DNA of 64,000 nucleotides from positions 186,001-250,000 of the forward strand of contig NZ_CP036276.1 of assembly GCF_007747995.1 (NCBI RefSeq), written 5' to 3'. The DNA comes from Symmachiella dynata. Its GTDB lineage: Bacteria > Planctomycetota > Planctomycetia > Planctomycetales > Planctomycetaceae. The notes under the pieces are model-generated. The model saw only the letters and a program-made list of their open reading frames with translations, was not told the DNA's origin and did no database searches. Of this stretch, positions 1 to 64,000 are shown piece after piece; the stretch's first letter is position 1, and every line of letters starts with the position of its first letter. Position numbers and translations under genes: made by a program.

Positions 1-834
1 GACGAATCGGCTGACGAAGCCCCAGTCGAGAAACCGCCCGCCAAATTACGGGTGCAAACCATGCGGAGTGACAGCTCCCGGTTGACCTTCGAACCGAGCG
101 AAGTGACCAATGCAACGATTTCGGGTGCCAGCGATGTGTTGGGGCAATGCCAAGTCGAGATCAAGGTTGTCGATCAACTGATCTTCGGCGATGCTATCGA
201 AGAGGCGGCGTCCCAGTTGACCTACCATCAATGGAAACTCAAGCACGCTGTCGAACCCAGCTACCTCTCCGCGTCGGGCGGGCAAAATACCGGCCTGGAT
301 TCCGCATTGGTGGGCGAAATGGCACCCGACTTTACTTTAAAGCTGATGCAAGGGGGCGACTTTCACCTCGCGGACCAGAAAGGGAAAATCATCATCCTCG
401 ATTTTTGGGCCACCTGGTGCGGTCCATGTATGCAGGCGATGCCACAAGTGGACGGCGTGGCACGCGAGTTCGAGGGACAGCAAGTCGAATTGATCACCGT
501 AAACCTGGAAGAAAATCCCGAGCGTATCAGTCAAACGTTGGAACGTCTCAAATTGTCGCCGACAGTCGCGTTGGACCAAGATGGGGCAGTCGCCGACAAG
601 TATTCCGCTACCTCCATCCCGCAGACGGTGATCATCGATCGAGATGGCAAAATTGTGCGGCTGTTCATCGGCGGGGGACCGCAATTCGGTGAACAATTGC
701 GCAAAGCACTGCAAGAAGTCATTTCCGGCAAACTGCCCGGCGAAGACCCACCAGCCGACGCGCAGCCTGCAGCCGATGAGCAACCGACCCCAAAAGAAGA
801 GTCCGCAGCAGACGATGACTCCACAGCCGAATAG
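1..834 (+). CDS. TlpA/ResA-like thioredoxin-fold protein, 5' end cut off by the window
   Basis: The reading frame is open from base 1, so the start lies outside the window and at least 277 residues are visible. A TlpA/AhpC-type thioredoxin domain begins near 'GEMAPDFTLKLMQGGDF' and carries the redox site WCGPC within 'FWATWCGPCMQAMP'. The cis-Pro loop is seen in 'SATSIPQTVIID'. The family reduces or shuffles disulfides of exported or periplasmic proteins. The roughly 95 residues before the domain belong to no family I recognise. The last 30 residues are a low-complexity Ala/Pro/Glu/Asp tail, common on planctomycete exported proteins. The next gene is convergent and only 15 bases away. The fold is confident; the substrate is unknown. 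Confidence 0.85.
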   Translation, partial: DESADEAPVEKPPAKLRVQTMRSDSSRLTFEPSEVTNATISGASDVLGQCQVEIKVVDQLIFGDAIEEAASQLTYHQWKLKHAVEPSYLSASGGQNTGLDSALVGEMAPDFTLKLMQGGDFHLADQKGKIIILDFWATWCGPCMQAMPQVDGVAREFEGQQVELITVNLEENPERISQTLERLKLSPTVALDQDGAVADKYSATSIPQTVIIDRDGKIVRLFIGGGPQFGEQLRKALQEVISGKLPGEDPPADAQPAADEQPTPKEESAADDDSTAE

Positions 835-849
835 AGAGTCGACCGAGTC

Positions 850-1845
850 CTACGACTGAGCGGCGGAAATGCGGCGGACTTCATCGCGGCTCAGTTTATC
901 GGCCCAATGGGTCGGTTCAGGAAGGCGATGTCCGGCCAGCAGGCTTTGCGTGACTTCCAAGGCTGTGGCAAAATCGATGCGATGCCCCGGGGAAACGTAA
1001 ATCAACTTCGAGCTGTTGCGCGATTTGAGCGCCATCCCCAAAACTTCTTCGCCATCCACCACGGGACGCGCTTCGCGATGCGCCATATCATCCGTCTCAA
1101 CGTGGCCACACAATAATTTCTTGCTGATCCCCACCGTCGCCACGTCAGCGGCGATACCTAACATACTGGCAATACCCATGCGGCGGTTGTGCATGACGCC
1201 GTTGCCATCGACAAAGACCAGATCCGGCATGCGATCCTCCCGCCGGACTTGATCCAACAGCTGCAACAACAACGGCAATTCCCGGAAGGACAAAAACGTA
1301 GGGATATACGGAAACGCGACCGCGGCTGTCAGTGTGGTCGACCATAGCAGTTTGCGTGTGGCCACATCGATCAACGCGTATCCAGCAACAGCCTTCTCGT
1401 CCGTGATGTAAGAAAGGTCCACCCCGCCCACGGTTTGCGGCCGCGCTGCGGGACGCGTCAGTTGCAGTCGCTTGGTGTATTCCTCTTGCAGCGCGCTCAA
1501 TGTCCGTAGCGGCTGTGATGATTGAAAGTCATCGAAAAACCACCGTGATAATTCAATGCGATCTTTCTCGACCTCGATGCCTTCGGATTGCAATTGGAGA
1601 CATTTGTCGGCCGCATCCCCTGTGTAATACAAGCCCAGTTCGCCAGCGGCGCGGACAATGCGGTGCACGGGCAATGCGGCTGCGACCAGCGGATCCAAAA
1701 CAAAGCTACCGACCCAGCGGGTCGCGCTATCGCTACCCAGCGCTGCGGCCAATGCACCATAAGTGGTCACGCGGCCCGGTGGAATCTGGGCAATTAACGC
1801 CCGCAACGCGGCCGGCAGATCGGGAATCTCAACGTCAATTTCCAT
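850..1845 (-). CDS. nfi: Alkyltransferase-like (ATL) domain fused to endonuclease V
   Basis: This 331-residue protein has two DNA-repair domains. Residues 8-95 match the O6-alkylguanine alkyltransferase C-terminal fold ('IPPGRVTTYGALA' at 21-33), but the active-site PCHR is PVHR at 59-62, so the acceptor cysteine is Val60. This is the hallmark of ATL proteins, which bind but do not repair alkylated bases; those usually have Trp at this position. Residues 115-325 are endonuclease V, which cleaves near deoxyinosine and other deaminated bases. Its metal and catalytic residues appear intact: Asp143 in 'GGVDLSY', Glu189 in 'FLSFRE', Asp213 in 'VDGNG', then 'MGIASMLG' and 'GISKKLL'. Endonuclease V alone is about 220 residues, so the N-terminal domain is a true addition. 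The gene is monocistronic and convergent with the TlpA gene. Confidence 0.9.
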   Translation of the reverse strand: MEIDVEIPDLPAALRALIAQIPPGRVTTYGALAAALGSDSATRWVGSFVLDPLVAAALPVHRIVRAAGELGLYYTGDAADKCLQLQSEGIEVEKDRIELSRWFFDDFQSSQPLRTLSALQEEYTKRLQLTRPAARPQTVGGVDLSYITDEKAVAGYALIDVATRKLLWSTTLTAAVAFPYIPTFLSFRELPLLLQLLDQVRREDRMPDLVFVDGNGVMHNRRMGIASMLGIAADVATVGISKKLLCGHVETDDMAHREARPVVDGEEVLGMALKSRNSSKLIYVSPGHRIDFATALEVTQSLLAGHRLPEPTHWADKLSRDEVRRISAAQS

Positions 1846-1967
1846 GCAGCAACAGTTCCGGCGGCGGGAAATGAACTCAGCCGCGCAACTTCAGCGCGAT
1901 GGCACGATGATACAATTGCCCAGCAATGGCAATCAAGCAGCGCAGCAGTGAGCGTTGGCGAGTTCGG

Positions 1968-3065
1968 CTACGCAACCGGGACGGAGTCGACCAGCATGGG
2001 GCGGCCGAAGAAATAACCTTGCGCGAAATCAAATCCGATTTGCTGACAGACTTCAGCTTCTTCGGGGCGCTCAATCCCCTCCGCCAGAGCGGCGATCCCG
2101 AAATCACGAACCATCGTGACCAGCGATTCGACCATCTGTTGCTGTTGCGGATGGAGATGGATATCGCGAATGAGTTTGATATCGAACTTGAGGTAATCGG
2201 GGGGAACCGCAACCAAGTCGAGCAACCGCGTCTGTCCAGCGCCGAAGTCGTCGTAGGCCAAGCCAATATTTAGCTCGGTGATTGCCTCCCGAAAGGTCTG
2301 CATCTCCTCTAAGTCCGTGACAGCTCCTTCGTGAATCTCAATGGTTAATGGCCGCTCGGGGAATCGTTCGCGGAGCTCACGCAGATTGTCGAGCAGTCCC
2401 AGTGTCATCTTTTCACACGGGTGTGTGTTAATAAACAAGTTGGTCGCGGGAATGATCTGATCGCCGGTTCGTACTCCTTCCCAGCGTAGCATCGTGCTCA
2501 ATTCCGCAGCCAAATGTAATCGTTCGGCCACCAGAAACATGTCACGTGGTGTTTCCAGTCCATCAATCCGGCTCCGCGACAAGATTTCATATCCGATGAC
2601 GCTCTTGTCGGCGAATGCGATGATTGGTTGAAAGACCGGAACGACCGCGCGGGACGACATCAGGTTGTGAAACCGTGCCAGCATCCCACTCAGGTCGCAG
2701 GAGGAATCAGAAACGGTATTGTTGAAGCTCTGTGCAGCTTCGCGTTTCACTCGAAAATCGATTGTAGCGAATTGGATCAAGTCCCCTTCGCCAATCGGAG
2801 TCGTCCCAGCGACGCGATGGCCGTTGACGAATGTTCCATTGGTGCTATCCAAATCTCGGAGAAAGAGTTTATCTCCGACCGACACAATTTCGGCATGTGC
2901 TTTGGAAACCGCGGGCGAGGGCAAGCAGAGTCCCAGCTCGGCGGAGCGACCGATGCGAAACGGGACCGAGTTGATCGGAATATGTTGCACCCGATCGCGC
3001 TGATCGATGAGCCCTTCCAAGAACCATAGTTCTTGATCGGTCGCAGGTAGTATTTGAGTCGTCAT
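1968..3065 (-). CDS. FHA-EAL domain protein, putative cyclic-di-GMP phosphodiesterase
   Basis: This 365-residue cytoplasmic protein has no signal peptide. Residues 30-105 form a forkhead-associated domain ('FRIGRS', 'SKAHAEI', 'DLDSTNGTFVNG'), which binds phosphothreonine peptides. Residues 140-360 form an EAL domain, which hydrolyses cyclic di-GMP. The catalytic set is largely present: Glu160 (as YEIL rather than EAL), Asn213, Glu243, the Asp272-Asp273 pair in 'DDFGAG', Glu329 in 'LAEGIE' and Gln349. The enzyme could therefore be active despite the altered signature. The pairing suggests Ser/Thr-kinase control of cyclic-di-GMP turnover, and a Ser/Thr kinase gene lies about 9 kb upstream on the same strand. 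That link is inference. Confidence 0.85.
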   Translation of the reverse strand: MTTQILPATDQELWFLEGLIDQRDRVQHIPINSVPFRIGRSAELGLCLPSPAVSKAHAEIVSVGDKLFLRDLDSTNGTFVNGHRVAGTTPIGEGDLIQFATIDFRVKREAAQSFNNTVSDSSCDLSGMLARFHNLMSSRAVVPVFQPIIAFADKSVIGYEILSRSRIDGLETPRDMFLVAERLHLAAELSTMLRWEGVRTGDQIIPATNLFINTHPCEKMTLGLLDNLRELRERFPERPLTIEIHEGAVTDLEEMQTFREAITELNIGLAYDDFGAGQTRLLDLVAVPPDYLKFDIKLIRDIHLHPQQQQMVESLVTMVRDFGIAALAEGIERPEEAEVCQQIGFDFAQGYFFGRPMLVDSVPVA

Positions 3066-3320
3066 GGCGAGCTACTCTACGTAACGTTCCGCGGTTTTGG
3101 GAAAAATCAATCGGGACCTTGCGACGCAGTGATTCCGCTAAATGATTGTTTCGATTTTCCAGCGCTACATTAAAGTGTGGCTCGCGAAATGCTCCTAAGC
3201 AAACGCTCTCCGTGAGTTTCCGTGGTTGTGAATCGCGATCGTAGCAAAAACAGCGGTTGTTCACGGAAATCAAGGTGAAACATGACTTCGTGCCTAGGGG
3301 TTTCCCGTGTGCTGCAAGCG

Positions 3321-6300
3321 TTATTTTCGCGATAAGTCGCCCAAACCATCGTGCGGAATCGCCGGTTGCGGTGCGGACGGATCCTCCACTCCGGGGCCAA
3401 TCAGTACGAATGGTGCCCAGAAGAAGGGATGTGACCACCGGGCATTGTTGCGGACGCGGCGACGAGCTGTTTGTAATGCTTTTGCATAGTTCACCGGCTG
3501 ATCTGTTTTGGACTGATCGGCCATCTCTTGAAAGAATTCTCCCACCAGTTCCGAGGTCGATTCATCTTCGACCGTCCAGTGGCTGGCAACCACGCGCCGC
3601 GCACCGGCTTTAAAAAAGGCACGTGCCAAGCTAAACCCGGCCTCCATCGTTCCATCGGGACCGACATTGGTTTCACAGGCACTGAGCACAGCTAACTCGC
3701 ATTGATTCAGCTTTAAGGTATAGATTTCATTCAGCGCCAGGACACCATCAGACTGTTCCGCAGCGGACGCAGTCTGGGGAGGCGTTAACAAAATGCCTCC
3801 TAGCAGGTTGCCGTGCTGTTGGTCAACGAACGCATGCGCGGCAAAGTGCAAATAACGTTGCCCCGGCAACGCCGCCAACACATTGGCCTCAGTCGCTTTT
3901 TCGCCCCGCAGGGCTGTGACGCGTTTCTGATCGAACAGGCTAGCGACGCGGCGGCTTTCAGCGTCGGTATTCGGTAACCGGTCGACTTGGCCTCGCATGC
4001 CGAGATAGTCACCGTCAATCGGGTCGGCTGCAGCGAGTAGTTTCTGAGAACGATTTGAAAGCGGATAGGCTGGATCGCCAATTGTGAGCAATGTCGCAGC
4101 ACCGCGCGTGTCGTTACGCGGCTGCGCTACAAGCGCGGCCAAGGCCCCTGCGGAAGGAGCATACGAAATCGGTGGAAATTCATCCAAGACATACCGCGGC
4201 TGTGGTTTGTCGCTGAGTACCAAGGCTTCCAAGGGAAGTTTATGCAGCGCTCCATCCGGAACCACGATCAACCGGTCGGGCTTGGATTGACGAATGTGAT
4301 CCCTCACCGCTGCCGGCAATAGAATGTCCGCCATGGCTGTGGAACTCGGTCCGAAAGCATCTTCCTCTTTTTTAACACGTTTTCTTCGGACGCCACGTAC
4401 GGACTCGACTCCTTCGATCATTAATGACTGCAGGTAGTTGTCGACCAACACGTCTGCGCGGGCGCGGGTTAACGGCAATGGTTTTTTTGTGACCTGAATC
4501 CCGGCGGGGGTGGGGATATCGACACGCTGTCGTTTCAGCCCGCGCGTCGACAACGCCATTCGCCGTTGCCGTGCTGTGACCACGTTTGCATTCACGTGAT
4601 ATCCGACCGGGATGTCCAACATAAAGACTTCCGGTTGTTTCATTTCATCGCCGATGACCACCAAATAGCCGCGACTGCGGCCCAAATAGTAGTACAACAA
4701 CATTGTTCCTGGGCGGACCACGTCACGTTGCAGTTGGCTCCATTGGTTCAGGTTTTTGACCAGCAGATTGCGATATTGCGGACTGGCATCGAGAATCTGG
4801 TGCCAGATTTTCGCATATTCATCTTGGGCCTGTTGCAACTCAGCTAAGAGGAGTTGAGTCTCTTCACTGTTGGCGTCCGACTCGGCCATCTGTTGCGCCT
4901 GCGAGCGAACGTGATTGATGCGGCGTTTGAGGCTCTGTTCTTTTAGCAACAGTGGTTCATCTGCTGTGCCATACAGTCCCTGGCGGGGGTCGACACCGGC
5001 TGATTTGAGTTGGTCAAGAAACGTGCGACTGCGACCCCGTTCGGCATAGGCCAAGGCTTGTGCATAGTCGCCGTCGCGGAGGCTCAGGTGAAACACTGCG
5101 TCAAAGGCGGGGGCAAATTGCGAGAAGAAATCAGCGCGATGTTGTTCCGCTCCATACGTATCAACGCGCGTCTCTTCGGCAATGTCGATCGCTTCGTCCA
5201 GCAATTCTCGCGATTCCAATTCGTCACCGTCCAAGTGCCGAAGCTGCGCCAGCCTCCACAAACTGACGAATCGCATGACTGGATAGGTGTCGGAATCGTC
5301 GTTGAGTACATGCAATGCCGCGCGATACGACTGTTCGGCTTGTTTCAAATCGCCCTGCAATTGCGCCGTCGCACCCAAATAGTTATAACTCCGAGCGGTA
5401 AGGGCATGCTGCCCCGATTGTTGTTGTTGCTGCAGAACCTGTTGCCAAAGTGCATTGGCCTGTGCATAGTCTTTATCGACCAGTGCAACAATCGCCAGGC
5501 AGTGTTGAGCGGTGCTCATCACCGGGCCGTCGGCGACGTTCAACTGTTTGCAGAGTTGCAGCGTCTTGTTGGCAAATTCTCGAGTCTTTTCAAAATCCTC
5601 TTCAGCGGCATACATCGTTGCCAAAGCGCAATAAACCGCAGGTTCGCTGACAGAATTGGCAGACGACATGCCCGAGGACTTGGCGATAGCGAGTGCTTCT
5701 TCGCATTGCTCAATCGCGTCAGCGAATTGACCTTGGGACTTGTAGGTCTTTGCCAGGTTGAGCAACAAGTTTCCACGATGGCCGTCCGCTTTCGTGCCGC
5801 ACTTGCGGCAGATTTCGATGCCGCGACGGTACAGACGAACCGCTGTGGAATAATTCGCAGCCAAGGCTGCGTTGGTTGCCAGCAGATTGTAGGTTTCAGC
5901 AAGATCACGATCTTCCGGCAGTCCGTATTGCTGGTAGAGTTGGAGGCACTCTTCGCACAGCGCGTCGGCCTCGGCCAGATTGCCTGTTGCTTGTTCAACG
6001 AGTGCTAAGTTATTCAATGTGCGCGGCAACTGGCTGAGGTCCAGCGGATTTTGCTCCCGTCGCGTTTTTAAAGCTTGTGTCAAAAACTGGCGGGCTTCGG
6101 GATAGGAACCAACGGCGGCGTGCAATGCGCCGCGCTCACTGGTGAGGTGATAGGCCGGTAGGCTGTCCTTGGACCAATTCCAAGGCTGATCCGAAACCAA
6201 TTCGACTGCTTGTCGGTATTGTTGTGTGTAGCGCAGCAGGTCTTTGAGTTTCCAAAATGCATTCATCGATTCCAACGAATCGTGGCCTTTGCCGGCCGCC

Positions 6301-7271
6301 TGTTGAATGATGTTGTAATAAAGTTGTTCCGCTTGTTCGGCGGCTTGTCGCGCGGCGTCGGCTTGGCCATGACGATTCAATAGAATCGAGTATTGGCTAT
6401 ACAGGTCGGCACGAGACATCGCCGTCGCGGGACCGTCGTTGGTTTTGAGTGCCAAGGCGCTCTTCAGGGCACCAATTGCACGGCCGAGATCCCCCATCGC
6501 CTCGTATTGATTTGCGAGCTCAGCCAAGAGTATTTGTCGGCCGCGAACGTAATCATGAGTTGCGGATAATGTCAGCAACGATTGCAACTGGGCGACAGAT
6601 TGTTCGGCCTGTCCCGTTTTGCGAAGTGCGCGAGCCAAGTTGTGGCCCAGGACGATTTGGTCTCTCAGCGGCAAGGCTTCGCGATGGTCGCGCAGAATCG
6701 TCCCTGCAAAATTTGCAGCCGTCTGCCAGCGCCGGTCTGCGAGGTCTTGCTCTTCAAGACGATCGGCGATCATCGCCAACGTCACCAGTCCCTCCATTTT
6801 CAGGACCGGGTCCAATGGGCGATCGACTGGGAGTGCTAGCGCTTGTTGCAAGAAATCTTCTGCCTGTCGGTAATGCGCCAATGTGAAGTAGCATTTCCCC
6901 AGTCGCATGTCGGTGGATCGCAGGCGACTCGGTTCTCCCGCTGTTTGCAAAGCTGTGCGCAAGCCAACCCCCAGTTGGACAGCTTTATCGTAATGCCCCA
7001 ACCGATAATAGATCTCAAACAATTGCTCCGCACAGATTCGGCGCGTGGCACTGTCCTGTGGGTCTTGTTCGGATGTCTCGTCGTAGACTTGCCGAAACAA
7101 TTGCTCGGCTTGCAGGAAACGACCCGCATTGTAGGCCACATGCGCCTGTTGCATGATGTCACGATGAGGCGGCGCCGACATGACCGACTGGCCATCAGTG
7201 AAGATCGCGACGAATAGTCCGCAGCAAAAGATTGCTGCGCGCGGGAGATGAATCAATTTGCCGCCATTCAT
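3321..7271 (-). CDS. Large exported TPR-CHAT protein (caspase-like peptidase)
   Basis: This 1316-residue protein begins with a hydrophobic export signal (residues 12-33, ending near 'VMSAPP'). Tetratricopeptide repeats fill roughly residues 40-680. A helical linker follows, and the C-terminal third (about 900-1305) is a CHAT domain. CHAT is a caspase/separase-clan cysteine peptidase fold found with TPRs. The predicted dyad is present: His1146 in 'HFAAHAFVD' and Cys1199 in 'LSACETNVG', followed by 'FFKAGARRVVASHW'. The start codon overlaps the stop of the upstream propeller gene by four bases (ATGA), so the two are translationally coupled. TPR-CHAT proteins are regulated proteases activated by protein partners; the substrate here is unknown. 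The signal peptide suggests activity outside the cytoplasm, which is unusual for CHAT. Confidence 0.88.
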   Translation of the reverse strand: MNGGKLIHLPRAAIFCCGLFVAIFTDGQSVMSAPPHRDIMQQAHVAYNAGRFLQAEQLFRQVYDETSEQDPQDSATRRICAEQLFEIYYRLGHYDKAVQLGVGLRTALQTAGEPSRLRSTDMRLGKCYFTLAHYRQAEDFLQQALALPVDRPLDPVLKMEGLVTLAMIADRLEEQDLADRRWQTAANFAGTILRDHREALPLRDQIVLGHNLARALRKTGQAEQSVAQLQSLLTLSATHDYVRGRQILLAELANQYEAMGDLGRAIGALKSALALKTNDGPATAMSRADLYSQYSILLNRHGQADAARQAAEQAEQLYYNIIQQAAGKGHDSLESMNAFWKLKDLLRYTQQYRQAVELVSDQPWNWSKDSLPAYHLTSERGALHAAVGSYPEARQFLTQALKTRREQNPLDLSQLPRTLNNLALVEQATGNLAEADALCEECLQLYQQYGLPEDRDLAETYNLLATNAALAANYSTAVRLYRRGIEICRKCGTKADGHRGNLLLNLAKTYKSQGQFADAIEQCEEALAIAKSSGMSSANSVSEPAVYCALATMYAAEEDFEKTREFANKTLQLCKQLNVADGPVMSTAQHCLAIVALVDKDYAQANALWQQVLQQQQQSGQHALTARSYNYLGATAQLQGDLKQAEQSYRAALHVLNDDSDTYPVMRFVSLWRLAQLRHLDGDELESRELLDEAIDIAEETRVDTYGAEQHRADFFSQFAPAFDAVFHLSLRDGDYAQALAYAERGRSRTFLDQLKSAGVDPRQGLYGTADEPLLLKEQSLKRRINHVRSQAQQMAESDANSEETQLLLAELQQAQDEYAKIWHQILDASPQYRNLLVKNLNQWSQLQRDVVRPGTMLLYYYLGRSRGYLVVIGDEMKQPEVFMLDIPVGYHVNANVVTARQRRMALSTRGLKRQRVDIPTPAGIQVTKKPLPLTRARADVLVDNYLQSLMIEGVESVRGVRRKRVKKEEDAFGPSSTAMADILLPAAVRDHIRQSKPDRLIVVPDGALHKLPLEALVLSDKPQPRYVLDEFPPISYAPSAGALAALVAQPRNDTRGAATLLTIGDPAYPLSNRSQKLLAAADPIDGDYLGMRGQVDRLPNTDAESRRVASLFDQKRVTALRGEKATEANVLAALPGQRYLHFAAHAFVDQQHGNLLGGILLTPPQTASAAEQSDGVLALNEIYTLKLNQCELAVLSACETNVGPDGTMEAGFSLARAFFKAGARRVVASHWTVEDESTSELVGEFFQEMADQSKTDQPVNYAKALQTARRRVRNNARWSHPFFWAPFVLIGPGVEDPSAPQPAIPHDGLGDLSRK

Positions 7272-10200
7272 GACTTGGGATTCTCGTTGAGGGGGGGAGA
7301 AAACCTGTGTTTACTCGCTGCTTTGCGCTGCTGCGTACTTTTCCGATGGGAAACATGTCCGGCGGCGATTGTTGTGGCGATGACCGCCAGCACGGATTGG
7401 TCGACATGTGTCGAGCTGAGTTCATCGCCGGAACCAAAATAGGACTCCGAGTCTTCCGCAGGCACTGGGGAGGTGATCCACGTTTCGTCGCCTGTATGCG
7501 GTGATTCGTCTCCTTCCGGCAGCTGCCAGGGGACCATGGCGGGAACAGATTGCACCAATTTGGCATCGCTTTCGGCCAAGATGCCGGGCTGAACATCCTC
7601 TGGATTCACCGTGTCGGAATTCTGGGCTGTGGAGCTTTGTTCGATAATCCGGTCAAAGACAAAAGCGCTTTCATCCCCTTCAAAATAGGCGGAGTTCAGC
7701 AACAGGTCATCGTCGACAGGCACCGCCCAACTTCCAGTCCGAAGCTGCATCGCGTTATTACTATCAGCCACCAACGCGCCGTTCCCACCAGCGGCATCTA
7801 CGTCGCCCAGAGGTGCATCAGAATGCGCGTCCGTAAATTGTCCGACTAGTTGCGGATCAGTTACCCCACCGCCAGTGAGAGAGTACAGGCCGAGGTCGTT
7901 ATCCGATCCGTGAAATACGAAATAATTCGATTCATCTGTGTCGGTCACAGAATTCAAATGCGGAGCTTGCGAAGACGTTTGGGCCGCGACCGCGTCTGAA
8001 ATAGCGGCCGCTGCCTGCGAAGAATTGATGAGTTCATTCGTCGAGTCAAAAGGATTCTCGATACCTGTCTCAGCGTCATTCAATACCAGTGGTGGCGGTT
8101 GGACATCAATCGTGACCGCGGCCGCTGCCGAGGTGGAGTCCGACCCGACAACTCTGTAGCTGAAGCTGTCTTGACCGACATAGTCGGCATCGGGTGTGTA
8201 GAGAAACTCCCCATTGGCGTACAATCTGACCGTTCCATGTGCCGGTCCGGAGACAAGTTCCACCTGCCCAATGTCTCCATCTGCGGGGCTGTCATTGTTC
8301 AACACGCCGCCGTCGCTGACCAACAATGGTGTATTTGCAATGACCGCAAAGTCATCACCCTCGGCTGTCGGCATTCGGGCTACTGACAAGGTTACTGTCG
8401 ATGTCTCCGAAAGCGCACTCCCATCGCTGGCCGCGTAGGTGAATTGATCAACGCCGTAAAAACCCGCATCGGGTATATACGAGAACGTCCCATCGGATGC
8501 CAAAATCACGCGACCATGCGCCGCTCCTCGGACCAATACCGCTTGCAGATCGGACGACTCTACGTCTGAGTCGTTGTCGAGCACGCTATTGTTGGTGTCC
8601 AATCGACTGTTCTGCCACAGCTGATATGAGTCATTGTCGGAAACCGGAATGTCATTTTGTGATATCACGGTGATCCTGAATGTCGTATCCACCCATTCCC
8701 CGCCGGTATCGATTGCACGAATGGTGATATCCGACGTCCCGAATTGATTCGAGGCTAAATTCACCGACAATTTTCCCGTCACCGGGTCAATGGAGATGTC
8801 GGAGAAGAGCAGGGGGTTGGTATTGTTGGTCACTGTATAATTCAGCGCCGTATCCGCATCCTCCACATCGGCAAACGCGTCAAACAAATCGATGTGGTTG
8901 AGGAGAGAGTCCTCAAGGACGGTAATATTCGCAATTCCGACTGTGGTCGGTGTGTCATTCTCAGGAGCGACAGTCACCGTGAATGTGGTCTCAATAAACT
9001 GACCTTCCGTGTCGGTCGCTCTTACGGTGATCAAGCCTGTTCCGAATGCGTTGGCCGCATAGGACAACGTGAGAGTGCCCGCGCCCCCATCAATGTTGAT
9101 GCCGGAAAACAAACCGGCGTTTGTGTTGCCGGTGATCGAGTAGACCAAAGTTGAGTCGGAATCCTCAACATCGGCAAATGCGGTGAACAGATTGATCACC
9201 GTATCGGCTGCGTCTTCTGCAACAGAGACATCGCCGATCCCAGACGTTGTCGGATCATCATTTTCCGCGGCAACGTTCACCGTAAATGTCGTTTCCACAT
9301 AGAGGCCGTCGCTATCGGTGGCTCGGACAGTAATGACCGAACTGCCGAAGGCATTTTCATCGAACTGGAGCGTCAATGTGCCGGCTACACCATTGATGAG
9401 GAGACCCGAAAAGAGCGCGGCGTTCGTATTGCCCGTAATGGTGTATGTTAGATCGGCATCCGCGTTTTCATTATCACTGAAGGCGGCGAAGAGGTCGACC
9501 ACCTCGTCGGCGCCGTCTTCGGTGGTGTTGACGTCGCTGATTCCAGACGTTGTCGGTGGTGTATTATCAAATAGAACTTGAAGAAAGATGTCCGAACCGC
9601 CCGAGGAAACGACCGTCTCCGTTGAGGCGGTGGGATCTAGGTCCGTCGTGCCAAAGACCGAACCGGTACTCAACAGCCGACCGTTCATGTCAACGGCGAT
9701 GCCATAAGCATAAGCGTCGCCCGCTCCTTCGGAGGTGGCTGCCCATTGAAAGTCACCTGCCGAATTTAGTTTTACGGCAAAAGCGGAATAGGAAGCCGTT
9801 GAAATCAGGTTGAAAATATCGAGCCCCAAGGGGTTGAAGTCGGCTGTGTTTTGATATTGTCCAACGACAAAGACGTTGTTATTAGCATCGACATCCACAC
9901 CGTAGGCGATATCTTCGTCCTCTCCCCCCATGCTGGCGGTCCAAAGCAGCGCTCCGGAGGAATCCAGTTTGGTGACAAATATATCGTTGCCGCCTTCGCT
10001 GGTTAACGAGGCCACACCCACACCGGGATCAAAGTCAACCGTGCCTGTGTAGCTGCCGACAAACACAATATTGTCATCCGCATCGACAACCACGTCGCGC
10101 GCAACATTCTGACCCGCTGCTTGAGTGGTGGTGACCCACAAAAACGTACCATCCGAGTCAAACTTAGAGACAAACGTATCGAAGCTATCGGCACCGCTGA

Positions 10201-11119
10201 TTCCGAAGGACGTACCGACTCCCGTATCGAAGTCGACAGTATCCATGTAGTAACCGGTCGTCACGATATTGCCTGACGAATCCAAGTCGATTCCTGAAAT
10301 CCCGTCAATGCGGCCGGCACCGAATGTTTCGACCCAGACCATATCGCCGTCACTGTTCATTTTTGCGAGATACGCATCGAAAGAACCGTTCGTGGCGATT
10401 GGTATGATGACCCCAGCAAGCGGGTCGAAGTCCGCTGTCCCGGTGAATGAGCCGGCGGCATAAACGTTGCCGGCAGCGTCGACTTCGAGGTCTGTTCCGG
10501 AAATGAATCCGGCGCCGATGAAGGTATTGCTCCATTCGTATTCGCCGGCAGCATCTAGTTTGAGGACGAATGCATCGGAGGTACTGCCTCCAGCCTTGAT
10601 GTCCGAATCAACGCCGGGATCGAAATCCACGCCGACTGTACCATCGAAGTTTCCAATGACATAAATCTTGCCGCTAGCATCGACCGAAATACTCTGCCCG
10701 GTGTCGTCTCCCGTCCCGCCAAAACTTTTGGCCCACAGAAAGTTTCCATCAGAGTCGTACTTTGCAATGAAGACGTCGCTGCCTCCGTTGCTCACCAAGT
10801 CTGTCACACCGGCCGTCGGATCAAAATCAACAGTCCCGCGAAACTCACCCGTGACATAGACGTTCCCTGCGCTATCGGTATCCAACTCATAACCAACATC
10901 GTCCTGGTTATCGCCAACTCCAAAGGCAAATCCTAGGTCGGCAGACAGGAGCGTCCGTCCTTCCATGCATTCAAAATCTAACCGCCGAAATAGCGCAAGT
11001 TCGCACCGATCCGTACCCAGTCCCATGATTTGCCGCAGGCGCGGAGTTCGCGCATCGGTTGGTAGCCCGATAATGCGTTCCAGCTTGCGGATAAGATGTT
11101 CGCCGATGTTTCCCAACAT
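7268..11119 (-). CDS. Giant surface protein: SBBP-type beta-propeller plus cadherin-like repeats
   Basis: The chosen start is the ATG at 11119, preceded by TTGGGA; a GTG 21 bases upstream is the alternative. The product has about 1283 residues. After a basic amphipathic start comes 'FECMEGRTLLSAD', a motif seen at the N-terminus of large planctomycete exported proteins. About seven SBBP-like blades follow, each with a variant of 'F-x-x-K-x-D-x-x-G-x-x-x-W' and 'D-x-x-G-N-x-x-x-x-G', so a seven-bladed propeller is likely. Three cadherin-like Ig repeats come next, each about 105 residues and opening like 'TSGISDVNTTED'. Two VCBS/cadherin-type domains ('DNDS', 'DGTFSYIPDAGFYG') lead to an acidic C-terminal region with a short hydrophobic stretch near its end. 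It probably acts as a cell-surface adhesin or ligand sensor and is coupled to the downstream CHAT gene. Confidence 0.85.
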   Translation of the reverse strand: MLGNIGEHLIRKLERIIGLPTDARTPRLRQIMGLGTDRCELALFRRLDFECMEGRTLLSADLGFAFGVGDNQDDVGYELDTDSAGNVYVTGEFRGTVDFDPTAGVTDLVSNGGSDVFIAKYDSDGNFLWAKSFGGTGDDTGQSISVDASGKIYVIGNFDGTVGVDFDPGVDSDIKAGGSTSDAFVLKLDAAGEYEWSNTFIGAGFISGTDLEVDAAGNVYAAGSFTGTADFDPLAGVIIPIATNGSFDAYLAKMNSDGDMVWVETFGAGRIDGISGIDLDSSGNIVTTGYYMDTVDFDTGVGTSFGISGADSFDTFVSKFDSDGTFLWVTTTQAAGQNVARDVVVDADDNIVFVGSYTGTVDFDPGVGVASLTSEGGNDIFVTKLDSSGALLWTASMGGEDEDIAYGVDVDANNNVFVVGQYQNTADFNPLGLDIFNLISTASYSAFAVKLNSAGDFQWAATSEGAGDAYAYGIAVDMNGRLLSTGSVFGTTDLDPTASTETVVSSGGSDIFLQVLFDNTPPTTSGISDVNTTEDGADEVVDLFAAFSDNENADADLTYTITGNTNAALFSGLLINGVAGTLTLQFDENAFGSSVITVRATDSDGLYVETTFTVNVAAENDDPTTSGIGDVSVAEDAADTVINLFTAFADVEDSDSTLVYSITGNTNAGLFSGINIDGGAGTLTLSYAANAFGTGLITVRATDTEGQFIETTFTVTVAPENDTPTTVGIANITVLEDSLLNHIDLFDAFADVEDADTALNYTVTNNTNPLLFSDISIDPVTGKLSVNLASNQFGTSDITIRAIDTGGEWVDTTFRITVISQNDIPVSDNDSYQLWQNSRLDTNNSVLDNDSDVESSDLQAVLVRGAAHGRVILASDGTFSYIPDAGFYGVDQFTYAASDGSALSETSTVTLSVARMPTAEGDDFAVIANTPLLVSDGGVLNNDSPADGDIGQVELVSGPAHGTVRLYANGEFLYTPDADYVGQDSFSYRVVGSDSTSAAAAVTIDVQPPPLVLNDAETGIENPFDSTNELINSSQAAAAISDAVAAQTSSQAPHLNSVTDTDESNYFVFHGSDNDLGLYSLTGGGVTDPQLVGQFTDAHSDAPLGDVDAAGGNGALVADSNNAMQLRTGSWAVPVDDDLLLNSAYFEGDESAFVFDRIIEQSSTAQNSDTVNPEDVQPGILAESDAKLVQSVPAMVPWQLPEGDESPHTGDETWITSPVPAEDSESYFGSGDELSSTHVDQSVLAVIATTIAAGHVSHRKSTQQRKAASKHRFSPPLNENPKS

Positions 11120-11233
11120 AGTGGTTCCCAAGAATGGCACCGAAGACCGTTTGAAATTCAGTTCTTCCTTGAAACAAATTGAGGAGTCATTGCTCAGAGT
11201 AACGAGCCGATTATGAAACGAATTGCGAACGGG

Positions 11234-12013
11234 TCATTCGCGACTCGACAAGGGAATCGACAAAAACAGGTCGGGTTTCACTTTGTCATCGTAGGAACCG
11301 ACGACCACCGTCTTGCCGGTATGGCCCGGTTTGGTTTTGGGTTGCCAGGACATACCTCGCAATCGAATCCGCGGTCCGCTCAGGTCCCGCCGCTGCGGCC
11401 GGCCCTTTCCTGGGTTCACATTCATGGCCGTGTTAAAAACGCGGTCTTGCTGTTTCTTCAGCTGCGAGCGTTGGCTTTCGGTCAATTGTGCCGGTTCGGT
11501 GAAAGCTTCGGTGGACGTCAGCTCCGGCCGTTTTTCAGGTGTCGCGAAGACCATCAGGCGTTCAATCCCCAGTGGGGGCGTGACTTCAAAATAGCCATCT
11601 TGCGGAATCGTCAGCGGCTTGCCCGGCTCCAAACGTGGAACATATCCAGCTGAATCATGCCGGTCGGGCACCAAAAAACTCCGCAGCCCGTTGTTTGATT
11701 CATGAAACACGTACAGAAACAATTCCGTATCGGCTTCGACAACCAAGCGAAACTCCTGCCCTAATTGGAAGGTGTGTTTCGCTTCGTCGACGGCCGATTC
11801 GCTGCCATCCTCGTTGCGGAGTATGATCGAATATCGCAAAGATGTGATCCGCTTCAGGCCCGTTGTCGATAGACTTTCGCCGATGACCTTGCCATCGCTG
11901 TCGACTTGGCGGCGCGGCGCAGCTGTGTTGGGTGAACTGTCATCAGCGAATGCGCTGAGGGCGGATCCAGCACTAATTACAACAATCCACAGTGTGACAA
12001 AGTAGCGAATCAT
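11234..12013 (-). CDS. Exported DUF4384-domain protein
   Basis: Translation probably starts at the ATG at 12013 ('MIRYFVTLW'), because that gives a clean signal peptide cut near 'SAFADDSS'; a GTG 75 bases upstream is in frame. The mature protein of about 235 residues contains a DUF4384-like beta-sandwich ('FQLGQEFRLVVEADTE', then 'LFLYVFHESNNGLRSFLVP'). DUF4384 commonly accompanies bacterial caspase-like proteins and Ser/Thr kinases; its biochemical role is unknown. The gene begins 17 bases after the kinase gene ends. The kinase carries a similar domain at its own C-terminus, so the two probably act together across the membrane. Confidence 0.75.
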   Translation of the reverse strand: MIRYFVTLWIVVISAGSALSAFADDSSPNTAAPRRQVDSDGKVIGESLSTTGLKRITSLRYSIILRNEDGSESAVDEAKHTFQLGQEFRLVVEADTELFLYVFHESNNGLRSFLVPDRHDSAGYVPRLEPGKPLTIPQDGYFEVTPPLGIERLMVFATPEKRPELTSTEAFTEPAQLTESQRSQLKKQQDRVFNTAMNVNPGKGRPQRRDLSGPRIRLRGMSWQPKTKPGHTGKTVVVGSYDDKVKPDLFLSIPLSSRE

Positions 12014-12030
12014 GTTGGTACTTCCCCTGT

Positions 12031-14085
12031 TCAATTCTCGGTGCTCCGGTTCACGACATGCAACGGGACTGTTTTTCTGGCCCACCACGTTGCCGGCGGG
12101 ATTGGGGGTTTGGTGAACGGGTAGGATTCTCCCGTCTTCAATTTTTGAATCACGTTTTGAAAAATTGACGGCTTGGCAAACGCCGCTTCCAAGTTGTGCT
12201 GATCACTTTTTGTGTACCTGGCGCCGAACTGGCCTTGGACAAAACCGTCCCGCTTTTCGAAATACAGCGGAGCAGCAGAACTCGGACGTTGCGGCGCTCC
12301 TTGCAATGGATCACTTTCGGTGAGATACAACACCACCAAATCGTCACCTGCTGACGCGGCACTCGGTTCAAAGGCAGTCAGCCAACGTCCCGATTCAAGC
12401 GGTTCGGTCCAATGAAATTGAAACAAGTTGCCGTCGCTGCCAAAGACAAGCATCGTGAGATAGCCGCTATGGGGCGCACGGACGCGGATCGTGGCAAATT
12501 CATCCGGTTGAGGATTATCGTCGTCATCGACAAACACTGTTTCGGATGGTTTGCCGGCGACCAGCATTTGAACGTCCAAGTTGCTGTCGTGCCGCAATTG
12601 CGGGGCCGATTGAAGTTCCGTCAGCCATTGAGCCGTGTGCAGAAAGCTGTCGTTGTTGTAAGCTGCGAGCACTTTTGCTTCGTCATCCGCAGCATATGCG
12701 GGAATCATGGGTGTTGCGAGATTCTCAAATGGGCGTCCCGACAACTCATCGCCCTGCGGAGCACGTGCGGCTGGCTGAGTTGCAGAGGAATGTTGCCAGC
12801 CCGCCGCAGCCACCACCGCCAATGCTCCCATAATCCCCGCGATTAAAGCAAAAACTCGGACCTTGTGTTTCTGATCGCCCGTGTCGGCCAACGGCGATGC
12901 GGTAATGCGATTGGCAAAGGGCAACAACGCCGCAATCACTTCGGCACACGATTGATAGCGGTCCTGTGGGTAGTGCGCCAGCATGCGGCGAATGACTGCC
13001 GACAGTTCCTGGGGAACATCCTCGCGAAAGTCGGTCGCATTGGGCCGCGGTGCACTCACCACGGCGCACAGCAGCTCTTCGCGCGTCTCACTCACAAACG
13101 GCATCCGCCCGGTCAGCATGTAGAACAAAGTACAACCTAAGCTGTAAATGTCCGCTGCCGCCGTCACGCTCTGCGCATCGGCCCATTGTTCGGGGGCCAT
13201 CACTTCGGGGGTGCCTAAGGAGACCGCCCCTTGGGTCAGTTGTGACGAACTGCTGCGCTTCGTCGATTCCGGATCCCGCAGTTGCGCAATTCCCAAATCG
13301 AGAACCTTCAACCCGCCATCCGGCGTGACCATGATGTTGGCCGGTTTGATATCGCGATGGATCACGCCGCGCTCATGCGCGTGTGCCAAGACTTCGGCGA
13401 CGGTGATCACCGAATCAATCGCCATCCCGATCGACATCTCACCGCCGTCACTGTAAAGTTCCTCGACATACTGTTTGAGGTTTCGTCCACGAACGTATTC
13501 GATCGCAATAAATTGAACGTCCCGGTCGTGCCCCGCGTGGAAAATGGTCGTGAGATGTGCGTGTTGCAGTTGCGCCAGCAGTTGTGCTTCCCGTTGAAAG
13601 CGTTCCATGTTCAAGCTGGCATCCGACTGTCCCGTTCCGGTGGCGGTCTGAATCGTCTTGATCGCTTCCAGACGCGGCAAACGTGTGTTACGGGCTTTGA
13701 ACACATCTCCCATCCCGCCGCTGCCCAGTTTTTCCAGCAGGATATAGTGGTCCAACCACAAATCCTCGGGCTTGCCCGCCATCGTTTTTTGTGCCTGAAA
13801 CGACGTCAGTACCGGAAACCGTTCCTCGGACCCGGAATTCCAACTTGCATCCATCAATTGCAATTGCGCGAGAATGGGGACCAAGTCCTCCGCTGAACCA
13901 GCTGCCTCGGCAGCTGCATCCCATTCCTCCAGCGTCACTAACTGCAGATCAATGAGTTTTTGTTTCGCCAAAGCGGCTTCGAGAATCGGGCGCGTATCGA
14001 TAGCAACGGCCACCGTCGAATCGGCGGCGATGAGTTGCGATTCATCACTTTGTGGAGAAATTGCGTTGTCGATAACGGCAGCCAC
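12031..14085 (-). CDS. Membrane Ser/Thr protein kinase with a DUF4384-like extracytoplasmic domain
   Basis: This protein has 684 residues. An N-terminal region of about 100 residues precedes a complete PknB-type kinase domain (about 110-390). Visible elements are the glycine loop 'LEKLGSGGMGDVF', ATP-binding Lys143 in 'LEAIK', the catalytic loop 'HRDIKPANIM' with Asp245, 'DLG' in place of DFG, and 'GTPEVMAPEQW' in the activation segment. A single membrane segment lies near 408-428 ('LIAGIMGALAVVAAAGW'). The outer part (about 500-610) resembles DUF4384 ('ATIRVRAPHSGYLTMLVFGSDGNLF'). The enzyme phosphorylates Ser/Thr and may read an envelope signal through its outer domain. It heads a minus-strand cluster with DUF4384, propeller and CHAT-TPR genes. 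Confidence 0.93.
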   Translation of the reverse strand: MAAVIDNAISPQSDESQLIAADSTVAVAIDTRPILEAALAKQKLIDLQLVTLEEWDAAAEAAGSAEDLVPILAQLQLMDASWNSGSEERFPVLTSFQAQKTMAGKPEDLWLDHYILLEKLGSGGMGDVFKARNTRLPRLEAIKTIQTATGTGQSDASLNMERFQREAQLLAQLQHAHLTTIFHAGHDRDVQFIAIEYVRGRNLKQYVEELYSDGGEMSIGMAIDSVITVAEVLAHAHERGVIHRDIKPANIMVTPDGGLKVLDLGIAQLRDPESTKRSSSSQLTQGAVSLGTPEVMAPEQWADAQSVTAAADIYSLGCTLFYMLTGRMPFVSETREELLCAVVSAPRPNATDFREDVPQELSAVIRRMLAHYPQDRYQSCAEVIAALLPFANRITASPLADTGDQKHKVRVFALIAGIMGALAVVAAAGWQHSSATQPAARAPQGDELSGRPFENLATPMIPAYAADDEAKVLAAYNNDSFLHTAQWLTELQSAPQLRHDSNLDVQMLVAGKPSETVFVDDDDNPQPDEFATIRVRAPHSGYLTMLVFGSDGNLFQFHWTEPLESGRWLTAFEPSAASAGDDLVVLYLTESDPLQGAPQRPSSAAPLYFEKRDGFVQGQFGARYTKSDQHNLEAAFAKPSIFQNVIQKLKTGESYPFTKPPIPPATWWARKTVPLHVVNRSTEN

Positions 14086-14638
14086 TGCTGAAACCTCTGG
14101 GTTGACGAATAAGTCTGACCGTGGTTTGCAAAAAAGTCGGCAATCCGTTCGCCCTAATCGATCTCGAACGAGAACGGTCCACGTTGCGCAAGCATGAACC
14201 GCAGTGAAACCCTAGGTTGCGTTTGGTGACCTGTCAAAAATGCCCGCCCGACCCTCGCACATATGGCTGGCCTTCGTTTCCGCAGCATTGGTGGAACGGT
14301 CCCTATCGTCACAACCCGCATCGCGCGAACTGCCGGCGTCTGCTCGTGTCGTTCACTTAGCCACCGGTGCAACTTTGCCAATGCGGTTTGTAACTCTTGC
14401 CGAATTGGCGGTTCGAGATGGACTGAGATAGGAGCCGCGCGATCCGCAGCGCGGGAATTTGCACAATTGCAACCGAATATGAATTCGATGGTTGCGGCGG
14501 ACGGGTTGCCCCAGCAACGGATTTTGGCCGTATTTGGCATTTGTCTTGCGTATGCCAATGGCGTGACAGGACGTGACGCTTCGTCTGTTCACGAGCTAAA
14601 ACAATCAATCGCAATCATGACCAGGGGGGAACCTGAGA
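14086..14638 (+). other. Intergenic region with no supported gene
   Basis: This stretch of about 550 bases lies upstream of the minus-strand kinase gene. The short open frames on both strands lack recognisable domains and ribosome-binding sites. It presumably holds the promoter of the kinase cluster. Confidence 0.5.
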
Positions 14639-14878
14639 ATGTCCGCGTGCTTTAATAAAAATCCGCAAAAAACAGCCTGCGATACAGAAACATCGCAGGC
14701 AATCTGCCGAACATCCACCGTAAAAGCGACCGTGGATGCCATTGTTGACGACATGGCGCGGCGCCGCGTCGACCTATCACAGGTCACGCTCGACGAGATG
14801 AAAGGGTATCTCACCACGGCGCTGCGGCGGTGCGACAAATCCGCAACCGCCATGCGCCGTCCGAAATGTGTGACATGA
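14639..14878 (+). CDS. Possible small hypothetical protein (79 residues)
   Basis: An ATG follows a good purine-rich site (AGGGGGGAA, about 7 bases upstream) and opens a 79-residue frame ending 11 bases before the convergent NHL gene. The product is hydrophilic with several Cys, Arg and Lys, and I recognise no family. Its 5' part contains a strong minus-strand terminator hairpin (14667-14700) that belongs to the NHL operon. This lowers the odds that the frame is a conserved gene. Confidence 0.3.
   Translation: MSACFNKNPQKTACDTETSQAICRTSTVKATVDAIVDDMARRRVDLSQVTLDEMKGYLTTALRRCDKSATAMRRPKCVT
14667..14700 (-). terminator. Rho-independent terminator of the SDR/pterin dehydratase/NHL operon
   Basis: A perfect 9-bp stem (14675-14683 with 14692-14700, sequence GCCTGCGAT) with an 8-base loop is followed on the minus strand by six U residues (A6 at 14667-14672 on the plus strand). 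It lies about 190 bases past the stop of the minus-strand NHL gene. Confidence 0.8.
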
Positions 14879-14889
14879 TTAGCGTCCGG

Positions 14890-15942
14890 CTATTTACTTT
14901 TAGCCGGGGCACGCTGGGTCACCGGGACGAATTTTTGCGCCCGTTCACCGTAGATGTCGCCCACATACAAATTGCCCTGCGAATCCTGCGCAATACAGTG
15001 CACACCGACCGCTTCGCCCGGCTTTAGCCGTGAGACGTCCGGTTTGTCTTTGTTCTCGCCGATGTCGCCCAGCGGGATCGACCAGACTTGTTGGACGCGG
15101 CCATCGGTGTTGAAACGCATGAACAATTGGTCCTTGTATTCCGGCGCTTTGCCGTCCCGTACCCACCAATGGGGTGACGATCCACAGACCCAGATTTCAT
15201 CTTTCTTGTTAATCGAAATCCCCCAAGGCATGATCAAATTCGACCATTGATCAACCAGTTCACCCTCCTGCGTGAAGATCTGAATCCGCGCGCTATTGCG
15301 ATCGGCGACGTACAGCAAGCCTTTGGAGTCGAGTTGAATCGCGTGCGGCAAGACAAACTTGCCCGGTTCCGTACCGTAGCTACCCCAGGCCTTCACAAAT
15401 TGGCCATCCTTATCGAAATGCACGATGCGACGATTCCCGTAACCATCGGTAACGAAAATATCTCCTTTGGGCGTAATCACCATATCGGTCGGCATATTGA
15501 AATGCAGCTCATCATCCCCTTTTTCACCGCGGACGCCGAGCGTCTGTAGCAGTTCTCCTTCGGGAGTAAATTTCTGCACGACATGCAAACCAAAGTCGGC
15601 CACCCAGATGTTCCCGTCGGGACCGATCCGCAATTGGTGCGGGTTAAGGAATCGATCCTTTCCCCAGGAACGGACGAATTCGCCACTGGCCGAATAGACC
15701 TGAACCGGATCGGGACCTTTGCGAAAGAACCACACCTGATCCTTGTCATCGACTGCTAACCCGGAGACCCAACCAGCACCGCTAATCGTCTCCGGCCGTT
15801 GTGGCCATGCGGGGTCGACATCGTATTCGGTGATCGTCGGGGTCACCGCATGCGTCGGATTCTGCGCAGCTGCTTGGCCAACAAACAGAGACGATGCTGC
15901 CAATGCCAACATCAACGGAACAGCGGAATAGAAATGATTCAT
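14890..15942 (-). CDS. Exported NHL-repeat beta-propeller protein
   Basis: The start is set at the ATG at 15942 ('MNHFYSAVPLML'), which gives a typical signal peptide ending near 'AAAQNP'; an upstream in-frame extension of 28 residues has no export features. The 350-residue product consists of NHL repeats ('PHQLRIGPDGNIWVADFG', 'PTDMVITPKGDIFVTDGYG', 'PHAIQLDSKGLLYVADR'), a six-bladed propeller fold. It resembles the peptidyl-alpha-hydroxyglycine alpha-amidating lyase-like group, but the exact activity cannot be read from sequence. It is the last gene of an apparent three-gene operon, 87 bases after the pterin dehydratase gene, and a terminator follows. Confidence 0.85.
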   Translation of the reverse strand: MNHFYSAVPLMLALAASSLFVGQAAAQNPTHAVTPTITEYDVDPAWPQRPETISGAGWVSGLAVDDKDQVWFFRKGPDPVQVYSASGEFVRSWGKDRFLNPHQLRIGPDGNIWVADFGLHVVQKFTPEGELLQTLGVRGEKGDDELHFNMPTDMVITPKGDIFVTDGYGNRRIVHFDKDGQFVKAWGSYGTEPGKFVLPHAIQLDSKGLLYVADRNSARIQIFTQEGELVDQWSNLIMPWGISINKKDEIWVCGSSPHWWVRDGKAPEYKDQLFMRFNTDGRVQQVWSIPLGDIGENKDKPDVSRLKPGEAVGVHCIAQDSQGNLYVGDIYGERAQKFVPVTQRAPAKSK

Positions 15943-16029
15943 AGAGACGATTCCTGGTGTTGAAAGGCTGTCGGGTGCGTCGCGACGCACCCGACAATGT
16001 TTATTGAGTCGGCAATCAAAATCCAACCG

Positions 16030-16374
16030 TCAATGCACCCATGTTTTCGGGTACCCGTCAAACGGCGAATCCTCGCCCGGTTTCCAGAGGACAATCTCGT
16101 CAATGCGTTTCGCCAGTGCAATGTCCAATTGCGTGATGCCTTTCACGCGATGCGTCTGCAGTTTGACGATCACTTGTGCATACCCCAGCGCCAAATCGGG
16201 GTGATGATAGGCGGCATCGGCGAGATAGCCGATTGTGTTGGCCAGCATCAATGTGTGTGACCAGCCGGGGGTTTTGTATAGCCGGCGAATCCAACCATCG
16301 CGGTATTCCCACTCGGGCATTGATTGCAGCGTCTGTTTGATTTCTTCGTCGGACAATTGAACGTAATCGGGCAT
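16030..16374 (-). CDS. phhB: Pterin-4a-carbinolamine dehydratase family protein
   Basis: This 114-residue protein has the full length of the PCD/DCoH family. The enzyme dehydrates 4a-hydroxytetrahydrobiopterin so the pterin cofactor of aromatic amino-acid hydroxylases can be recycled. The signature is clear: 'WEYRDGWIRR', then 'GYLADAAYHHPDL' with His57-His58, and 'VKLQTHRVKGITQLDIALAKRID' with the third active-site His at about 75. An AAAGGAAAAGG site precedes the ATG. The gene starts 25 bases after an SDR gene and is probably co-transcribed with it. No aromatic hydroxylase gene is nearby, so its partner must lie elsewhere or it has another role, as in molybdopterin-linked relatives. Confidence 0.92.
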   Translation of the reverse strand: MPDYVQLSDEEIKQTLQSMPEWEYRDGWIRRLYKTPGWSHTLMLANTIGYLADAAYHHPDLALGYAQVIVKLQTHRVKGITQLDIALAKRIDEIVLWKPGEDSPFDGYPKTWVH

Positions 16375-16399
16375 GGCCTTTTCCTTTCAGATTCTGGAG

Positions 16400-17173
16400 C
16401 TATCGAATGGCCCCTCCGTTGGCGGCGATGACTTGTCCCGTGATGTAGTCGGCATCGCGCGAAACCAAAAAACGGGCCAGTTTGGCAATATCTTCCGGCG
16501 TGCCCCACCGCTGCAGCGGCGTTTCTGCAATTACTCGTGCTTGCCACGTCTCGCTCGCATGATCACCCCAGGCGGTTTGAATCCATCCCGGCGCAATGCA
16601 GTTCACGCGGACTTGCGGTGCGACACTGACCGCTAATGAACGGGTGAAACCCATTACCGCATTTTTCGCTGTCGCAAACAACTCTCCACTGTCCCCCTCC
16701 ATACCTCGGTCCGCCTGATCCCAACCGATATTGAGAATCACGCCGTGACCCACCTCCTGCATACGGCGACCAACCTCTTTGCCAATCAGCACCGCCGATC
16801 GCACATCAACGTCCAGCAACCGTTGTAACTTTTCGCCATAGTCCAACGTTGCTCCATCACCCGTCAATAGATCCACACCGGCATTGTTGATCCAGATGTC
16901 GATGCCGTTCCAGTGACTCCAAGCTGCGTCGATTAGCCTCTGTGCGGAATCGGGCTCTCCTACATCAGCGGAAAGCAGATGAGCTTCGCCGCCGGACGAC
17001 TGAATCTCCTCACACACTACAGTTGCCGCCTCCAGTGATTGACGGCAATGCACAATGGTCCGCGCTCCCCCGCGCGCCAACTCCAAAGCAATCGCACGGC
17101 CGATGCCTGTCGACGCACCGGTCACGATCGCCCGTAGCGAGGATAAATCCGCGAATTGTTTCCCGTCTGTCAT
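16400..17173 (-). CDS. SDR-family protein lacking the usual catalytic Tyr and Ser
   Basis: This 257-residue protein has the classical short-chain dehydrogenase fold: the NAD(P) loop TGASTGIG at 18-25, 'INNAGVD' near 95, and a C-terminal 'YITGQVIAANGG'. In normal family members the active site is Ser...Tyr-x-x-x-Lys. Here the motif reads F-A-T-A-K (Phe166, Lys170), and the Ser strand reads 'LNIGWDQAD' instead of 'NISS'. The DNA codon is TTT and unambiguous. The protein may therefore bind cofactor without ordinary reductase chemistry, or use different residues. It heads the operon with the pterin dehydratase gene, for which a pterin- or ketone-related role is possible but unproven. Confidence 0.88.
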   Translation of the reverse strand: MTDGKQFADLSSLRAIVTGASTGIGRAIALELARGGARTIVHCRQSLEAATVVCEEIQSSGGEAHLLSADVGEPDSAQRLIDAAWSHWNGIDIWINNAGVDLLTGDGATLDYGEKLQRLLDVDVRSAVLIGKEVGRRMQEVGHGVILNIGWDQADRGMEGDSGELFATAKNAVMGFTRSLAVSVAPQVRVNCIAPGWIQTAWGDHASETWQARVIAETPLQRWGTPEDIAKLARFLVSRDADYITGQVIAANGGAIR

Positions 17174-17513
17174 TCCCGCACCGTAAAAAAACGCCTGTTA
17201 GTTCCGAATTTGTTCAAACAATCAATCAACATGGAGTGAAATCAAACGAGTCCCCCGAAGGGGTTCGTCATCGTAGCCTAGGGTAAGCGGCAACGCCGCG
17301 CCACCCTTGGATAATGGCTTCGTGACGATTGTCCTTGCTCGTCCCCTCGATCGGTCGTCCATCCCACCCCACTCTACATGCGACGCCTTCCCCATGTCCA
17401 TCGAATCCACTTTCCGCCGGTCTGGTGGCAGGGTTGAACCGCAGTGCGCCTCAGAGTAGAAGTGTGGTAGTGACATCGTGAATTTTTACTCAGAGATCCA
17501 AGGAACCCTGCCC
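17174..17513 (+). other. Divergent intergenic region
   Basis: About 340 bases separate the minus-strand SDR operon from the plus-strand sialate esterase. I see no gene or RNA structure. It should carry both promoters. Confidence 0.5.
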
Positions 17514-19073
17514 ATGCCTGCGCTACGCCGGAATTTGCTTCTGACCGGTTGTTTGTTACTTGCCGCTTTTTCCACTCCACATACGATTCGCGCTGACGTC
17601 AAGATGCCGGCGCTGTTCAGCGACCATATGGTCTTGCAACAAGGGCAACCGATTCCGATTTGGGGCTGGGCCGATCCCGGCGAACAAGTGCGGGTGACGC
17701 TTGGCGGTGACGTTCGCACGGTCACCGCCGATGCGGAGGGCCGGTGGAAGGTCCTGCTCGGCAAACTGAGCGCCGGCGGCCCGCACAAGTTAGAAATTCA
17801 GGGGAACAATGCCCTGACGCTCAGCGATGTGCTCATCGGCGAAGTCTGGGTTTGCTCCGGCCAATCGAACATGCAATGGGACGTATCACGTTCGAATGAC
17901 AGCGACCTAGAAATCGCCTCAGCAAAGTATCCCAACATTCGGCTGATCACCGTTCCCCAAGTCGGCACACAGGAACCACAGGACGACTTCAAGGGCAAAT
18001 GGGAACTCTGTTCGCCCGAAACGGTTCCCTCGTTCTCCGCCGTTGGTTACTTCTTTGGCCGCCAATTGTACCAGACTTTGGATGTCCCGATCGGGCTGAT
18101 CGACAACTCGTGGGGCGGTTCCTCCGCCGAAGCTTGGGTCCGCCGGGATCTGCTCGAAGCCGATGCCCAGTATGACCCCCTGATGGAGCGTTGGGAAAAA
18201 ACCGAATCGACGTACGACCATGACAAAGCTGTCGCCAACTACAAGGAAAAACTCGTTGCATGGAAAACCAAACAAGCAGCCGGTGAAAAAGTTGGTCGTC
18301 AACCGCGTGCTCCACGCAATCCGCTGACGAATCAGCATCGCCCGGGCAACCTCTACAACGGCGTGCTCAAACCTGTGATTGGTTACGGAATTCGCGGTGC
18401 GATTTGGTACCAGGGCGAATCCAATGCCGGCCGCGCCTATCAATACCGCAACTTGTTTCCGCTCATGATTCAAAACTGGCGCGACGAATGGGGCCAAGGC
18501 GATTTCCCCTTCTATTGGGTGCAACTGGCCGACTTCCGCAACGAAGTCCCCGGACCGGCCGATTCCACCTGGGCCGAGTTGCGTGAAGCTCAAACCATGA
18601 CGATGACCAAATTGCCCAACACGGGCGAAGCGGTGATCCTCAATTTGGGTGAGTCGAGCGACATCCATCCCAAGAACAAACAAGACGTCGCCAAACGTCT
18701 CGCCCGCTGGGCGCTGGCTCACGATTACGGCATGGATATCGTCTATCGCAGCCCGATTTACAAATCGATGGAGACAGACGGCAATAAAATCGTACTCACA
18801 TTTGACCACGTGGGCGGCGGGTTGGACACCTTCGACGTGCCAAAACTGATCGGCTTCACGATTGCTGGAGAAGACCAAAAGTTCGTGCCGGCGACCGCCA
18901 AGATCATCGGCAAAAACCAAATCGAGGTGACCAGCGATCAAATCGAAGCCCCCGTAGCAGTCCGCTACGCCTGGGCCGACAACCCCGTCTGCAACGTGCA
19001 AAACGTCGAAGGCCTACCGCTCACGCCGTTTCGCACCGACGACTGGAAAGGTGTGACCGCGGATTCGCACTAG
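17514..19073 (+). CDS. Sialate O-acetylesterase (SGNH hydrolase family), exported
   Basis: The start is the ATG at 17514, chosen because AAGGAA lies 8 bases upstream and a signal peptide follows ('[23 protein letters not shown]'). The mature product of about 495 residues begins with the family's beta-sandwich ('[13 protein letters not shown]', '[12 protein letters not shown]'). The SGNH core has the nucleophile Ser118 in 'CSGQSNMQW', the 'WYQGESN' block, and a C-terminal Asp383/His385 in 'SDIHPKNK'. Such enzymes remove O-acetyl groups from sialic acids or, in planctomycetes, probably from other algal or microbial polysaccharides. Gene length matches the family. It is monocistronic, with a strong terminator 36 bases downstream. 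Confidence 0.93.
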
Positions 19074-19108
19074 CCATTCATCGTTGCATGAAGGCAAATC
19101 CCCCCCAA

Positions 19109-19134
19109 CCCCCCGGTTCTGCCGGGGGGTTTTT
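19109..19134 (+). terminator. Rho-independent terminator after the sialate esterase gene
   Basis: A perfect 8-bp GC stem CCCCCCGG/CCGGGGGG (19109-19116 with 19122-19129) with a 5-base loop is followed by TTTTT. It sits 36 bases past the stop codon. Confidence 0.92.
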
Positions 19135-19256
19135 GTGTTTCAGGTCCAGTAAATCAAAGCAATTCGTTTCGTCTCTGCTAGACAAATTCTGCGATTCCGT
19201 GGATCAACACCGTACTCGTTGCATTACAGAAGGTGATTAACCGCCGGAGATCGCAC

Positions 19257-20354
19257 ATGTCCCAGCCCGCCACCAGCGAACAACCACCCGTTGACCCGCC
19301 CCTGTCGCTACGGTTTCGATTATTTTTGTACGCGTTGCTTCTAGCGTGCATCGGACTGCCGCTTGCCGGTTGGTGGTGGATTCGTTACCGCACGGCGGTT
19401 GCGCTGGAACTCCAGGGATTGGGTGGAGACGTCACATTTTATGAAGGACAGACCAACGTATTATTCCAATCGCCTCAACGGATCTCTTTGAATTCCAATA
19501 AAATTGACGACGCCTTGGTCAGCCAAATCTCCCGCTACGGAAATTTGCAAGAACTGGACCTCAGGGGAGGTGAACTCTCCGAGGTCGGCATGGCTGATTT
19601 AGGGAGGCTGACACAACTCAAGAGGCTTTTCTTGTCCAATATGCAGATCAGCGGCGGTCTGGAACACCTCGAGAACCTCACTGATATCGAGGACTTGATG
19701 CTGTACGGGGCGACCATTGGCAATGAGGAACTGAAGACGATCGGACGCCTCACAAATTTGCGTTCCTTGAACTTGGGGCGTACGCAAATCACCGATGCGG
19801 GACTGCAGCATCTTTCCGGGTTGACCAAACTGAGAGAACTGTGGTTAGCCGACACCAAGATCAGTGATGCTGGGTTGGCCTTTCTACCAACAACAATGCC
19901 GCTCGAACTCTTAGATCTTTCGGGTACCAATATCACCGACGACGGGTTGGCGCAATGGAAGCTGGCTACGGCGCCTCGCTTTTTGGATTTACGAAGGACA
20001 CAAGTCACCGGCCGCGGATTTGCGTCGATCCCATTTTTGCAAAACGTCTCTAGTTTGGATCTCGGCGAAACACCGCTCGATAATGCTGGTTTAAGTGAAA
20101 TCGGCCAATTAAAAAACCTCGAAGTTTTGCGTCTTTATAAATGCCCCGTCACTGACGCGGGACTGGAAAATTTGAAATCGTTGTCGTCATTGCAAGACCT
20201 GAATCTTTCACAAACCAGCGTCACTGAAGAGTCCGTCCCCTTGTTGAAGTCGGCCTGGAGGCTCAAGTCGATATCACTCAAGGGTTTGGATATCAGCGAT
20301 GACGCGATCATGGAATTTCAGAGCGCTCAGCCAAACTGCAAAATCAGGCGGTGA
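19257..20354 (+). CDS. Membrane-anchored leucine-rich-repeat protein, copy 1
   Basis: The ATG at 19257 is preferred over one 24 bases upstream because GGAGAT stands 7 bases before it and the same arrangement recurs in the second copy. The 365-residue product has a short Pro-rich cytoplasmic start, one membrane segment ('LFLYALLLACIGLPLAGWWWI', about residues 22-42) and then about ten repeats of 23-24 residues of the type 'L-x-x-L-x-L-x-x-T-x-I-T-D-A-G-L'. This is the bacterial LRR class common in planctomycetes, which mediates protein-protein contacts. No catalytic domain is visible. The repeat side should face the periplasm or exterior by the positive-inside rule, which is inference. It is followed by a close paralogue 89 bases later. 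Confidence 0.85.
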   Translation: MSQPATSEQPPVDPPLSLRFRLFLYALLLACIGLPLAGWWWIRYRTAVALELQGLGGDVTFYEGQTNVLFQSPQRISLNSNKIDDALVSQISRYGNLQELDLRGGELSEVGMADLGRLTQLKRLFLSNMQISGGLEHLENLTDIEDLMLYGATIGNEELKTIGRLTNLRSLNLGRTQITDAGLQHLSGLTKLRELWLADTKISDAGLAFLPTTMPLELLDLSGTNITDDGLAQWKLATAPRFLDLRRTQVTGRGFASIPFLQNVSSLDLGETPLDNAGLSEIGQLKNLEVLRLYKCPVTDAGLENLKSLSSLQDLNLSQTSVTEESVPLLKSAWRLKSISLKGLDISDDAIMEFQSAQPNCKIRR

Positions 20355-20443
20355 CGTCGCCACGATAGAATTCCTGCAGTCTCGTGGATCAACACACTCG
20401 TTCCTGCACCACGGAAGCCGTTGTATACCGCCGGAGATCGCAC

Positions 20444-21541
20444 ATGTCCCAGCCCGCCATCAGCGAACAACCACCCGTTGACCCGCCCCTGTCGCTGCGG
20501 TTTCGATTATTTTTGTACGCGTTGCTTCTAGCGTGCATCGGACTGCCGCTCGCCGGTTGGTGGTGGATTCGTTCCCGAGCGGCGGTCATGCAGGAAGTTC
20601 AGGCGCTCGGTGGAGAGGTCACATTGTTCGAAGGAAGTACGAGCGTCCTGTTTCAATCGGTGAAAGAGATTCGCTTGAATTCTAAAGAGATTGACGACGA
20701 GTTGGTCAGCCGTATTACCAGCTATGGAAATCTGGAAGAATTGCGACTCAGCGGAGGGGAGTTGTCCAAAGATGGCGTGGCCGAGTTGGGGAGTCTGACA
20801 CAGCTCAGGATGCTTTCCCTGACGAATATGCAAATTCCTGATGGTCTGGAAGACCTTGCCAACCTCACTCAGTTGGAGGATCTCACGCTGGACGGGCCAG
20901 CGATTGGTGACGAGGAGCTGAAAACGGTTGGTCGGCTCACGAATTTGCGGGCCTTGTATTTGCATCGCACTCAGATCACCGATGCCGGATTACAGCACCT
21001 TTCCGGGCTGTCAAAACTGCAAAGACTGATGATTCGCGACACCGGGATCACTGATACCGGGTTGGCTTTTCTGCCAACAACACTACTTCTCGACTACTTG
21101 GATCTTTCCGGTACGAATGTCACTGACGACGGATTGGCACAATGGAAGCTGGCTACGGCGCCTCGTTTTTTAAGTTTACGAAGAACGCAAGTCACGGGCC
21201 GTGGATTTGCGTCGATTCCATTTATGCAAAACGACGCTGTTCTGGATCTCGGCGAATCACCGCTCGATAATGCCGGTTTAAGTGAAATCGGCCAATTAAC
21301 AAACCTCGAAGACTTGCGTCTCTACAAATGCCCCATCACCGACGCGGGACTGGAAAATTTGAAATCGTTGTCGTCGTTGCAAGACCTGAATCTTTCACAA
21401 ACCAAGGTCACCGAAGAGTCCGTCCCCTTGTTGAAGTCGGCCTGGAGGCTCAAGTCGCTATCCCTCCAAGGTTTGGATTTTAGCGAGGACGCGATCTTGG
21501 AAATTGAGCGCGCCCAGCCGAACTGTAAAATCAGGCGCTAG
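20444..21541 (+). CDS. Membrane-anchored leucine-rich-repeat protein, copy 2
   Basis: This 365-residue paralogue of the preceding gene has the same start context (ATG at 20444 after GGAGATCGCAC), the same N-terminal 45 residues and membrane anchor, and the same repeat number. The central repeats differ at many exposed positions (for example 'HRTQITDAGL' versus 'GRTQITDAGL' and 'RDTGITDTGL' versus 'ADTKISDAGL'), while the last three repeats are almost identical. Differences on the solvent face with a constant scaffold would fit two receptors with different ligands. That is inference from the pattern only. The gene ends 57 bases before the convergent CBS gene. Confidence 0.85.
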   Translation: MSQPAISEQPPVDPPLSLRFRLFLYALLLACIGLPLAGWWWIRSRAAVMQEVQALGGEVTLFEGSTSVLFQSVKEIRLNSKEIDDELVSRITSYGNLEELRLSGGELSKDGVAELGSLTQLRMLSLTNMQIPDGLEDLANLTQLEDLTLDGPAIGDEELKTVGRLTNLRALYLHRTQITDAGLQHLSGLSKLQRLMIRDTGITDTGLAFLPTTLLLDYLDLSGTNVTDDGLAQWKLATAPRFLSLRRTQVTGRGFASIPFMQNDAVLDLGESPLDNAGLSEIGQLTNLEDLRLYKCPITDAGLENLKSLSSLQDLNLSQTKVTEESVPLLKSAWRLKSLSLQGLDFSEDAILEIERAQPNCKIRR

Positions 21542-21598
21542 TGCTCTGTCAAATCTAAGATTTGGGGTGCCACTGCTGCCGCATTGCCATTAAGGCGA

Positions 21599-22573
21599 TT
21601 ACGCGAACCGTGTCTCCTGCCGGTCGCTGATGCTACTCAGGTACAGCATCGCTTTTTCCGGTTCGGGGGCGATTTGGATCAGCCTATTGGTTGCCAACAA
21701 GACATCGCGACGGCTGATTTGGCCGATGAGCTTGCCGTCGTGAAGCACGGGGAGTCGGCGATAAGGGGTGGTTAAGAAAACCTGAGCAATACCCAACAGA
21801 TCCAAATCCGCGGTGATTGTTCTAGCTTTCTTGTCGCTAAAATTGTGCACTGCCGTCGAGGGCAACGGGCCGTGCTCGGTGGGTCCTTCCGCCTCGCTCA
21901 GGTCGACTTGTCGGCTTTCGGCAATCAAGGCTTCACGGCGGTCATGAACGATGCCCGAGAGGATGTTCTCGTTCAGCAATACATCGCGGCGACTGATTTG
22001 TCCCACCAATTTGCCGTCTTTCAGCACGCACAGCCGACGGTAGGGGGTATCCAGAAAAATCTGCGCACATTCCAGCAGAGTCGTCTGTTCAGAAATCGTG
22101 CGGCCCCGATCGGGGTTCTTGAATGCGCCGACTTCGGTGGTCGGCATATTTTCATACGCGGCGTCGACCAGCACGCGCATACTCGTTTTTTCGGAAAACA
22201 CGCCTAGAAAATTGCGATCAGCATCGATGACCGGAACGCCCGACACGTGGTGTTTGAGCAGATAGGCGATAGCCTCGAAGACATCGGTTCGCGGGTCGAG
22301 CGTGACTAGTTTTGTTGCCATGAACTGACTGGCGGTCGGCGGCGTCGCACTGGGGTACCCCCGCTCGCTCGCCAAGCGGGCAATGAGCGTGAGCACACTC
22401 ATGCAGCATTTTTCACTGAACATACCAAGATACGACCGGTCGCCGCCAACTACAGGTGCGCCGGTAATCTTATGTTTCAGCAACGATTTGATCGACTCAA
22501 AAACATCCTGGTCGGGATTCAACGTGACCAGTTTTTCGACCATGATGTCCTGCGCAAGTCGCGGGCTTTCCAT
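21599..22573 (-). CDS. Four-CBS-domain regulatory protein
   Basis: Start at the ATG at 22573 (AGAGGTG upstream); an upstream ATG adds ten residues. The 324-residue protein consists of four CBS motifs in two Bateman pairs and no enzyme domain. Examples are 'VEKLVTLNPDQDVFESIKSLLKHKI' with 'GAPVV', 'ATKLVTLDPRTDVFEAIAYLLKH' with 'SGVPVI', and two copies of 'FLxTPYRRLxVLxDGKLxGQISRRDVL'. CBS pairs bind adenosine nucleotides such as AMP, ATP or SAM and act as energy sensors. The last two domains carry near-identical 'TPYRRL' blocks, showing internal duplication. Its target is not evident from neighbours. Confidence 0.88.
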   Translation of the reverse strand: MESPRLAQDIMVEKLVTLNPDQDVFESIKSLLKHKITGAPVVGGDRSYLGMFSEKCCMSVLTLIARLASERGYPSATPPTASQFMATKLVTLDPRTDVFEAIAYLLKHHVSGVPVIDADRNFLGVFSEKTSMRVLVDAAYENMPTTEVGAFKNPDRGRTISEQTTLLECAQIFLDTPYRRLCVLKDGKLVGQISRRDVLLNENILSGIVHDRREALIAESRQVDLSEAEGPTEHGPLPSTAVHNFSDKKARTITADLDLLGIAQVFLTTPYRRLPVLHDGKLIGQISRRDVLLATNRLIQIAPEPEKAMLYLSSISDRQETRFA

Positions 22574-22878
22574 GGGGCACCTCTCTCGTGTTCCAGGTGG
22601 CAACAGCTTGCAGAGTAAGACGTGAATGACCGGCCGTCAGAAGTGGAAGTGCAAAGCACAAGTATACCACTGTGAGAGAAAAAATACGAATTTGTTTTCT
22701 GCTCGGGGTTGTTTCGCTCAGCTGTAAGCGCCTGATAGCATTGAATTTCCGAATAAAACCAAGACAATCAATCCGTGTTGCGACAAAGCCGACAACGGTC
22801 GTCGGTTTGTTGGGCAATGGACACGATTTTGACGACAGCCCGATGGGGGCGACGTCTTTTTATTATAGGGAGTGAGCC

Positions 22879-23820
22879 GTGAAAGTCGGAGTTGTGGGAT
22901 GTGGGTTTGTAGGAGCTACGGCCGCCTATGCGATGGTCATGGATGGCGTGGGACGTCAAATTGTTTTAGTGGATCTCGATCGCCAACGGGCTGAGGCCGA
23001 AGCAAATGACATCATGCATGCCGTCCCGTTTTCGCATCCCATGTCGGTCGTTTCCGGAGAGTACAGCGACTTGGCCGGCTGTCGCGTCGTGGTGATCGCC
23101 GCCGGTGTCAGCCAGAAACCGGGTGAAACACGATTGCAACTTCTGGAACGAAACACCGCAGTGTTTGAGAAAGTTGTACCACAAATTGCCCAGCATGCCC
23201 CGCAGGCCATATTGCTCGTGGCGACCAACCCCGTGGATGTGATGACACACGTCACGGTCAAGCTCGCAGGACGATGCGGAATCGACGAATCCCGTGTGCT
23301 TGGATCGGGAACAACGTTGGATACGGCGCGGTTTCGGACATTGTTGGGAAGACAATGCGGCATCGATGCCAAACACGTGCACGCCTACGTGATCGGCGAA
23401 CATGGCGACTCAGAAGTCTTGACTTGGTCCTGTGCGACAGTGGGTGGGATGCGACTTAATGAATTTCAAAAGTACCGTGACATCCACATTGGAGTCGCTG
23501 AAAAAACGGAAATCGACCAAAAGGTCCGTGGCGCCGCCTATGAAATCATTTCCGGCAAAGGGGCAACGTATTATGGAATCGGCGCTGCCTTGTCACGCAT
23601 TGTCGATGTGCTCATCCATGATCAACGAGCGATCCTGACGATCAGTGCGCGACTGCACGATGTGTTGGGCCTCTCCGATGTCACCATCAGTTTACCAACG
23701 CTTGTCGGAGGACAAGGCGTGATCAGTGCCGTGCCCATTTCGCTCAATGACGAGGAAACGGCCGCATTTCATGCCAGCGCCGCCATCGTCCGCGAGGCAA
23801 CGGAATCGCTCAATCTCTAA
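22879..23820 (+). CDS. ldh: L-lactate dehydrogenase
   Basis: A GTG start at 22879 follows AGGGAG. The 313-residue product is an NAD-dependent LDH/MDH-family enzyme with Rossmann loop 'VGCGFVGAT', the substrate loop '[10 protein letters not shown]', 'NPVDVMT', and catalytic His175 in 'GEHGDSE'. The residue that sets substrate choice is Gln79 (lactate dehydrogenase type) where malate dehydrogenases have Arg; Arg85 follows in the mobile loop. It interconverts pyruvate and L-lactate with NADH. It is convergent with an MFS gene and shares overlapping stop codons with it. Confidence 0.93.
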
Positions 23821-25004
23821 CCATTGGTCGAGTCTCTCTTGCCAATAAAATGCAAGACGAGCGCCATCATGCCCGATGCGGCGGCGGCGATTGCTAAGCC
23901 GCCATAGACTTTAAAATCGCTCCCCGCATATCCAGCGTAGGTGGGCCCCAACGCGCCGATCCCGAAGCAAGCCATATTGCTGAATCCGTAACCGACACTA
24001 CGGCGATGGAACGGGACGTACTGCGCGATCAGCGAATTATAAATCGGCTGCGTCATAAAATGCACGAGGCCCAACAGGCAGGCAGCAGCGAACCGCGCCG
24101 GACCGGTGGCGACGGCCATCCACAGCAGCGGGCCGATGTTGGCGAACATGATCAGCGCCAATTGAATCTGCAATCGACCGGGCCGGGCAAATTTCCCGGC
24201 GATTCCTTGTCCCAACACCCCCATAATGAGCACGACCGCCGCCAGGAAATTACGAAAACTGGCAGGCTCTATAAACGAAGGGCGCAACTCAGCTGAGTTC
24301 AAATAGCGCGGTAAAAAATGCATGAATCCCGCATAGATGAATCCAGCCATCGCGCCGCCGGCAACCAAAATCAAATAAGCTCCCCAGCGGCCTTCATCGG
24401 CTCCGGTTTCACTGTTTGCAGTGGACGTCACGGGCGGTTGGCGGTGTTCGGTCAATCCAAAGAAGAGATAGGCCGCCAACCCCAAGCCCGGGATGACCAG
24501 CAACAAATAATACTGCTGCCAAGTCACTGCACCCGTCCAAAAGACAAGTGCTGCTAAAAACGGAGCACCGGCGATACCGATCGAACCAAAGATGCCATGC
24601 CAACCCAGCGCAACGCCGCGAGTCTCCGGCGTCGTTTCCCGCGAAATAAACGCCAAACCGGCTGGGTGATAAATGCTGGCAAAACAACCCATGGCGAACA
24701 TCAATACGTACAACGTGTCGAATGACGTGCAGGTCCAAACCAACAGCGATGTCGCCGCGCAGCCCAGCAAATAGATCACCAACATCGGCTTGGACCCAAA
24801 GCGATCCGCGAGCCAACCGGCAAAGAAGGCCCCCACGCCGAACGGCACGCGCCACACCGTTCCCAGCACACCGGTTTGTTCGCGGGCAACGTCAAAATCG
24901 TCGCCAATCATCTGTTCCACGCTGGGCAGCGAGAGTTCAAACACGTGCACGAGCGCATGCGCCATCGAGATGAGTATGACCAGACGAAAGGTTGTGGCGT
25001 TCAT
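23817..25004 (-). CDS. Major facilitator superfamily transporter
   Basis: The protein has 395 residues with about 12 hydrophobic segments and the MFS loop motif '[13 protein letters not shown]' between segments 2 and 3. The substrate cannot be read from sequence. It lies tail-to-tail with ldh, their stop codons overlapping by 4 bases, so a role with lactate or pyruvate is possible but is only a guess from position. The terminal residues 'GKRDSTNG' are hydrophilic. Confidence 0.85.
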
Positions 25005-25305
25005 GATCGGCGGGGATCGCTGTGGGCGGCATTGATGGTGATCGTGCGGGCCTTATTCATAGAAGTGCCAGGCGGGAACATCAAGCCCACCGGTGGGTAG
25101 GAACCCGTTTTGGAGCGAATAACTGTCCTGCTTTGCACAGGGACTCACGCTCGGCATAGGTCCCCGTGCACGCACCAATGGGATTTCTCGCCACCGGCCA
25201 CCGGACACTATCCACTCGCCCACGTCAGTTGCGACCGCTGCTTAGCAGCGGCATAATGAGTTCAACAGCGACTTGAAAAATAACGCCAACGGGAGTGGAA
25301 CAACG
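25005..25305 (+). other. Divergent intergenic region
   Basis: About 300 bases lie between the MFS gene and the aldolase gene. No gene is visible. A short 'CCACCGGCCACCGG' stretch near 25193 resembles simple repeats common between genes. Confidence 0.45.
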
Positions 25306-26076
25306 ATGGAGACGGTCAAACAGCGGTTACAGCGCGATGCGATGGTCATGGTCTGCGGGATTGGGCGGGTCTGCCATCACAACATTGTGCAGATGCTCGG
25401 CATGCAGGGCGGAATCGACGCGATTTGGTTCGATCAGGAACATGCGGGGCTGTCGTTTGAAACATTGGAAATCGGCACCATGGCCGCCCGCGCGCACGGG
25501 ATGGATAGCTTCGTGCGACTGGCACCAACCGATTATGCCGTAATCACCCGTTGCTACGAAGCGGGCGCCGGCGGCATCATGGCGGCTCAAATCGAGTCCG
25601 CTGAACAGGCCGAACAAGTGGTGCAGTGGTCCAAATTCTATCCCCGCGGCCATCGCGGATTGAACGGCGGGGGTTTCGACGGTCGCTTCGGAAATACGCC
25701 GGCAGCGGAATTCTGTGAACGCGCCAATCGCGAATTGTTCATCGCCATTCAAATCGAAACTGCAGGCGCCTTGGAGCAGTGCGACGAGATCGCCGCCATT
25801 GACGGCGTGGACCTGCTGTTTGTCGGCCCGGCCGATTTGAGTCAAAACCTGGGGATCACCGGACAATTCGATCACCCCCGACTGCAGGAGGGAATCGACC
25901 GCGTCGCCGCCGCTTGCAAAAAGCATGGCAAACACTGGGGCATCGTCCCCACCTCACCGGAGTCCGCCGACCGCTGCGTCGAAAACGGCTGCAAAATGCT
26001 CGTCCCACTCGCCGACGTAAAGATCCTCAACGCGGGAATTCGCGCGAACAAAGAGGCGTATGGGAAGTATTTTTAA
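25306..26076 (+). CDS. HpcH/HpaI-type class II aldolase/citrate-lyase family protein
   Basis: The start at 25306 is favoured by GGGAGTGG 8 bases upstream; a TTG 33 bases before it is in frame but lacks a site. The 256-residue product has the HpcH/HpaI TIM-barrel: 'IWFDQEHAGLS' with His46, Arg71 in 'FVRLAPTD', the metal ligand Glu in 'AIQIETAGALEQ', and Asp in 'FVGPADLSQNLG'. These enzymes use a divalent metal for reversible aldol cleavage of 2-keto-3-deoxy acids, releasing pyruvate and an aldehyde. Substrate is unassigned. It is monocistronic. Confidence 0.9.
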   Translation: METVKQRLQRDAMVMVCGIGRVCHHNIVQMLGMQGGIDAIWFDQEHAGLSFETLEIGTMAARAHGMDSFVRLAPTDYAVITRCYEAGAGGIMAAQIESAEQAEQVVQWSKFYPRGHRGLNGGGFDGRFGNTPAAEFCERANRELFIAIQIETAGALEQCDEIAAIDGVDLLFVGPADLSQNLGITGQFDHPRLQEGIDRVAAACKKHGKHWGIVPTSPESADRCVENGCKMLVPLADVKILNAGIRANKEAYGKYF

Positions 26077-26095
26077 TCGTGCTACTACCAGACGC

Positions 26096-26126
26096 AAAAA
26101 GCCGACGACGCATACACGTCGTCGGC
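26096..26126 (-). terminator. Terminator of the PEP-CTERM gene
   Basis: A perfect 10-bp stem (26101-26110 with 26117-26126, GCCGACGACG) and 6-base loop is followed on the minus strand by five U residues. It lies 28 bases past the PEP-CTERM stop and may also slow read-through from the convergent aldolase gene. Confidence 0.88.
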
Positions 26127-26154
26127 CAGTGAACTGTTGTTTGTTCGGACAAAG

Positions 26155-26805
26155 CTACACCGCCTGCCGCCGTTTGCGACGGTAACCATAACCGACAAGT
26201 GCAAGACCGCCGATTCCAAGCAGGGCAAACGTAGACGGTTCAGGGACTGCGTTGGGCGCCGCCGTCGCGATGACGAAGGGATTACCGTATTGATTTCCTG
26301 GAAGTGTGCCGGCAACACCGGTGGTGCCGTCTGCTAACGGTATTAAATCGATACCGGAAGCTGGATCTCCTGAGAAATTATTGAAGCCGGCAAACCAAAC
26401 GATGAAGGTATCTTCGTTTGGAATAACGGTCCCCGCCCGAACAATTCCCATTCCGTTTGCAGGATCGCCCTGCGGCGGCGGAACGAAATAGATCGACGTT
26501 GCATCGATGAAAACGTTGACAAACAAGATTTCAAGCGACTGGGTCGCAGTATTGAATTCCACCGGGACCTGGGGGGAAACGCTTGTTTTGGTAGCGGTCA
26601 GGTCGAGCGCCTCGATTTCATCCGGTTGCAGTCCGTCGCTGAAATCAGCAGTGTCGAAAACGGTAATCGTCCCCGATAAGTTAAGATCTAATCCGGCAAC
26701 ACCTTCGTAATTCACGAAGTTGTAGACATATCCAGCTTGTGCTGATCCTGCTCCTCCCGCCAATAGCCCGGCGAGTACGACTAGTGCAGAAAACGATCTT
26801 CTCAT
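26155..26805 (-). CDS. PEP-CTERM exported protein
   Basis: Start at the ATG at 26805, with AAAGG about 8 bases upstream; an ATG 15 bases earlier is possible. The 216-residue precursor has a signal peptide ('MRRSFSALVVLAGLLAGGAGSAQA') and a beta-rich body of unknown function. It ends in a textbook PEP-CTERM sorting tail: VPEPST, a hydrophobic stretch ('FALLGIGGLALVGYG') and a basic end (YRRKRRQ). PEP-CTERM proteins are recognised by exosortase and usually placed in an extracellular matrix; no exosortase gene lies in this window. A terminator follows. Confidence 0.92.
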   Translation of the reverse strand: MRRSFSALVVLAGLLAGGAGSAQAGYVYNFVNYEGVAGLDLNLSGTITVFDTADFSDGLQPDEIEALDLTATKTSVSPQVPVEFNTATQSLEILFVNVFIDATSIYFVPPPQGDPANGMGIVRAGTVIPNEDTFIVWFAGFNNFSGDPASGIDLIPLADGTTGVAGTLPGNQYGNPFVIATAAPNAVPEPSTFALLGIGGLALVGYGYRRKRRQAV

Positions 26806-27130
26806 GGTTGCGCCTTTCATGGGATCATCAAAAGAGGTGAAACGCTTGTAATGAAGCTGAAACGATTTGATTCACACTACATTCTGTGTTGTCACTAAAC
26901 ATTCGACTGACCGAAATTCAGAGAGGCTTTGCAATCGAATATGTTTCTCGTGACAACGTACTGAAAATACCGCCCAAGGACTTGGCCATCAACTAAAAAG
27001 TGCCTAATCTGCACAATTGTCGCAAACTTCATAATTGCCACTTTCGGCGAGGGATAGCCTCTGGGCCTAAGTGTCTACCTAGTAATAGATTGCGATCACA
27101 GAGTCCTCGCGTGCGCTGTAATCAGAGCGA
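26806..27130 (+). other. AT-rich intergenic region
   Basis: About 325 bases without a supported gene, noticeably more AT-rich than its neighbours. It should carry the promoter of the PEP-CTERM gene and the 3' end of the KaiC-like transcript. Confidence 0.4.
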
Positions 27131-28024
27131 CTAGCTACTCCGCTCACCCATCACAATCCCGCGTTCAGTCACCTCAAACGGGATGATCGCGTCGTCGCAG
27201 GCGCTGCCGCGATGTTTGGCCACGTGTAGTGCGCGGCCCATGCGGTTGGCTTCGCGTGTTTTGCCCATATAGATGATCGTGTTCGCGTTGGCAAACACGT
27301 CTCCCGAATCAATCGGCCGCACCAGCATATCGTCCAACATCACGTCGTGCGTTGTGTACAGCAACAAGCAGGCGATTTCCGCATGGTTGTAACGATGCTG
27401 GTCGACCTCTGCGGAGTTGGCGCGGAATTGTTCGCGAAATAAATCGCGCGCCACCCAATCGTCCTCTTTGCGCAAAATCTGGTGGTAGACATAATCGAAT
27501 GTGTCGAACTGAAACGAGTCGCTGGCTTTAACCGTCGGTTCGACGCCGTCGATCACACATCGCCGCACTCCCTGCACAAAGTTGCCGTAGAAAAAACGAA
27601 TGCACATTTGCAGCTTCTTGAGCAACTCCAGCTTCCAGACCTTCCAGTCATCGAATTCCAAATCGCCGCGCGTTACGCGACGACCGTTGCGGGCAAAGAT
27701 GTGTAGGTAGTCCCGCCGCGCAGACTCACGGTTCCAAACCTCGCTGGGATGCACTTGATCGCCAGGGGGTTGGAAGGAAAGTTCCCAGTCAAACAGCCGA
27801 CGGGCATAGTCGTCCTGGTTTTGCGAATCGCCGCGGGTGGTCATGTCGAAAATGATTCCCGGCTCGCCTTCCTGTGCGACGCCCTGATGCGCGAACTGCA
27901 AGCCGAGTTGAGTTTTCCCAATCCCGGTGGCGCCGGCAACGACGGTCAACGTTCCAGGAATCAACCCGCCACCCAGGGCCTCGTCGAGTGCAGGAATACC
28001 GGTTTGGATGCGGTCTGTAGGCAT
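27131..28024 (-). CDS. KaiC/RAD55-like RecA-superfamily ATPase, single domain
   Basis: The start is uncertain: ATG at 28024 ('MPTDRIQTGIPALDE') fits the family's usual beginning, and ATG at 28054 is the alternative; neither has a strong ribosome site. The roughly 297-residue product has Walker A 'GATGIGKT' (31-38) after 'GGGLIPGTLTVV', and a Walker-B-like 'RRCVIDGVEP'. This is one KaiC-type ATPase domain with a long insertion rather than the double domain of the clock protein. Such proteins couple ATP hydrolysis to signalling or partner binding. No kinase or kaiB gene is adjacent, so its role is open. Confidence 0.75.
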   Translation of the reverse strand: MPTDRIQTGIPALDEALGGGLIPGTLTVVAGATGIGKTQLGLQFAHQGVAQEGEPGIIFDMTTRGDSQNQDDYARRLFDWELSFQPPGDQVHPSEVWNRESARRDYLHIFARNGRRVTRGDLEFDDWKVWKLELLKKLQMCIRFFYGNFVQGVRRCVIDGVEPTVKASDSFQFDTFDYVYHQILRKEDDWVARDLFREQFRANSAEVDQHRYNHAEIACLLLYTTHDVMLDDMLVRPIDSGDVFANANTIIYMGKTREANRMGRALHVAKHRGSACDDAIIPFEVTERGIVMGERSS

Positions 28025-28409
28025 TTTGAATGATTCGTCGTTTCGGTTCACCATTGCATGCGCTGACCAGTCAGAACGGCAGCGCAAAAATAACGTTCAA
28101 TCTCTTCATTCATAAGATCTTCAGCGTAAGGTGGCAAGGCGGCGCGAGACGATTTATTGAAGCGCCTTCATGATGTTTCATCAACAGCAGCGGCATTCCC
28201 CCATCTTGCTCACTGTAAATGACGCTGCATCTGCTCGTCCGCTAGTGCAAAGTGCGTGACCCAAAAAACAATGCTGGACAAGCCGGCAGTGGTACTTGAC
28301 TGTCGTATGTTTTTGTTTTTTCAACGGGCTGATAAGATGCTTCTGCGGTTCCTTGAAACGACCACGATTGATGCTGATACCGATGTTGTCGAACGGTTTG
28401 GAGAAAACA
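28025..28409 (+). other. Divergent intergenic region
   Basis: About 385 bases between the KaiC-like gene and the esterase gene. Open frames here lack domains or ribosome sites. Confidence 0.4.
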
Positions 28410-29261
28410 ATGAATCTTGCAGCGCGGAAACAATGGCATTGTTTGGTACTGGCCAGTCTGCTTTTGGGAGTTGGACTCCGCGAGAACTTGGACGCGGCGG
28501 ACGGATTTTCGGATCCGATCGATGTCTCGTTTACTGCTGAAGGCGACGGAACGACTCAAAAATATGTGTTACTGCTCCCTGACGGGTTTTCAGCGGAACA
28601 GTCTTATCCGTTAATGGTCGCGCTGCACGGGCATGGGAGTGATCGTTGGCAATTCGCGACGTCGACAGTCAATGAGTGCCGCGCAGCCCGCGATGTGGCT
28701 TTAAAACATGGGATGATTTTCGTCGCACCCGATTACCGAGCCAAAACGTCCTGGATGGGCCCACAAGCTGAGGCCGACATGATACAGATACTCAAAGCGC
28801 TCAAAACGAAATACAAAATCGAGAAAACCATATTGGTTGGTGCTTCGATGGGAGGCAGCTCCAGTCTCAGCTTTGCAGCGATGCACCCAGAGCTCATTGA
28901 TGGAGTCGCAGCCATGAACGGCACGGCCAATCACTTGGAGTACGAAAACTTCCAGGATGCCATACAAGCCTCTTTCGGTGGCTCGAAACGAGAAATTCCC
29001 GCAGAATACAAACGGCGGAGTGCCGAGTACTGGCCGGAGCGGCTAACAATGCCGGTGGCGATAACGACCGGGGGTTTAGATAAATCGGTCCCTCCCGACA
29101 GTTGTACCCGGTTGGCGATTGTGCTCAAGAAACTAAACGCACACGTTTTGCACATCCATCGCCCCCAGGGAGGCCACAGCACAACCTCCGCAGATGCCGT
29201 CAAATCGCTGGATTTTGTTTGCGACCACGTACTGACAGAAGAGAAAACCACAGCGAAATGA
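28410..29261 (+). CDS. Exported alpha/beta-hydrolase esterase (feruloyl/PHB-depolymerase-like)
   Basis: The ATG at 28410 is preceded by GGAGAAAACA and opens a signal-peptide-like sequence ('HCLVLASLLLGVGLRENLDAA'). The 283-residue product has an alpha/beta-hydrolase fold: oxyanion region 'MVALHGHGSDRW', nucleophile elbow 'VGASMGGSSS', an Asp after 'ITTGGLDKSVPP', and the catalytic His in 'PQGGHSTT'. This matches the esterase_PHB group, which acts on polysaccharide-linked esters or polyesters. The precise substrate is unknown. A 205-base gap separates it from the metal-efflux operon. Confidence 0.85.
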   Translation: MNLAARKQWHCLVLASLLLGVGLRENLDAADGFSDPIDVSFTAEGDGTTQKYVLLLPDGFSAEQSYPLMVALHGHGSDRWQFATSTVNECRAARDVALKHGMIFVAPDYRAKTSWMGPQAEADMIQILKALKTKYKIEKTILVGASMGGSSSLSFAAMHPELIDGVAAMNGTANHLEYENFQDAIQASFGGSKREIPAEYKRRSAEYWPERLTMPVAITTGGLDKSVPPDSCTRLAIVLKKLNAHVLHIHRPQGGHSTTSADAVKSLDFVCDHVLTEEKTTAK

Positions 29262-29465
29262 GCCCGGAAAACCTATCAAACCGCTGGTGAAAATCGGCAT
29301 TCCACCGGCGAAAAATACGCGAACCGGGTCGCACCAGACTTCAATTTTCAGCATGTAGACTTCGACGGACCGTGATGCCTCGTATGATGGTCGCGGCTTA
29401 GACACCTTGCAGATTCCGCCTCTGCGATTTATACTGCCCCTGATTAGAAAGGTTTGCCATTCGCA

Positions 29466-29879
29466 ATGATGTACCGTGTTTTCGCCATTCTTCTGACATT
29501 AGCCGTGCCCTTACAGGGGGTTGCGGTGCCGCATTGTCATGGCGAGAGTGCAGCGGAACAACCGGCCGACCATCATCAAGCACCGCATTTCCACTTTGGA
29601 CATGGTCATCATCACGATGACTCCACTGCTGCTGACCCAAACGGATCGGAAGCGCCCTCGCCTGCTGAAGAACACGACGACGATGCTGTCTATGTGACTT
29701 CGGATCTTACCGTGGGCCTCATGCAAGACCGGGCATTGACCTTGGATGCAAGCTCGCTGGCCCTGACGGTGGCTGACGATTCGCTTGCGATTCAATGTGC
29801 CTGTTTTGATTGTTTGGCTGCTCCGCCTGATTATGGTGTTGAGCACATCTTCCTCGCAACAGCTGCGCTCCGGCTGTAA
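29466..29879 (+). CDS. Small exported His-rich protein heading the RND efflux operon
   Basis: A 137-residue product with a signal peptide ('MMYRVFAILLTLAVPLQGVAVP'), then a dense histidine segment (PHCHGE, DHHQAPHFHFGHGHHHDD) and a C-terminal CACFDC pair. Histidine clusters and paired cysteines are typical metal ligands. Start at ATG 29466; a TTG 12 bases upstream is possible. The gene precedes the membrane-fusion and RND genes by 146 bases, so it is likely a periplasmic metal-binding or sensing component. No family name can be given. Confidence 0.7.
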   Translation: MMYRVFAILLTLAVPLQGVAVPHCHGESAAEQPADHHQAPHFHFGHGHHHDDSTAADPNGSEAPSPAEEHDDDAVYVTSDLTVGLMQDRALTLDASSLALTVADDSLAIQCACFDCLAAPPDYGVEHIFLATAALRL

Positions 29880-30025
29880 ATCAACCACCGCTTCGGCTGC
29901 GTGATGGCGATAGAACTCCCGTTCCGTCCCCAATTTCTCACGTCAGCCGCCGCTTGCGTCATGTGGTCTCTTTCCTCGTCTCCAGTTGGTGGCGAGCGGA
30001 TACATGGTGGTTGGAGGCACTTGTT

Positions 30026-31399
30026 GTGTTGCGTCTACTTAAGATATTTGCCGTCGTTCTGGTCCTCGGCGGTGTGGTGGCTGGTGGCTATTTCACTCGT
30101 GACCGCTGGGTCCCTTGGCTGGTCAAACAGCAAGCGTCCGGTGATCCGTCGGCCGATTCTCCTACGGCGGGAGTGGCATTACCGAACGAGCAAGTCAATC
30201 TGTCGCCACAGGCTCAGAAAAATCTACAGCTCCGTTCCAAGCCGCTTCAGCCCACAACCTACTGGAAGACCGTTCAAATTCCCGGCACCGTCGTCGACCG
30301 GCCTGGCATCAGTGACCGAGGCGTCGTTGCTCCTGTCTCTGCCGTGGTGACGGCGATTCATCATTATGCGGGAGAGACGCTCGAATCGGGAGCAACGTTG
30401 TTCACGCTCCGTCTGGTGGGGGAATCATTCCAGACTTCGCAGACCGAACTCTTCAAGGCCATGAAGGAGAGTGAAATCACTCAAGAGGAGATTAAGCGAC
30501 TCACCCCGCTATTCGAATCGGGAGCGGTTCCGCGTTCTAAAAACATTGAGTTGAAAAACGAATTGCGACGATTGGCGGTCACCATGCAGGCCTATCGCCA
30601 AGACCTACAAATTCGTGGTTTGACATCGGAGCAGATCGACTCGGTCGCGAACGGCACCTTCATCTCAGAGATTAGCGTCGCTGTTCCCGCGGGATTGGCC
30701 GTTCATGAAAACAGCCAGAACATCAATTCAGGCATCTTCGAACTGCAAGAACTCAACGTCGAACTCGGCCAGCACGTTCAAGCCGGGCAACGTCTCTGCA
30801 CGCTCTCACAGCATCAATCTTTGTTCATCGAAGGTCGAGCCTTTCGACGAGAATTGCCGCTTTTGCAGCGGGCGGCGGAAGAGGGGTGGCCGATTCGAGC
30901 CGAATTGTTGGAGTCCTCCGAATACGACTGGCAGGCTTCGATTCCTCCCCTCACGATTCATCACATCTCCAACGAACTCAACGACGACAAGCGGACGATT
31001 TCATTTTTCCTGTCATTGGAAAACCAGTCCCGGTCGTACCAGCGAGACGGCCAGCGGCTTTTCCTGTGGCGTTTTCGTCCCGGCCAACGTGTGCAAATAC
31101 ACGTTCAGGTCGAACAGCTTGAAAACGTTTTTGTTCTTCCCGCAGCTGCGGTCGTGAAAGAAGGGCCGGAGTTCTATGTGTTTCGCCACAATGGAAACAT
31201 CTTCGACCGCAAACCGGTTCATGTGTTGCACCAAACACAGGGTGCCGTTGTTATCTCCAACGATGGCAGTGTCCCTTCAGGGATTTATATTGCTCAGACC
31301 GGGGCGGTGCAGTTGAACCGTGTCCTCAAATCCCAAAGCGGCTCGGCTCCTTCCGGCGTGCATGTTCACGCCGACGGTTCCGTCCATGCGAACCATTAA
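30026..31399 (+). CDS. Membrane-fusion (adaptor) subunit of a heavy-metal RND efflux system
   Basis: The GTG at 30026 is chosen because GGAGG lies exactly 8 bases upstream; an ATG 72 bases before it lacks a site. The product has about 457 residues: an N-terminal membrane anchor ('IFAVVLVLGGVVAGGYF'), a barrel-sandwich half ('RGVVAPVSAVVTAIHHYAGETL'), an alpha-hairpin with heptads (about residues 140-200), and the beta-barrel and C-terminal domains ('FRPGQRVQIHVQV', 'LPAAAVVKEG'). It resembles CusB/CzcB adaptors. The C-terminus has 'HVHADGSVHANH', a further possible metal site. It is followed 9 bases later by the RND pump gene. Confidence 0.88.
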   Translation: MLRLLKIFAVVLVLGGVVAGGYFTRDRWVPWLVKQQASGDPSADSPTAGVALPNEQVNLSPQAQKNLQLRSKPLQPTTYWKTVQIPGTVVDRPGISDRGVVAPVSAVVTAIHHYAGETLESGATLFTLRLVGESFQTSQTELFKAMKESEITQEEIKRLTPLFESGAVPRSKNIELKNELRRLAVTMQAYRQDLQIRGLTSEQIDSVANGTFISEISVAVPAGLAVHENSQNINSGIFELQELNVELGQHVQAGQRLCTLSQHQSLFIEGRAFRRELPLLQRAAEEGWPIRAELLESSEYDWQASIPPLTIHHISNELNDDKRTISFFLSLENQSRSYQRDGQRLFLWRFRPGQRVQIHVQVEQLENVFVLPAAAVVKEGPEFYVFRHNGNIFDRKPVHVLHQTQGAVVISNDGSVPSGIYIAQTGAVQLNRVLKSQSGSAPSGVHVHADGSVHANH

Positions 31400-31408
31400 G
31401 GAGCCGCC

Positions 31409-34400
31409 ATGTTAGATTCCGTCATTCGATTTTCGCTCCGACATCGACCACTCATCTTGATGTTGAGTATCGCTGCCTTGGTTTATGGGGGATACCTGTC
31501 GACGACGATGCCCATCGATGTCTTCCCCGATCTCGACCGGCCTCGTGTGGTGATTCTTACCGAGTGCCCAGGCTATTCACCCGAAGAGATCGAAACACTC
31601 GTCACGCAGCCCATCGAACAAGCAGTCCTCGGTGCCAATGGAGTGGTCGCCGTGCGCAGTCAATCGAGCATGGGACTGGTTGTGATTTATATCGAATTCG
31701 AATGGGACACCGAAATCCGTGCTGCCCGGCAGGTCGTGCAAGAACGTCTAGCAACGGTTCTCGGACTGATGCCCGAAGGCGTCCAGCCGTTACTGGCCCC
31801 ACCGACTTCGATCATGGGGCAGATCATGCACGTCGGCATTCATCGCCAGAACGGACCGCACGGGGGACAATTGGCAACGATCGGCCAGTCCGGCATGCTC
31901 CTTGAGCAGGTGACGACCGATTCGGGCGTCAAGTATTACGCCTGGAAACCGCATCAACGGCACGAGCCTGAATCGTGGGAAGAAATTCCGATTGACGACT
32001 GGAATGAACTCGAGACGGAGCATGCGAATGCGGACGGGCAAACAATCCATCTCACAATAGCGGGGGAACAGTACGTTGCCACGTTCCTGTCGCCGAAACA
32101 GCAGTCGATGGAACTGCGCACCATTGCTGACTGGGTGGTCCGGCCACGCTTGCTGCGGCTATCAGGCATCGCCGAAGTCATTGTGCTCGGAGCGGACGAG
32201 AAACAATACCACGTGGAAATGAATCCGGAAAAACTTCTGGAATACGGCGTCTCGGTGCAGCAGGTCGAAGACGCTGTTCGGAACAATAACCTCAATACCA
32301 GCGGCGGATTCACCAAAGAAGGACAACTGGAGCGCCCAATCCGGGTCATCGGTCGCTTGGGTCCAGGTAGCGCACAAGTGATTGAAGACCTGCGGAAAAT
32401 TCCGGTCGATGCCGGCACTAGTCGTCCGGTCCTCATTGAAGAAGTGGCGGACGTTCAAGAAGGTTCGCCGCAAAAACGGGGCGATGCCAGTATCGACGGC
32501 CATGCGGGAATCGTCATCACGCTCGTCAAACAACCGCACGTGGATACCCGAGGACTGACCGAACGCATCCATGCCGCCCTGATCGATGTCGAAGAGTCAT
32601 TGCCGGCAGACATCCTGATCAATCGAGACTTGTTCCAACTCAAAAACTTCATCGACCGCGGCATTTATTATGTGGGCGAAGCCTTGGTGATCGGTGCGGT
32701 GTTGGTTGTCGTCGTGCTGGCGGTCTTCCTGATGAATTTCCGCACGACATTTATCACACTGACCGCGATTCCGCTATCGCTGATGATCACCACGCTCGTT
32801 TTCCGTCTGATTGGCGAAGTCATCGGTCGGGAACTATCGATCAACGTCATGACGCTCGGCGGTTTGGCTGTGGCGATGGGGGAACTCGTCGACGATGCCA
32901 TCGTTGATGTGGAGAACATCTATCGCCGTCTGAACGAAAACAATGCCCGCCCCGAACCACGACCGGCGTTGTTGGTTGTGTATGAAGCCAGTCGGGAGAT
33001 CCGCAGTGCCATCGTCTTCGGGACGGCTGTCGTCATTCTCGTGTTCCTGCCGCTGTTTGCCATGTCGGGCGTAGAAGGACGGCTGTTTGTCCCGCTGGGA
33101 ATTGCTTACATCGTTTCGATTTTGGCTTCGCTGGTCGTTTCGCTGACGGTGACACCGGTCTTGTCGTTTTACCTGCTGGCAGGCTCCAAGGCGACGCATC
33201 GGCACCGGGACGGATTGTTGTTGCGCGTGCTGAAGTGGATGGCAAGTTTTCTGGTCCGTTTCAGTATGCGTTTTGCCGGAATCCTGCTTGTGCTTACGTG
33301 GGGACTGGTGGGTGTGAGTGCGCTGGTGCTCTCCCAACTGGGGGCCGATTTCCTGCCGCAATTTGACGAAGGCAGCGTGCAGGTCAACCTGACACTTCCC
33401 GCAGGGGCCTCGCTGCAAGCGACCAATGACGCCGCCGATATCGTCGATGCCAAATTGGAACCATTGCTCAAGACTTCAGCAAACCCTGAGGGCGAAATCC
33501 TGCACTTCGTGCGACGATCCGGTCGAGCCGAATTGGATGAACACGCCCAACCGGTCAATATGAGCGAGTACATTTTGAGCATGAATCCCGCTAGCGAACA
33601 AAGCCGGGACGAGACAATTCAAGGACTTCTCGCTGAACTCAAGCAGGAGTTACCGGGAGTCGATATCGAAATCGACCAACCACTGGCCCATTTGATCAGT
33701 CACATGCTCTCGGGCGTCTATGCCCACGTCGCTATCAAAATCTACGGCGACGACCTCAGCACGTTGCAGCGCTTGGCTCAACAAGTCAAAGGCGAAATAG
33801 AAGACATCCCCGGTATGACGACACCCGTCATCGAGTCGCAAGTGTTCGTCGACGAACTGCATATCGTTCTGCGCCCCGAGGAGTTGGCGTACTATGGCGT
33901 CAGCCGGGCCTATGTCGCCCACTACGTCCAAACGGCACTGCGGGGAGATACCGTCTCGCAGGTTTTAGAAGGTTCTCGACGATTTGATCTTGTCGTCCGA
34001 CTGCGAGACGAAGAACGCACCGATTATTTCAGTCTCCGTGACCTGCGAATCGATCTGCCCGAGGGGCGCGGACAAATTAAGCTCGAAGATGTGGCCGAAT
34101 TCCCCGATGGTAAGACCGGCCCCAACCAACTCATGCGTGAAAACGTCAGGCGACGAATGGTCGTTCGCTGCAACACGCAGGGTCGTGACCTAGGAAGCGT
34201 GGTGGCCGACATCGAAAATCGGATCAACAGCCGCATACGCCTGCCTGAAGGTTACTACGTCGAATATGCCGGACAATTCGAGAGCCAACGTTCCGCAACA
34301 CTCATGATCAGCCTGCTCGCAGCCGTGTCGTTGATCGGCGTGTTTGTGGTCTTGCTAATGTTGATGCCATCCGTACGGGTCGTCCTGCAAATACTCAATG

Positions 34401-34846
34401 CAATTCCCACAGCCTTCATCGGAGGCGTGGCGGCATTAGCTTTGACCGGACAAACACTGACGGTCGCCAGTCTTGTCGGCTTCATTTCCCTGGGCGGCAT
34501 CGCTGTCCGAAACGGCATCCTGCTGGTGACCCACTATTTTCATCTCATCGAGCAAGAAGACGAAGAGTTTTCAAAGCCCATGATCTTGCGGGGAAGCCTG
34601 GAACGCTTGGCCCCCGTACTGATGACCGCCATCACCGCTGTCATGGGGCTTCTGCCCATTGTCGTGGGGGGACAAAAACCGGGCCTAGAAATCCTTTATC
34701 CGGTCGCCACCGTTATCGTCGGCGGATTGATCACCTCCACTTTTTGTGAGTTCCTAATTCATCCCGGTTTGTTCTGGAAGTTCAGCGGTCGAGATGCCAT
34801 CCGCCGCACCGAAGGTGAGTTAAGCGAGGAAGAACTACTGCAATAA
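31409..34846 (+). CDS. Heavy-metal RND efflux pump (CusA/CzcA family) with an extra insertion
   Basis: AAGGAG precedes the ATG at 31409. The 1145-residue product has the RND layout: 'PIDVFPDLDRPRV' after the first membrane segment, porter domains, and two groups of membrane segments. The proton-relay region reads 'MGELVDDAIVDVENIYRRL', and the second half has 'GGIAVRNGILLVTHY'. The CzcA/CusA placement is firm, but the metal cannot be assigned because this relay motif matches none of the well-studied Cu/Ag or Zn/Co types. Between 'GQIMHVGIH' and 'MELRTIADWVVRP' (about residues 140-235) there is an insertion of roughly 75-80 residues rich in Asp, Glu and His that standard pumps lack. No outer-membrane factor gene is in the operon. 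Confidence 0.92.
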   Translation: MLDSVIRFSLRHRPLILMLSIAALVYGGYLSTTMPIDVFPDLDRPRVVILTECPGYSPEEIETLVTQPIEQAVLGANGVVAVRSQSSMGLVVIYIEFEWDTEIRAARQVVQERLATVLGLMPEGVQPLLAPPTSIMGQIMHVGIHRQNGPHGGQLATIGQSGMLLEQVTTDSGVKYYAWKPHQRHEPESWEEIPIDDWNELETEHANADGQTIHLTIAGEQYVATFLSPKQQSMELRTIADWVVRPRLLRLSGIAEVIVLGADEKQYHVEMNPEKLLEYGVSVQQVEDAVRNNNLNTSGGFTKEGQLERPIRVIGRLGPGSAQVIEDLRKIPVDAGTSRPVLIEEVADVQEGSPQKRGDASIDGHAGIVITLVKQPHVDTRGLTERIHAALIDVEESLPADILINRDLFQLKNFIDRGIYYVGEALVIGAVLVVVVLAVFLMNFRTTFITLTAIPLSLMITTLVFRLIGEVIGRELSINVMTLGGLAVAMGELVDDAIVDVENIYRRLNENNARPEPRPALLVVYEASREIRSAIVFGTAVVILVFLPLFAMSGVEGRLFVPLGIAYIVSILASLVVSLTVTPVLSFYLLAGSKATHRHRDGLLLRVLKWMASFLVRFSMRFAGILLVLTWGLVGVSALVLSQLGADFLPQFDEGSVQVNLTLPAGASLQATNDAADIVDAKLEPLLKTSANPEGEILHFVRRSGRAELDEHAQPVNMSEYILSMNPASEQSRDETIQGLLAELKQELPGVDIEIDQPLAHLISHMLSGVYAHVAIKIYGDDLSTLQRLAQQVKGEIEDIPGMTTPVIESQVFVDELHIVLRPEELAYYGVSRAYVAHYVQTALRGDTVSQVLEGSRRFDLVVRLRDEERTDYFSLRDLRIDLPEGRGQIKLEDVAEFPDGKTGPNQLMRENVRRRMVVRCNTQGRDLGSVVADIENRINSRIRLPEGYYVEYAGQFESQRSATLMISLLAAVSLIGVFVVLLMLMPSVRVVLQILNAIPTAFIGGVAALALTGQTLTVASLVGFISLGGIAVRNGILLVTHYFHLIEQEDEEFSKPMILRGSLERLAPVLMTAITAVMGLLPIVVGGQKPGLEILYPVATVIVGGLITSTFCEFLIHPGLFWKFSGRDAIRRTEGELSEEELLQ

Positions 34847-34894
34847 TGGTTATCGCAGTAAAGAAGTTACTATTTCCGTTTAAGGAGAATTGAA

Positions 34895-35383
34895 GTGTTG
34901 CGCATTCATTTATTAACAGCCGCTTTTGCACTGTGTACGCTGGTCGGTTGCGGCGAGACGCCCAAGCCGGAAGATACGAAAAAGACCCCGCCTCCGGCGG
35001 ATTCCACCGACGCAGAGCACGGCCATAGCCACGGCGAGGGCCCCAATGGTGGAGCAGTCGCTGACTGGGGCGGTGGCAAATTCCATGTTGAGTTTACAGT
35101 GGACCACGATACGAAAATCGCAACCGTCTATATTCTCGACAACAATGCGAAAAACCCCGCACCCATCGATTCGGAGAAATTACTACTCAACATCACCGAC
35201 CCCGTCTTTCAGGTCGAACTAATGCCCGTGCCGCTGGAAGGTGAAGCAGAAGGCACAAGTTCCCGCTTCATCGGCAAAGATGACAAGCTCGGCACTGTGC
35301 AAGAATTCGCCGGGACAATCAGCGGCGAAGCCGACGGTACGCCATACGCCGGTGACTTCAAGGAGGAGGCCCACAGTCATTAA
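34895..35383 (+). CDS. Small His-rich lipoprotein ending the RND operon
   Basis: A GTG start at 34895 has AAGGAG 7 bases upstream. The 162-residue product has a lipoprotein signal ('LLTAAFALCTLVGCGE', lipobox LVGC), then a His/Glu segment (DAEHGHSHGEGPNGG) and a beta-rich domain ('GGKFHVEFTVDHDTKIATVYILD'), ending in EEAHSH. Similar small proteins accompany HlyD/CusA operons in planctomycetes. A periplasmic metal-chaperone role is likely but inferred from composition and position. Confidence 0.8.
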   Translation: MLRIHLLTAAFALCTLVGCGETPKPEDTKKTPPPADSTDAEHGHSHGEGPNGGAVADWGGGKFHVEFTVDHDTKIATVYILDNNAKNPAPIDSEKLLLNITDPVFQVELMPVPLEGEAEGTSSRFIGKDDKLGTVQEFAGTISGEADGTPYAGDFKEEAHSH

Positions 35384-35472
35384 CACCCGACCGAGGTCAG
35401 ATGTGAGGGGCAGAAGCGAAAGATCTGTGAAGCGTCGACAATCAACATGACCGCAAAAGCCCATGTCGCCGT

Positions 35473-35502
35473 CTCAGAGGCTTCAAATCAAAGCCCTCTG
35501 AG
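35473..35502 (+). terminator. Possible terminator hairpin after the RND operon
   Basis: An imperfect stem CTCAGAGGCTT/AAGCCCTCTGAG (one bulged C) with a 7-base loop lies 90 bases after the last gene. No U-tract follows, so the call is weak. Confidence 0.3.
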
Positions 35503-35597
35503 CGGCGGCCCCTCGCCTGACTCCCACACAAAAGAAAGGCATCTCACCGCTGTTCATTACAGATCAAAACCAGGAACAATTCGGTACAAAAAGAAAA

Positions 35598-35632
35598 CCC
35601 TTTGACTGCCATAACGCATAGCAGTCAAAGGG
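35598..35632 (-). terminator. Terminator that originally served tRNA-Lys, now cut off by the island
   Basis: A perfect 12-bp inverted repeat (35598-35609 with 35621-35632, CCCTTTGACTGC) with an 11-base loop is followed on the minus strand by TTTTCTTTTTG. It stands 11 bases outside the left attachment repeat. No minus-strand gene ends here now. Joining the two att copies would place it directly behind the tRNA-Lys 3' end, as expected for that gene's own terminator. Confidence 0.8.
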
Positions 35633-35640
35633 ACTTAAGG

Positions 35641-35687
<47 letters not shown>

Positions 35688-35728
35688 GTTCAAGGTCTGT
35701 TGTTCGGCGCCGGTTGGCCGTTGATTCA

Positions 35729-35776
35729 CGGAGAATACCGTTTCGGATGAGAGGTTTCGTTGCGGTATTCTCCGTA
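35729..35776. repeat. 13-bp inverted repeat just inside the left end of the island
   Basis: ACGGAGAATACCG (35729-35741) and its exact reverse complement (35764-35776) are separated by 22 bases. They lie 42 bases inside attL and about 115 bases before the first island gene. The spacing could suit a recombination accessory site or an operator. No U-tract follows. Confidence 0.6.
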
Positions 35777-35892
35777 CGGTCGCCATTCTGTTGGCAGTTG
35801 CGTTGGCACTTTGCCATTCCACGCCGAAGAACCGGCCAGTATGGTTCAGCGCGGTTCGTAACGCACTAAAGGTCAGACGCAAGGGGTAAGTC

Positions 35893-36579
35893 ATGGACGG
35901 ATCAGGTTTGGCAGATCAAGTTGAGCGGACTGCAGTGTCACCTAGTGATTCCACGGCGGGGGCGAATCACACGCGCGAGGTTGATCCGCTGACCGTGACG
36001 CGGAGGCTTCAACGTGAGGGACGTTGGAAGGACATCGAGCCCGAACGGGACGAGATGATGAAACTGGCCAGAAATCGGTTCAAGGACAAAACGCAAAGAC
36101 AGCAATGGGTTTACGGCGAACTCCACCGTATGTACCCACCGATCCAAAATGGGAAGATTTCTCATTTTACTCCGGTAGTAGATGGCGGCCAAAATGGGAA
36201 GATTTCCCATTCTGATGCTGGCCAGATCCAAGGACTGTCGTCCATTCCAGACGCGTGGCCGGAGCTGCCTGCCAACGCTTCGCTTGCTGCTGAAGTGGCA
36301 TGGGTGCAGGCGAATAGGCTGCGGATCGTGGAGGAGCGATCATCGGGTGCGACCCTGGTTCATCTGGCCCGGGCTTTGTCTCCTGCCCCCTCGTGGGCTG
36401 CACTCGGTTGGTTGGAGACCAGCATCCGCTCGTATGCCAAGTACGTGGACGTGGCAGCTAAGGCCACCGCTTCGGGTGATGATGAAGGCAGTGTGTTGAG
36501 GCGTGAGCGTTTGGCTATTGAAGAGGTTGAAACGCTGTTGGATGAGATGCGTGAGGCTGCGGGCGACGCGGCATCCTAG
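35893..36579 (+). CDS. Hypothetical island protein, shares an N-terminal motif with 49350-49952
   Basis: The ATG at 35893 follows AGGGGTAAG. The 228-residue hydrophilic product is of no known family. Residues 31-85 ('LTVTRRLQREGRWKDIEP' ... 'ELHRMYPPI') match the start of the protein at 49350 ('LTKRLMREKRWQEAVD' ... 'ELEKEFPPL'), so the two share a domain. The middle contains 'QNGKISHFTPVVDGG' followed by 'QNGKISHSD'. These repeats are encoded by two copies of a 23-bp palindrome and look like an insertion into the coding region. The C-terminal 90 residues are helical. The function is unknown. Confidence 0.65.
   Translation: MDGSGLADQVERTAVSPSDSTAGANHTREVDPLTVTRRLQREGRWKDIEPERDEMMKLARNRFKDKTQRQQWVYGELHRMYPPIQNGKISHFTPVVDGGQNGKISHSDAGQIQGLSSIPDAWPELPANASLAAEVAWVQANRLRIVEERSSGATLVHLARALSPAPSWAALGWLETSIRSYAKYVDVAAKATASGDDEGSVLRRERLAIEEVETLLDEMREAAGDAAS
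36146..36168. repeat. 23-bp palindromic element, copy 1
   Basis: Near-palindrome AAAATGGGAAGATTTC continuing to TCATTTT. It lies inside a coding region and reads 'NGKISHF' in frame. A second copy starts 45 bases downstream and a third lies at 44654. Confidence 0.75.
36191..36213. repeat. 23-bp palindromic element, copy 2
   Basis: Same element as copy 1 with a few changes in the right arm (CCCATTCT instead of CTCATTTT). It lies in the same reading frame of the 35893 gene, again encoding NGKISH. Confidence 0.75.
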
Positions 36580-36960
36580 CCACGCTGCGGGCCAAACCCG
36601 ATCCCGCCGGAAACGTAACCAGACCGGTGCCCCCTCGACTAGGTTCCCTACGTATGTCCATTCCTAACCTATCAGTAAAATCAGCGTCAAGATAGGCAAG
36701 GAGCCACGATGAGGACTGCACGGTCGCTAGGGGACGCGCTGCGGGAACGCGGACGGAATGCCTGGCCCAGATATTCAGCCGATACGTTCCTGACGGTCGG
36801 GAGGTGCAGCGGTGTGTCGGATCGATGAAGCGTACTGCCAATAGCTTGCCCAAAACGCGCCGTGACAGCATACTTTAACACTGCCGCCAGCTGACTAGGG
36901 ATCAGGCGAGAAGCGTAAACGCTAGCGATGGTCAACCGGCCGGAGGACTAGGAGCAAACC
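36580..36960 (+). other. Intergenic region in the island
   Basis: About 380 bases with only domainless open frames on either strand. I see no RNA structure or remnant I can name. Confidence 0.4.
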
Positions 36961-37347
36961 ATGCATGAACTCGGAACTTTTGAGCTGACCTACCCTTGCT
37001 GGGCACTTGTTCACAAGGACTCGATCGTTAGCGATGAGGCTGGCAGGCCGACAGGTGTCACGTCGCCGATCAAGTTGCTAGTGTTCGACGACTCGTCCGG
37101 CGGCTCGATGTTCCCCCTGTTTACCGATAGCGATCTGGCGGCGCGGTTTAAGAAAGCCTCGAGCGGGCTGGACGACTTCGTGATCTTAGCGGTCAAAGAT
37201 GCCACGATGATGGCCGATGGCCTCCGAATGGTGCGAGGCACCGCTGACACGGTGACACTCGACAAGCCGGAGGTGAAAGGCAAGCCTTACGCGATCTGGC
37301 CGCTTGAATACGCTATCCGGCGAGTCGAGGCCGGAGATCCACTTTGA
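36961..37347 (+). CDS. Hypothetical protein, weakly SseB-like
   Basis: AGGAG lies 8 bases before the ATG. The 128-residue product contains 'SPIKLLVFDDSSGGSMFPLFTDSDLAARF', a pattern that loosely recalls the SseB N-terminal fold (strand, 'FTD', helix). The similarity is weak and no function is assigned. It is followed 28 bases later by the phosphoribosyltransferase-like gene, and the two probably form an operon. Confidence 0.6.
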   Translation: MHELGTFELTYPCWALVHKDSIVSDEAGRPTGVTSPIKLLVFDDSSGGSMFPLFTDSDLAARFKKASSGLDDFVILAVKDATMMADGLRMVRGTADTVTLDKPEVKGKPYAIWPLEYAIRRVEAGDPL

Positions 37348-37375
37348 GCCGTTGGTAAACCTCTGGATACGAACC

Positions 37376-37933
37376 ATGAAAAAGGTAACGATAAACACGC
37401 CCGGCGGCCATGAAGTAACCCTTGCATACTTCACGAAACCGCCGCAGGCAAAGCGGACGTCCCTCTGGTGGCTTCAGCTGAAAAAGATGGGGATAAAGCC
37501 CAACTCTGTCGCTGAGGCCTACGCGAGGGATCTGCCGAAGCTGGTGAAGCAGTTCGCTGAACAGTTTCTCGCGGATGTCGACGTCGCCCTTGGGCTTGTG
37601 GTGGTGCCAGCATCCGCATCGCGGCAGTTTGAGCCCTACCTTGACGCCCTGGTCGAAGCGAACGCTGACATTCCCGTGCTCGACGGAGCCTTCACGAAAC
37701 CGGAGGGGTTCCGGGCCGGAGACAAAGGCCGCACCTACGAGCAGGTGCTGGCGAGCACGGTGTTCGACGCGGCCAAGCTGCCCGAAGGGGCTACAGCCGT
37801 GACGAGCATATGGATTATCGACGATATCTACAACACCGGGAACACGGTAGGAGCAATGACGACTCGGCTCAAGGAACACCTCCTTGCCCTCAGAGAGATC
37901 GTGGTCGTTTGCCCGCTGTACGTCCCGTTGTGA
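37376..37933 (+). CDS. Phosphoribosyltransferase-like protein
   Basis: The ATG at 37376 gives a 185-residue product; an upstream in-frame start at 37304 would overlap the preceding gene. Residues 144-165 read 'IWIIDDIYNTGNTVGAM', which matches the type I PRTase PRPP-binding loop (hydrophobic strand, D-D, then T-G-x-T). Upstream, 'ALGLVVVPAS' fits the preceding strand of a ComF-like fold. Such domains bind PRPP or act in nucleotide salvage; stand-alone ones of this type also occur as regulators. The true substrate is unknown. Confidence 0.65.
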   Translation: MKKVTINTPGGHEVTLAYFTKPPQAKRTSLWWLQLKKMGIKPNSVAEAYARDLPKLVKQFAEQFLADVDVALGLVVVPASASRQFEPYLDALVEANADIPVLDGAFTKPEGFRAGDKGRTYEQVLASTVFDAAKLPEGATAVTSIWIIDDIYNTGNTVGAMTTRLKEHLLALREIVVVCPLYVPL

Positions 37934-38641
37934 GAGGGGTTGGCAGTTGGGTGCGTCGGTCACATCGCCCTGGAGCATTTTCCCGCCACCCGCGAATTAG
38001 CTCATGTGTGTCGGTCCGGAGCACTGTGGGGACGCGTAGTTGGGCGCAAAGGACACGCCCTCATTAGTCGCGATGTCATTGACAATATCTGGAGCAGATA
38101 TCGTCAACTCGACGACTCGTTTTAATTAGACGTAGCGTCGTACTTAGTCAGGAATTCAATGTCGCCGGGCTGTCAGGCCGATCCGGTCCTCCGCTGTATA
38201 GATCTGAAGTGCAAGAAAGCCCCGTGGGACCTGCTTGCCGTTTCGAATCAGCCCGACCACCACGGCACCGACGACGGGCCGGCTTCCGAGGGGTACGCAG
38301 TGGGGATGCTCGGGAAGAACAGGCAGGTCGGCACTCAACCGACTCTAGAACTCGTGGAGATCACAGATGTTTCAAACAAGTTCGGGACACTCCTAAATCG
38401 TTTCGAGGAGACGTAGCGAAGACTAAATCCAACATTGACTTTTCAAGAGCTTACCGTCATAAAGCCGTCTCCCACATCCGGCATTCCGAGGTGCGGAAAT
38501 TAGCTGTAAACAGTTCAAAGGCCATCCTCTCGTCCACATTTGGTGTCGATTACATCGCCCGGCGCATTTAGTGGTGCTGGTGCAAGCTCCTTGATGACGG
38601 TCTAACTATCAGTAAACTCAAGTGTTTGATAAAGTTTGGAG
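37934..38641 (+). other. Low-coding stretch before the methyltransferase operon
   Basis: About 700 bases. Short frames at 37940-38125, 38159-38416 and 38209-38571 have no good ribosome site and no domain I recognise. The region is probably decayed sequence plus the promoter of the 38.9-44 kb operon. Confidence 0.4.
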
Positions 38642-38836
38642 ATGTATGTCACCTCCCTGCACCTCGTATTAGATGAGCGTTTCTCAGTGAAAAAGCTCAG
38701 TGAATACGTCAAGACTGCAAAGGCTGACGAAATCCTCTCTGTATCCCCCATTACCCTTCGGACTTGGGCAGGGATGAGGGGGAATTCCAACGCAACGAAA
38801 CTTTGCAAATGGTTACCGACTTATCAAGAGGACTGA
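38642..38836 (+). pseudogene. Possible fragment of a MerR/excisionase-type HTH protein
   Basis: The 64-codon frame contains 'YVKTAKADEILSVSPITLRTWAGMRGNS', which resembles the helix-turn-helix of excisionase/MerR-like proteins ('TAKAAEILGVSPxTLRxW'). After 'WAGMRG' the usual 'wing' sequence is lost. The gene lies 80 bases before the methyltransferase start. It may be a decayed regulator or an N-terminal DNA-binding segment severed from the methyltransferase. The similarity is from memory of the motif only. Confidence 0.35.
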
Positions 38837-38916
38837 TTTGGAAGCGTAATTGAAGAAAGTTGCCAAGCCGATCCGATGCAAGAGGCACGGCAAATGATTC
38901 CGTCCGGAGTAGAAGA

Positions 38917-40227
38917 TTGAAAAAGTTTGCCCCGTATGTGCTGAAGCTCGCAAACCTCGTTGAACAATCGTCTGATCGAAGACGGTCGTATCATCAGAAG
39001 TCCATTGCACCTGCATTGGACGGCGAGCCTTCTCGCGTACTCCGAGATTTGGTTGACCTTGAGACACGCAGAGAGCATGGTGCTTTCTTTTCTGGTTCGG
39101 AACTTGGCAAGTCTTTGAGGAAAAGATGGGCGCAGCAGATTTCGCCACATTCCGTCATCTGCGACCCTGCATGTGGCAGTGGTGATCTGCTCCTCGCGAT
39201 CACTACTCTACTTCCAATTAAAGAAGGGCTAAGGGAGACGCTTGACGCTTGGGGAACCAATCTGTACGGAGTCGATATTCACAAGGAGTTTGTCGATTCC
39301 ACGAAGTACAGACTTGCGCTGCAGGCAATCGCATTAGGAGCAACACGAGAAAGAATCAACCGTGATGATGTTCTGAAATATTTTCCAGGTGTTCGGCTGG
39401 GCAATGGTCTCGAAGCTTCCGAAGAACTCGCGAAAGCCACACATGTTGTCACCAATCCTCCCTTCTCTCCAACTCAGGCGACTAAAGACTGCACGTGGAC
39501 GCGTGGCCTTGTCAATTCAGCAGCTCTTTTCATGGAGTCAATCTCCAAGCACGCGACATCAGGCGCACGGATCTGGGCTATTCTTCCAGACGTCCTTCGA
39601 AGCGGGACTCGCTACGACAAGTGGCGAAAACTGATCGCCTCACGACTCCGAGATATCCGAGTTACACCGATTGGACAGTTTTCGCGCCATGCTGACGTTG
39701 ACGTATTCGTAGTTGAAGGGATCGTTCGTGCTCGCTCCAATCGGAATGTTGGTGAATGCAGCTCCTTTCTGGTCGAAAAACCTCAGGATGCGTCGCAGAT
39801 TTTGGGAGAACTATTCACTGTTAATGTCGGCTCAGTTGTACCACATCGCCATCCAGATGAAGGAGAGCAAGCTCCATATCTCACACCACACAACTGCCCA
39901 GCTTGGAAGCAAGTGACCACCATCGATGATTTTCGTGGGTTTCGTGGAAGGTTATTCAAGCCACCACTTGTCGTGCTTCGTCGTACGTCGCGTTCCGACG
40001 ACTCCTACCGGGCAATCGGAACACTGGTCACGGGGAAGCGAGCTGTTGCGATCGAAAACCATTTGTTGGTGCTGACTCCCAACTCACGCATGATCGCAGA
40101 TTGCAAAAGACTACTACAGGTTCTGAAGTCACAAGCCACGAACGATTGGCTGAATCGGAGGATCTGTTGCCGTCATCTAACCGTCTCAGCGGTTAAGTCA
40201 ATCCCTTGGAACCTGGAAACGAAATGA
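38917..40227 (+). CDS. N6-adenine DNA methyltransferase
   Basis: I place the start at the TTG at 38917 because GGAG lies 7 bases upstream; an upstream TTG at 38860 is in frame but has a weaker site. The 436-residue product has the AdoMet motif I 'CDPACGSGDLL' (about 82-92) and the catalytic NPPF (about 180-183), which mark N6-adenine methylation of DNA. 'HGAFFSGSELGKSLRKRW' before motif I is typical of type I/IIG methylases. The C-terminal 150 residues probably recognise the target sequence. No specificity or restriction subunit follows. Instead the gene is coupled by an ATGA overlap to a GHKL ATPase gene, so methylation may mark self DNA for a non-classical system. Confidence 0.88.
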   Translation: MKKFAPYVLKLANLVEQSSDRRRSYHQKSIAPALDGEPSRVLRDLVDLETRREHGAFFSGSELGKSLRKRWAQQISPHSVICDPACGSGDLLLAITTLLPIKEGLRETLDAWGTNLYGVDIHKEFVDSTKYRLALQAIALGATRERINRDDVLKYFPGVRLGNGLEASEELAKATHVVTNPPFSPTQATKDCTWTRGLVNSAALFMESISKHATSGARIWAILPDVLRSGTRYDKWRKLIASRLRDIRVTPIGQFSRHADVDVFVVEGIVRARSNRNVGECSSFLVEKPQDASQILGELFTVNVGSVVPHRHPDEGEQAPYLTPHNCPAWKQVTTIDDFRGFRGRLFKPPLVVLRRTSRSDDSYRAIGTLVTGKRAVAIENHLLVLTPNSRMIADCKRLLQVLKSQATNDWLNRRICCRHLTVSAVKSIPWNLETK

Positions 40228-42290
40228 CCATTGCACGGATTCGATTTGCGCCAGACATTCTCCGACGATTGGGAGAGGAATTAAATCCTCACCCCGCCGT
40301 TGGAATCATTGAACTCGTGAAGAATGCGTATGACGCAGATGCTCGTAAGTGCACTGTCACCTTAACCGACGTGGACGACGCAGGAGGCCAAGTCGAAATA
40401 TCGGACAATGGTGATGGCATGACGGTTGAGCAGATCAAGCACGGATGGCTTGTACTCGGTCATTCGCAGAAGGAGAAAAACCACCGAACACGGCTTGGCC
40501 GCATTCCTGCTGGTAGTAAGGGGCTTGGCCGACTTGCCGCGCTGCGACTTGGACGGTTTGCTCACTTGGAAACGCGCCCACGATCTCGCCGTGACGCTGC
40601 CTACGAACTATTGATTGATTGGAAGCTCTTTGATACCGCTTCGCTGATTGATGATGTGGACTTAGCAATTGATGTTCGCGCTCGCAAAAAAGGCACGTCT
40701 AGCGGTACAACTATCCGCCTCGACAAACAGCGTGACAGAATTGGAAGGCTGGAAGTCAAACGCCTTGCGCGGGCTATGCTGCTATTGGCGGACCCTTTTG
40801 GGGAAAACACCGAAGGCTTTCAGCCAAAACTCGTAGCGCCCGAGTTTTCAGACCTAGAAGCATTGGTTAAGCGACGTTATTTCGATCATGCGTCCTATCA
40901 TCTCGTAGCTAGGTTGAACAAGAAGGGATTGGCGACCGCGCAGCTCCATGATGCACGCGGAGAAATCCTTTTCTCGTCGAAGCACACCGACTTGTTTCCG
41001 AAAAATGACGAACAGACGCTCGAGTGCCCTCCTGTCGAATTCGAGTTATGGACGTTCTTGCTCAACGGTGTGACATTTGCCCCGCTTCCAGTAACGATCC
41101 AGGAAGTAAAAGCGTGGCTTGCTGAATTTGGTGGCGTTCACATATACCAGAACGGTTTGAGGGTCGCTCCCTATGGTGACGCAGGTCATGACTGGCTCTC
41201 GTTGAACGTGGCGAGAGCACGAAGTCCTGAAGAACGCCCTTCAACCAACAACTCGATCGGCAGAGTTCGACTTGAGGACTCTGAGGAGATCTTGGTCCAG
41301 AAGACGGACCGGTCTGGTTTCATTGAAAGCCATGCATTTCACGAAATACGGCGATTTGCCCAGGCTGCTCTAGACTGGATGGCGGATCGCCGTATGGAAC
41401 TCGCGGAAAAGAGGCGAGCAAAAGCAAGAACCAGTGCGCCAAAACGTACAAGCAAGACTAAGAAACGACTTGATGAGACGATCGAGGCAGCTCCACCCAA
41501 ACTCCGAGAACAACTTCGTGAAGCCGCGGACCGCCATGACAAGTCTCGGGACAAAGAGGTGGAAGGACTGAAGAAAGAAGTCCAGTTGTATCGAACGTTG
41601 AGCACCGCGGGAATTACTGCTGCAACCTTCGCCCACGAGTCAACAGGAAACCCCCTCAAGGTTATTAGAGCATCAATCGGGACGATCGAAAGACGAGCGA
41701 AAGAACTATTCGGCAAAGATTACAAAAAGAAGCTGGATTCAGCGGTTGAACGCGTGAAGTCATCCGTAGAATCCTTGGGCGTGCTCGACACTGTGACGCT
41801 AAGCCTCCTTAGTCATGAGAAGCGAAGATTAGCAAAGGTTGATGTCCACCAGGTTATCAACGGAGTCCTTCAAATGTTTCACCCTTTTCTTGCAGTGCGA
41901 CAGGTCATCGTCGACTTGGACCTGACCGAGGGTTCGCCCTGGCTCCACGGTAGTGAGGCTGCGATTGAATCCATCATAACGAACCTCGTCAACAATAGCC
42001 TCGTAGCACTTGAAGAAAAGGCTCCCACTGACCGCAAGATTCGAGTCAGCACAACCGTGAATGAGGATGTCTTGCGGCTAGTGGTAATCGACAGCGGCGA
42101 TGGGATCAAAGATATTCGTGCCTCTGACATTTGGTTGCCGGGGAAGTCGACTCGAAAGAACGGTACAGGACTCGGACTTACAATTGTCAAAGACACCGTA
42201 CTCGACCTAGGCGGAAACGTTGGCGTGTTGGAGTTAAGTCCACTGGGTGGAGCTGAGATTTTTGTGGAACTTCCGATCGTGGGGGCCTGA
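40224..42290 (+). CDS. Dual-GHKL protein: MORC/Hsp90-like ATPase plus histidine-kinase-like module
   Basis: The start at 40224 overlaps the methyltransferase stop (ATGA). The 688-residue soluble protein has two GHKL ATP-binding domains. The first (about 1-330) is Hsp90/MutL/MORC-like: N box 'ELVKNAYDAD' (Glu30, Asn34, Asp37), 'DNGDGM' (61-66) and the lid 'GSKGLGR' (97-103). A Lys/Arg/Glu-rich coiled coil (about 390-460) follows. The second half resembles a sensor kinase: an H-box-like 'FAHESTGNPL' with His near 471, then N box 'NLVNNSL' (about 588-594), 'DSGDGI' and 'GTGLGLTIV' (about 647-655). There are no membrane segments or sensor domain, so the N-terminal ATPase is probably the sensor. 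The adjacent receiver gene suggests phosphotransfer. Confidence 0.88.
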   Translation: MTIARIRFAPDILRRLGEELNPHPAVGIIELVKNAYDADARKCTVTLTDVDDAGGQVEISDNGDGMTVEQIKHGWLVLGHSQKEKNHRTRLGRIPAGSKGLGRLAALRLGRFAHLETRPRSRRDAAYELLIDWKLFDTASLIDDVDLAIDVRARKKGTSSGTTIRLDKQRDRIGRLEVKRLARAMLLLADPFGENTEGFQPKLVAPEFSDLEALVKRRYFDHASYHLVARLNKKGLATAQLHDARGEILFSSKHTDLFPKNDEQTLECPPVEFELWTFLLNGVTFAPLPVTIQEVKAWLAEFGGVHIYQNGLRVAPYGDAGHDWLSLNVARARSPEERPSTNNSIGRVRLEDSEEILVQKTDRSGFIESHAFHEIRRFAQAALDWMADRRMELAEKRRAKARTSAPKRTSKTKKRLDETIEAAPPKLREQLREAADRHDKSRDKEVEGLKKEVQLYRTLSTAGITAATFAHESTGNPLKVIRASIGTIERRAKELFGKDYKKKLDSAVERVKSSVESLGVLDTVTLSLLSHEKRRLAKVDVHQVINGVLQMFHPFLAVRQVIVDLDLTEGSPWLHGSEAAIESIITNLVNNSLVALEEKAPTDRKIRVSTTVNEDVLRLVVIDSGDGIKDIRASDIWLPGKSTRKNGTGLGLTIVKDTVLDLGGNVGVLELSPLGGAEIFVELPIVGA

Positions 42291-42292
42291 AG

Positions 42293-42955
42293 ATGCCAAT
42301 GATTATTGATGGCGAAACGCTTTGCAAGATTGCCGTCGTTGATGACGACGAGAATGTGAGAGCGAGTTATGCTGAAGCCCTGGAGGATCTGAGCGTTGAA
42401 CCTGTTGAAATCTTTGGATTGGAAGGCGACGCTCCGACCGCTTGGGATTCATCAATCAAGGGTTGCGATGCAGTTTTGACAGACTTGGTTCTAAAGAGAA
42501 GTGGATATGCTTCTTTCAACGGTGGGACACTTGCAGTTGAATGCAAACGGAGAAGGATTCCGGCGATTCTGTGTACTTCGTACACTGATGTGAGTCATGA
42601 ACTCCTTCGCTACGAGCGTCGCCATGTTGCTGCGATCTTGTGTCAAGCGCAGTTTGACCTCGATCCAATTCGAGAAGGATTGCGGCGTTCAATCGGCGAA
42701 CTTGAAGGACGATTCATTCCCGAACGTCGCCCTTGGAGAACTCAGGTTGAGATTGTCGATGTGCCTTCAGGTGCTGACTACGTGTGGGTCATCGTCATGG
42801 GGCGCAGCCCCAGCGAGAAGGTTAAGGTATATACGAGCGAATTGCCTGCGAAAGAAGGAAGCACTGTCCATCCAGGAATGATCCTCCATGCGATGGTTAA
42901 CACCGGCGCTAAGTTTGCGCAGGACCTCTACTTTGACGAGTGGGAAACTGAGTAG
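42293..42955 (+). CDS. Receiver-domain protein with an unknown C-terminal domain
   Basis: The ATG is 2 bases after the ATPase stop; a second ATG 6 bases later is possible. The 220-residue product has an N-terminal receiver domain: the acidic pair in 'AVVDDDENV' (Asp17-Asp18), the phospho-acceptor Asp64 in 'VLTDLVLK', and Thr95 in 'ILCTSYTD'. The conserved Lys of the fifth strand appears missing ('AAILCQAQFD'), so the phosphoryl switch may be atypical. Residues 145-220 form a small beta-rich domain ('TQVEIVDVPSGADYVWVIV') and not a DNA-binding domain. The protein probably relays a signal from the GHKL kinase to a partner, perhaps the downstream hydrolase, rather than to promoters. Confidence 0.8.
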   Translation: MPMIIDGETLCKIAVVDDDENVRASYAEALEDLSVEPVEIFGLEGDAPTAWDSSIKGCDAVLTDLVLKRSGYASFNGGTLAVECKRRRIPAILCTSYTDVSHELLRYERRHVAAILCQAQFDLDPIREGLRRSIGELEGRFIPERRPWRTQVEIVDVPSGADYVWVIVMGRSPSEKVKVYTSELPAKEGSTVHPGMILHAMVNTGAKFAQDLYFDEWETE

Positions 42956-42967
42956 GAGGGGCCTTTC

Positions 42968-43966
42968 ATGGGTTTTTTTCCCGGTAACTATGTGGCGATA
43001 TTGGATGTCGGTCACGGCAACTGCTGTGTGATCAGCGATAATGGAGTCACGAGTGTCATCGATACAGGTCTTGGGACCTCGCTTCTCGAATTCTTGAGTG
43101 AACGCGGAATAACCACTCTTGATATGGTCTTACTTTCACACGCCGATCAGGACCACATATCAGGACTGATCCACTTGTTGGCGTCGACTGAGTTCTCCAT
43201 TGGATGTGTTCGTCTGAACACGGATTCTGCCAAGGGCACAAAGCTCTGGAAGAACCTCGTCTACGAATTAGAAACTCAAGAGTCCAAGGGCAAACTCAAT
43301 TGGGAAGTACAATTGACGGTTGATTCGGGTGAGGACCTTGCGGTCGGAAACGTGGGGCTTGAGGTTATAGCGCCTGGGAAGGCGTTGGCCGCTTTGGGGC
43401 CTGGCAATAAAACCAAGGATGAACGGAAGATTACGTCGAACTCGGTAAGTGCCGTCATTCTGCTTTCCAAGTCGGAAAAGCCGATTGCTGCTATACCAGG
43501 TGACTTAGACGAACTGGGACTTCAAGACTTGAAACGGCGACTAAATGGACAGAAGCGCATATCACCTGTTCTCGTCTATCCTCACCATGGTGCTTCAAGC
43601 GGTTCCAGTGGATCTGCCCAGTTTGCGATTGAAATCTGTGAACTCTTCAGCCCTAAGGTCGTGATATTCTCAATCGGGCGGGGTTTGCATGGCACGCCAC
43701 GTCCTGAGGTAGTTGACGCAATTCGCAGGAAAGCGGGTAGAGTAAAAATCGCATGCACTCAGTTGTCGGAACACTGCTCAGCAACCGTACCTGCACTCGA
43801 ACCAAGTCACCTCCTACCTGTGTATTCGGAAGGCCGGGGAGATCGCAAGTGCTGCGCCGGGACGATGGTGATTGATCTCGATGATGATGGAGAGCTTAGG
43901 CCCGCTGATGCAGACCACGGAGATTTCATCGACAAACATGCTGTAACCGCGCTCTGTCGGCTATAG
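42968..43966 (+). CDS. ComEC/Rec2-type metallo-beta-lactamase fold hydrolase
   Basis: GGAGGGG precedes the ATG at 42968. The 332-residue product is a soluble MBL-fold enzyme of the ComEC C-terminal type: 'ILDVGHGNCCVI', the metal site 'LLSHADQDHISG' (H-x-D-x-D-H), 'NSVSAVILL', 'IPGDLDE' and 'VYPHHGASSGSS'. ComEC-type MBL domains are DNA or nucleotide phosphodiesterases; free-standing ones are often effectors in mobile elements. All metal ligands appear intact. It is the last gene of the four-gene operon and the best candidate for its effector, which remains inference. Confidence 0.87.
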   Translation: MGFFPGNYVAILDVGHGNCCVISDNGVTSVIDTGLGTSLLEFLSERGITTLDMVLLSHADQDHISGLIHLLASTEFSIGCVRLNTDSAKGTKLWKNLVYELETQESKGKLNWEVQLTVDSGEDLAVGNVGLEVIAPGKALAALGPGNKTKDERKITSNSVSAVILLSKSEKPIAAIPGDLDELGLQDLKRRLNGQKRISPVLVYPHHGASSGSSGSAQFAIEICELFSPKVVIFSIGRGLHGTPRPEVVDAIRRKAGRVKIACTQLSEHCSATVPALEPSHLLPVYSEGRGDRKCCAGTMVIDLDDDGELRPADADHGDFIDKHAVTALCRL

Positions 43967-44277
43967 CGTCAAAGAACAAAAAACTGTTAGTTTTTACCGA
44001 GTCTGCTTGCCATAGATCTTGAGGGAGATCGGCTGTATTCCGATGGCGACTGCAAATCTGCTTTGGTCACATCTGCCGACCGAATCTGATTACAAGCAGT
44101 TTCAAAACCGTTTCAAGTAGTGAACAATTTTGGGATGCGCCTCAAAACGCTCGCTAGACGCCTTGACCATTGAACCTTTGGATTGGTCGAGATCCTTCTC
44201 CAGTGAACACTTAGTGGTTTTGCAACTTGTTGTGTCAACTTCGAGATCTCAACGCCAGTGCTGTTTGTCACCAATGA
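43967..44277 (+). other. Intergenic region after the four-gene operon
   Basis: About 310 bases with no gene. A weak AT-rich hairpin at its start may end the operon. Confidence 0.4.
43979..43995 (+). terminator. Weak AT-rich hairpin at the end of the MTase-GHKL-receiver-MBL operon
   Basis: AAAAACT (43979-43985) pairs with AGTTTTT (43989-43995) around a 3-base loop, ending in a run of five T. It lies 12 bases past the MBL stop codon. The stem is short and weak. Confidence 0.3.
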
Positions 44278-44760
44278 CTAACTGACCGCGTCCGAGAATT
44301 GCCGCCTACAGCAATGGCATTGGCCGTAGAAGCCTCTGGCAAATGCCGAAAACGCAGAGGGTTGCAGAATTGTCATGGCCGCCTTGTATGCCAGCGGAGC
44401 ACGATGGGCGTAGTGACGTTAGGTGACTCCTCCTGCCGAATGGCCAAGAATCTCGACGGATCACTTCGGCACGTGCTCGTCGTAATACGTCGCACAAGTC
44501 TTGCGAAGATCCTTGATCACCCATTGTTGTTCTTCTCCAGTATCGATGCTCGTCTTCCTTCCGATAGGAGTTCGCCGTTGCGCATAGACGCTAGGTTGAC
44601 AGTCACCGCCTGCACGAACGAGTGCCGTTTTCGGCCGTGACCCCCGCCGCTTGAAAATGAGAAATTTTCCCATTCCGACGACCGGATCCGCGGATTCGAC
44701 TTCGGATCGTGGAATAACGGTCTTCCGACGCCACGGTCGTACACCTTGGCTGAGGGCGGC
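44278..44760 (-). pseudogene. Decayed tyrosine-recombinase (integrase) C-terminal fragment
   Basis: On the minus strand the frame ending at 44278 reads 'WVIKDLRKTCATYYDEHVPK', then a stop (TGA), 'SVEILGHSAGGVT', another stop (TAA), and 'RHYAHRAPLAYKAAMT'. This is the recombinase core: Arg in 'DLRKTC', 'LGH', and the catalytic-Tyr region 'RHYAH', interrupted by two nonsense codons. The second TAA probably replaced a Tyr or similar codon just before RHY. The N-terminal half is missing; the frame is open upstream to about 44760 but no longer looks like an integrase. It is a relic of another element or an earlier insertion. A copy of the 23-bp palindrome lies inside it. Confidence 0.75.
44654..44676. 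repeat. 23-bp palindromic element, copy 3 (inverted relative to copies 1 and 2)
   Basis: AAAATGAGAAATTTTC continuing to CCATTCC. Its reverse complement aligns with the copies at 36146 and 36191. It sits within the integrase remnant. Confidence 0.7.
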
Positions 44761-44983
44761 AACAGGTGCGGAATTAGGTGTTTAGCTCCGAGACGAAGCC
44801 GACTTTGACATGAGCCCAACATGCTACGGGCTGACGATGACGGTTGCGCTCTTTGATCAGCGCGGCAGTTGATACAATGACGCTGCCGGGCGACGGCCTG
44901 GCGTTCTCGATTCACGGCTCCGGCCGTCGGCGCTTCTCACCTTCAGCGATGGCGGTGGGGTCGATTGAAAGAAGGTGATTCTG

Positions 44984-46021
44984 ATGTTGAGTGATGAGAC
45001 CCTTGATAAGGCGCCGGCTGATTTGGTGTCGCCGTTCTTTGCCGCTACGGCCGCCGTTCACGGCAGTATCTATCCGCTTCAAGAGAACCTGGAGTTCGAT
45101 GAATCTCGCGCTGTCCCTGACATTGAATTGATCAGGAACGCTTTAGCGGGTTGGCAGTCCATAGCAGATCGCGCTGGAGACAACTGTTATGAGTTGGCTC
45201 GCGACCTTCACGAATTCGGCCACCACTTCGTGGCAGTCAACAGCGGGCCCATATCAATCACGACGCCTTTGGGTGGCCCGCTCGTTGGCGGCCCATGGGA
45301 CAGCGGCGATTTAGAATGGTGGGGTGATAATGAGTGTGAATGGAGCCGTGTCGGGACCGCGCCGAGTTGGCACCATGTCGCGCTTGGCGTTGCGCGCCTT
45401 TTTCTTGCTGAGATCCAGCCAGCGTTCAGGCGTCTTGAGGATGTGTTGAAACGCCACACGGGAGACGACCCCAATACTGCTCATGCTGTTGTGTTCACGT
45501 ATGACGACATCGTCGGCAACGAGAGCATACTCCCAATCACGCTTCGGTGGCGCGAGTCCGACCTGGAGCGACTGCGCCTAAATCTCGAACGGGAATTGCT
45601 GCGAGCATGGGGAACGTGGTTTCCGGCAGGCTCGAAGTTCATAGCATTTGGCGACTTGCCGGAGGAAGAAAAGGAACAGGCGAAGTCTGGTTCCAGACCG
45701 GCGAAGGACGGCCGAACCCCGGATCAGCGAAATTACGACGTCACAGAGTATTTGGCGGAACACGGCGACCGAGACAAGAAGGTCACGTTGGAAGAGTTGG
45801 CCCACGCACTTGGCTGTTCGCCGCAAGCGGCCATGAGAACCGACGCTTGGAAGCTCTACAACACAAAATGGCAAGAGCGGCACGGTAAATGTCGAACCCG
45901 CAGCGGTAAGGGCCGGCGGCCTAACGTCGCCACTGATTTGACTGACGCGGCGGTACGGCGTCTCGCCGAGGAACAGGCGATTGACGACAGAGACAAGGTT
46001 GGTCAGTACGATCGTATCTGA
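44984..46021 (+). CDS. Hypothetical island protein with a possible C-terminal HTH
   Basis: The ATG at 44984 is preferred (AGAAGG 8 bases upstream); one 9 bases earlier is possible. The 345-residue product belongs to no family I recognise. Residues about 255-290 ('KVTLEELAHALGCSPQAAMRTDAWKLYNTKW') look like a helix-turn-helix, and the C-terminus is basic. Two hairpins, one a clear terminator, follow the stop codon. It may be a DNA-binding regulator of the element. Confidence 0.6.
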   Translation: MLSDETLDKAPADLVSPFFAATAAVHGSIYPLQENLEFDESRAVPDIELIRNALAGWQSIADRAGDNCYELARDLHEFGHHFVAVNSGPISITTPLGGPLVGGPWDSGDLEWWGDNECEWSRVGTAPSWHHVALGVARLFLAEIQPAFRRLEDVLKRHTGDDPNTAHAVVFTYDDIVGNESILPITLRWRESDLERLRLNLERELLRAWGTWFPAGSKFIAFGDLPEEEKEQAKSGSRPAKDGRTPDQRNYDVTEYLAEHGDRDKKVTLEELAHALGCSPQAAMRTDAWKLYNTKWQERHGKCRTRSGKGRRPNVATDLTDAAVRRLAEEQAIDDRDKVGQYDRI

Positions 46022-46035
46022 CGTTTCGTTCCACC

Positions 46036-46064
46036 CGGGCATTCCACACTGTGTGGAATGCCCG
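46036..46064. repeat. Perfect 29-bp palindrome (14-bp arms) before the replication-like module
   Basis: CGGGCATTCCACAC (46036-46049), one central T, then its exact reverse complement (46051-46064). It lies 15 bases after a stop codon, but no U-tract follows directly; the actual terminator is the next hairpin. The high symmetry could also mark a protein-binding site near the ParB-domain gene. Confidence 0.7.
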
Positions 46065-46086
46065 AGAAAATTCTGAAGTTATTTTG

Positions 46087-46110
46087 AGCCCGGGAATCCC
46101 GGGCTTTTTT
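46087..46110 (+). terminator. Rho-independent terminator after the 44984 gene
   Basis: AGCCCGGGA/TCCCGGGCT (46087-46095 with 46097-46105), a 9-bp GC-rich stem, is followed by TTTTTT. The very short loop will open to 3-5 bases in practice. Confidence 0.85.
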
Positions 46111-46213
46111 CGTTTCTTGTCCCCTTTCTTCCGGCACGGGGAGTGGAACGCGGGTGTGCTGTTGAAGGCCGAGCGATTCGGCCAACGCAAACAAACCCGT
46201 GGAGAAATGAGAA

Positions 46214-46426
46214 ATGGCTTTGATTGCCAAATTCTTGACGCCCCGTGAAATGGCGGTCCGTCTCAAGGTGAGTATTCATCTTGTCCGGTCCACTTTGGAA
46301 GACTTGGCCGACGTACCGCCGTGTGGATTCGCCGACTCCACGCCCGTGTATGACGAGGCTGCATTCGCGCGACTGAAGTACGAGCTAAACCTGCTTGAGG
46401 CCAAGGAGGGCGAGCGCAATGACTAG
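46214..46426 (+). CDS. Small HTH DNA-binding protein (excisionase/MerR-like)
   Basis: GGAG lies 9 bases before the ATG at 46214. The 70-residue product starts 'IAKFLTPREMAVRLKVSIHLVRSTLEDL', a winged-helix or MerR-type HTH, followed by the short 'FADSTPVYDEAAFARLKYEL' wing and helix seen in AlpA/excisionase-like proteins. It overlaps the next gene by 8 bases, so both are translated together. A role in control of excision or replication is likely. Confidence 0.75.
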   Translation: MALIAKFLTPREMAVRLKVSIHLVRSTLEDLADVPPCGFADSTPVYDEAAFARLKYELNLLEAKEGERND

Positions 46427-48083
46427 CAATCTGCTCGACCCCAACGACGCCAATCACGGGGTTGCGAAGGAAGCGACCAAGAAGACGACCACGAAACGAG
46501 GTAACAGTAGCTACACGAAGCGAGCGGATAAGGCGGCGCGCATCCAATCCGTTATTCGGGTGTACTGGCGGACGCACTCTGACCGCCAGATGGCGGAAAA
46601 AGCCGGTTGCACGCATCGGACTATTGCAAGCCATCGCCAGAAAATGGAGGAAGCTGGCGAAATCCTGCCCCGAATCGAGGAAAGTACCCAATTCATTCAA
46701 CCATGCTTGCGTGAGGTGGATACTTTTGCCATCGAACCCGCGCCCGAGAACGACAAACTGTACGATCCGATCCGCGAAGACGACCCGGCGTTCCTGTCGT
46801 TGGTCGAGGATATTCGCGTAAACGGCATCATCAACAGCATCGGCGTTTCGGCGGACGGCTATATCTTCGACGGCCACCGAAGATTTGCGGCTGCCCGGCA
46901 TTTAGGGCTGGATCGCCTCACGATCCGCATCGACCCTAACATCTCGCGACTCGCAGACCGCGATGCGTTTATTCGGAGGCTGCGTAGCTGCAACGAGCAG
47001 CGTGTGAAGACTACCGCAGAAGTGATGCGCGAAAGTTTGGTGACGATGGAGCCAGACACGTGGCAGCGGATGTGCGATTACCGCACTTCGGTCAGCAACG
47101 TAGACGGTGCGGAAGTGTTCCGCCTCATTGGTAGGAAGAAGCGTTCCCAAATCGTCCAGAAACGCGGCTTGGCCGATGCGATCGTTAAGGTGGTCAACGA
47201 CTACTACTCCAAGTACGGCACGACGAGCGACCGCAAGGTCTTCTACCTGCTGCTCAACTTGCCTGGACTTCTGCGCAACGACGTTCGAAAGACGCCTTTC
47301 GCCAACAATGACGAATGCTACCAGGACGTGACGGACCTGCTCACTCGATTGCGTCTGGACGGGTCCATCCCCTTCGATGCGATTGTCGACGAAACGCGGC
47401 CCGTCGTGGAGTGGGACACGCACCGCAGCGTCGGTCCGTTCATCACGCGAGAGCTGGAAAACCTATTCTCCGGCTATTGGCGGGACCTGCTGCAATCGCA
47501 GCCGAACCATGTGGAACTGCTGGTCGAGAAAAACACCGTGGCTTCTGCGCTCCGAAAGATCGCAGCCAAGTACACCTTGCCGATGACCAGTGGGCGGGGC
47601 TACTCGTCTTTGCCCCCGCGCAAGGCGATGGTGGACCGGTTCCGCGCGAGCGGGAAAGAGAAACTGATCGTTATCGCGGTGTCCGATTTTGACCCCGAGG
47701 GCCAGGACATTCCCAACGCCTTTGGTTTGAGCCTGCGCGACGATTTCGACATCGGCCCAGACGAACTTGTGATCATTAAGGCCGCTCTGACGCACCAGCA
47801 GACGCAGGAACTCGACCTGCACGAAGGGCAGATGGCCAAAGAGGATTCGTCCCGGTATCAGCGGTTCGTGGATGCGTATGGAGACCGCTGCTGGGAGCTA
47901 GAAGCGATTCCCACCGATACGCTCCGCGAAATCGTGGATGGCACCATCCAGCGGACCATCGACATGGATGCGTTCCGGAGTGAAGTTGAAAAGCAGCGGC
48001 AGGAACAGCGCGAACTAGACAAACACCGTCGAAGCGTCCGGGAACTGCTGTCGGACACCGACTGGGGAGGGGAGCTGACATGA
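46419..48083 (+). CDS. HTH-ParB-Toprim fusion protein
   Basis: The ATG at 46419 has AAGGAGGG 8 bases upstream and lies inside the end of the preceding gene. The 554-residue product has three parts. A Lys-rich N-terminus leads to an HTH (about 41-85, 'SDRQMAEKAGCTHRTIASHRQKM'). A ParB N-terminal-like domain follows (about 100-200, with 'DGHRRFAAARHLG' at 151-163). A middle region leads to a C-terminal Toprim-like domain with Glu370 in 'ELLVEK' and the 'DFDPEGQDIP' motif at Asp422 and Asp424. Toprim DxDPxG motifs occur in topoisomerase VI A/Spo11 and OLD-type nucleases. Together they suggest a protein that binds a site and cuts or handles DNA, perhaps an initiator or partition factor. The gene overlaps the primase gene by ATGA. 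Confidence 0.8.
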   Translation: MTSNLLDPNDANHGVAKEATKKTTTKRGNSSYTKRADKAARIQSVIRVYWRTHSDRQMAEKAGCTHRTIASHRQKMEEAGEILPRIEESTQFIQPCLREVDTFAIEPAPENDKLYDPIREDDPAFLSLVEDIRVNGIINSIGVSADGYIFDGHRRFAAARHLGLDRLTIRIDPNISRLADRDAFIRRLRSCNEQRVKTTAEVMRESLVTMEPDTWQRMCDYRTSVSNVDGAEVFRLIGRKKRSQIVQKRGLADAIVKVVNDYYSKYGTTSDRKVFYLLLNLPGLLRNDVRKTPFANNDECYQDVTDLLTRLRLDGSIPFDAIVDETRPVVEWDTHRSVGPFITRELENLFSGYWRDLLQSQPNHVELLVEKNTVASALRKIAAKYTLPMTSGRGYSSLPPRKAMVDRFRASGKEKLIVIAVSDFDPEGQDIPNAFGLSLRDDFDIGPDELVIIKAALTHQQTQELDLHEGQMAKEDSSRYQRFVDAYGDRCWELEAIPTDTLREIVDGTIQRTIDMDAFRSEVEKQRQEQRELDKHRRSVRELLSDTDWGGELT

Positions 48084-49183
48084 GCACTCTGGACCTTGCT
48101 TTGCTGTATGCCGACATGGGCCTGAGCGTGTTTCCTCTGCCTCGGGGATCGAAGGTTCCTCTCAAGGGTTTCCGGTGGACGGACTACCGTGAAAGGCAAG
48201 CCGATCGACATGAACTGCAGGAGTGGTTCGGTAGCGGCGAGCGGAATATCGGGATCATTACCGGCGATGTGAGCGGAGGGCTTGCGGTCCGCGACTTCGA
48301 CGAGAGGGAGGCATATCACCAATGGCGTGAATCCCACCGCATGGAGGCGGAGACCCTGCCCACGGTCAAGACGGCCCGAGGATTCCATGTTTACGCGCGG
48401 GGTCGGGCCGATACGACGAAGCAATACTCTGATGGCGAGTTCCGGGCGGGCGGGACTTACGTACTCGCCCCACCAAGTTTGCACCCCAGCGGTGTGACCT
48501 ACAGCTGGACCAGGTCATTTCGCGGTGTTGAGATTCCCGAGGTGGATTTGGGGGCGGTTGGATGGCTCCAAGACCCGTCGTGCAACATAGAAACGGAGAA
48601 ACGTAGAAACGTAAGCAATGTCTGTGTTTCTATGTTGCAGATGGACGGCGTTTTGCAAGCAATCAAAAAGTGCATACCGTCACAAGTTGGACATCGACAC
48701 AAGTGCCTGTTTCGACTGGCGCGTGAGCTCAAAGCGATTGCGGAGCTAGCCGACCTCAAGGCCAAGGCTCTCCGTCCGGTTCTTTTGGAATGGCATCATC
48801 AGGCGTTGCCCACAATCGGCACGAAGGACTTTTCGACTTCATGGTTGGAATTCTGCTCGGCGTGGGATCGAGTCCGCTATCCCGCAGGTACATCTCCCGT
48901 TGACGAGGCGTGGCAGGCCGCGTTGAGCGCAGATTTCCCGCCCGAGCTAGCGGATTGTGACAATGCGAAGATTGGTAGGCTCGCGGGATTGTGCTGGCAG
49001 TTGCAGATTAGGCAGGGCGAGCAACCGTTCTTCCTGGATTCACGAACGGCTGGGCAACTGTTGGACGTGGAACACACCGTCGCATGGCGATGGCTTCGAG
49101 GGTTGGTTTCCGCAGGTGTTCTGGAACTGGTGCGTAGCGGCGGCCGTGGGCGAGCAAACATATACCGATATTTGAAGGACTGA
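48080..49183 (+). CDS. Primase-polymerase (prim-pol) domain protein
   Basis: Translationally coupled to the previous gene (ATGA). Residues 5-175 of the 367-residue product match the bifunctional DNA primase/polymerase family: 'GLSVFPLPRGSKVPL', 'NIGIITGDVSGGLAVRDFDE' with the metal-binding D-x-D, 'TARGFHVYAR', and 'GGTYVLAPPSLHPSG'. A linker rich in short repeats ('NIETEKRRNVSNV') leads to a C-terminal part that ends in a winged-helix-like region ('LDVEHTVAWRWLRGLVSAGVLEL'). No helicase domain is present. The protein would synthesise primers for element replication, as in plasmids, phages and satellites. Confidence 0.88.
   Translation: MSTLDLALLYADMGLSVFPLPRGSKVPLKGFRWTDYRERQADRHELQEWFGSGERNIGIITGDVSGGLAVRDFDEREAYHQWRESHRMEAETLPTVKTARGFHVYARGRADTTKQYSDGEFRAGGTYVLAPPSLHPSGVTYSWTRSFRGVEIPEVDLGAVGWLQDPSCNIETEKRRNVSNVCVSMLQMDGVLQAIKKCIPSQVGHRHKCLFRLARELKAIAELADLKAKALRPVLLEWHHQALPTIGTKDFSTSWLEFCSAWDRVRYPAGTSPVDEAWQAALSADFPPELADCDNAKIGRLAGLCWQLQIRQGEQPFFLDSRTAGQLLDVEHTVAWRWLRGLVSAGVLELVRSGGRGRANIYRYLKD
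48581..48639. repeat. Intragenic hairpin with 8-base-periodic AGAAACG repeats
   Basis: A 14-bp perfect inverted repeat (48581-48594 with 48626-48639; TGCAACATAGAAAC) encloses three AGAAACG units starting at 48589, 48597 and 48605. It lies in the linker-coding part of the primase gene. Confidence 0.7.
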
Positions 49184-49349
49184 TCATGTACGCGAATAAG
49201 CACGATCGGCTTACGGAAACGAGTACTGGTTGATCAACGGCGGCGGGGGATGACCTGATCCCGAGCCCAATCAGGAGGAAACGAAGTCGCTTTCGCGCAC
49301 GCACCCGCGCGAGAGCCGAACAAAAAACCTTAGAACGTGAGGAATCTCG

Positions 49350-49952
49350 ATGGACGCTGAGAAGAAAAACCAACTAACGAAACGACTGATGCGAGAAAAG
49401 CGATGGCAAGAGGCTGTCGATTGGAAGAATCGCCGCATCAAAAAGCACCGTGACGCAGGATTGCTCAGGCCGGAAGCAAGCGATGCGGCGTGGCGAGAGC
49501 TGGAGAAGGAATTCCCTCCGCTCGAGCAATCCCCCGACCATGTTGCGGCGCCCGTCCGCAATATACCGCCCGTGGATCCGTTGGATCAGCCGATTGCGCT
49601 GTTTGGCGGGAAATCGCTCCGGCAGATGACAGCAGAGCGGCGGAAGGAGTGGGCGGTTGCGCAAATCATCGAAACCGAATTGCCTTGGACAGATCTGCCT
49701 GAGGGATCGGAGATCGGCGAATACGTAGTTGAGGACATGGATTGGGCTGTGAAGAACCTGCTGCTCGTAACCAAGAGAATCGACGAGGAAGAGAAGCGTT
49801 TCGAGATCGACTGGAGCAAGGCCGTGACGCCTCCGCCAACCGCATGGGGCGTGGGAAGACTTCGCAGAATGCTGCGCGATCCCAGTGATTTCGAATGGCA
49901 GTTGCAAGACCACGCTGATACGCAATATCCAGGCGATGACGAAGGAGTGTAG
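49350..49952 (+). CDS. Hypothetical island protein, paralogous N-terminus to 35893-36579
   Basis: The ATG follows GAGGAA by 6-7 bases. The 200-residue, highly charged product starts with 'LTKRLMREKRWQEAVDWKNR' and '...AAWRELEKEFPPLE', matching residues 31-85 of the protein at 35893. The remainder is helical with Trp-rich patches. No family or catalytic motif is recognised. It lies between the primase and integrase-proximal genes. Confidence 0.65.
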   Translation: MDAEKKNQLTKRLMREKRWQEAVDWKNRRIKKHRDAGLLRPEASDAAWRELEKEFPPLEQSPDHVAAPVRNIPPVDPLDQPIALFGGKSLRQMTAERRKEWAVAQIIETELPWTDLPEGSEIGEYVVEDMDWAVKNLLLVTKRIDEEEKRFEIDWSKAVTPPPTAWGVGRLRRMLRDPSDFEWQLQDHADTQYPGDDEGV

Positions 49953-49997
49953 CTCCGGGATGTGTGCGCCGCCGACGATGGAAGTAGAGGTCGTGAG

Positions 49998-50207
49998 ATG
50001 ACGACATCGAGGACGCCGGGTGTAATCCGAGCCGATGAGGCGTACAGCGCCGCTGAATTCCGGCGACGTGCTGGACTTGGTGATTTTGCGTGGCGCCAGG
50101 TTCGGAGAAAGATGCGAGTCGTAAAAGTCGGGAAGAAGTGCTTCGTCCTCGGTGCGGATTGGTTAGCGTACCTTTCCCGAATCGCAGATGATCAGGAATC
50201 AGCTTGA
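49998..50207 (+). CDS. Small HTH protein, excisionase-like
   Basis: Start at ATG 49998 (AGAGGT upstream); an upstream GTG-type start adds 12 residues. The 69-residue product reads 'AYSAAEFRRRAGLGDFAWRQVRRKMRVVKVGKKCFVLGADWLAYLSRI'. This is the usual excisionase/AlpA arrangement of helix, short turn, recognition helix and a C-terminal 'wing' ending in 'WLAYL'. Its place directly before the integrase supports a recombination-directionality role. Confidence 0.7.
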   Translation: MTTSRTPGVIRADEAYSAAEFRRRAGLGDFAWRQVRRKMRVVKVGKKCFVLGADWLAYLSRIADDQESA

Positions 50208-50238
50208 CTTCGAGCACCTTTGCGGCGAACATAAAAGC

Positions 50239-50272
50239 GAGCCGTCAAGGTGCTGGAACACCAAGACGGCTC
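50239..50272. repeat. Hairpin between the excisionase-like gene and the integrase
   Basis: GAGCCGTC (50239-50246) pairs with GACGGCTC (50265-50272), and GGTG pairs with CACC inside, so the whole 34 bases fold into one stem-loop. No U-tract follows on the plus strand; on the minus strand it is followed by GCTTTTAT. It may slow transcription into the integrase gene or act as a binding site. Confidence 0.5.
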
Positions 50273-50398
50273 TATCCACAACGCAACCCTAGCGAGAGGG
50301 TCACATCATGGCTGCTACCAATTCTACACGCCGATCGCTTGTAGCGAAACGCGCGATCCTTTCGCAGGGGTTCTCCGTCATTCCGCGAAAGGTAGACG

Positions 50399-51743
<1,345 letters not shown>

Positions 51744-51960
51744 TTGCGTCGTAACGTTTTGATTTGGTTGGGCTTATGGTGCTTTTCTTCCGGGGGGATA
51801 TTACCGGAAATCACCGAAGCTGCCGTTACCAAAATCAGGCCGAAGCAAGTTCGGAGTTTAACCGAAATCGTCACCAAATTGCCAGTGACAAATTGCCCGT
51901 GAGCAGACCACCAACGACTCCGGTCTTCTCTCCCTTTGAGGTTAAGATCAGGCGCTCGGC

Positions 51961-52854
51961 TCAAGTTAGACTGTTGTTCCAGCCTAAAGGTTCACGGTTT
52001 TGCTTCCATTGCTCAGGGATGCCGGTCGGTCCAACCCTCAATGCGATAATTCCGCCAATGATGGCACATGTTGTGTCCATATCGCCGCCGACTCGAACTG
52101 CCGTCCACATCGCCTCGCTATAGTCATTGAGAAAGGCAGCAGCCATCCAGAGACAAAACGGGACGGTGTCCTGAGCACTAATCTGGACCCCGCAGCCAAC
52201 TTGCGAAGCCACCGTAGACGCCCCCGTATCGAGAGGATATTTGGCTGCCCATTCAAGGCGGCGACGAACTTCGCTTTGATCAATCTTGGAGATGACCCAA
52301 GGGATCAAGTCTTCCGCAGGTTCGGATTTGCACCGCCATGCCCAGCCCGCAGCCAAGGCGATTGCAATAGCACCGACCTGAGCCTCTGAGTTTGCATGAG
52401 TCACTTCTGCTGAGAGAGCAGCTTGCTCAATGGTCAGTTCAACATCATCTGCGAACCAGGCACCAAGTGGCGCCACCCGCATTGCCGCCCCGTTGCCAAA
52501 TGAGCCGCTTCCACCAAACATCTGCTGGCTCAGTGGCTTCCAACATTCGCCCAGCGCAACGTTCTCCAGCAAACGTCGAGCACCGGCCCCGTAACCACGA
52601 TTGGGTTCCGCCTGAAATCGTTCGGCAAATCGCTGCGCAAGAACGTCCTGATCGACGCACGCACAGTCACGAAGTGTTTCCATCAGGGCAAGTGCCATTT
52701 CCGTATCGTCCGTGTAGTTCCACGGCGGTGTCGGGGGGCGGTGACCTGTCGCTTCGGCGGCAACGTCCGGCGAGAAGAATTGCTGGCCAAATGCATCCCC
52801 AATCGAAAGGCCGTCCAGTGACAAACACGCTCTGTCCCATCGATCGTTTGACAT
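51961..52854 (-). CDS. ADP-ribosylglycohydrolase family protein
   Basis: ATG at 52854 with GAGG upstream; a TTG six bases earlier is in frame. The 297-residue product has the ADP-ribosylglycohydrolase (DraG-like) fold with the paired metal motifs 'NYTDDTEMAL' near the start and 'VGGDMDTTCAIIGGI' near the C-terminus, plus 'GNGAAMRVAPLG'. The enzyme removes ADP-ribose from proteins or small molecules; the target is not evident. It lies just outside the island, so it is chromosomal. No ADP-ribosyltransferase is nearby. Confidence 0.92.
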   Translation of the reverse strand: MSNDRWDRACLSLDGLSIGDAFGQQFFSPDVAAEATGHRPPTPPWNYTDDTEMALALMETLRDCACVDQDVLAQRFAERFQAEPNRGYGAGARRLLENVALGECWKPLSQQMFGGSGSFGNGAAMRVAPLGAWFADDVELTIEQAALSAEVTHANSEAQVGAIAIALAAGWAWRCKSEPAEDLIPWVISKIDQSEVRRRLEWAAKYPLDTGASTVASQVGCGVQISAQDTVPFCLWMAAAFLNDYSEAMWTAVRVGGDMDTTCAIIGGIIALRVGPTGIPEQWKQNREPLGWNNSLT

Positions 52855-53392
52855 TTTCAAAACCTCAAGTCAGGAGTCGGTATGCATCACCTATGGTATA
52901 CAACAAAACCGCACTGAGTACCTGCCCCGTGAGTGCTAGGATCAATTTAGTTCTTAAAGGAGTGGTGCCGGTTTACGCCGTCAAAAGCAGCCTTTCTTGT
53001 TGTTTTGGGAATAGTCCGAGGGACACCGGTTCGCAGGAAAAGTTCGCAATGCTCGTCTTGGAGACGATTGAATAACGAACCGTTGGGGCAGATTTGGTGT
53101 CAGAGGCATGGTAATCTGTTGTCTCGGAAGTCGCGATGCCGCTGAGAACTGCCGGCCAGAGAACGATTCGCGTTCCTACAAGTTCGATGAATTGACCACG
53201 TGCTTGTGACAATCAACACGGCTCGACATCCTGCGGCTGATCTGGGTGAGTTATCGATACGAATAGGGCGTGCTATCGATGAGAAGACGATCAACTGGGG
53301 TCGTGCGGCGGCGGTTATTGGCGCCTAGCAGCTGGAGCGGCGTTGAATGATTTGTTGGTGCGGGTCCGATTCAAGTAGAGGGTGTGACAGAT
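52855..53392 (+). other. Intergenic region between divergent genes
   Basis: About 540 bases without a supported gene. A short frame at 52973-53212 on the minus strand has no domain. Confidence 0.4.
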
Positions 53393-55093
53393 ATGTTCGA
53401 ACGGATTTCGATTGAGCTCACGAACAAGTGCTCCAAAGGCTGTTCGTTCTGCTACAACGAGAGCGGCCCAGGCGGAGCTACGCTCTGGCAAGCGGACGAG
53501 GTCGTCGCTTTTGTCAAAGACTGCGCCGGTCACGGTATCAAAGCCGTGTCGTTTGGTGGTGGCGAACCCCTTGAGTTCGATGGAATCAACGAAATCCTGA
53601 AACGCCTTGATGGCGTGCTCTTTCGGTCGATCACGACCAATGGCCTGCCTCTCGGTCAGGGACAGTTGCGCCCCTTGGTGAACGCGAGCCCAGATAAGGT
53701 ACACGTCTCCTTACATTTTCCCCAAAATCGGACAGAGGTCGCACGCGTCGTGCGGCACGTGCAGTTGTTGAAAGAAAATGGAATCAGAACCGGGGTCAAT
53801 CTGCTGGTTGCAAAATCCCAGCTCGACGTTGCGAAGCGGGCAGCGGAATCGCTTACAGCAGCCGGACTGACGGACGAGGAAATTGTGTATCTTCCCATGC
53901 GAGGTTTTGACACACCGACGCCGGAGGAGATAGCCAGCGTTGCTGCAAGCCCGCAGTTTCAATCAATGACGTGCTTGCCGGAATGTGGCGCAAGCCAGCG
54001 ATTTTGTTCCGTGCGTTGGGATAAATCGGTCGCTTGGTGTTCCTACACGGAGTCCCGCAGGAAATTGAAGGAGGCGACCTATTACGGTCTTTGTGCAGCC
54101 ATGCACGACGTGGGCTTGAAGCCCTGTGACAAAACCTTGGTGGAGTTATCGATCGACCGTGACGTCAGCCTAGCTGTAGAACCGTTATCATACTTCACGT
54201 TCCATGCCGGCTTGACCGTGTCGGTGGATTACCCTGCTGCCCACAGCATGGACACAGAGTGGTTTGCAACCGATAAGAACGGGCATGTCGCATTTCTCGC
54301 TTCCAAAGAACCTGGAGCCGTTCCCAAGGTTTTTCTAGACGTCTTCGGGCACCAGTATTCGTTCTATGACCTTGAGGAGCACTTGTTGGACCCGGCAGCG
54401 GGTAATCATGTGCAGTTTAATCTGGTGGACTTTTTCGAGGCGGGGCCGGGCTATTTTTTCTGTATCGACAGGTTCAATGATCCACCTAATATGACACTTG
54501 AAGAGTGCGGATTTGCCTTATCATCTCTCAGTAAAGAAGGGCATGAAGAACTTCCGCATGGAAAACGAAGAATGGTCACTGGCCTCTTTAACTGGAACGA
54601 AGAATACTTTCACAATACTTCGGCTTCCAGCAATTATGGATATCACCAATCACGCATAGATGCGATTTGCTGGCTCAAGAACGTGTCCGTGATGGAGCGA
54701 CTCCCGAGCGATTCCATGCTGCTTCCCGTCGAGGGGCATACGGTTGCGTGGGTCTATGAAACTCCCCGTGAATCAATGCGCACTTTATACGAAGAAGGGT
54801 TAGTGCTCTCGTTGTTACGAGAAGATTTTTACCCCAGCCCGCACCGATTTGGTTTCTATACGTATGCCAACGACGACTATGCCGGTGGTCCCTACCACCA
54901 AAGAAAACTCCCTCAAAACCCAGTTCACATCGACCAATTGGCTGGCAAAACACGGGAAGTGTGCAGCCACGTGCATTTTGCATCCGTGGAATTCAGTCAA
55001 ATGCCAAGATTCCAGCCAGCAGAATATTTCCCCTGCGCCGTCACCTATGGTAAATGGGTTGATCTGGAAGGGAATGCTCACTCGTATGACTGA
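53393..55093 (+). CDS. Radical SAM protein fused to a C-terminal domain of unknown function
   Basis: The ATG at 53393 is preferred; a GTG 9 bases earlier is close to AGAGGG. Residues 1-245 form a radical SAM domain: Cys13, Cys17 and Cys20 in 'CSKGCSFC' for the 4Fe-4S cluster, 'FGGGEPL' for SAM binding, and extra cysteines at 194, 198, 205 and 216 that may hold a second cluster. After 'GLKPCDK' (about 245) a 40-residue segment leads at Met286 into a 280-residue domain starting 'MDTEWFATDKNGHVA'. That part looks like the beginning of a separate protein, so I read the gene as an in-frame fusion. The second domain is Trp/Phe-rich and of unknown function. Confidence 0.8.
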   Translation: MFERISIELTNKCSKGCSFCYNESGPGGATLWQADEVVAFVKDCAGHGIKAVSFGGGEPLEFDGINEILKRLDGVLFRSITTNGLPLGQGQLRPLVNASPDKVHVSLHFPQNRTEVARVVRHVQLLKENGIRTGVNLLVAKSQLDVAKRAAESLTAAGLTDEEIVYLPMRGFDTPTPEEIASVAASPQFQSMTCLPECGASQRFCSVRWDKSVAWCSYTESRRKLKEATYYGLCAAMHDVGLKPCDKTLVELSIDRDVSLAVEPLSYFTFHAGLTVSVDYPAAHSMDTEWFATDKNGHVAFLASKEPGAVPKVFLDVFGHQYSFYDLEEHLLDPAAGNHVQFNLVDFFEAGPGYFFCIDRFNDPPNMTLEECGFALSSLSKEGHEELPHGKRRMVTGLFNWNEEYFHNTSASSNYGYHQSRIDAICWLKNVSVMERLPSDSMLLPVEGHTVAWVYETPRESMRTLYEEGLVLSLLREDFYPSPHRFGFYTYANDDYAGGPYHQRKLPQNPVHIDQLAGKTREVCSHVHFASVEFSQMPRFQPAEYFPCAVTYGKWVDLEGNAHSYD

Positions 55094-55135
55094 TCAAAAA
55101 CCCATGCATCATGCCACACAGCTAGGAAGCTCGCG

Positions 55136-56581
55136 ATGACATTTTGGCCATTTCGAAAAAAGCAGGTTGAAACGCTTTCGCTGGACGAATTGCGTGCTCG
55201 GCTCATTACTGTGGCTTCCGAATCGAAACGAAGGCGACAAAAATGGTGCCAACTGTACAAGGATCAAGTCGTTGCCAACGTAGACGCACTCTGCAAGATC
55301 CCGGAAGAGCTGGCAAGTGACCCTGCTTCGATTAACAACTACGTACAAGCAATAGGTGAGGTCGCCCAATGCCTTGCGACACATTGCCAGACACCTGAGT
55401 TGTGGGAGAAGCTGTGTGGTACCTCTGAGGACAATCCGATTCTCCAGTGGAATCAATGGCTGGATCAGCTTCCTGAACGAATGGAGCGGTTAGAATATGA
55501 CGAATTGATAACCGAAGCGAAATCAAACCTTGAACGTGCAAAAAGCTTAGGTGGACCTGCCGCCCGTCAATATGAAACCTTCATGTTGGGGCGTTTGGGG
55601 GAACTTCTGTTTCACTCCGGCAAAGTACTGGAGGCTGTTGAGCCTTTCGAGGCTGCTCTCGCGCGTTGCATAAATTCCGATGATATTGAAGGTGAATTGA
55701 CCTACCTCAATTTTTTGTTGGAAGCTCATCGATATTTGGGAGATTCAAAACAAGCAGTCTCAACCGCCGAAAAACTGCTCAAACTCCAATCACAGTTGGG
55801 ACATGACACCAACGAGATCGAGAAACGAATCCAATTGCTTCAAGAGGGTGAACCGTTGTGCCGCATCGTTTGCGTGCATGGTGGCAAGACGTATGAAATG
55901 GATGAAATCACCGGTATTGAAGAAGGTCGGTTTGGTTTTCAGTTTGTGCGAAACCGAATGGCATTACAAATGGCTTCCACAATTGTGCAACAGGGAAATG
56001 AACTTGCAACGAATGGGCAACTAGCTGATGCATTGGAGAAATACCAACAAGCTTCCGAGGTCGATCCGTATAACCCTGATCCGTTGTATCAAAGCGGGGT
56101 GTGTTTGTTGGAATTGGGGGCGTTTGCGCAAGCCAAGAATACATTCGCGGAAGTCGAACAACTGGCGCCGGGTTGGTTTCGCTGTCGAAGTGACATCTGG
56201 CTTGCGGAAGCACTTGATAAAGGAACCGTCACAGTCGAGGAATTCCAATTGTTGCGTGCTTTGGATGATGGCGGGTTAAATCCAAACGAGGCTTTGGCCA
56301 TCGCCAAGAAAGCGGCGGACACCTATCCCGGGTTTGCTGCATTTCACTTGATTCTCGGCGATCTTCTCAGCCGAAGTGGCAATACGAACGACGCCATCGA
56401 TTGTTACCGGGCAGGTCTAAAACTTACACCCGAGCCTGATTTAGAAAGCCGATTATTGTGTTCTCTTGCAGGTGCATTGCCAAAAGATGCACCAGAGAGA
56501 TCAGCATTGATCGAGCGGGCACTTAGTCTTAAGGGTAACCTTACCGCCCAAGCGACAGCACGACTGATTGGCTTGCAGTAA
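55136..56581 (+). CDS. TPR-repeat protein
   Basis: AGGAAG lies about 8 bases before the ATG, and the gene starts 42 bases after the radical SAM gene, so the pair is probably an operon. The 481-residue soluble product has tetratricopeptide-like helical pairs (for example 'GRLGELLFHSGKVLEAVEPFEAALARC', 'GNELATNGQLADALEKYQQASEVDPYNPDPLYQSG', 'LGDLLSRSGNTNDAIDCYRAGLKLTPEPDL'). A short beta insert 'CRIVCVHGGKTYEMDEITGI' sits in the middle. It probably mediates protein contacts, and no enzyme domain is seen. Confidence 0.8.
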   Translation: MTFWPFRKKQVETLSLDELRARLITVASESKRRRQKWCQLYKDQVVANVDALCKIPEELASDPASINNYVQAIGEVAQCLATHCQTPELWEKLCGTSEDNPILQWNQWLDQLPERMERLEYDELITEAKSNLERAKSLGGPAARQYETFMLGRLGELLFHSGKVLEAVEPFEAALARCINSDDIEGELTYLNFLLEAHRYLGDSKQAVSTAEKLLKLQSQLGHDTNEIEKRIQLLQEGEPLCRIVCVHGGKTYEMDEITGIEEGRFGFQFVRNRMALQMASTIVQQGNELATNGQLADALEKYQQASEVDPYNPDPLYQSGVCLLELGAFAQAKNTFAEVEQLAPGWFRCRSDIWLAEALDKGTVTVEEFQLLRALDDGGLNPNEALAIAKKAADTYPGFAAFHLILGDLLSRSGNTNDAIDCYRAGLKLTPEPDLESRLLCSLAGALPKDAPERSALIERALSLKGNLTAQATARLIGLQ

Positions 56582-56618
56582 GCGATAGTGAACCCCTTTT
56601 CGCAATTGCAATCCGTAA

Positions 56619-56762
56619 CCCAAACTCTCCCTTGTCGTTCTTAACGGCCGTAGTGGTGCGGGCAACAGCACCTTCGCACACAAACACTTCCTGCCGACCG
56701 AGTTCTCACCGAAATTGCTGCCAGCTGTTAGCAATCGCATCGTGAACGGCGGCGTGATTCTC
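56619..56762 (+). pseudogene. Possible remnant of a zeta-toxin-like P-loop protein
   Basis: The plus-strand frame reads 'KLSLVVLNGRSGAGNSTFAHKHFLPTEFS'. It resembles the zeta-toxin/AAA P-loop start 'GPNGAGKSTFAR-FLP', but the P-loop Lys is Asn, an in-frame TAA stands just before it, and homology fades after about 30 residues. No start or ribosome site is present. It is a relic at best. Confidence 0.35.
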
Positions 56763-56765
56763 TCA

Positions 56766-57608
56766 CTACGGCAATCGCGCGATAAAACCGTCCAATTCGC
56801 GGCGAAACTCCGCGGGTAGGGCATCGTTGTGGTTTCCGCCGGGGATTGAGACGAATTGTTTGGGGTGGTTGGCTGCCTCGAACAGGTTGCATCCAATTTC
56901 GTAGGGAACCACTCGGTCGGCGTCGCCGTGGCATTGCAGCAACGGGCCTTCGTAATTGCCGATTTTTGACTGCGAATCCAAGCGATTGCGCATCAGGGAC
57001 CGCACCGGGAGCACAGGAAACGAGCGGGCACCGACGTCGGGGAGCGAGGTGAACGTGCTGACCAGAATCAGCCCCCGCGCCCCATCCTCGGCAGCCAGGT
57101 CGACGGCGACGCCGCCTCCCAGTGATCGACCCATCAGCACGATCTCCTCAGGCGCGATTCTTTCGCGCTGGGCGAGTAAGTCCCGGGCAGCGCGGGCGTC
57201 TTGTAGAATTCCCACTTCGTTGGGAACACCTTCGCTACGACCGTAGCCGCGGTAGTCGAAAATCATCACCGACAGATCGTGCGCATCATGCAACTCGCGA
57301 ATTGTCGCGGCACGGTGACTGAGGTTGCCGGCGTTGCCATGCGCATACAGCACCACAGCCCGCGGCTCAGGATGCGGTAGGTACCAGCCATGTAAACTCG
57401 TTCCATCAGCCGATTCAAACCAAACGTCTTCGACACCGAGCCCTTCGGGGGTCCAATCCCCATCCGGATACGGAATGGGAGCGAAGACCAGCGAATTCTC
57501 GAGTGCAGCCAAGGGGGACTGCAATCCGCGGCCGGGTGCGTAGCAACCGCCGAGAATTGAGATGGCCGAAAGTACAGACAATCGGTAGGCCAACCAAACC
57601 ACATTCAT
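56766..57608 (-). CDS. Lipoprotein alpha/beta hydrolase
   Basis: The 280-residue product has a lipoprotein-like signal ('LSVLSAISILGGC', lipobox near Cys22). An alpha/beta-hydrolase core of the BEM46/YfhR type follows: 'VVLYAHGNAGNLSHR', nucleophile elbow 'MGRSLGGGVAV', Asp in 'CHGDADRVVPYE' and His in 'PGGNHND'. The enzyme probably hydrolyses an ester or amide in the periplasm; substrate unknown. It is convergent with the TPR gene and followed by a large gap upstream. Confidence 0.9.
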   Translation of the reverse strand: MNVVWLAYRLSVLSAISILGGCYAPGRGLQSPLAALENSLVFAPIPYPDGDWTPEGLGVEDVWFESADGTSLHGWYLPHPEPRAVVLYAHGNAGNLSHRAATIRELHDAHDLSVMIFDYRGYGRSEGVPNEVGILQDARAARDLLAQRERIAPEEIVLMGRSLGGGVAVDLAAEDGARGLILVSTFTSLPDVGARSFPVLPVRSLMRNRLDSQSKIGNYEGPLLQCHGDADRVVPYEIGCNLFEAANHPKQFVSIPGGNHNDALPAEFRRELDGFIARLP

Positions 57609-58029
57609 GCGCGGCCTCCTGCCGAGTCATGTGACGGTGACGAAATACTAAAGGGGGTATGAGAGAGTGAACGCACGTGTGTATCGCAACCGCCAAAATC
57701 TGTCAACGGCGCTTAGCTTTTGAGAAAGCCCGCACGACGGCAAAAATCGCGTCTGCGCCCTCCTGTGGTAGGGTTTTCGAGCAAATGACTTTCCCAGTAG
57801 GACGATGTTTGAGTCACAATTTGTCAACAGGTGGAAGAATTCAGCGAGCGGACATTCACGTTTCCTTCACACACACCTAGCCCACAATTGAAACCCGTCT
57901 AGCCAACCGGTAAAGTCAACACTAGGACCCGCGCGCGTCCCCCCATTTTTATTTGATATCCAACCGCCAACCCTCACGCCTGCCCCTTCAAGCCTCGAGC
58001 CTACTTCCCCAGCTAAGGATCCCCCCAGT
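57609..58029 (+). other. Divergent intergenic region
   Basis: About 420 bases upstream of both the hydrolase and the phosphoesterase genes. No gene or structure supported. Confidence 0.45.
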
Positions 58030-58962
58030 ATGAAATCCCTCGTCACCAGCAGTGCGGCCTTGTTGATTTTGGGCATGGCAGCGCTCTATTCGGCGACCGG
58101 TGCCACGCAACCGGCGCAGGAGTCCGCTGAACCCGATTTGCAAATCGCCGTCGAGGCCAAGAACCCGTGGACCGATTTGCAATTGAACAACGACCCCAAA
58201 AACTTTCAATTCGCCATCGTCACAGACCGAACCGGCGGGCATCGCCCGGGGGTCTTTCGAGGGGCCATCGACAAATTGAACCTGCTGCAGCCTGAATTTG
58301 TGGTGTCCGTCGGTGACTTGATCGAGGGAGGCACAGAGGATCCCGGGCGGTGGGCGCTCGAGTGGTCGGAATTTCAAAGCAATGTGGAACGGTTGGACAT
58401 GCCGTTCTTTTACTTGCCCGGTAACCACGACATCAGCAACATGCCGATGTTCGAGGAATGGAATCGCAAATTCGGCCGGTCCTACTATAGCTTTCGTTAC
58501 CACGACGTACTGTTTCTCTGCCTCAATAGCGAAGACCCGCCGCGCACGGGATCATTCCATTTCAGCCAGGACCAACAAGAGTGGGCCCAGGCTGTGCTGG
58601 CTGAGAACGAAGACGCCCGCTGGACCATCGTGCTGTTGCATAAGCCGACATGGACTTACGTCGATGCCGATTTAGAGGCCAGCGGTTGGGCGCCGATCGA
58701 AGACGCGCTGGGCGACCGGCCTTATACGGTGTTTTCCGGACACAAACACAATTATGCAAAATCGGTTCGCCGAGGACGTGATTATTACATGTTGGCCACC
58801 ACCGGCGGCGGCTCGAATCTCAGTGGCAAAGACCAAGGCCGCTTCGATCATGTGGTGTGGGTCACGATGAAAGACGATGGCCCAGTGATCTCAAACTTGA
58901 TGCTGGATGGCATCGATCACAAAAATATCCGCACCGTCCCCGACGTCCGCAAAGGAAAATAA
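58030..58962 (+). CDS. Exported calcineurin-like metallophosphoesterase
   Basis: AAGGA lies about 9 bases before the ATG. A signal peptide ('SSAALLILGMAALYSATGA') is followed by a metallophosphoesterase domain: 'IVTDRTGGH', 'VVSVGDLIEGG', 'LPGNHDIS' and 'FSGHKHNYAKS'. The first block is D-x-T rather than the usual D-x-H, so one metal ligand differs or is supplied by the following His. The 310-residue length fits a single domain. Substrate unknown. The SDR gene starts about 100 bases later. Confidence 0.9.
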   Translation: MKSLVTSSAALLILGMAALYSATGATQPAQESAEPDLQIAVEAKNPWTDLQLNNDPKNFQFAIVTDRTGGHRPGVFRGAIDKLNLLQPEFVVSVGDLIEGGTEDPGRWALEWSEFQSNVERLDMPFFYLPGNHDISNMPMFEEWNRKFGRSYYSFRYHDVLFLCLNSEDPPRTGSFHFSQDQQEWAQAVLAENEDARWTIVLLHKPTWTYVDADLEASGWAPIEDALGDRPYTVFSGHKHNYAKSVRRGRDYYMLATTGGGSNLSGKDQGRFDHVVWVTMKDDGPVISNLMLDGIDHKNIRTVPDVRKGK

Positions 58963-59060
58963 CCGACGGACTCTGTCCGGCTCAGGTTTTTACGTTCCCT
59001 GATTCACCTTCCCCACAGCTTCGGTTTCGCTGTGGGGTCACGTTACGAAACTCATTTTTC

Positions 59061-59882
59061 ATGCCCGATCCTGCCCCCAAACTGCTCCACGGACAAACTG
59101 CGTTAATCACCGGCGGCGGACGTGGCTTAGGCCGCGCATTCGCCGAGCAACTCGCCTCTCTGGGTTGCGCTGTCGGTATTCACGGCATGCGCGAACATGG
59201 TCCGGCGGAATATGGTGAGGGAACCACACTGACCGATACCGCTGCAGCCGTCGGCGAGACACACGGTGTGCGGTCGCTGTCAGTGCTAGGTGACTTAACC
59301 CAAGAAGCCGACGTCGCTCGTGTCGTCGAAACTGTATCGGAACAATTAGGGCCGATTGATATTCTCGTGCACAACGCCGGCGGGGATATCGCTGCTGCCG
59401 GAGGCAAACCGAATCCCAATGATGCTGTTGAAATCAAGAGCATCGACGTCCGTTCGGTCATCGATCGTAATTTGTTGTCCACGATCTTGATCAACCAACA
59501 GGTCTCGAAGCTCATGATCCCCCGTAAAAGTGGGCGGATTGTGAATATCAGTTCCATCGCCGCCTTTCGGGGATCCGACGGCGGCGCGATTTATGCGACC
59601 GCCAAAGCAGCTCAAGTCGAATATACCCGTTGTCTGGCGGTTCAATTGCGTCCGCACAATATCACCGTCAACAGCATTGCCCCAGGCGACACGCGGACGG
59701 GCCGGTTTTTAGGCACCCGCGAGGTCGACGAAAACCGCTTGGTCACCGAGGGAACATTAGAGCGGATCGCGCTGGTCGATGAAGTCGCCCGCGTGGTCGA
59801 GTTTTTCGCCGGACCGTTGGGAGCCTTCGTCTCCGGTCAGGTACTCCGCGTCGACGGCGGCACCCAATGCTGGCCCGCCTAA
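59061..59882 (+). CDS. Short-chain dehydrogenase/reductase with a complete active site
   Basis: ATG at 59061; an in-frame extension upstream overlaps the phosphoesterase gene and is not used. The 273-residue product has 'LITGGGRGLGRAF' (NAD(P) loop), 'LVHNAGGDIA', 'IVNISSIAAFRG' with the catalytic Ser, Tyr178-x-x-x-Lys182 in 'IYATAKAAQ', and 'VSGQVLRVDGG' near the end. It is an ordinary FabG-like oxidoreductase, in contrast to the atypical SDR at 16400. Substrate unknown. Confidence 0.9.
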   Translation: MPDPAPKLLHGQTALITGGGRGLGRAFAEQLASLGCAVGIHGMREHGPAEYGEGTTLTDTAAAVGETHGVRSLSVLGDLTQEADVARVVETVSEQLGPIDILVHNAGGDIAAAGGKPNPNDAVEIKSIDVRSVIDRNLLSTILINQQVSKLMIPRKSGRIVNISSIAAFRGSDGGAIYATAKAAQVEYTRCLAVQLRPHNITVNSIAPGDTRTGRFLGTREVDENRLVTEGTLERIALVDEVARVVEFFAGPLGAFVSGQVLRVDGGTQCWPA

Positions 59883-59931
59883 CAGGCGTGTTGTGCACGG
59901 GGCGGGATCAACTCTCAAGCGTAGGAAAAGA

Positions 59932-60124
59932 AGCCTCACGCAAAGCCGCGAAGAGCGCTAAGAAGGTACAGGGGTCGACCGATTCAAGAATGATGTCTGT
60001 GTGGTGGGGAAATCATTTTTGAAAGAGAATGGTTTCGGCCAATTCGATGTGATCTACGCAAGACAATGCTCAACAAATTGGCGCCGCAAAACTCTTTGCG
60101 AGCTTTGCGACTTTGCGCGAGGCT
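59932..60124. repeat. 193-bp MITE-like element with imperfect terminal inverted repeats
   Basis: The ends, 59932-59962 and the reverse complement of 60094-60124, share AGCCTC(A/G)CGCAAAG and further CGC-AAAG units over about 31 bases. The interior has no gene. Repeats built from CGCAAAG units are known in many bacterial genomes, and this copy fills the gap between an SDR gene and secDF. Confidence 0.6.
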
Positions 60125-60248
60125 TATTTCTACCCAACGGTCACGCCAATTGCGGAAGGCGTCTATCAATTGTCCTACACGGGAAATGTGCGTCGCAACG
60201 CACCCTACCTTCTCTGGCCACTGGCCACTCGCTACCGGCCACTCTTTA

Positions 60249-63200
60249 CTACGTCGTCGCCTTACGCTTTTCCGTCCATTTCATCAGGAACAACAAGACC
60301 GGACTGGCGACAAATATCGAGCTATAGGTACCCACGACCACACCGACGACCAAACAGAAGGCAAAGCCGTGAATTCCTTCGCCACCAACGGCGTAGAGAA
60401 TGACGACCACGATCAATGTTGTCAGCGACGTGAGTAGAGTCCGTGCGAGAGTTTGATTCAAACTCGTATTCACCATCGTTTCGTCGAGCGATGGGTTTTT
60501 GCCGCGGACTTCACGGATACGGTCGAAGACCACGATCGTGTCGTTGAGTGAATAACCTACGATCGTCAACAACGCGGCGATCATGGGCAGATTGATTTTA
60601 AAGTCTTCAAAGCCCAGCACCCCTGGGAAGATGCTGTTGATGTAGGACGCCAAGGCGACCAAGCCGATCACGCACAACACATCGTGCACCAACGCGGCCA
60701 CAGCAGCAAACCCGAAGGTGATGCGTTGGAAACGAATCCAAATGTAGGCGATGATCGCGATCAGACTGGCACCGATAGCATACAGTGCGTTGAACTTGGC
60801 ATCGGAAGCAACCCGGCCTTCAAAGCGTTGCACGCCGGAGAACGCGGGGTTTTCCTCCATATCCATCTGTACTTTTTTCAATGCATCTTCAAGGTCGGCC
60901 TGTGACAACGCGCTATCGGCGATCAATTTAATCTTTTCAAAGCGTTGTACTTCGTTATCGGACCCTTGCGGCTCATATCCCTCGATCACGTCGAAGGCAA
61001 ACAATGAAGCTTCGTCGGTGAACTTTGGATTGCCCTCTTCATCGACCAGTTGTTCGCTCAATTTGCGGGTAATGGTATCGAAGGTTAAGCCATTAAATGA
61101 TTCGTTGTCGCTGCTGAATGATAACACCACCGCGTGACGCTCCGGTTGATTCGCGTTCTCCTCAGCAGGCGTTTCTTCGGTCTCTGTCTCAACAACTTCA
61201 ACAGCCACCGGTTCGATCGTTCCAAATTCCATCTTGTCGCGCGTTAGCTGACCAGGGAATGCTTCATTGATCGCCTGTTCCACCTCTTTTTCACCGACAC
61301 CCTCCAGGTTCGTTGCAGTCGAACGTACTTTGAAGGCAAGACCTTCGTCTTCCCCGTCCGCGCCCGGCAATGACTCCAATGTGATGCCGCTCTCGTTGAA
61401 GTTGGCTAAGAACTTCTCCTCCAACGCGTCCTTCGTCTCCTGATAGTCGTGTTTCTCCGTAAAGCGGAAACTGACCATCGTTCCGCCGCGGAAATCGATG
61501 TCGTAATTCTCGTCGCCCCGATTCCAAAAGGCCACCAATCCGATGGCAATCAATACCAGTGAAACTACGGCGGCAATATGCCGTTTGTTAATGAAGTCCC
61601 AGTGGGTTGCGCCGATGACACGCCGCATCTTCAATTCCGTCATCCAGCGTTTACGTTCCAGGATGTCGAAGAACAACCGGCCAATGTACAAGGCGGCGAA
61701 CATGCTCATCACGATCCCGATAAACAGCGTGACAGCGAAGCCCTTCACTTGGTCGGTACCGATGAAATACAGAATCACAGCGGTGATCAATGTCGTAACG
61801 TTGGCATCGACGATCGTGGTAAACGCACGCGAAAAACCATTTTGAATCGCCATTCGCAAACTGGAGCCGCGCCCCAATTCCTCACGAATCCGCTCAAAGA
61901 TCAACACGTTGGCATCGACCGCCATACCGATGGTTAATACCAAACCGGCCAAACCGGGCAAGGTGAACGATGCCTTGATGAAGGCCATCGTCCCAACAAT
62001 CAGTACCATATTGATCAGTAAGGCCACATCGGCAATCACGCCTGCATAGCGACCGTAAAATCCCAACATGAAAATCAACACGGCAACCGACGCCAACATT
62101 AAGGCGGTCTTGCCTTGTTGAATCGTCGCTTCGCCTAGCAACGCACCAATCGTGTATTCTTGGATCGGAGCTTTTTCCAACGGAACGGGCAAGGCCCCTG
62201 CATTGAGCACATTGACCAGGTTTTGCACTTCTTCTTGCGTGAAGTTCCCCGTAATGGTCCCCCGCGCGCCAATTTCGGTAATGATCGCTGGCGCGGATTG
62301 CACCAGATCGTCCAGAAGAATCGACAACTGATACTGGAATCCATCCTCAAGCGGTTTGTATTGCCGCGTCAACCGGCGGAAGAGTCGCGCTCCGTCGCTG
62401 TTGAACAAAAAGCCCACTGCCGGACTGCCGTCTTCACCCAATTCCGGCGAAGCACTGCGGAGATATTGGCCCGTGACGTGCTTGGTTTCGTCTTCATCGA
62501 CGACGACCAACAGTTCCTCAAAGCCGTCCGGTTTACCCACGATTTGGCGAGTCACGGCACTGGAATAACTTGGGTCGGGTTCGCCGTTCGGAAGCGGTTT
62601 GATCGGATGCCAGCGTGCGATTACCTTGCCTTCGCGGTTACGCACAATGGCCGAAGGCGAACTTTGCGCTTTGTTAATGATCGTCTGATGCTTTGGATTG
62701 CGGGGTGTGGCCACAATCGCGAATTCCAAACTTCCCAGTTTGGTCATCTTGTACTTGTAGTCTTCAACCGTTTGCTTGTCGGCGCCGGGGATGATGACCT
62801 CCACCCGGTCCGCTCCCACTTGACGTACGACGACGTCTTTTGTGCCATCGGGATTGATCCGCTTGATGATCGCGCCGACCATCTTACCCATCAAATCCCC
62901 AGAGACCTCGACCTTGCTTTTTTCAGCAGCCTTGACGTCCAGGGCATACACCAAGTTGGAGCCACCCGCTAAGTCGATACCCAGTTTGATCGCAGACCAC
63001 GGGCTGTTTCCCGCGTACATCTGATACATAAATGGGCTGGAAGCGAGCGTGATCGCACACAGGATCCAGCCGATCTTACTCGCCAGATCCCGCAGCTTCA
63101 GGGCTTTGGCGATCAGGTGTCCCAGAATAAACGGGAGGCCGAAGCACAGAAATAGAACCAACACGATCTTCGCGAACTGCATCATCGCGCTGTCGCCGGT

Positions 63201-63266
63201 GGTGGCTTCTTCGGCGACAATTGTAACGCCGTTGGTGACTTCTTCGGCGGCAAAAAATAGATACAT
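60249..63266 (-). CDS. secDF: Fused protein-export membrane protein SecDF
   Basis: The 1005-residue protein joins SecD and SecF, which use the proton gradient to pull proteins through SecYEG. SecD signs are 'LGIDLAGGSNLVYALD', the large P1 domain, and six membrane segments with 'GMAVDANVLIFERIREE'. SecF signs are 'DIDFRGGTMVSFRF' and 'LNDTIVVFDRIREVRG'. About 80 extra residues at the N-terminus add two hydrophobic segments, and SecD and SecF periplasmic parts contain Glu-rich insertions. The start is ATG at 63266. It follows yajC by 95 bases on the same strand, the usual yajC-secD-secF order. Confidence 0.96.
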   Translation of the reverse strand: MYLFFAAEEVTNGVTIVAEEATTGDSAMMQFAKIVLVLFLCFGLPFILGHLIAKALKLRDLASKIGWILCAITLASSPFMYQMYAGNSPWSAIKLGIDLAGGSNLVYALDVKAAEKSKVEVSGDLMGKMVGAIIKRINPDGTKDVVVRQVGADRVEVIIPGADKQTVEDYKYKMTKLGSLEFAIVATPRNPKHQTIINKAQSSPSAIVRNREGKVIARWHPIKPLPNGEPDPSYSSAVTRQIVGKPDGFEELLVVVDEDETKHVTGQYLRSASPELGEDGSPAVGFLFNSDGARLFRRLTRQYKPLEDGFQYQLSILLDDLVQSAPAIITEIGARGTITGNFTQEEVQNLVNVLNAGALPVPLEKAPIQEYTIGALLGEATIQQGKTALMLASVAVLIFMLGFYGRYAGVIADVALLINMVLIVGTMAFIKASFTLPGLAGLVLTIGMAVDANVLIFERIREELGRGSSLRMAIQNGFSRAFTTIVDANVTTLITAVILYFIGTDQVKGFAVTLFIGIVMSMFAALYIGRLFFDILERKRWMTELKMRRVIGATHWDFINKRHIAAVVSLVLIAIGLVAFWNRGDENYDIDFRGGTMVSFRFTEKHDYQETKDALEEKFLANFNESGITLESLPGADGEDEGLAFKVRSTATNLEGVGEKEVEQAINEAFPGQLTRDKMEFGTIEPVAVEVVETETEETPAEENANQPERHAVVLSFSSDNESFNGLTFDTITRKLSEQLVDEEGNPKFTDEASLFAFDVIEGYEPQGSDNEVQRFEKIKLIADSALSQADLEDALKKVQMDMEENPAFSGVQRFEGRVASDAKFNALYAIGASLIAIIAYIWIRFQRITFGFAAVAALVHDVLCVIGLVALASYINSIFPGVLGFEDFKINLPMIAALLTIVGYSLNDTIVVFDRIREVRGKNPSLDETMVNTSLNQTLARTLLTSLTTLIVVVILYAVGGEGIHGFAFCLVVGVVVGTYSSIFVASPVLLFLMKWTEKRKATT

Positions 63267-63361
63267 GAATTAACGTCCCGGAGCTTGATCCGTGATTCAA
63301 ACAGTGTCATCAAACAGATGCCGGTGCAAACAATTTCAACCGGCCGCCGCGTTTCAGCCGC

Positions 63362-63718
63362 TTAACTTTTCTCCGCTTCCGTTTCCGCCGTGACCACCTG
63401 TTGGATGCTCGAACGGCGAAATCGCATGCGTGTATTTTCGTCGACCTTCACGGTCACTTCGTCACTGTCGGGCGAAATTGCGGCAATCGTGCCGATGATC
63501 CCGCCAATCGTGACCACTTTGTCATTCTTCTTCAGCGAATCGAGCAGCGATTGCCGCTTCGCCTGTTCCCGCTTTTGCGGGCGAATCATCATGAAATAAA
63601 ACAGCACGCCAATTGCGACCAACGGCAACCACCAGTACGGGTTTTGCTCAGCATCCGCGGCTGGTGCGCCTTTCGCATCCTGGGCAAAAAACGCCGCTGT
63701 TGTCATCCAATAAATCAT
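63362..63718 (-). CDS. yajC: Preprotein translocase subunit YajC
   Basis: The 118-residue product has an N-terminal segment, one membrane helix ('YWWLPLVAIGVLFYFMMI'), the hallmark 'RPQKREQAKRQSLLDSLKKNDKVVTIGGIIGTI', and a short C-terminal tail. YajC binds SecDF at the Sec translocon. The length is typical. It leads the secDF operon; genes further upstream lie beyond the window. Confidence 0.95.
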   Translation of the reverse strand: MIYWMTTAAFFAQDAKGAPAADAEQNPYWWLPLVAIGVLFYFMMIRPQKREQAKRQSLLDSLKKNDKVVTIGGIIGTIAAISPDSDEVTVKVDENTRMRFRRSSIQQVVTAETEAEKS

Positions 63719-64000
63719 CGTTATTCACTTCCGCCGAGGCCTGCAAAACATCCTGATGTCAAAGACTGCCCATCCGCGTCTCGCATCGGGGCGATCATGG
63801 CGCGCGTCATGCGATACGCCCGAACCGCTCTCCGCTAGAGCGAAGCAACGATCCCAACATGTGGTCACGTGAACAGTTCGCCGCACACTTGCGGCGGCGA
63901 TTTACGCAACTTCTACCCGCTATAACGGATAGAACGCCCGGTTTTAGAGTCTTTTCGCGGGAAAAGCAACGCTGTGGCACGGACGCCCCACGGCAATTGC
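63719..64000 (+). other. Region upstream of yajC
   Basis: About 280 bases to the window end with no supported gene. It should hold the yajC-secDF promoter unless the operon begins outside the window. Confidence 0.4.

Follow-up and report, generated by a model that had tools for sequence, protein, structure and literature searches.

A conserved operon joins a DNA methyltransferase, a MORC-like ATPase–kinase, a receiver and a ComEC-type hydrolase in a candidate restriction-like phosphorelay

A four-gene operon of Symmachiella dynata is probably an immune system and, as its sequence suggests, one in which the cutting of foreign DNA waits for a phosphate signal to be passed on. With modestly better than even confidence, we read it as a restriction-like system that would divide self-marking, sensing and cutting among separate proteins linked by a phosphorelay. 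The operon lies in the window, the 64,000-nt stretch of DNA that we analyzed; its features are collected in Table 1.

Results

The operon is compact and sits in a mobile element. Four genes fill the plus strand from 38917 to 43966, with an ATGA overlap at 40224–40227 joining genes 1 and 2, a 2-base gap between genes 2 and 3 and a 12-base gap between genes 3 and 4; the original prediction had given this order and spacing, and every detail proved exact. The methyltransferase frame is open from 38860 to 40227, and TTG at 38917 is likely its best-fitting start, preferred because the protein of locus L010 begins there in the alignment and a GGAG stands 7 nt upstream. The operon shares its element with a primase-polymerase gene and an integrase. 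This integrative element of ~16 kb runs between two perfect 44-nt direct repeats that lie 16,027 bases from each other, so the mobile island proposed earlier is confirmed and delimited by the repeats, tRNA-Lys and integrase. At 0.515, the GC content of the operon is lower than that of the remaining element (0.565) and of the window outside the element (0.546). In a genome of the same genus, the same tRNA gene holds another element of ~37 kb, prophage-like by eye, in which five profiles detected none of these genes.

Table 1. Features of the operon and its element (positions in the window)
Feature	Position	Strand	Basis or remark
Predicted N6-adenine DNA methyltransferase (gene 1)	38917..40227	+	N6_Mtase 4.9e-8; relatives of known structure: M.BseCI, EcoKI M
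MORC-like GHKL ATPase fused to histidine-kinase transmitter (gene 2)	40224..42290	+	HATPase_c_3, HATPase_c; predicted phospho-acceptor His 471
Response-regulator receiver (~1-140) + small beta-rich C-terminal domain (148-219) (gene 3)	42293..42955	+	structure model, fold search
ComEC-type MBL-fold hydrolase, predicted DNase effector (gene 4)	42968..43966	+	Pfam, NCBIfam, PDB profile + fold matches; C-terminal extension
Left att copy, 44-nt direct repeat, matching part of the tRNA-Lys gene	35644..35687	.	identical sequence
Tyrosine integrase of element	50399..51709	+	Phage_integrase 2e-7
Right att copy, within tRNA-Lys, a minus-strand gene at 51670-51743	51671..51714	.	direct repeat

Profile matches and motifs mark the gene 2 protein as a MORC-like GHKL ATPase joined to a complete DHp-plus-catalytic kinase module. 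Pfam places HATPase_c_3 at its N-terminus (2e-19) and HATPase_c at its C-terminus (1.6e-20). Against solved structures, the family profile matches MORC2/MORC3 over residues 27–146 (about 5e-6) and histidine kinases such as ZraS/FixL over about 435–684 (to 6e-26), which upholds the dual-GHKL ATPase/kinase originally described, its kinase part being a true histidine-kinase module. The N-terminal GHKL motifs N34, D61, G63 and K99 are present in 36/36 kinases, as are the kinase motifs H471, N587, N591, D623 and G647–G651, and E472 is kept in 35/36. The MORC-specific S5 motif GhXhhpXXRhl, scored by our own regular expression with the polar position not enforced, fits 0/36 gene 2 proteins at the spacing of PMC2292703 and 26/36 when an extra residue precedes the Arg. 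As to the S5-type domain that follows the GHKL domain in paraMORCs, K360 is kept in 35/36; the MORC structure matches span only 27–146 and include no S5 match. The N-terminus also resembles BbrUII/HgiDII enzymes in NCBIfam, at 66.8 bits against a cut-off of 550.

The adjoining genes retain the residues expected of a methyltransferase and a receiver. D102, P103, G106 and the NPP[FY] motif of the methyltransferase are kept in 23/23 aligned homologues. Gene 3 is a receiver, weak by Pfam (Response_reg only 0.026, below cut-off) and upheld by its structure model and fold matches. In that model, whose mean pLDDT is 93.2, a small beta-rich domain comes after the receiver fold, and the PDB fold matches listed for it are response-regulator receivers, a few of them fusion constructs. 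D17, D18 and D64 are present in 37/37 and T/S95 in 36/37. The usual receiver Lys is unconserved: position 117 is K in 3/37 and R in 4/37, and position 118 is R in 16 and P in 10. Foldseek did not assign the C-terminal domain to any fold.

Gene 4 is likely a DNase, by sequence and fold closest to the ComEC nuclease domain. It matches Lactamase_B in Pfam (2e-10) and, below the curated cut-off, ComEC_Rec2 in NCBIfam (3.7e-13). ComEC is its best PDB match both by profile (5e-21) and by fold (9ic4, 5.6e-15); phosphorylcholine esterase is the second fold match, and lower ones include Apyc1, RNase Z and RNase J. The HxDxDH motif, D179, H206 and H207 are kept in 35/35, as are four cysteines (C263, C270, C296 and C330). 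Since likeness to ComEC stops near residue 249, the cysteine-bearing part is an extension. Pfam, the structure model and PDB profile and fold matches thus uphold the original reading of genes 2–4 as a MORC-like GHKL protein, a receiver and a nuclease-like MBL protein. Published work describes the ComEC MBL domain as a metal-dependent nuclease (PMC8579336, PMC12455585) and ComEC-like MBL enzymes as latent DNases freed by proteolysis in Hachiman and related anti-phage systems (PMC12799240).

The four genes stay together across distant bacteria. Gene 2 has at least 37 close relatives: tblastn against plasmids found three full-length ones (41–48% identity), a scan of 84,980 species genomes gave 31 at 41–56% identity among its best 80 loci, the others being at or below 29%, and viral contigs held three close loci. 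Among the 37 close loci listed, 22 carry methyltransferase, kinase, receiver and MBL genes, and these span Planctomycetota, Chloroflexota, Pseudomonadota, Acidobacteriota, Bacteroidota and Actinomycetota as well as the three viral contigs. The co-occurrence in other lineages on which the original prediction hung thus holds in 22/37 close loci listed and six phyla. In one of the 22 the methyltransferase lies on the opposite strand (L043), and in another the methyltransferase and kinase frames are broken (L045). Two of the three plasmid relatives keep all four genes; the third keeps three and has an IS element in the MBL gene. Two of the 37 fit neither form, one ending with its contig inside the kinase (L039) and one without the MBL gene (L034). 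Adjacent genes are separated by no more than 40 bp in 21/22, 36/36 and 34/35 pairs, in gene order, among the close loci listed, in keeping with the single operon first proposed.

The remaining 13 close loci listed, all cyanobacterial, have kinase, receiver and MBL genes without a methyltransferase of this family. A search for that family in 10 of the 13 genomes, whose assembly completeness is not given, found none, the best score being 47.8 bits vs 564 for the window's gene. The core can therefore exist without the methyltransferase, and it is this three-gene form that weighs most against reading the set as plain restriction.

The four proteins also diverge together. Across 22 loci including the window, pairwise co-divergence gave r of 0.56–0.81, with kinase and receiver the highest of the six pairs; 0/2000 permutations reached as high a value for any pair, a figure that is no strict probability since the rows are related. 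Linkage among the 37 close loci listed rules out a chance neighborhood.

Searches begun from the other genes bear this linkage out. Within the window's phylum the set is rare. The methyltransferase profile matches 3/392 genomes at 1e-40: the window, one genome with the full set and one in which the methyltransferase lies near another kinase-receiver pair. The MBL profile matches 5/392 at 1e-30: the window, the same full-set genome, a broken MBL gene that has no kinase close by and two MBL genes with weaker matches, which adjoin N6 methyltransferase-type proteins of 890–931 residues. A search for the receiver in 59 relatives matched only the window itself. Viral contigs yielded nine MBL loci, one of them a chance-level match; in the others the receiver gene adjoins in 8/8 and all four genes are present in 5/8, the remaining loci being two cut by contig ends and one whose kinase and receiver frames are broken and which shows no methyltransferase.

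Neighboring genes did not establish an association with defense. The original prediction had proposed nearness to defense genes as a check, and we scanned 206 neighbor ORFs from 23 methyltransferase-bearing loci with PADLOC at 1e-15, with 110 from 14 other close loci as contrast. Matches listed on the methyltransferase-bearing side include DUF4297-HerA, PDC-S01, PDC-S28, PD-T7-3, Argonaute-linked, mad8 and other models, mostly with one member each; those on the contrast side include kinase-type PD-T4-6 models, HEC-03B, mad6 and others, with two members each. Among the matches listed, and with neighbor ORFs picked mechanically, enrichment is not demonstrated. Pfam assigned mostly ordinary genes to the 107 of the 206 ORFs on which it was run.

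A sister type carries a different fourth gene. Among the matches listed, 17 distant loci have an HNH-type protein of about 184–259 residues in the place of the MBL hydrolase, its gene lying 621–677 nt after the kinase. Pfam HNH matched 7/7 of the fourth-gene proteins scanned, and a PDB search with one HNH protein gave no match. A receiver-like ORF stands between kinase and HNH gene in 16/17, the one at L079 having escaped the ORF filter. By eye, the HNH-type receivers end in a seemingly helical stretch, not a beta-rich domain; receiver tail and effector change together, and we therefore propose that the receiver docks on the effector. In a FastTree of 150 kinases, the MBL type forms one group of 36 rows with full support. 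Neither the MBL/HNH effector exchange nor the cyanobacterial form without methyltransferase had been foreseen by the original prediction.

One methyltransferase family serves both the MBL and the HNH types. It is present in 7/17 HNH loci; among the other ten, an N6/Eco57I methyltransferase gene adjoins in six by Pfam and in three by eye, and the stretch at L049 is not long enough to judge. In viral contigs the methyltransferase profile found 34 loci, 29 of which were kept after five weak ones were set aside, several being near-copies. Kinase and HNH genes accompany seven of the 29 and kinase and MBL genes five, and 12 more by motif, with L184 by eye, adjoin DUF262-like and HEPN-like genes; three end too near the gene and one is unplaced. 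A PDB search with one DUF262-like protein gave no match. In the methyltransferase tree, the HNH-linked members fall in three places and deep branches are weak (12/30 open), and we therefore claim only that both types share one family. That the two types have exchanged methyltransferases was dropped as a claim on the same ground.

The set resembles several known systems in part and matches none in full. Detocs is a defense system signaling by histidine kinase and receiver, with a nucleoside phosphorylase-like effector and no known methyltransferase or MORC-like domain; that type of effector is absent from the window operon, which has the MBL hydrolase in effector position. The methyltransferase model of MADS, mad2, matches gene 1 at 2e-13 in PADLOC-DB 2023, and it is the only mad gene to match among the four proteins. 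AVAST type 1 (Avs1a) and 6A-MBL reach 23 of 420 and 20.3 of 220 bits, below their NCBIfam cut-offs. As in Type II restriction-modification (R-M), the operon holds a DNA methyltransferase gene; Pfam found none of the classical endonuclease domains among its four genes, and the ComEC-type MBL hydrolase is the only nuclease candidate. An exact match to a named system was rejected, PADLOC-DB 2023 and NCBIfam giving only partial matches, those of NCBIfam below curated cut-offs; the PADLOC check proposed at the outset accordingly found no named system matching the full set in PADLOC-DB 2023.

Two published groups of proteins come close in single components. As described in PMC12799240, the HamM-type module of Hachiman, AVAST, Lamassu and DRT shares with the window an exchangeable ComEC-like MBL enzyme (for the window, by similarity only). 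The HamM-type enzyme is inactive until triggered by a trypsin-like protease, whereas the window operon has a kinase and receiver and no protease; a phosphorelay, rather than the proteolysis of Hachiman and related systems, is the more likely trigger of its MBL hydrolase. The MORC ATPases linked to R-M (Iyer et al. 2008, PMC2292703), with the paraMORCs, are portrayed there as GHKL ATPases whose genes neighbor those of DNA methyltransferases and nucleases within mobile operons, as in the window. Unlike those MORC proteins, the window protein has a full histidine kinase fused to it and a receiver next to it, and lacks the S5 motif at their spacing.

The wider class was described earlier. From sequence, Bellieny-Rabelo et al. 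2021 (PMC8011034) defined an R-M-linked two-component-like pair, HEF_HK (PF19191) and Response_reg_2 (PF19192); in their account, a cytoplasmic kinase-like protein with two GHKL domains, proposed as paraMORC kin, and a divergent receiver lie near R-M genes. That pair and the window have in common an N-terminal HATPase_c_3, a DHp-like region with a His, a C-terminal HATPase_c, an adjoining receiver gene, nearby DNA methyltransferase and nuclease genes, and solubility. The paper stresses C5 methyltransferases, Vsr and HNH, whereas the window has an N6 methyltransferase and a ComEC-type MBL hydrolase; 'lactamase', 'metallo' and 'phage' do not occur in its main text. PF19191 and PF19192 gave no match to the window proteins to 0.1, and PF19191 gave none in the kinase proteins of L002, L009, L012, L014 and L053. 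PF19191 also matched nowhere in the window's own genome and 14 control genomes, hence gave no positive control, and its miss therefore tells nothing; PF19192 matches 1/98 distant receiver-position proteins. By these sequence comparisons, we take the window set for a type outside the 2021 class's Pfam models, marked by a new effector and a conserved clade of its own. We found no account of the four-gene set in a search of mostly open-access journal papers. The original statement that no described system has this exact set therefore stands against the literature, PADLOC-DB 2023 and NCBIfam; as regards the wider class it does not, PMC8011034 having already described it.

Discussion

We propose a restriction pathway in which a phosphorelay stands between recognition and cleavage. 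Sequence and structure models supply the domains, intact catalytic residues, conserved linkage, co-divergence, element, predicted ComEC-type fold and MBL/HNH exchange; from these we infer the functional steps and their order. The N6-adenine methyltransferase would mark host DNA. The MORC-like GHKL ATPase of gene 2 would engage invader DNA or a DNA-protein complex, with DNA as the presumed ligand, and unmarked DNA would alter its ATP-dependent state. That change would switch the fused histidine kinase, His471 would be phosphorylated and the phosphate would pass to Asp64 of the receiver. The receiver may then dock on the MBL hydrolase via its C-terminal domain and, activating rather than restraining it, free a DNase activity against the invading DNA.

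Falling somewhat short of an even chance in our judgment is a broader proposal, that of a restriction class in which a His-Asp phosphorelay joins marking, sensing and cutting. MBL and HNH nucleases would plug in after one MORC-kinase/receiver core, the methyltransferase module would be shared even with unrelated DUF262/HEPN-like modules, and the cyanobacterial core without methyltransferase would use another cue for self and foreign.

Other readings place the difference in the effector or in the purpose of the set. The kinase and receiver might gate, still in defense, an MBL enzyme that acts not on DNA but on RNA, which it would cut, or on a small molecule, which it would make or destroy. The wide range of MBL substrates would suit this, as would the fold matches to Apyc1, RNase Z, RNase J and phosphorylcholine esterase; we nonetheless consider it unlikely, for sequence and fold are closest to the ComEC nuclease domain and the alternative fourth gene is HNH endonuclease-like. 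We give the same low probability to a housekeeping or DNA-uptake regulator, in which the kinase would sense the state of DNA, the ComEC-like enzyme would act in uptake or repair and defense would be incidental. By eye, the cyanobacterial three-gene form, which has no methyltransferase of the family, lies mostly among ordinary chromosomal genes, as such a regulator might. The patchy distribution of the gene set over six phyla and cyanobacteria, plasmids and viral contigs points the other way, as do the methyltransferase partner in 22/37 close loci listed, the integrative element and the presence of the MBL family in only 5/392 genomes of the window's phylum at 1e-30.

The set might also persist as a selfish addiction module, loss of the methyltransferase letting the nuclease attack the host and phage defense being secondary. 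Addiction is known for R-M systems, and the integrative element, plasmids and viral contigs are the places to expect it, yet the cyanobacterial forms keep the effector without the family methyltransferase; we rate this reading lower again, while noting that it is compatible with restriction by phosphorelay. Least probable, in our view, is a mechanism without phosphotransfer, in which both GHKL domains would be ATP-driven, MutL/MORC-like clamps and the receiver-like protein an unphosphorylated structural adaptor. MORC and MutL are clamps of this kind, the receiver Lys is unconserved and Response_reg scores far below its cut-off. Against this stand a complete DHp plus catalytic module, the near-invariance of H471 (36/36) and E472 (35/36) in the kinase and of D17, D18, D64 (37/37) and T/S95 (36/37) in the receiver, and kinase-receiver co-divergence that exceeds that of the other five pairs.

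In classical restriction, a single complex both recognizes the methyl mark and cleaves the DNA. If the phosphorelay proposal is true, recognition would be split from cutting by a relay through which restriction could be amplified, delayed or shut off and its nuclease swapped. ComEC-type nucleases would then come under two-component control. It would also open to the bench the question of what bacterial MORC-type ATPases sense, which matters for understanding where eukaryotic MORC proteins came from. We found no functional test of the 2021 class in the literature; the four-gene operon is compact and easily cloned.

Relatives and surroundings of the operon

A second kinase-receiver set lies in the same genome as the operon (Table). 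Upstream is what looks like the tail of a C5 methyltransferase. With this apparent C5 methyltransferase, the set would stand nearer than the operon to the R-M-linked HEF_HK and Response_reg_2 pair published in 2021 (PMC8011034). Neither HEF_HK, whose profile had no positive control, nor Response_reg_2 matched this set, as was the case for the operon proteins. Some distant kinases of the gene 2 family are directly followed by very large ORFs of 1086–1876 aa that replace the short receiver gene (L048, L068, L073).

The outer genes of the operon have relatives in other settings. On viral contigs, the gene 1 methyltransferase family is convergent to genes that we take, from motifs, to be HEPN-like and DUF262-like (L180, L184–L186, L188–L191, L196–L198, L204, L206), apparently forming another predicted methylation-linked module. 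MBL relatives adjoin an N6 methyltransferase-type protein of 890–931 residues in genomes G210 and G224 (L169, L170), an arrangement suggestive of a possible two-gene system.

The tRNA-Lys gene used by the window's element is filled in the same-genus genome G001 by a different, prophage-like element of ~37 kb (L176, L177). By eye, the small ORF preceding the operon resembles an excisionase or HTH protein. On a Burkholderia plasmid, an annotated DUF4297-HerA anti-phage pair lies ~6 kb from the operon copy (L009).

Table. Features near the operon and elsewhere in its genome
Feature	Position	Size	Remark
Small ORF	window 38642-38839	64 residues	just upstream of operon
Second dual-GHKL kinase and receiver (L002, L003)	G000 (window's own genome):C1 about 7641900-7644500	753 aa; 384 aa
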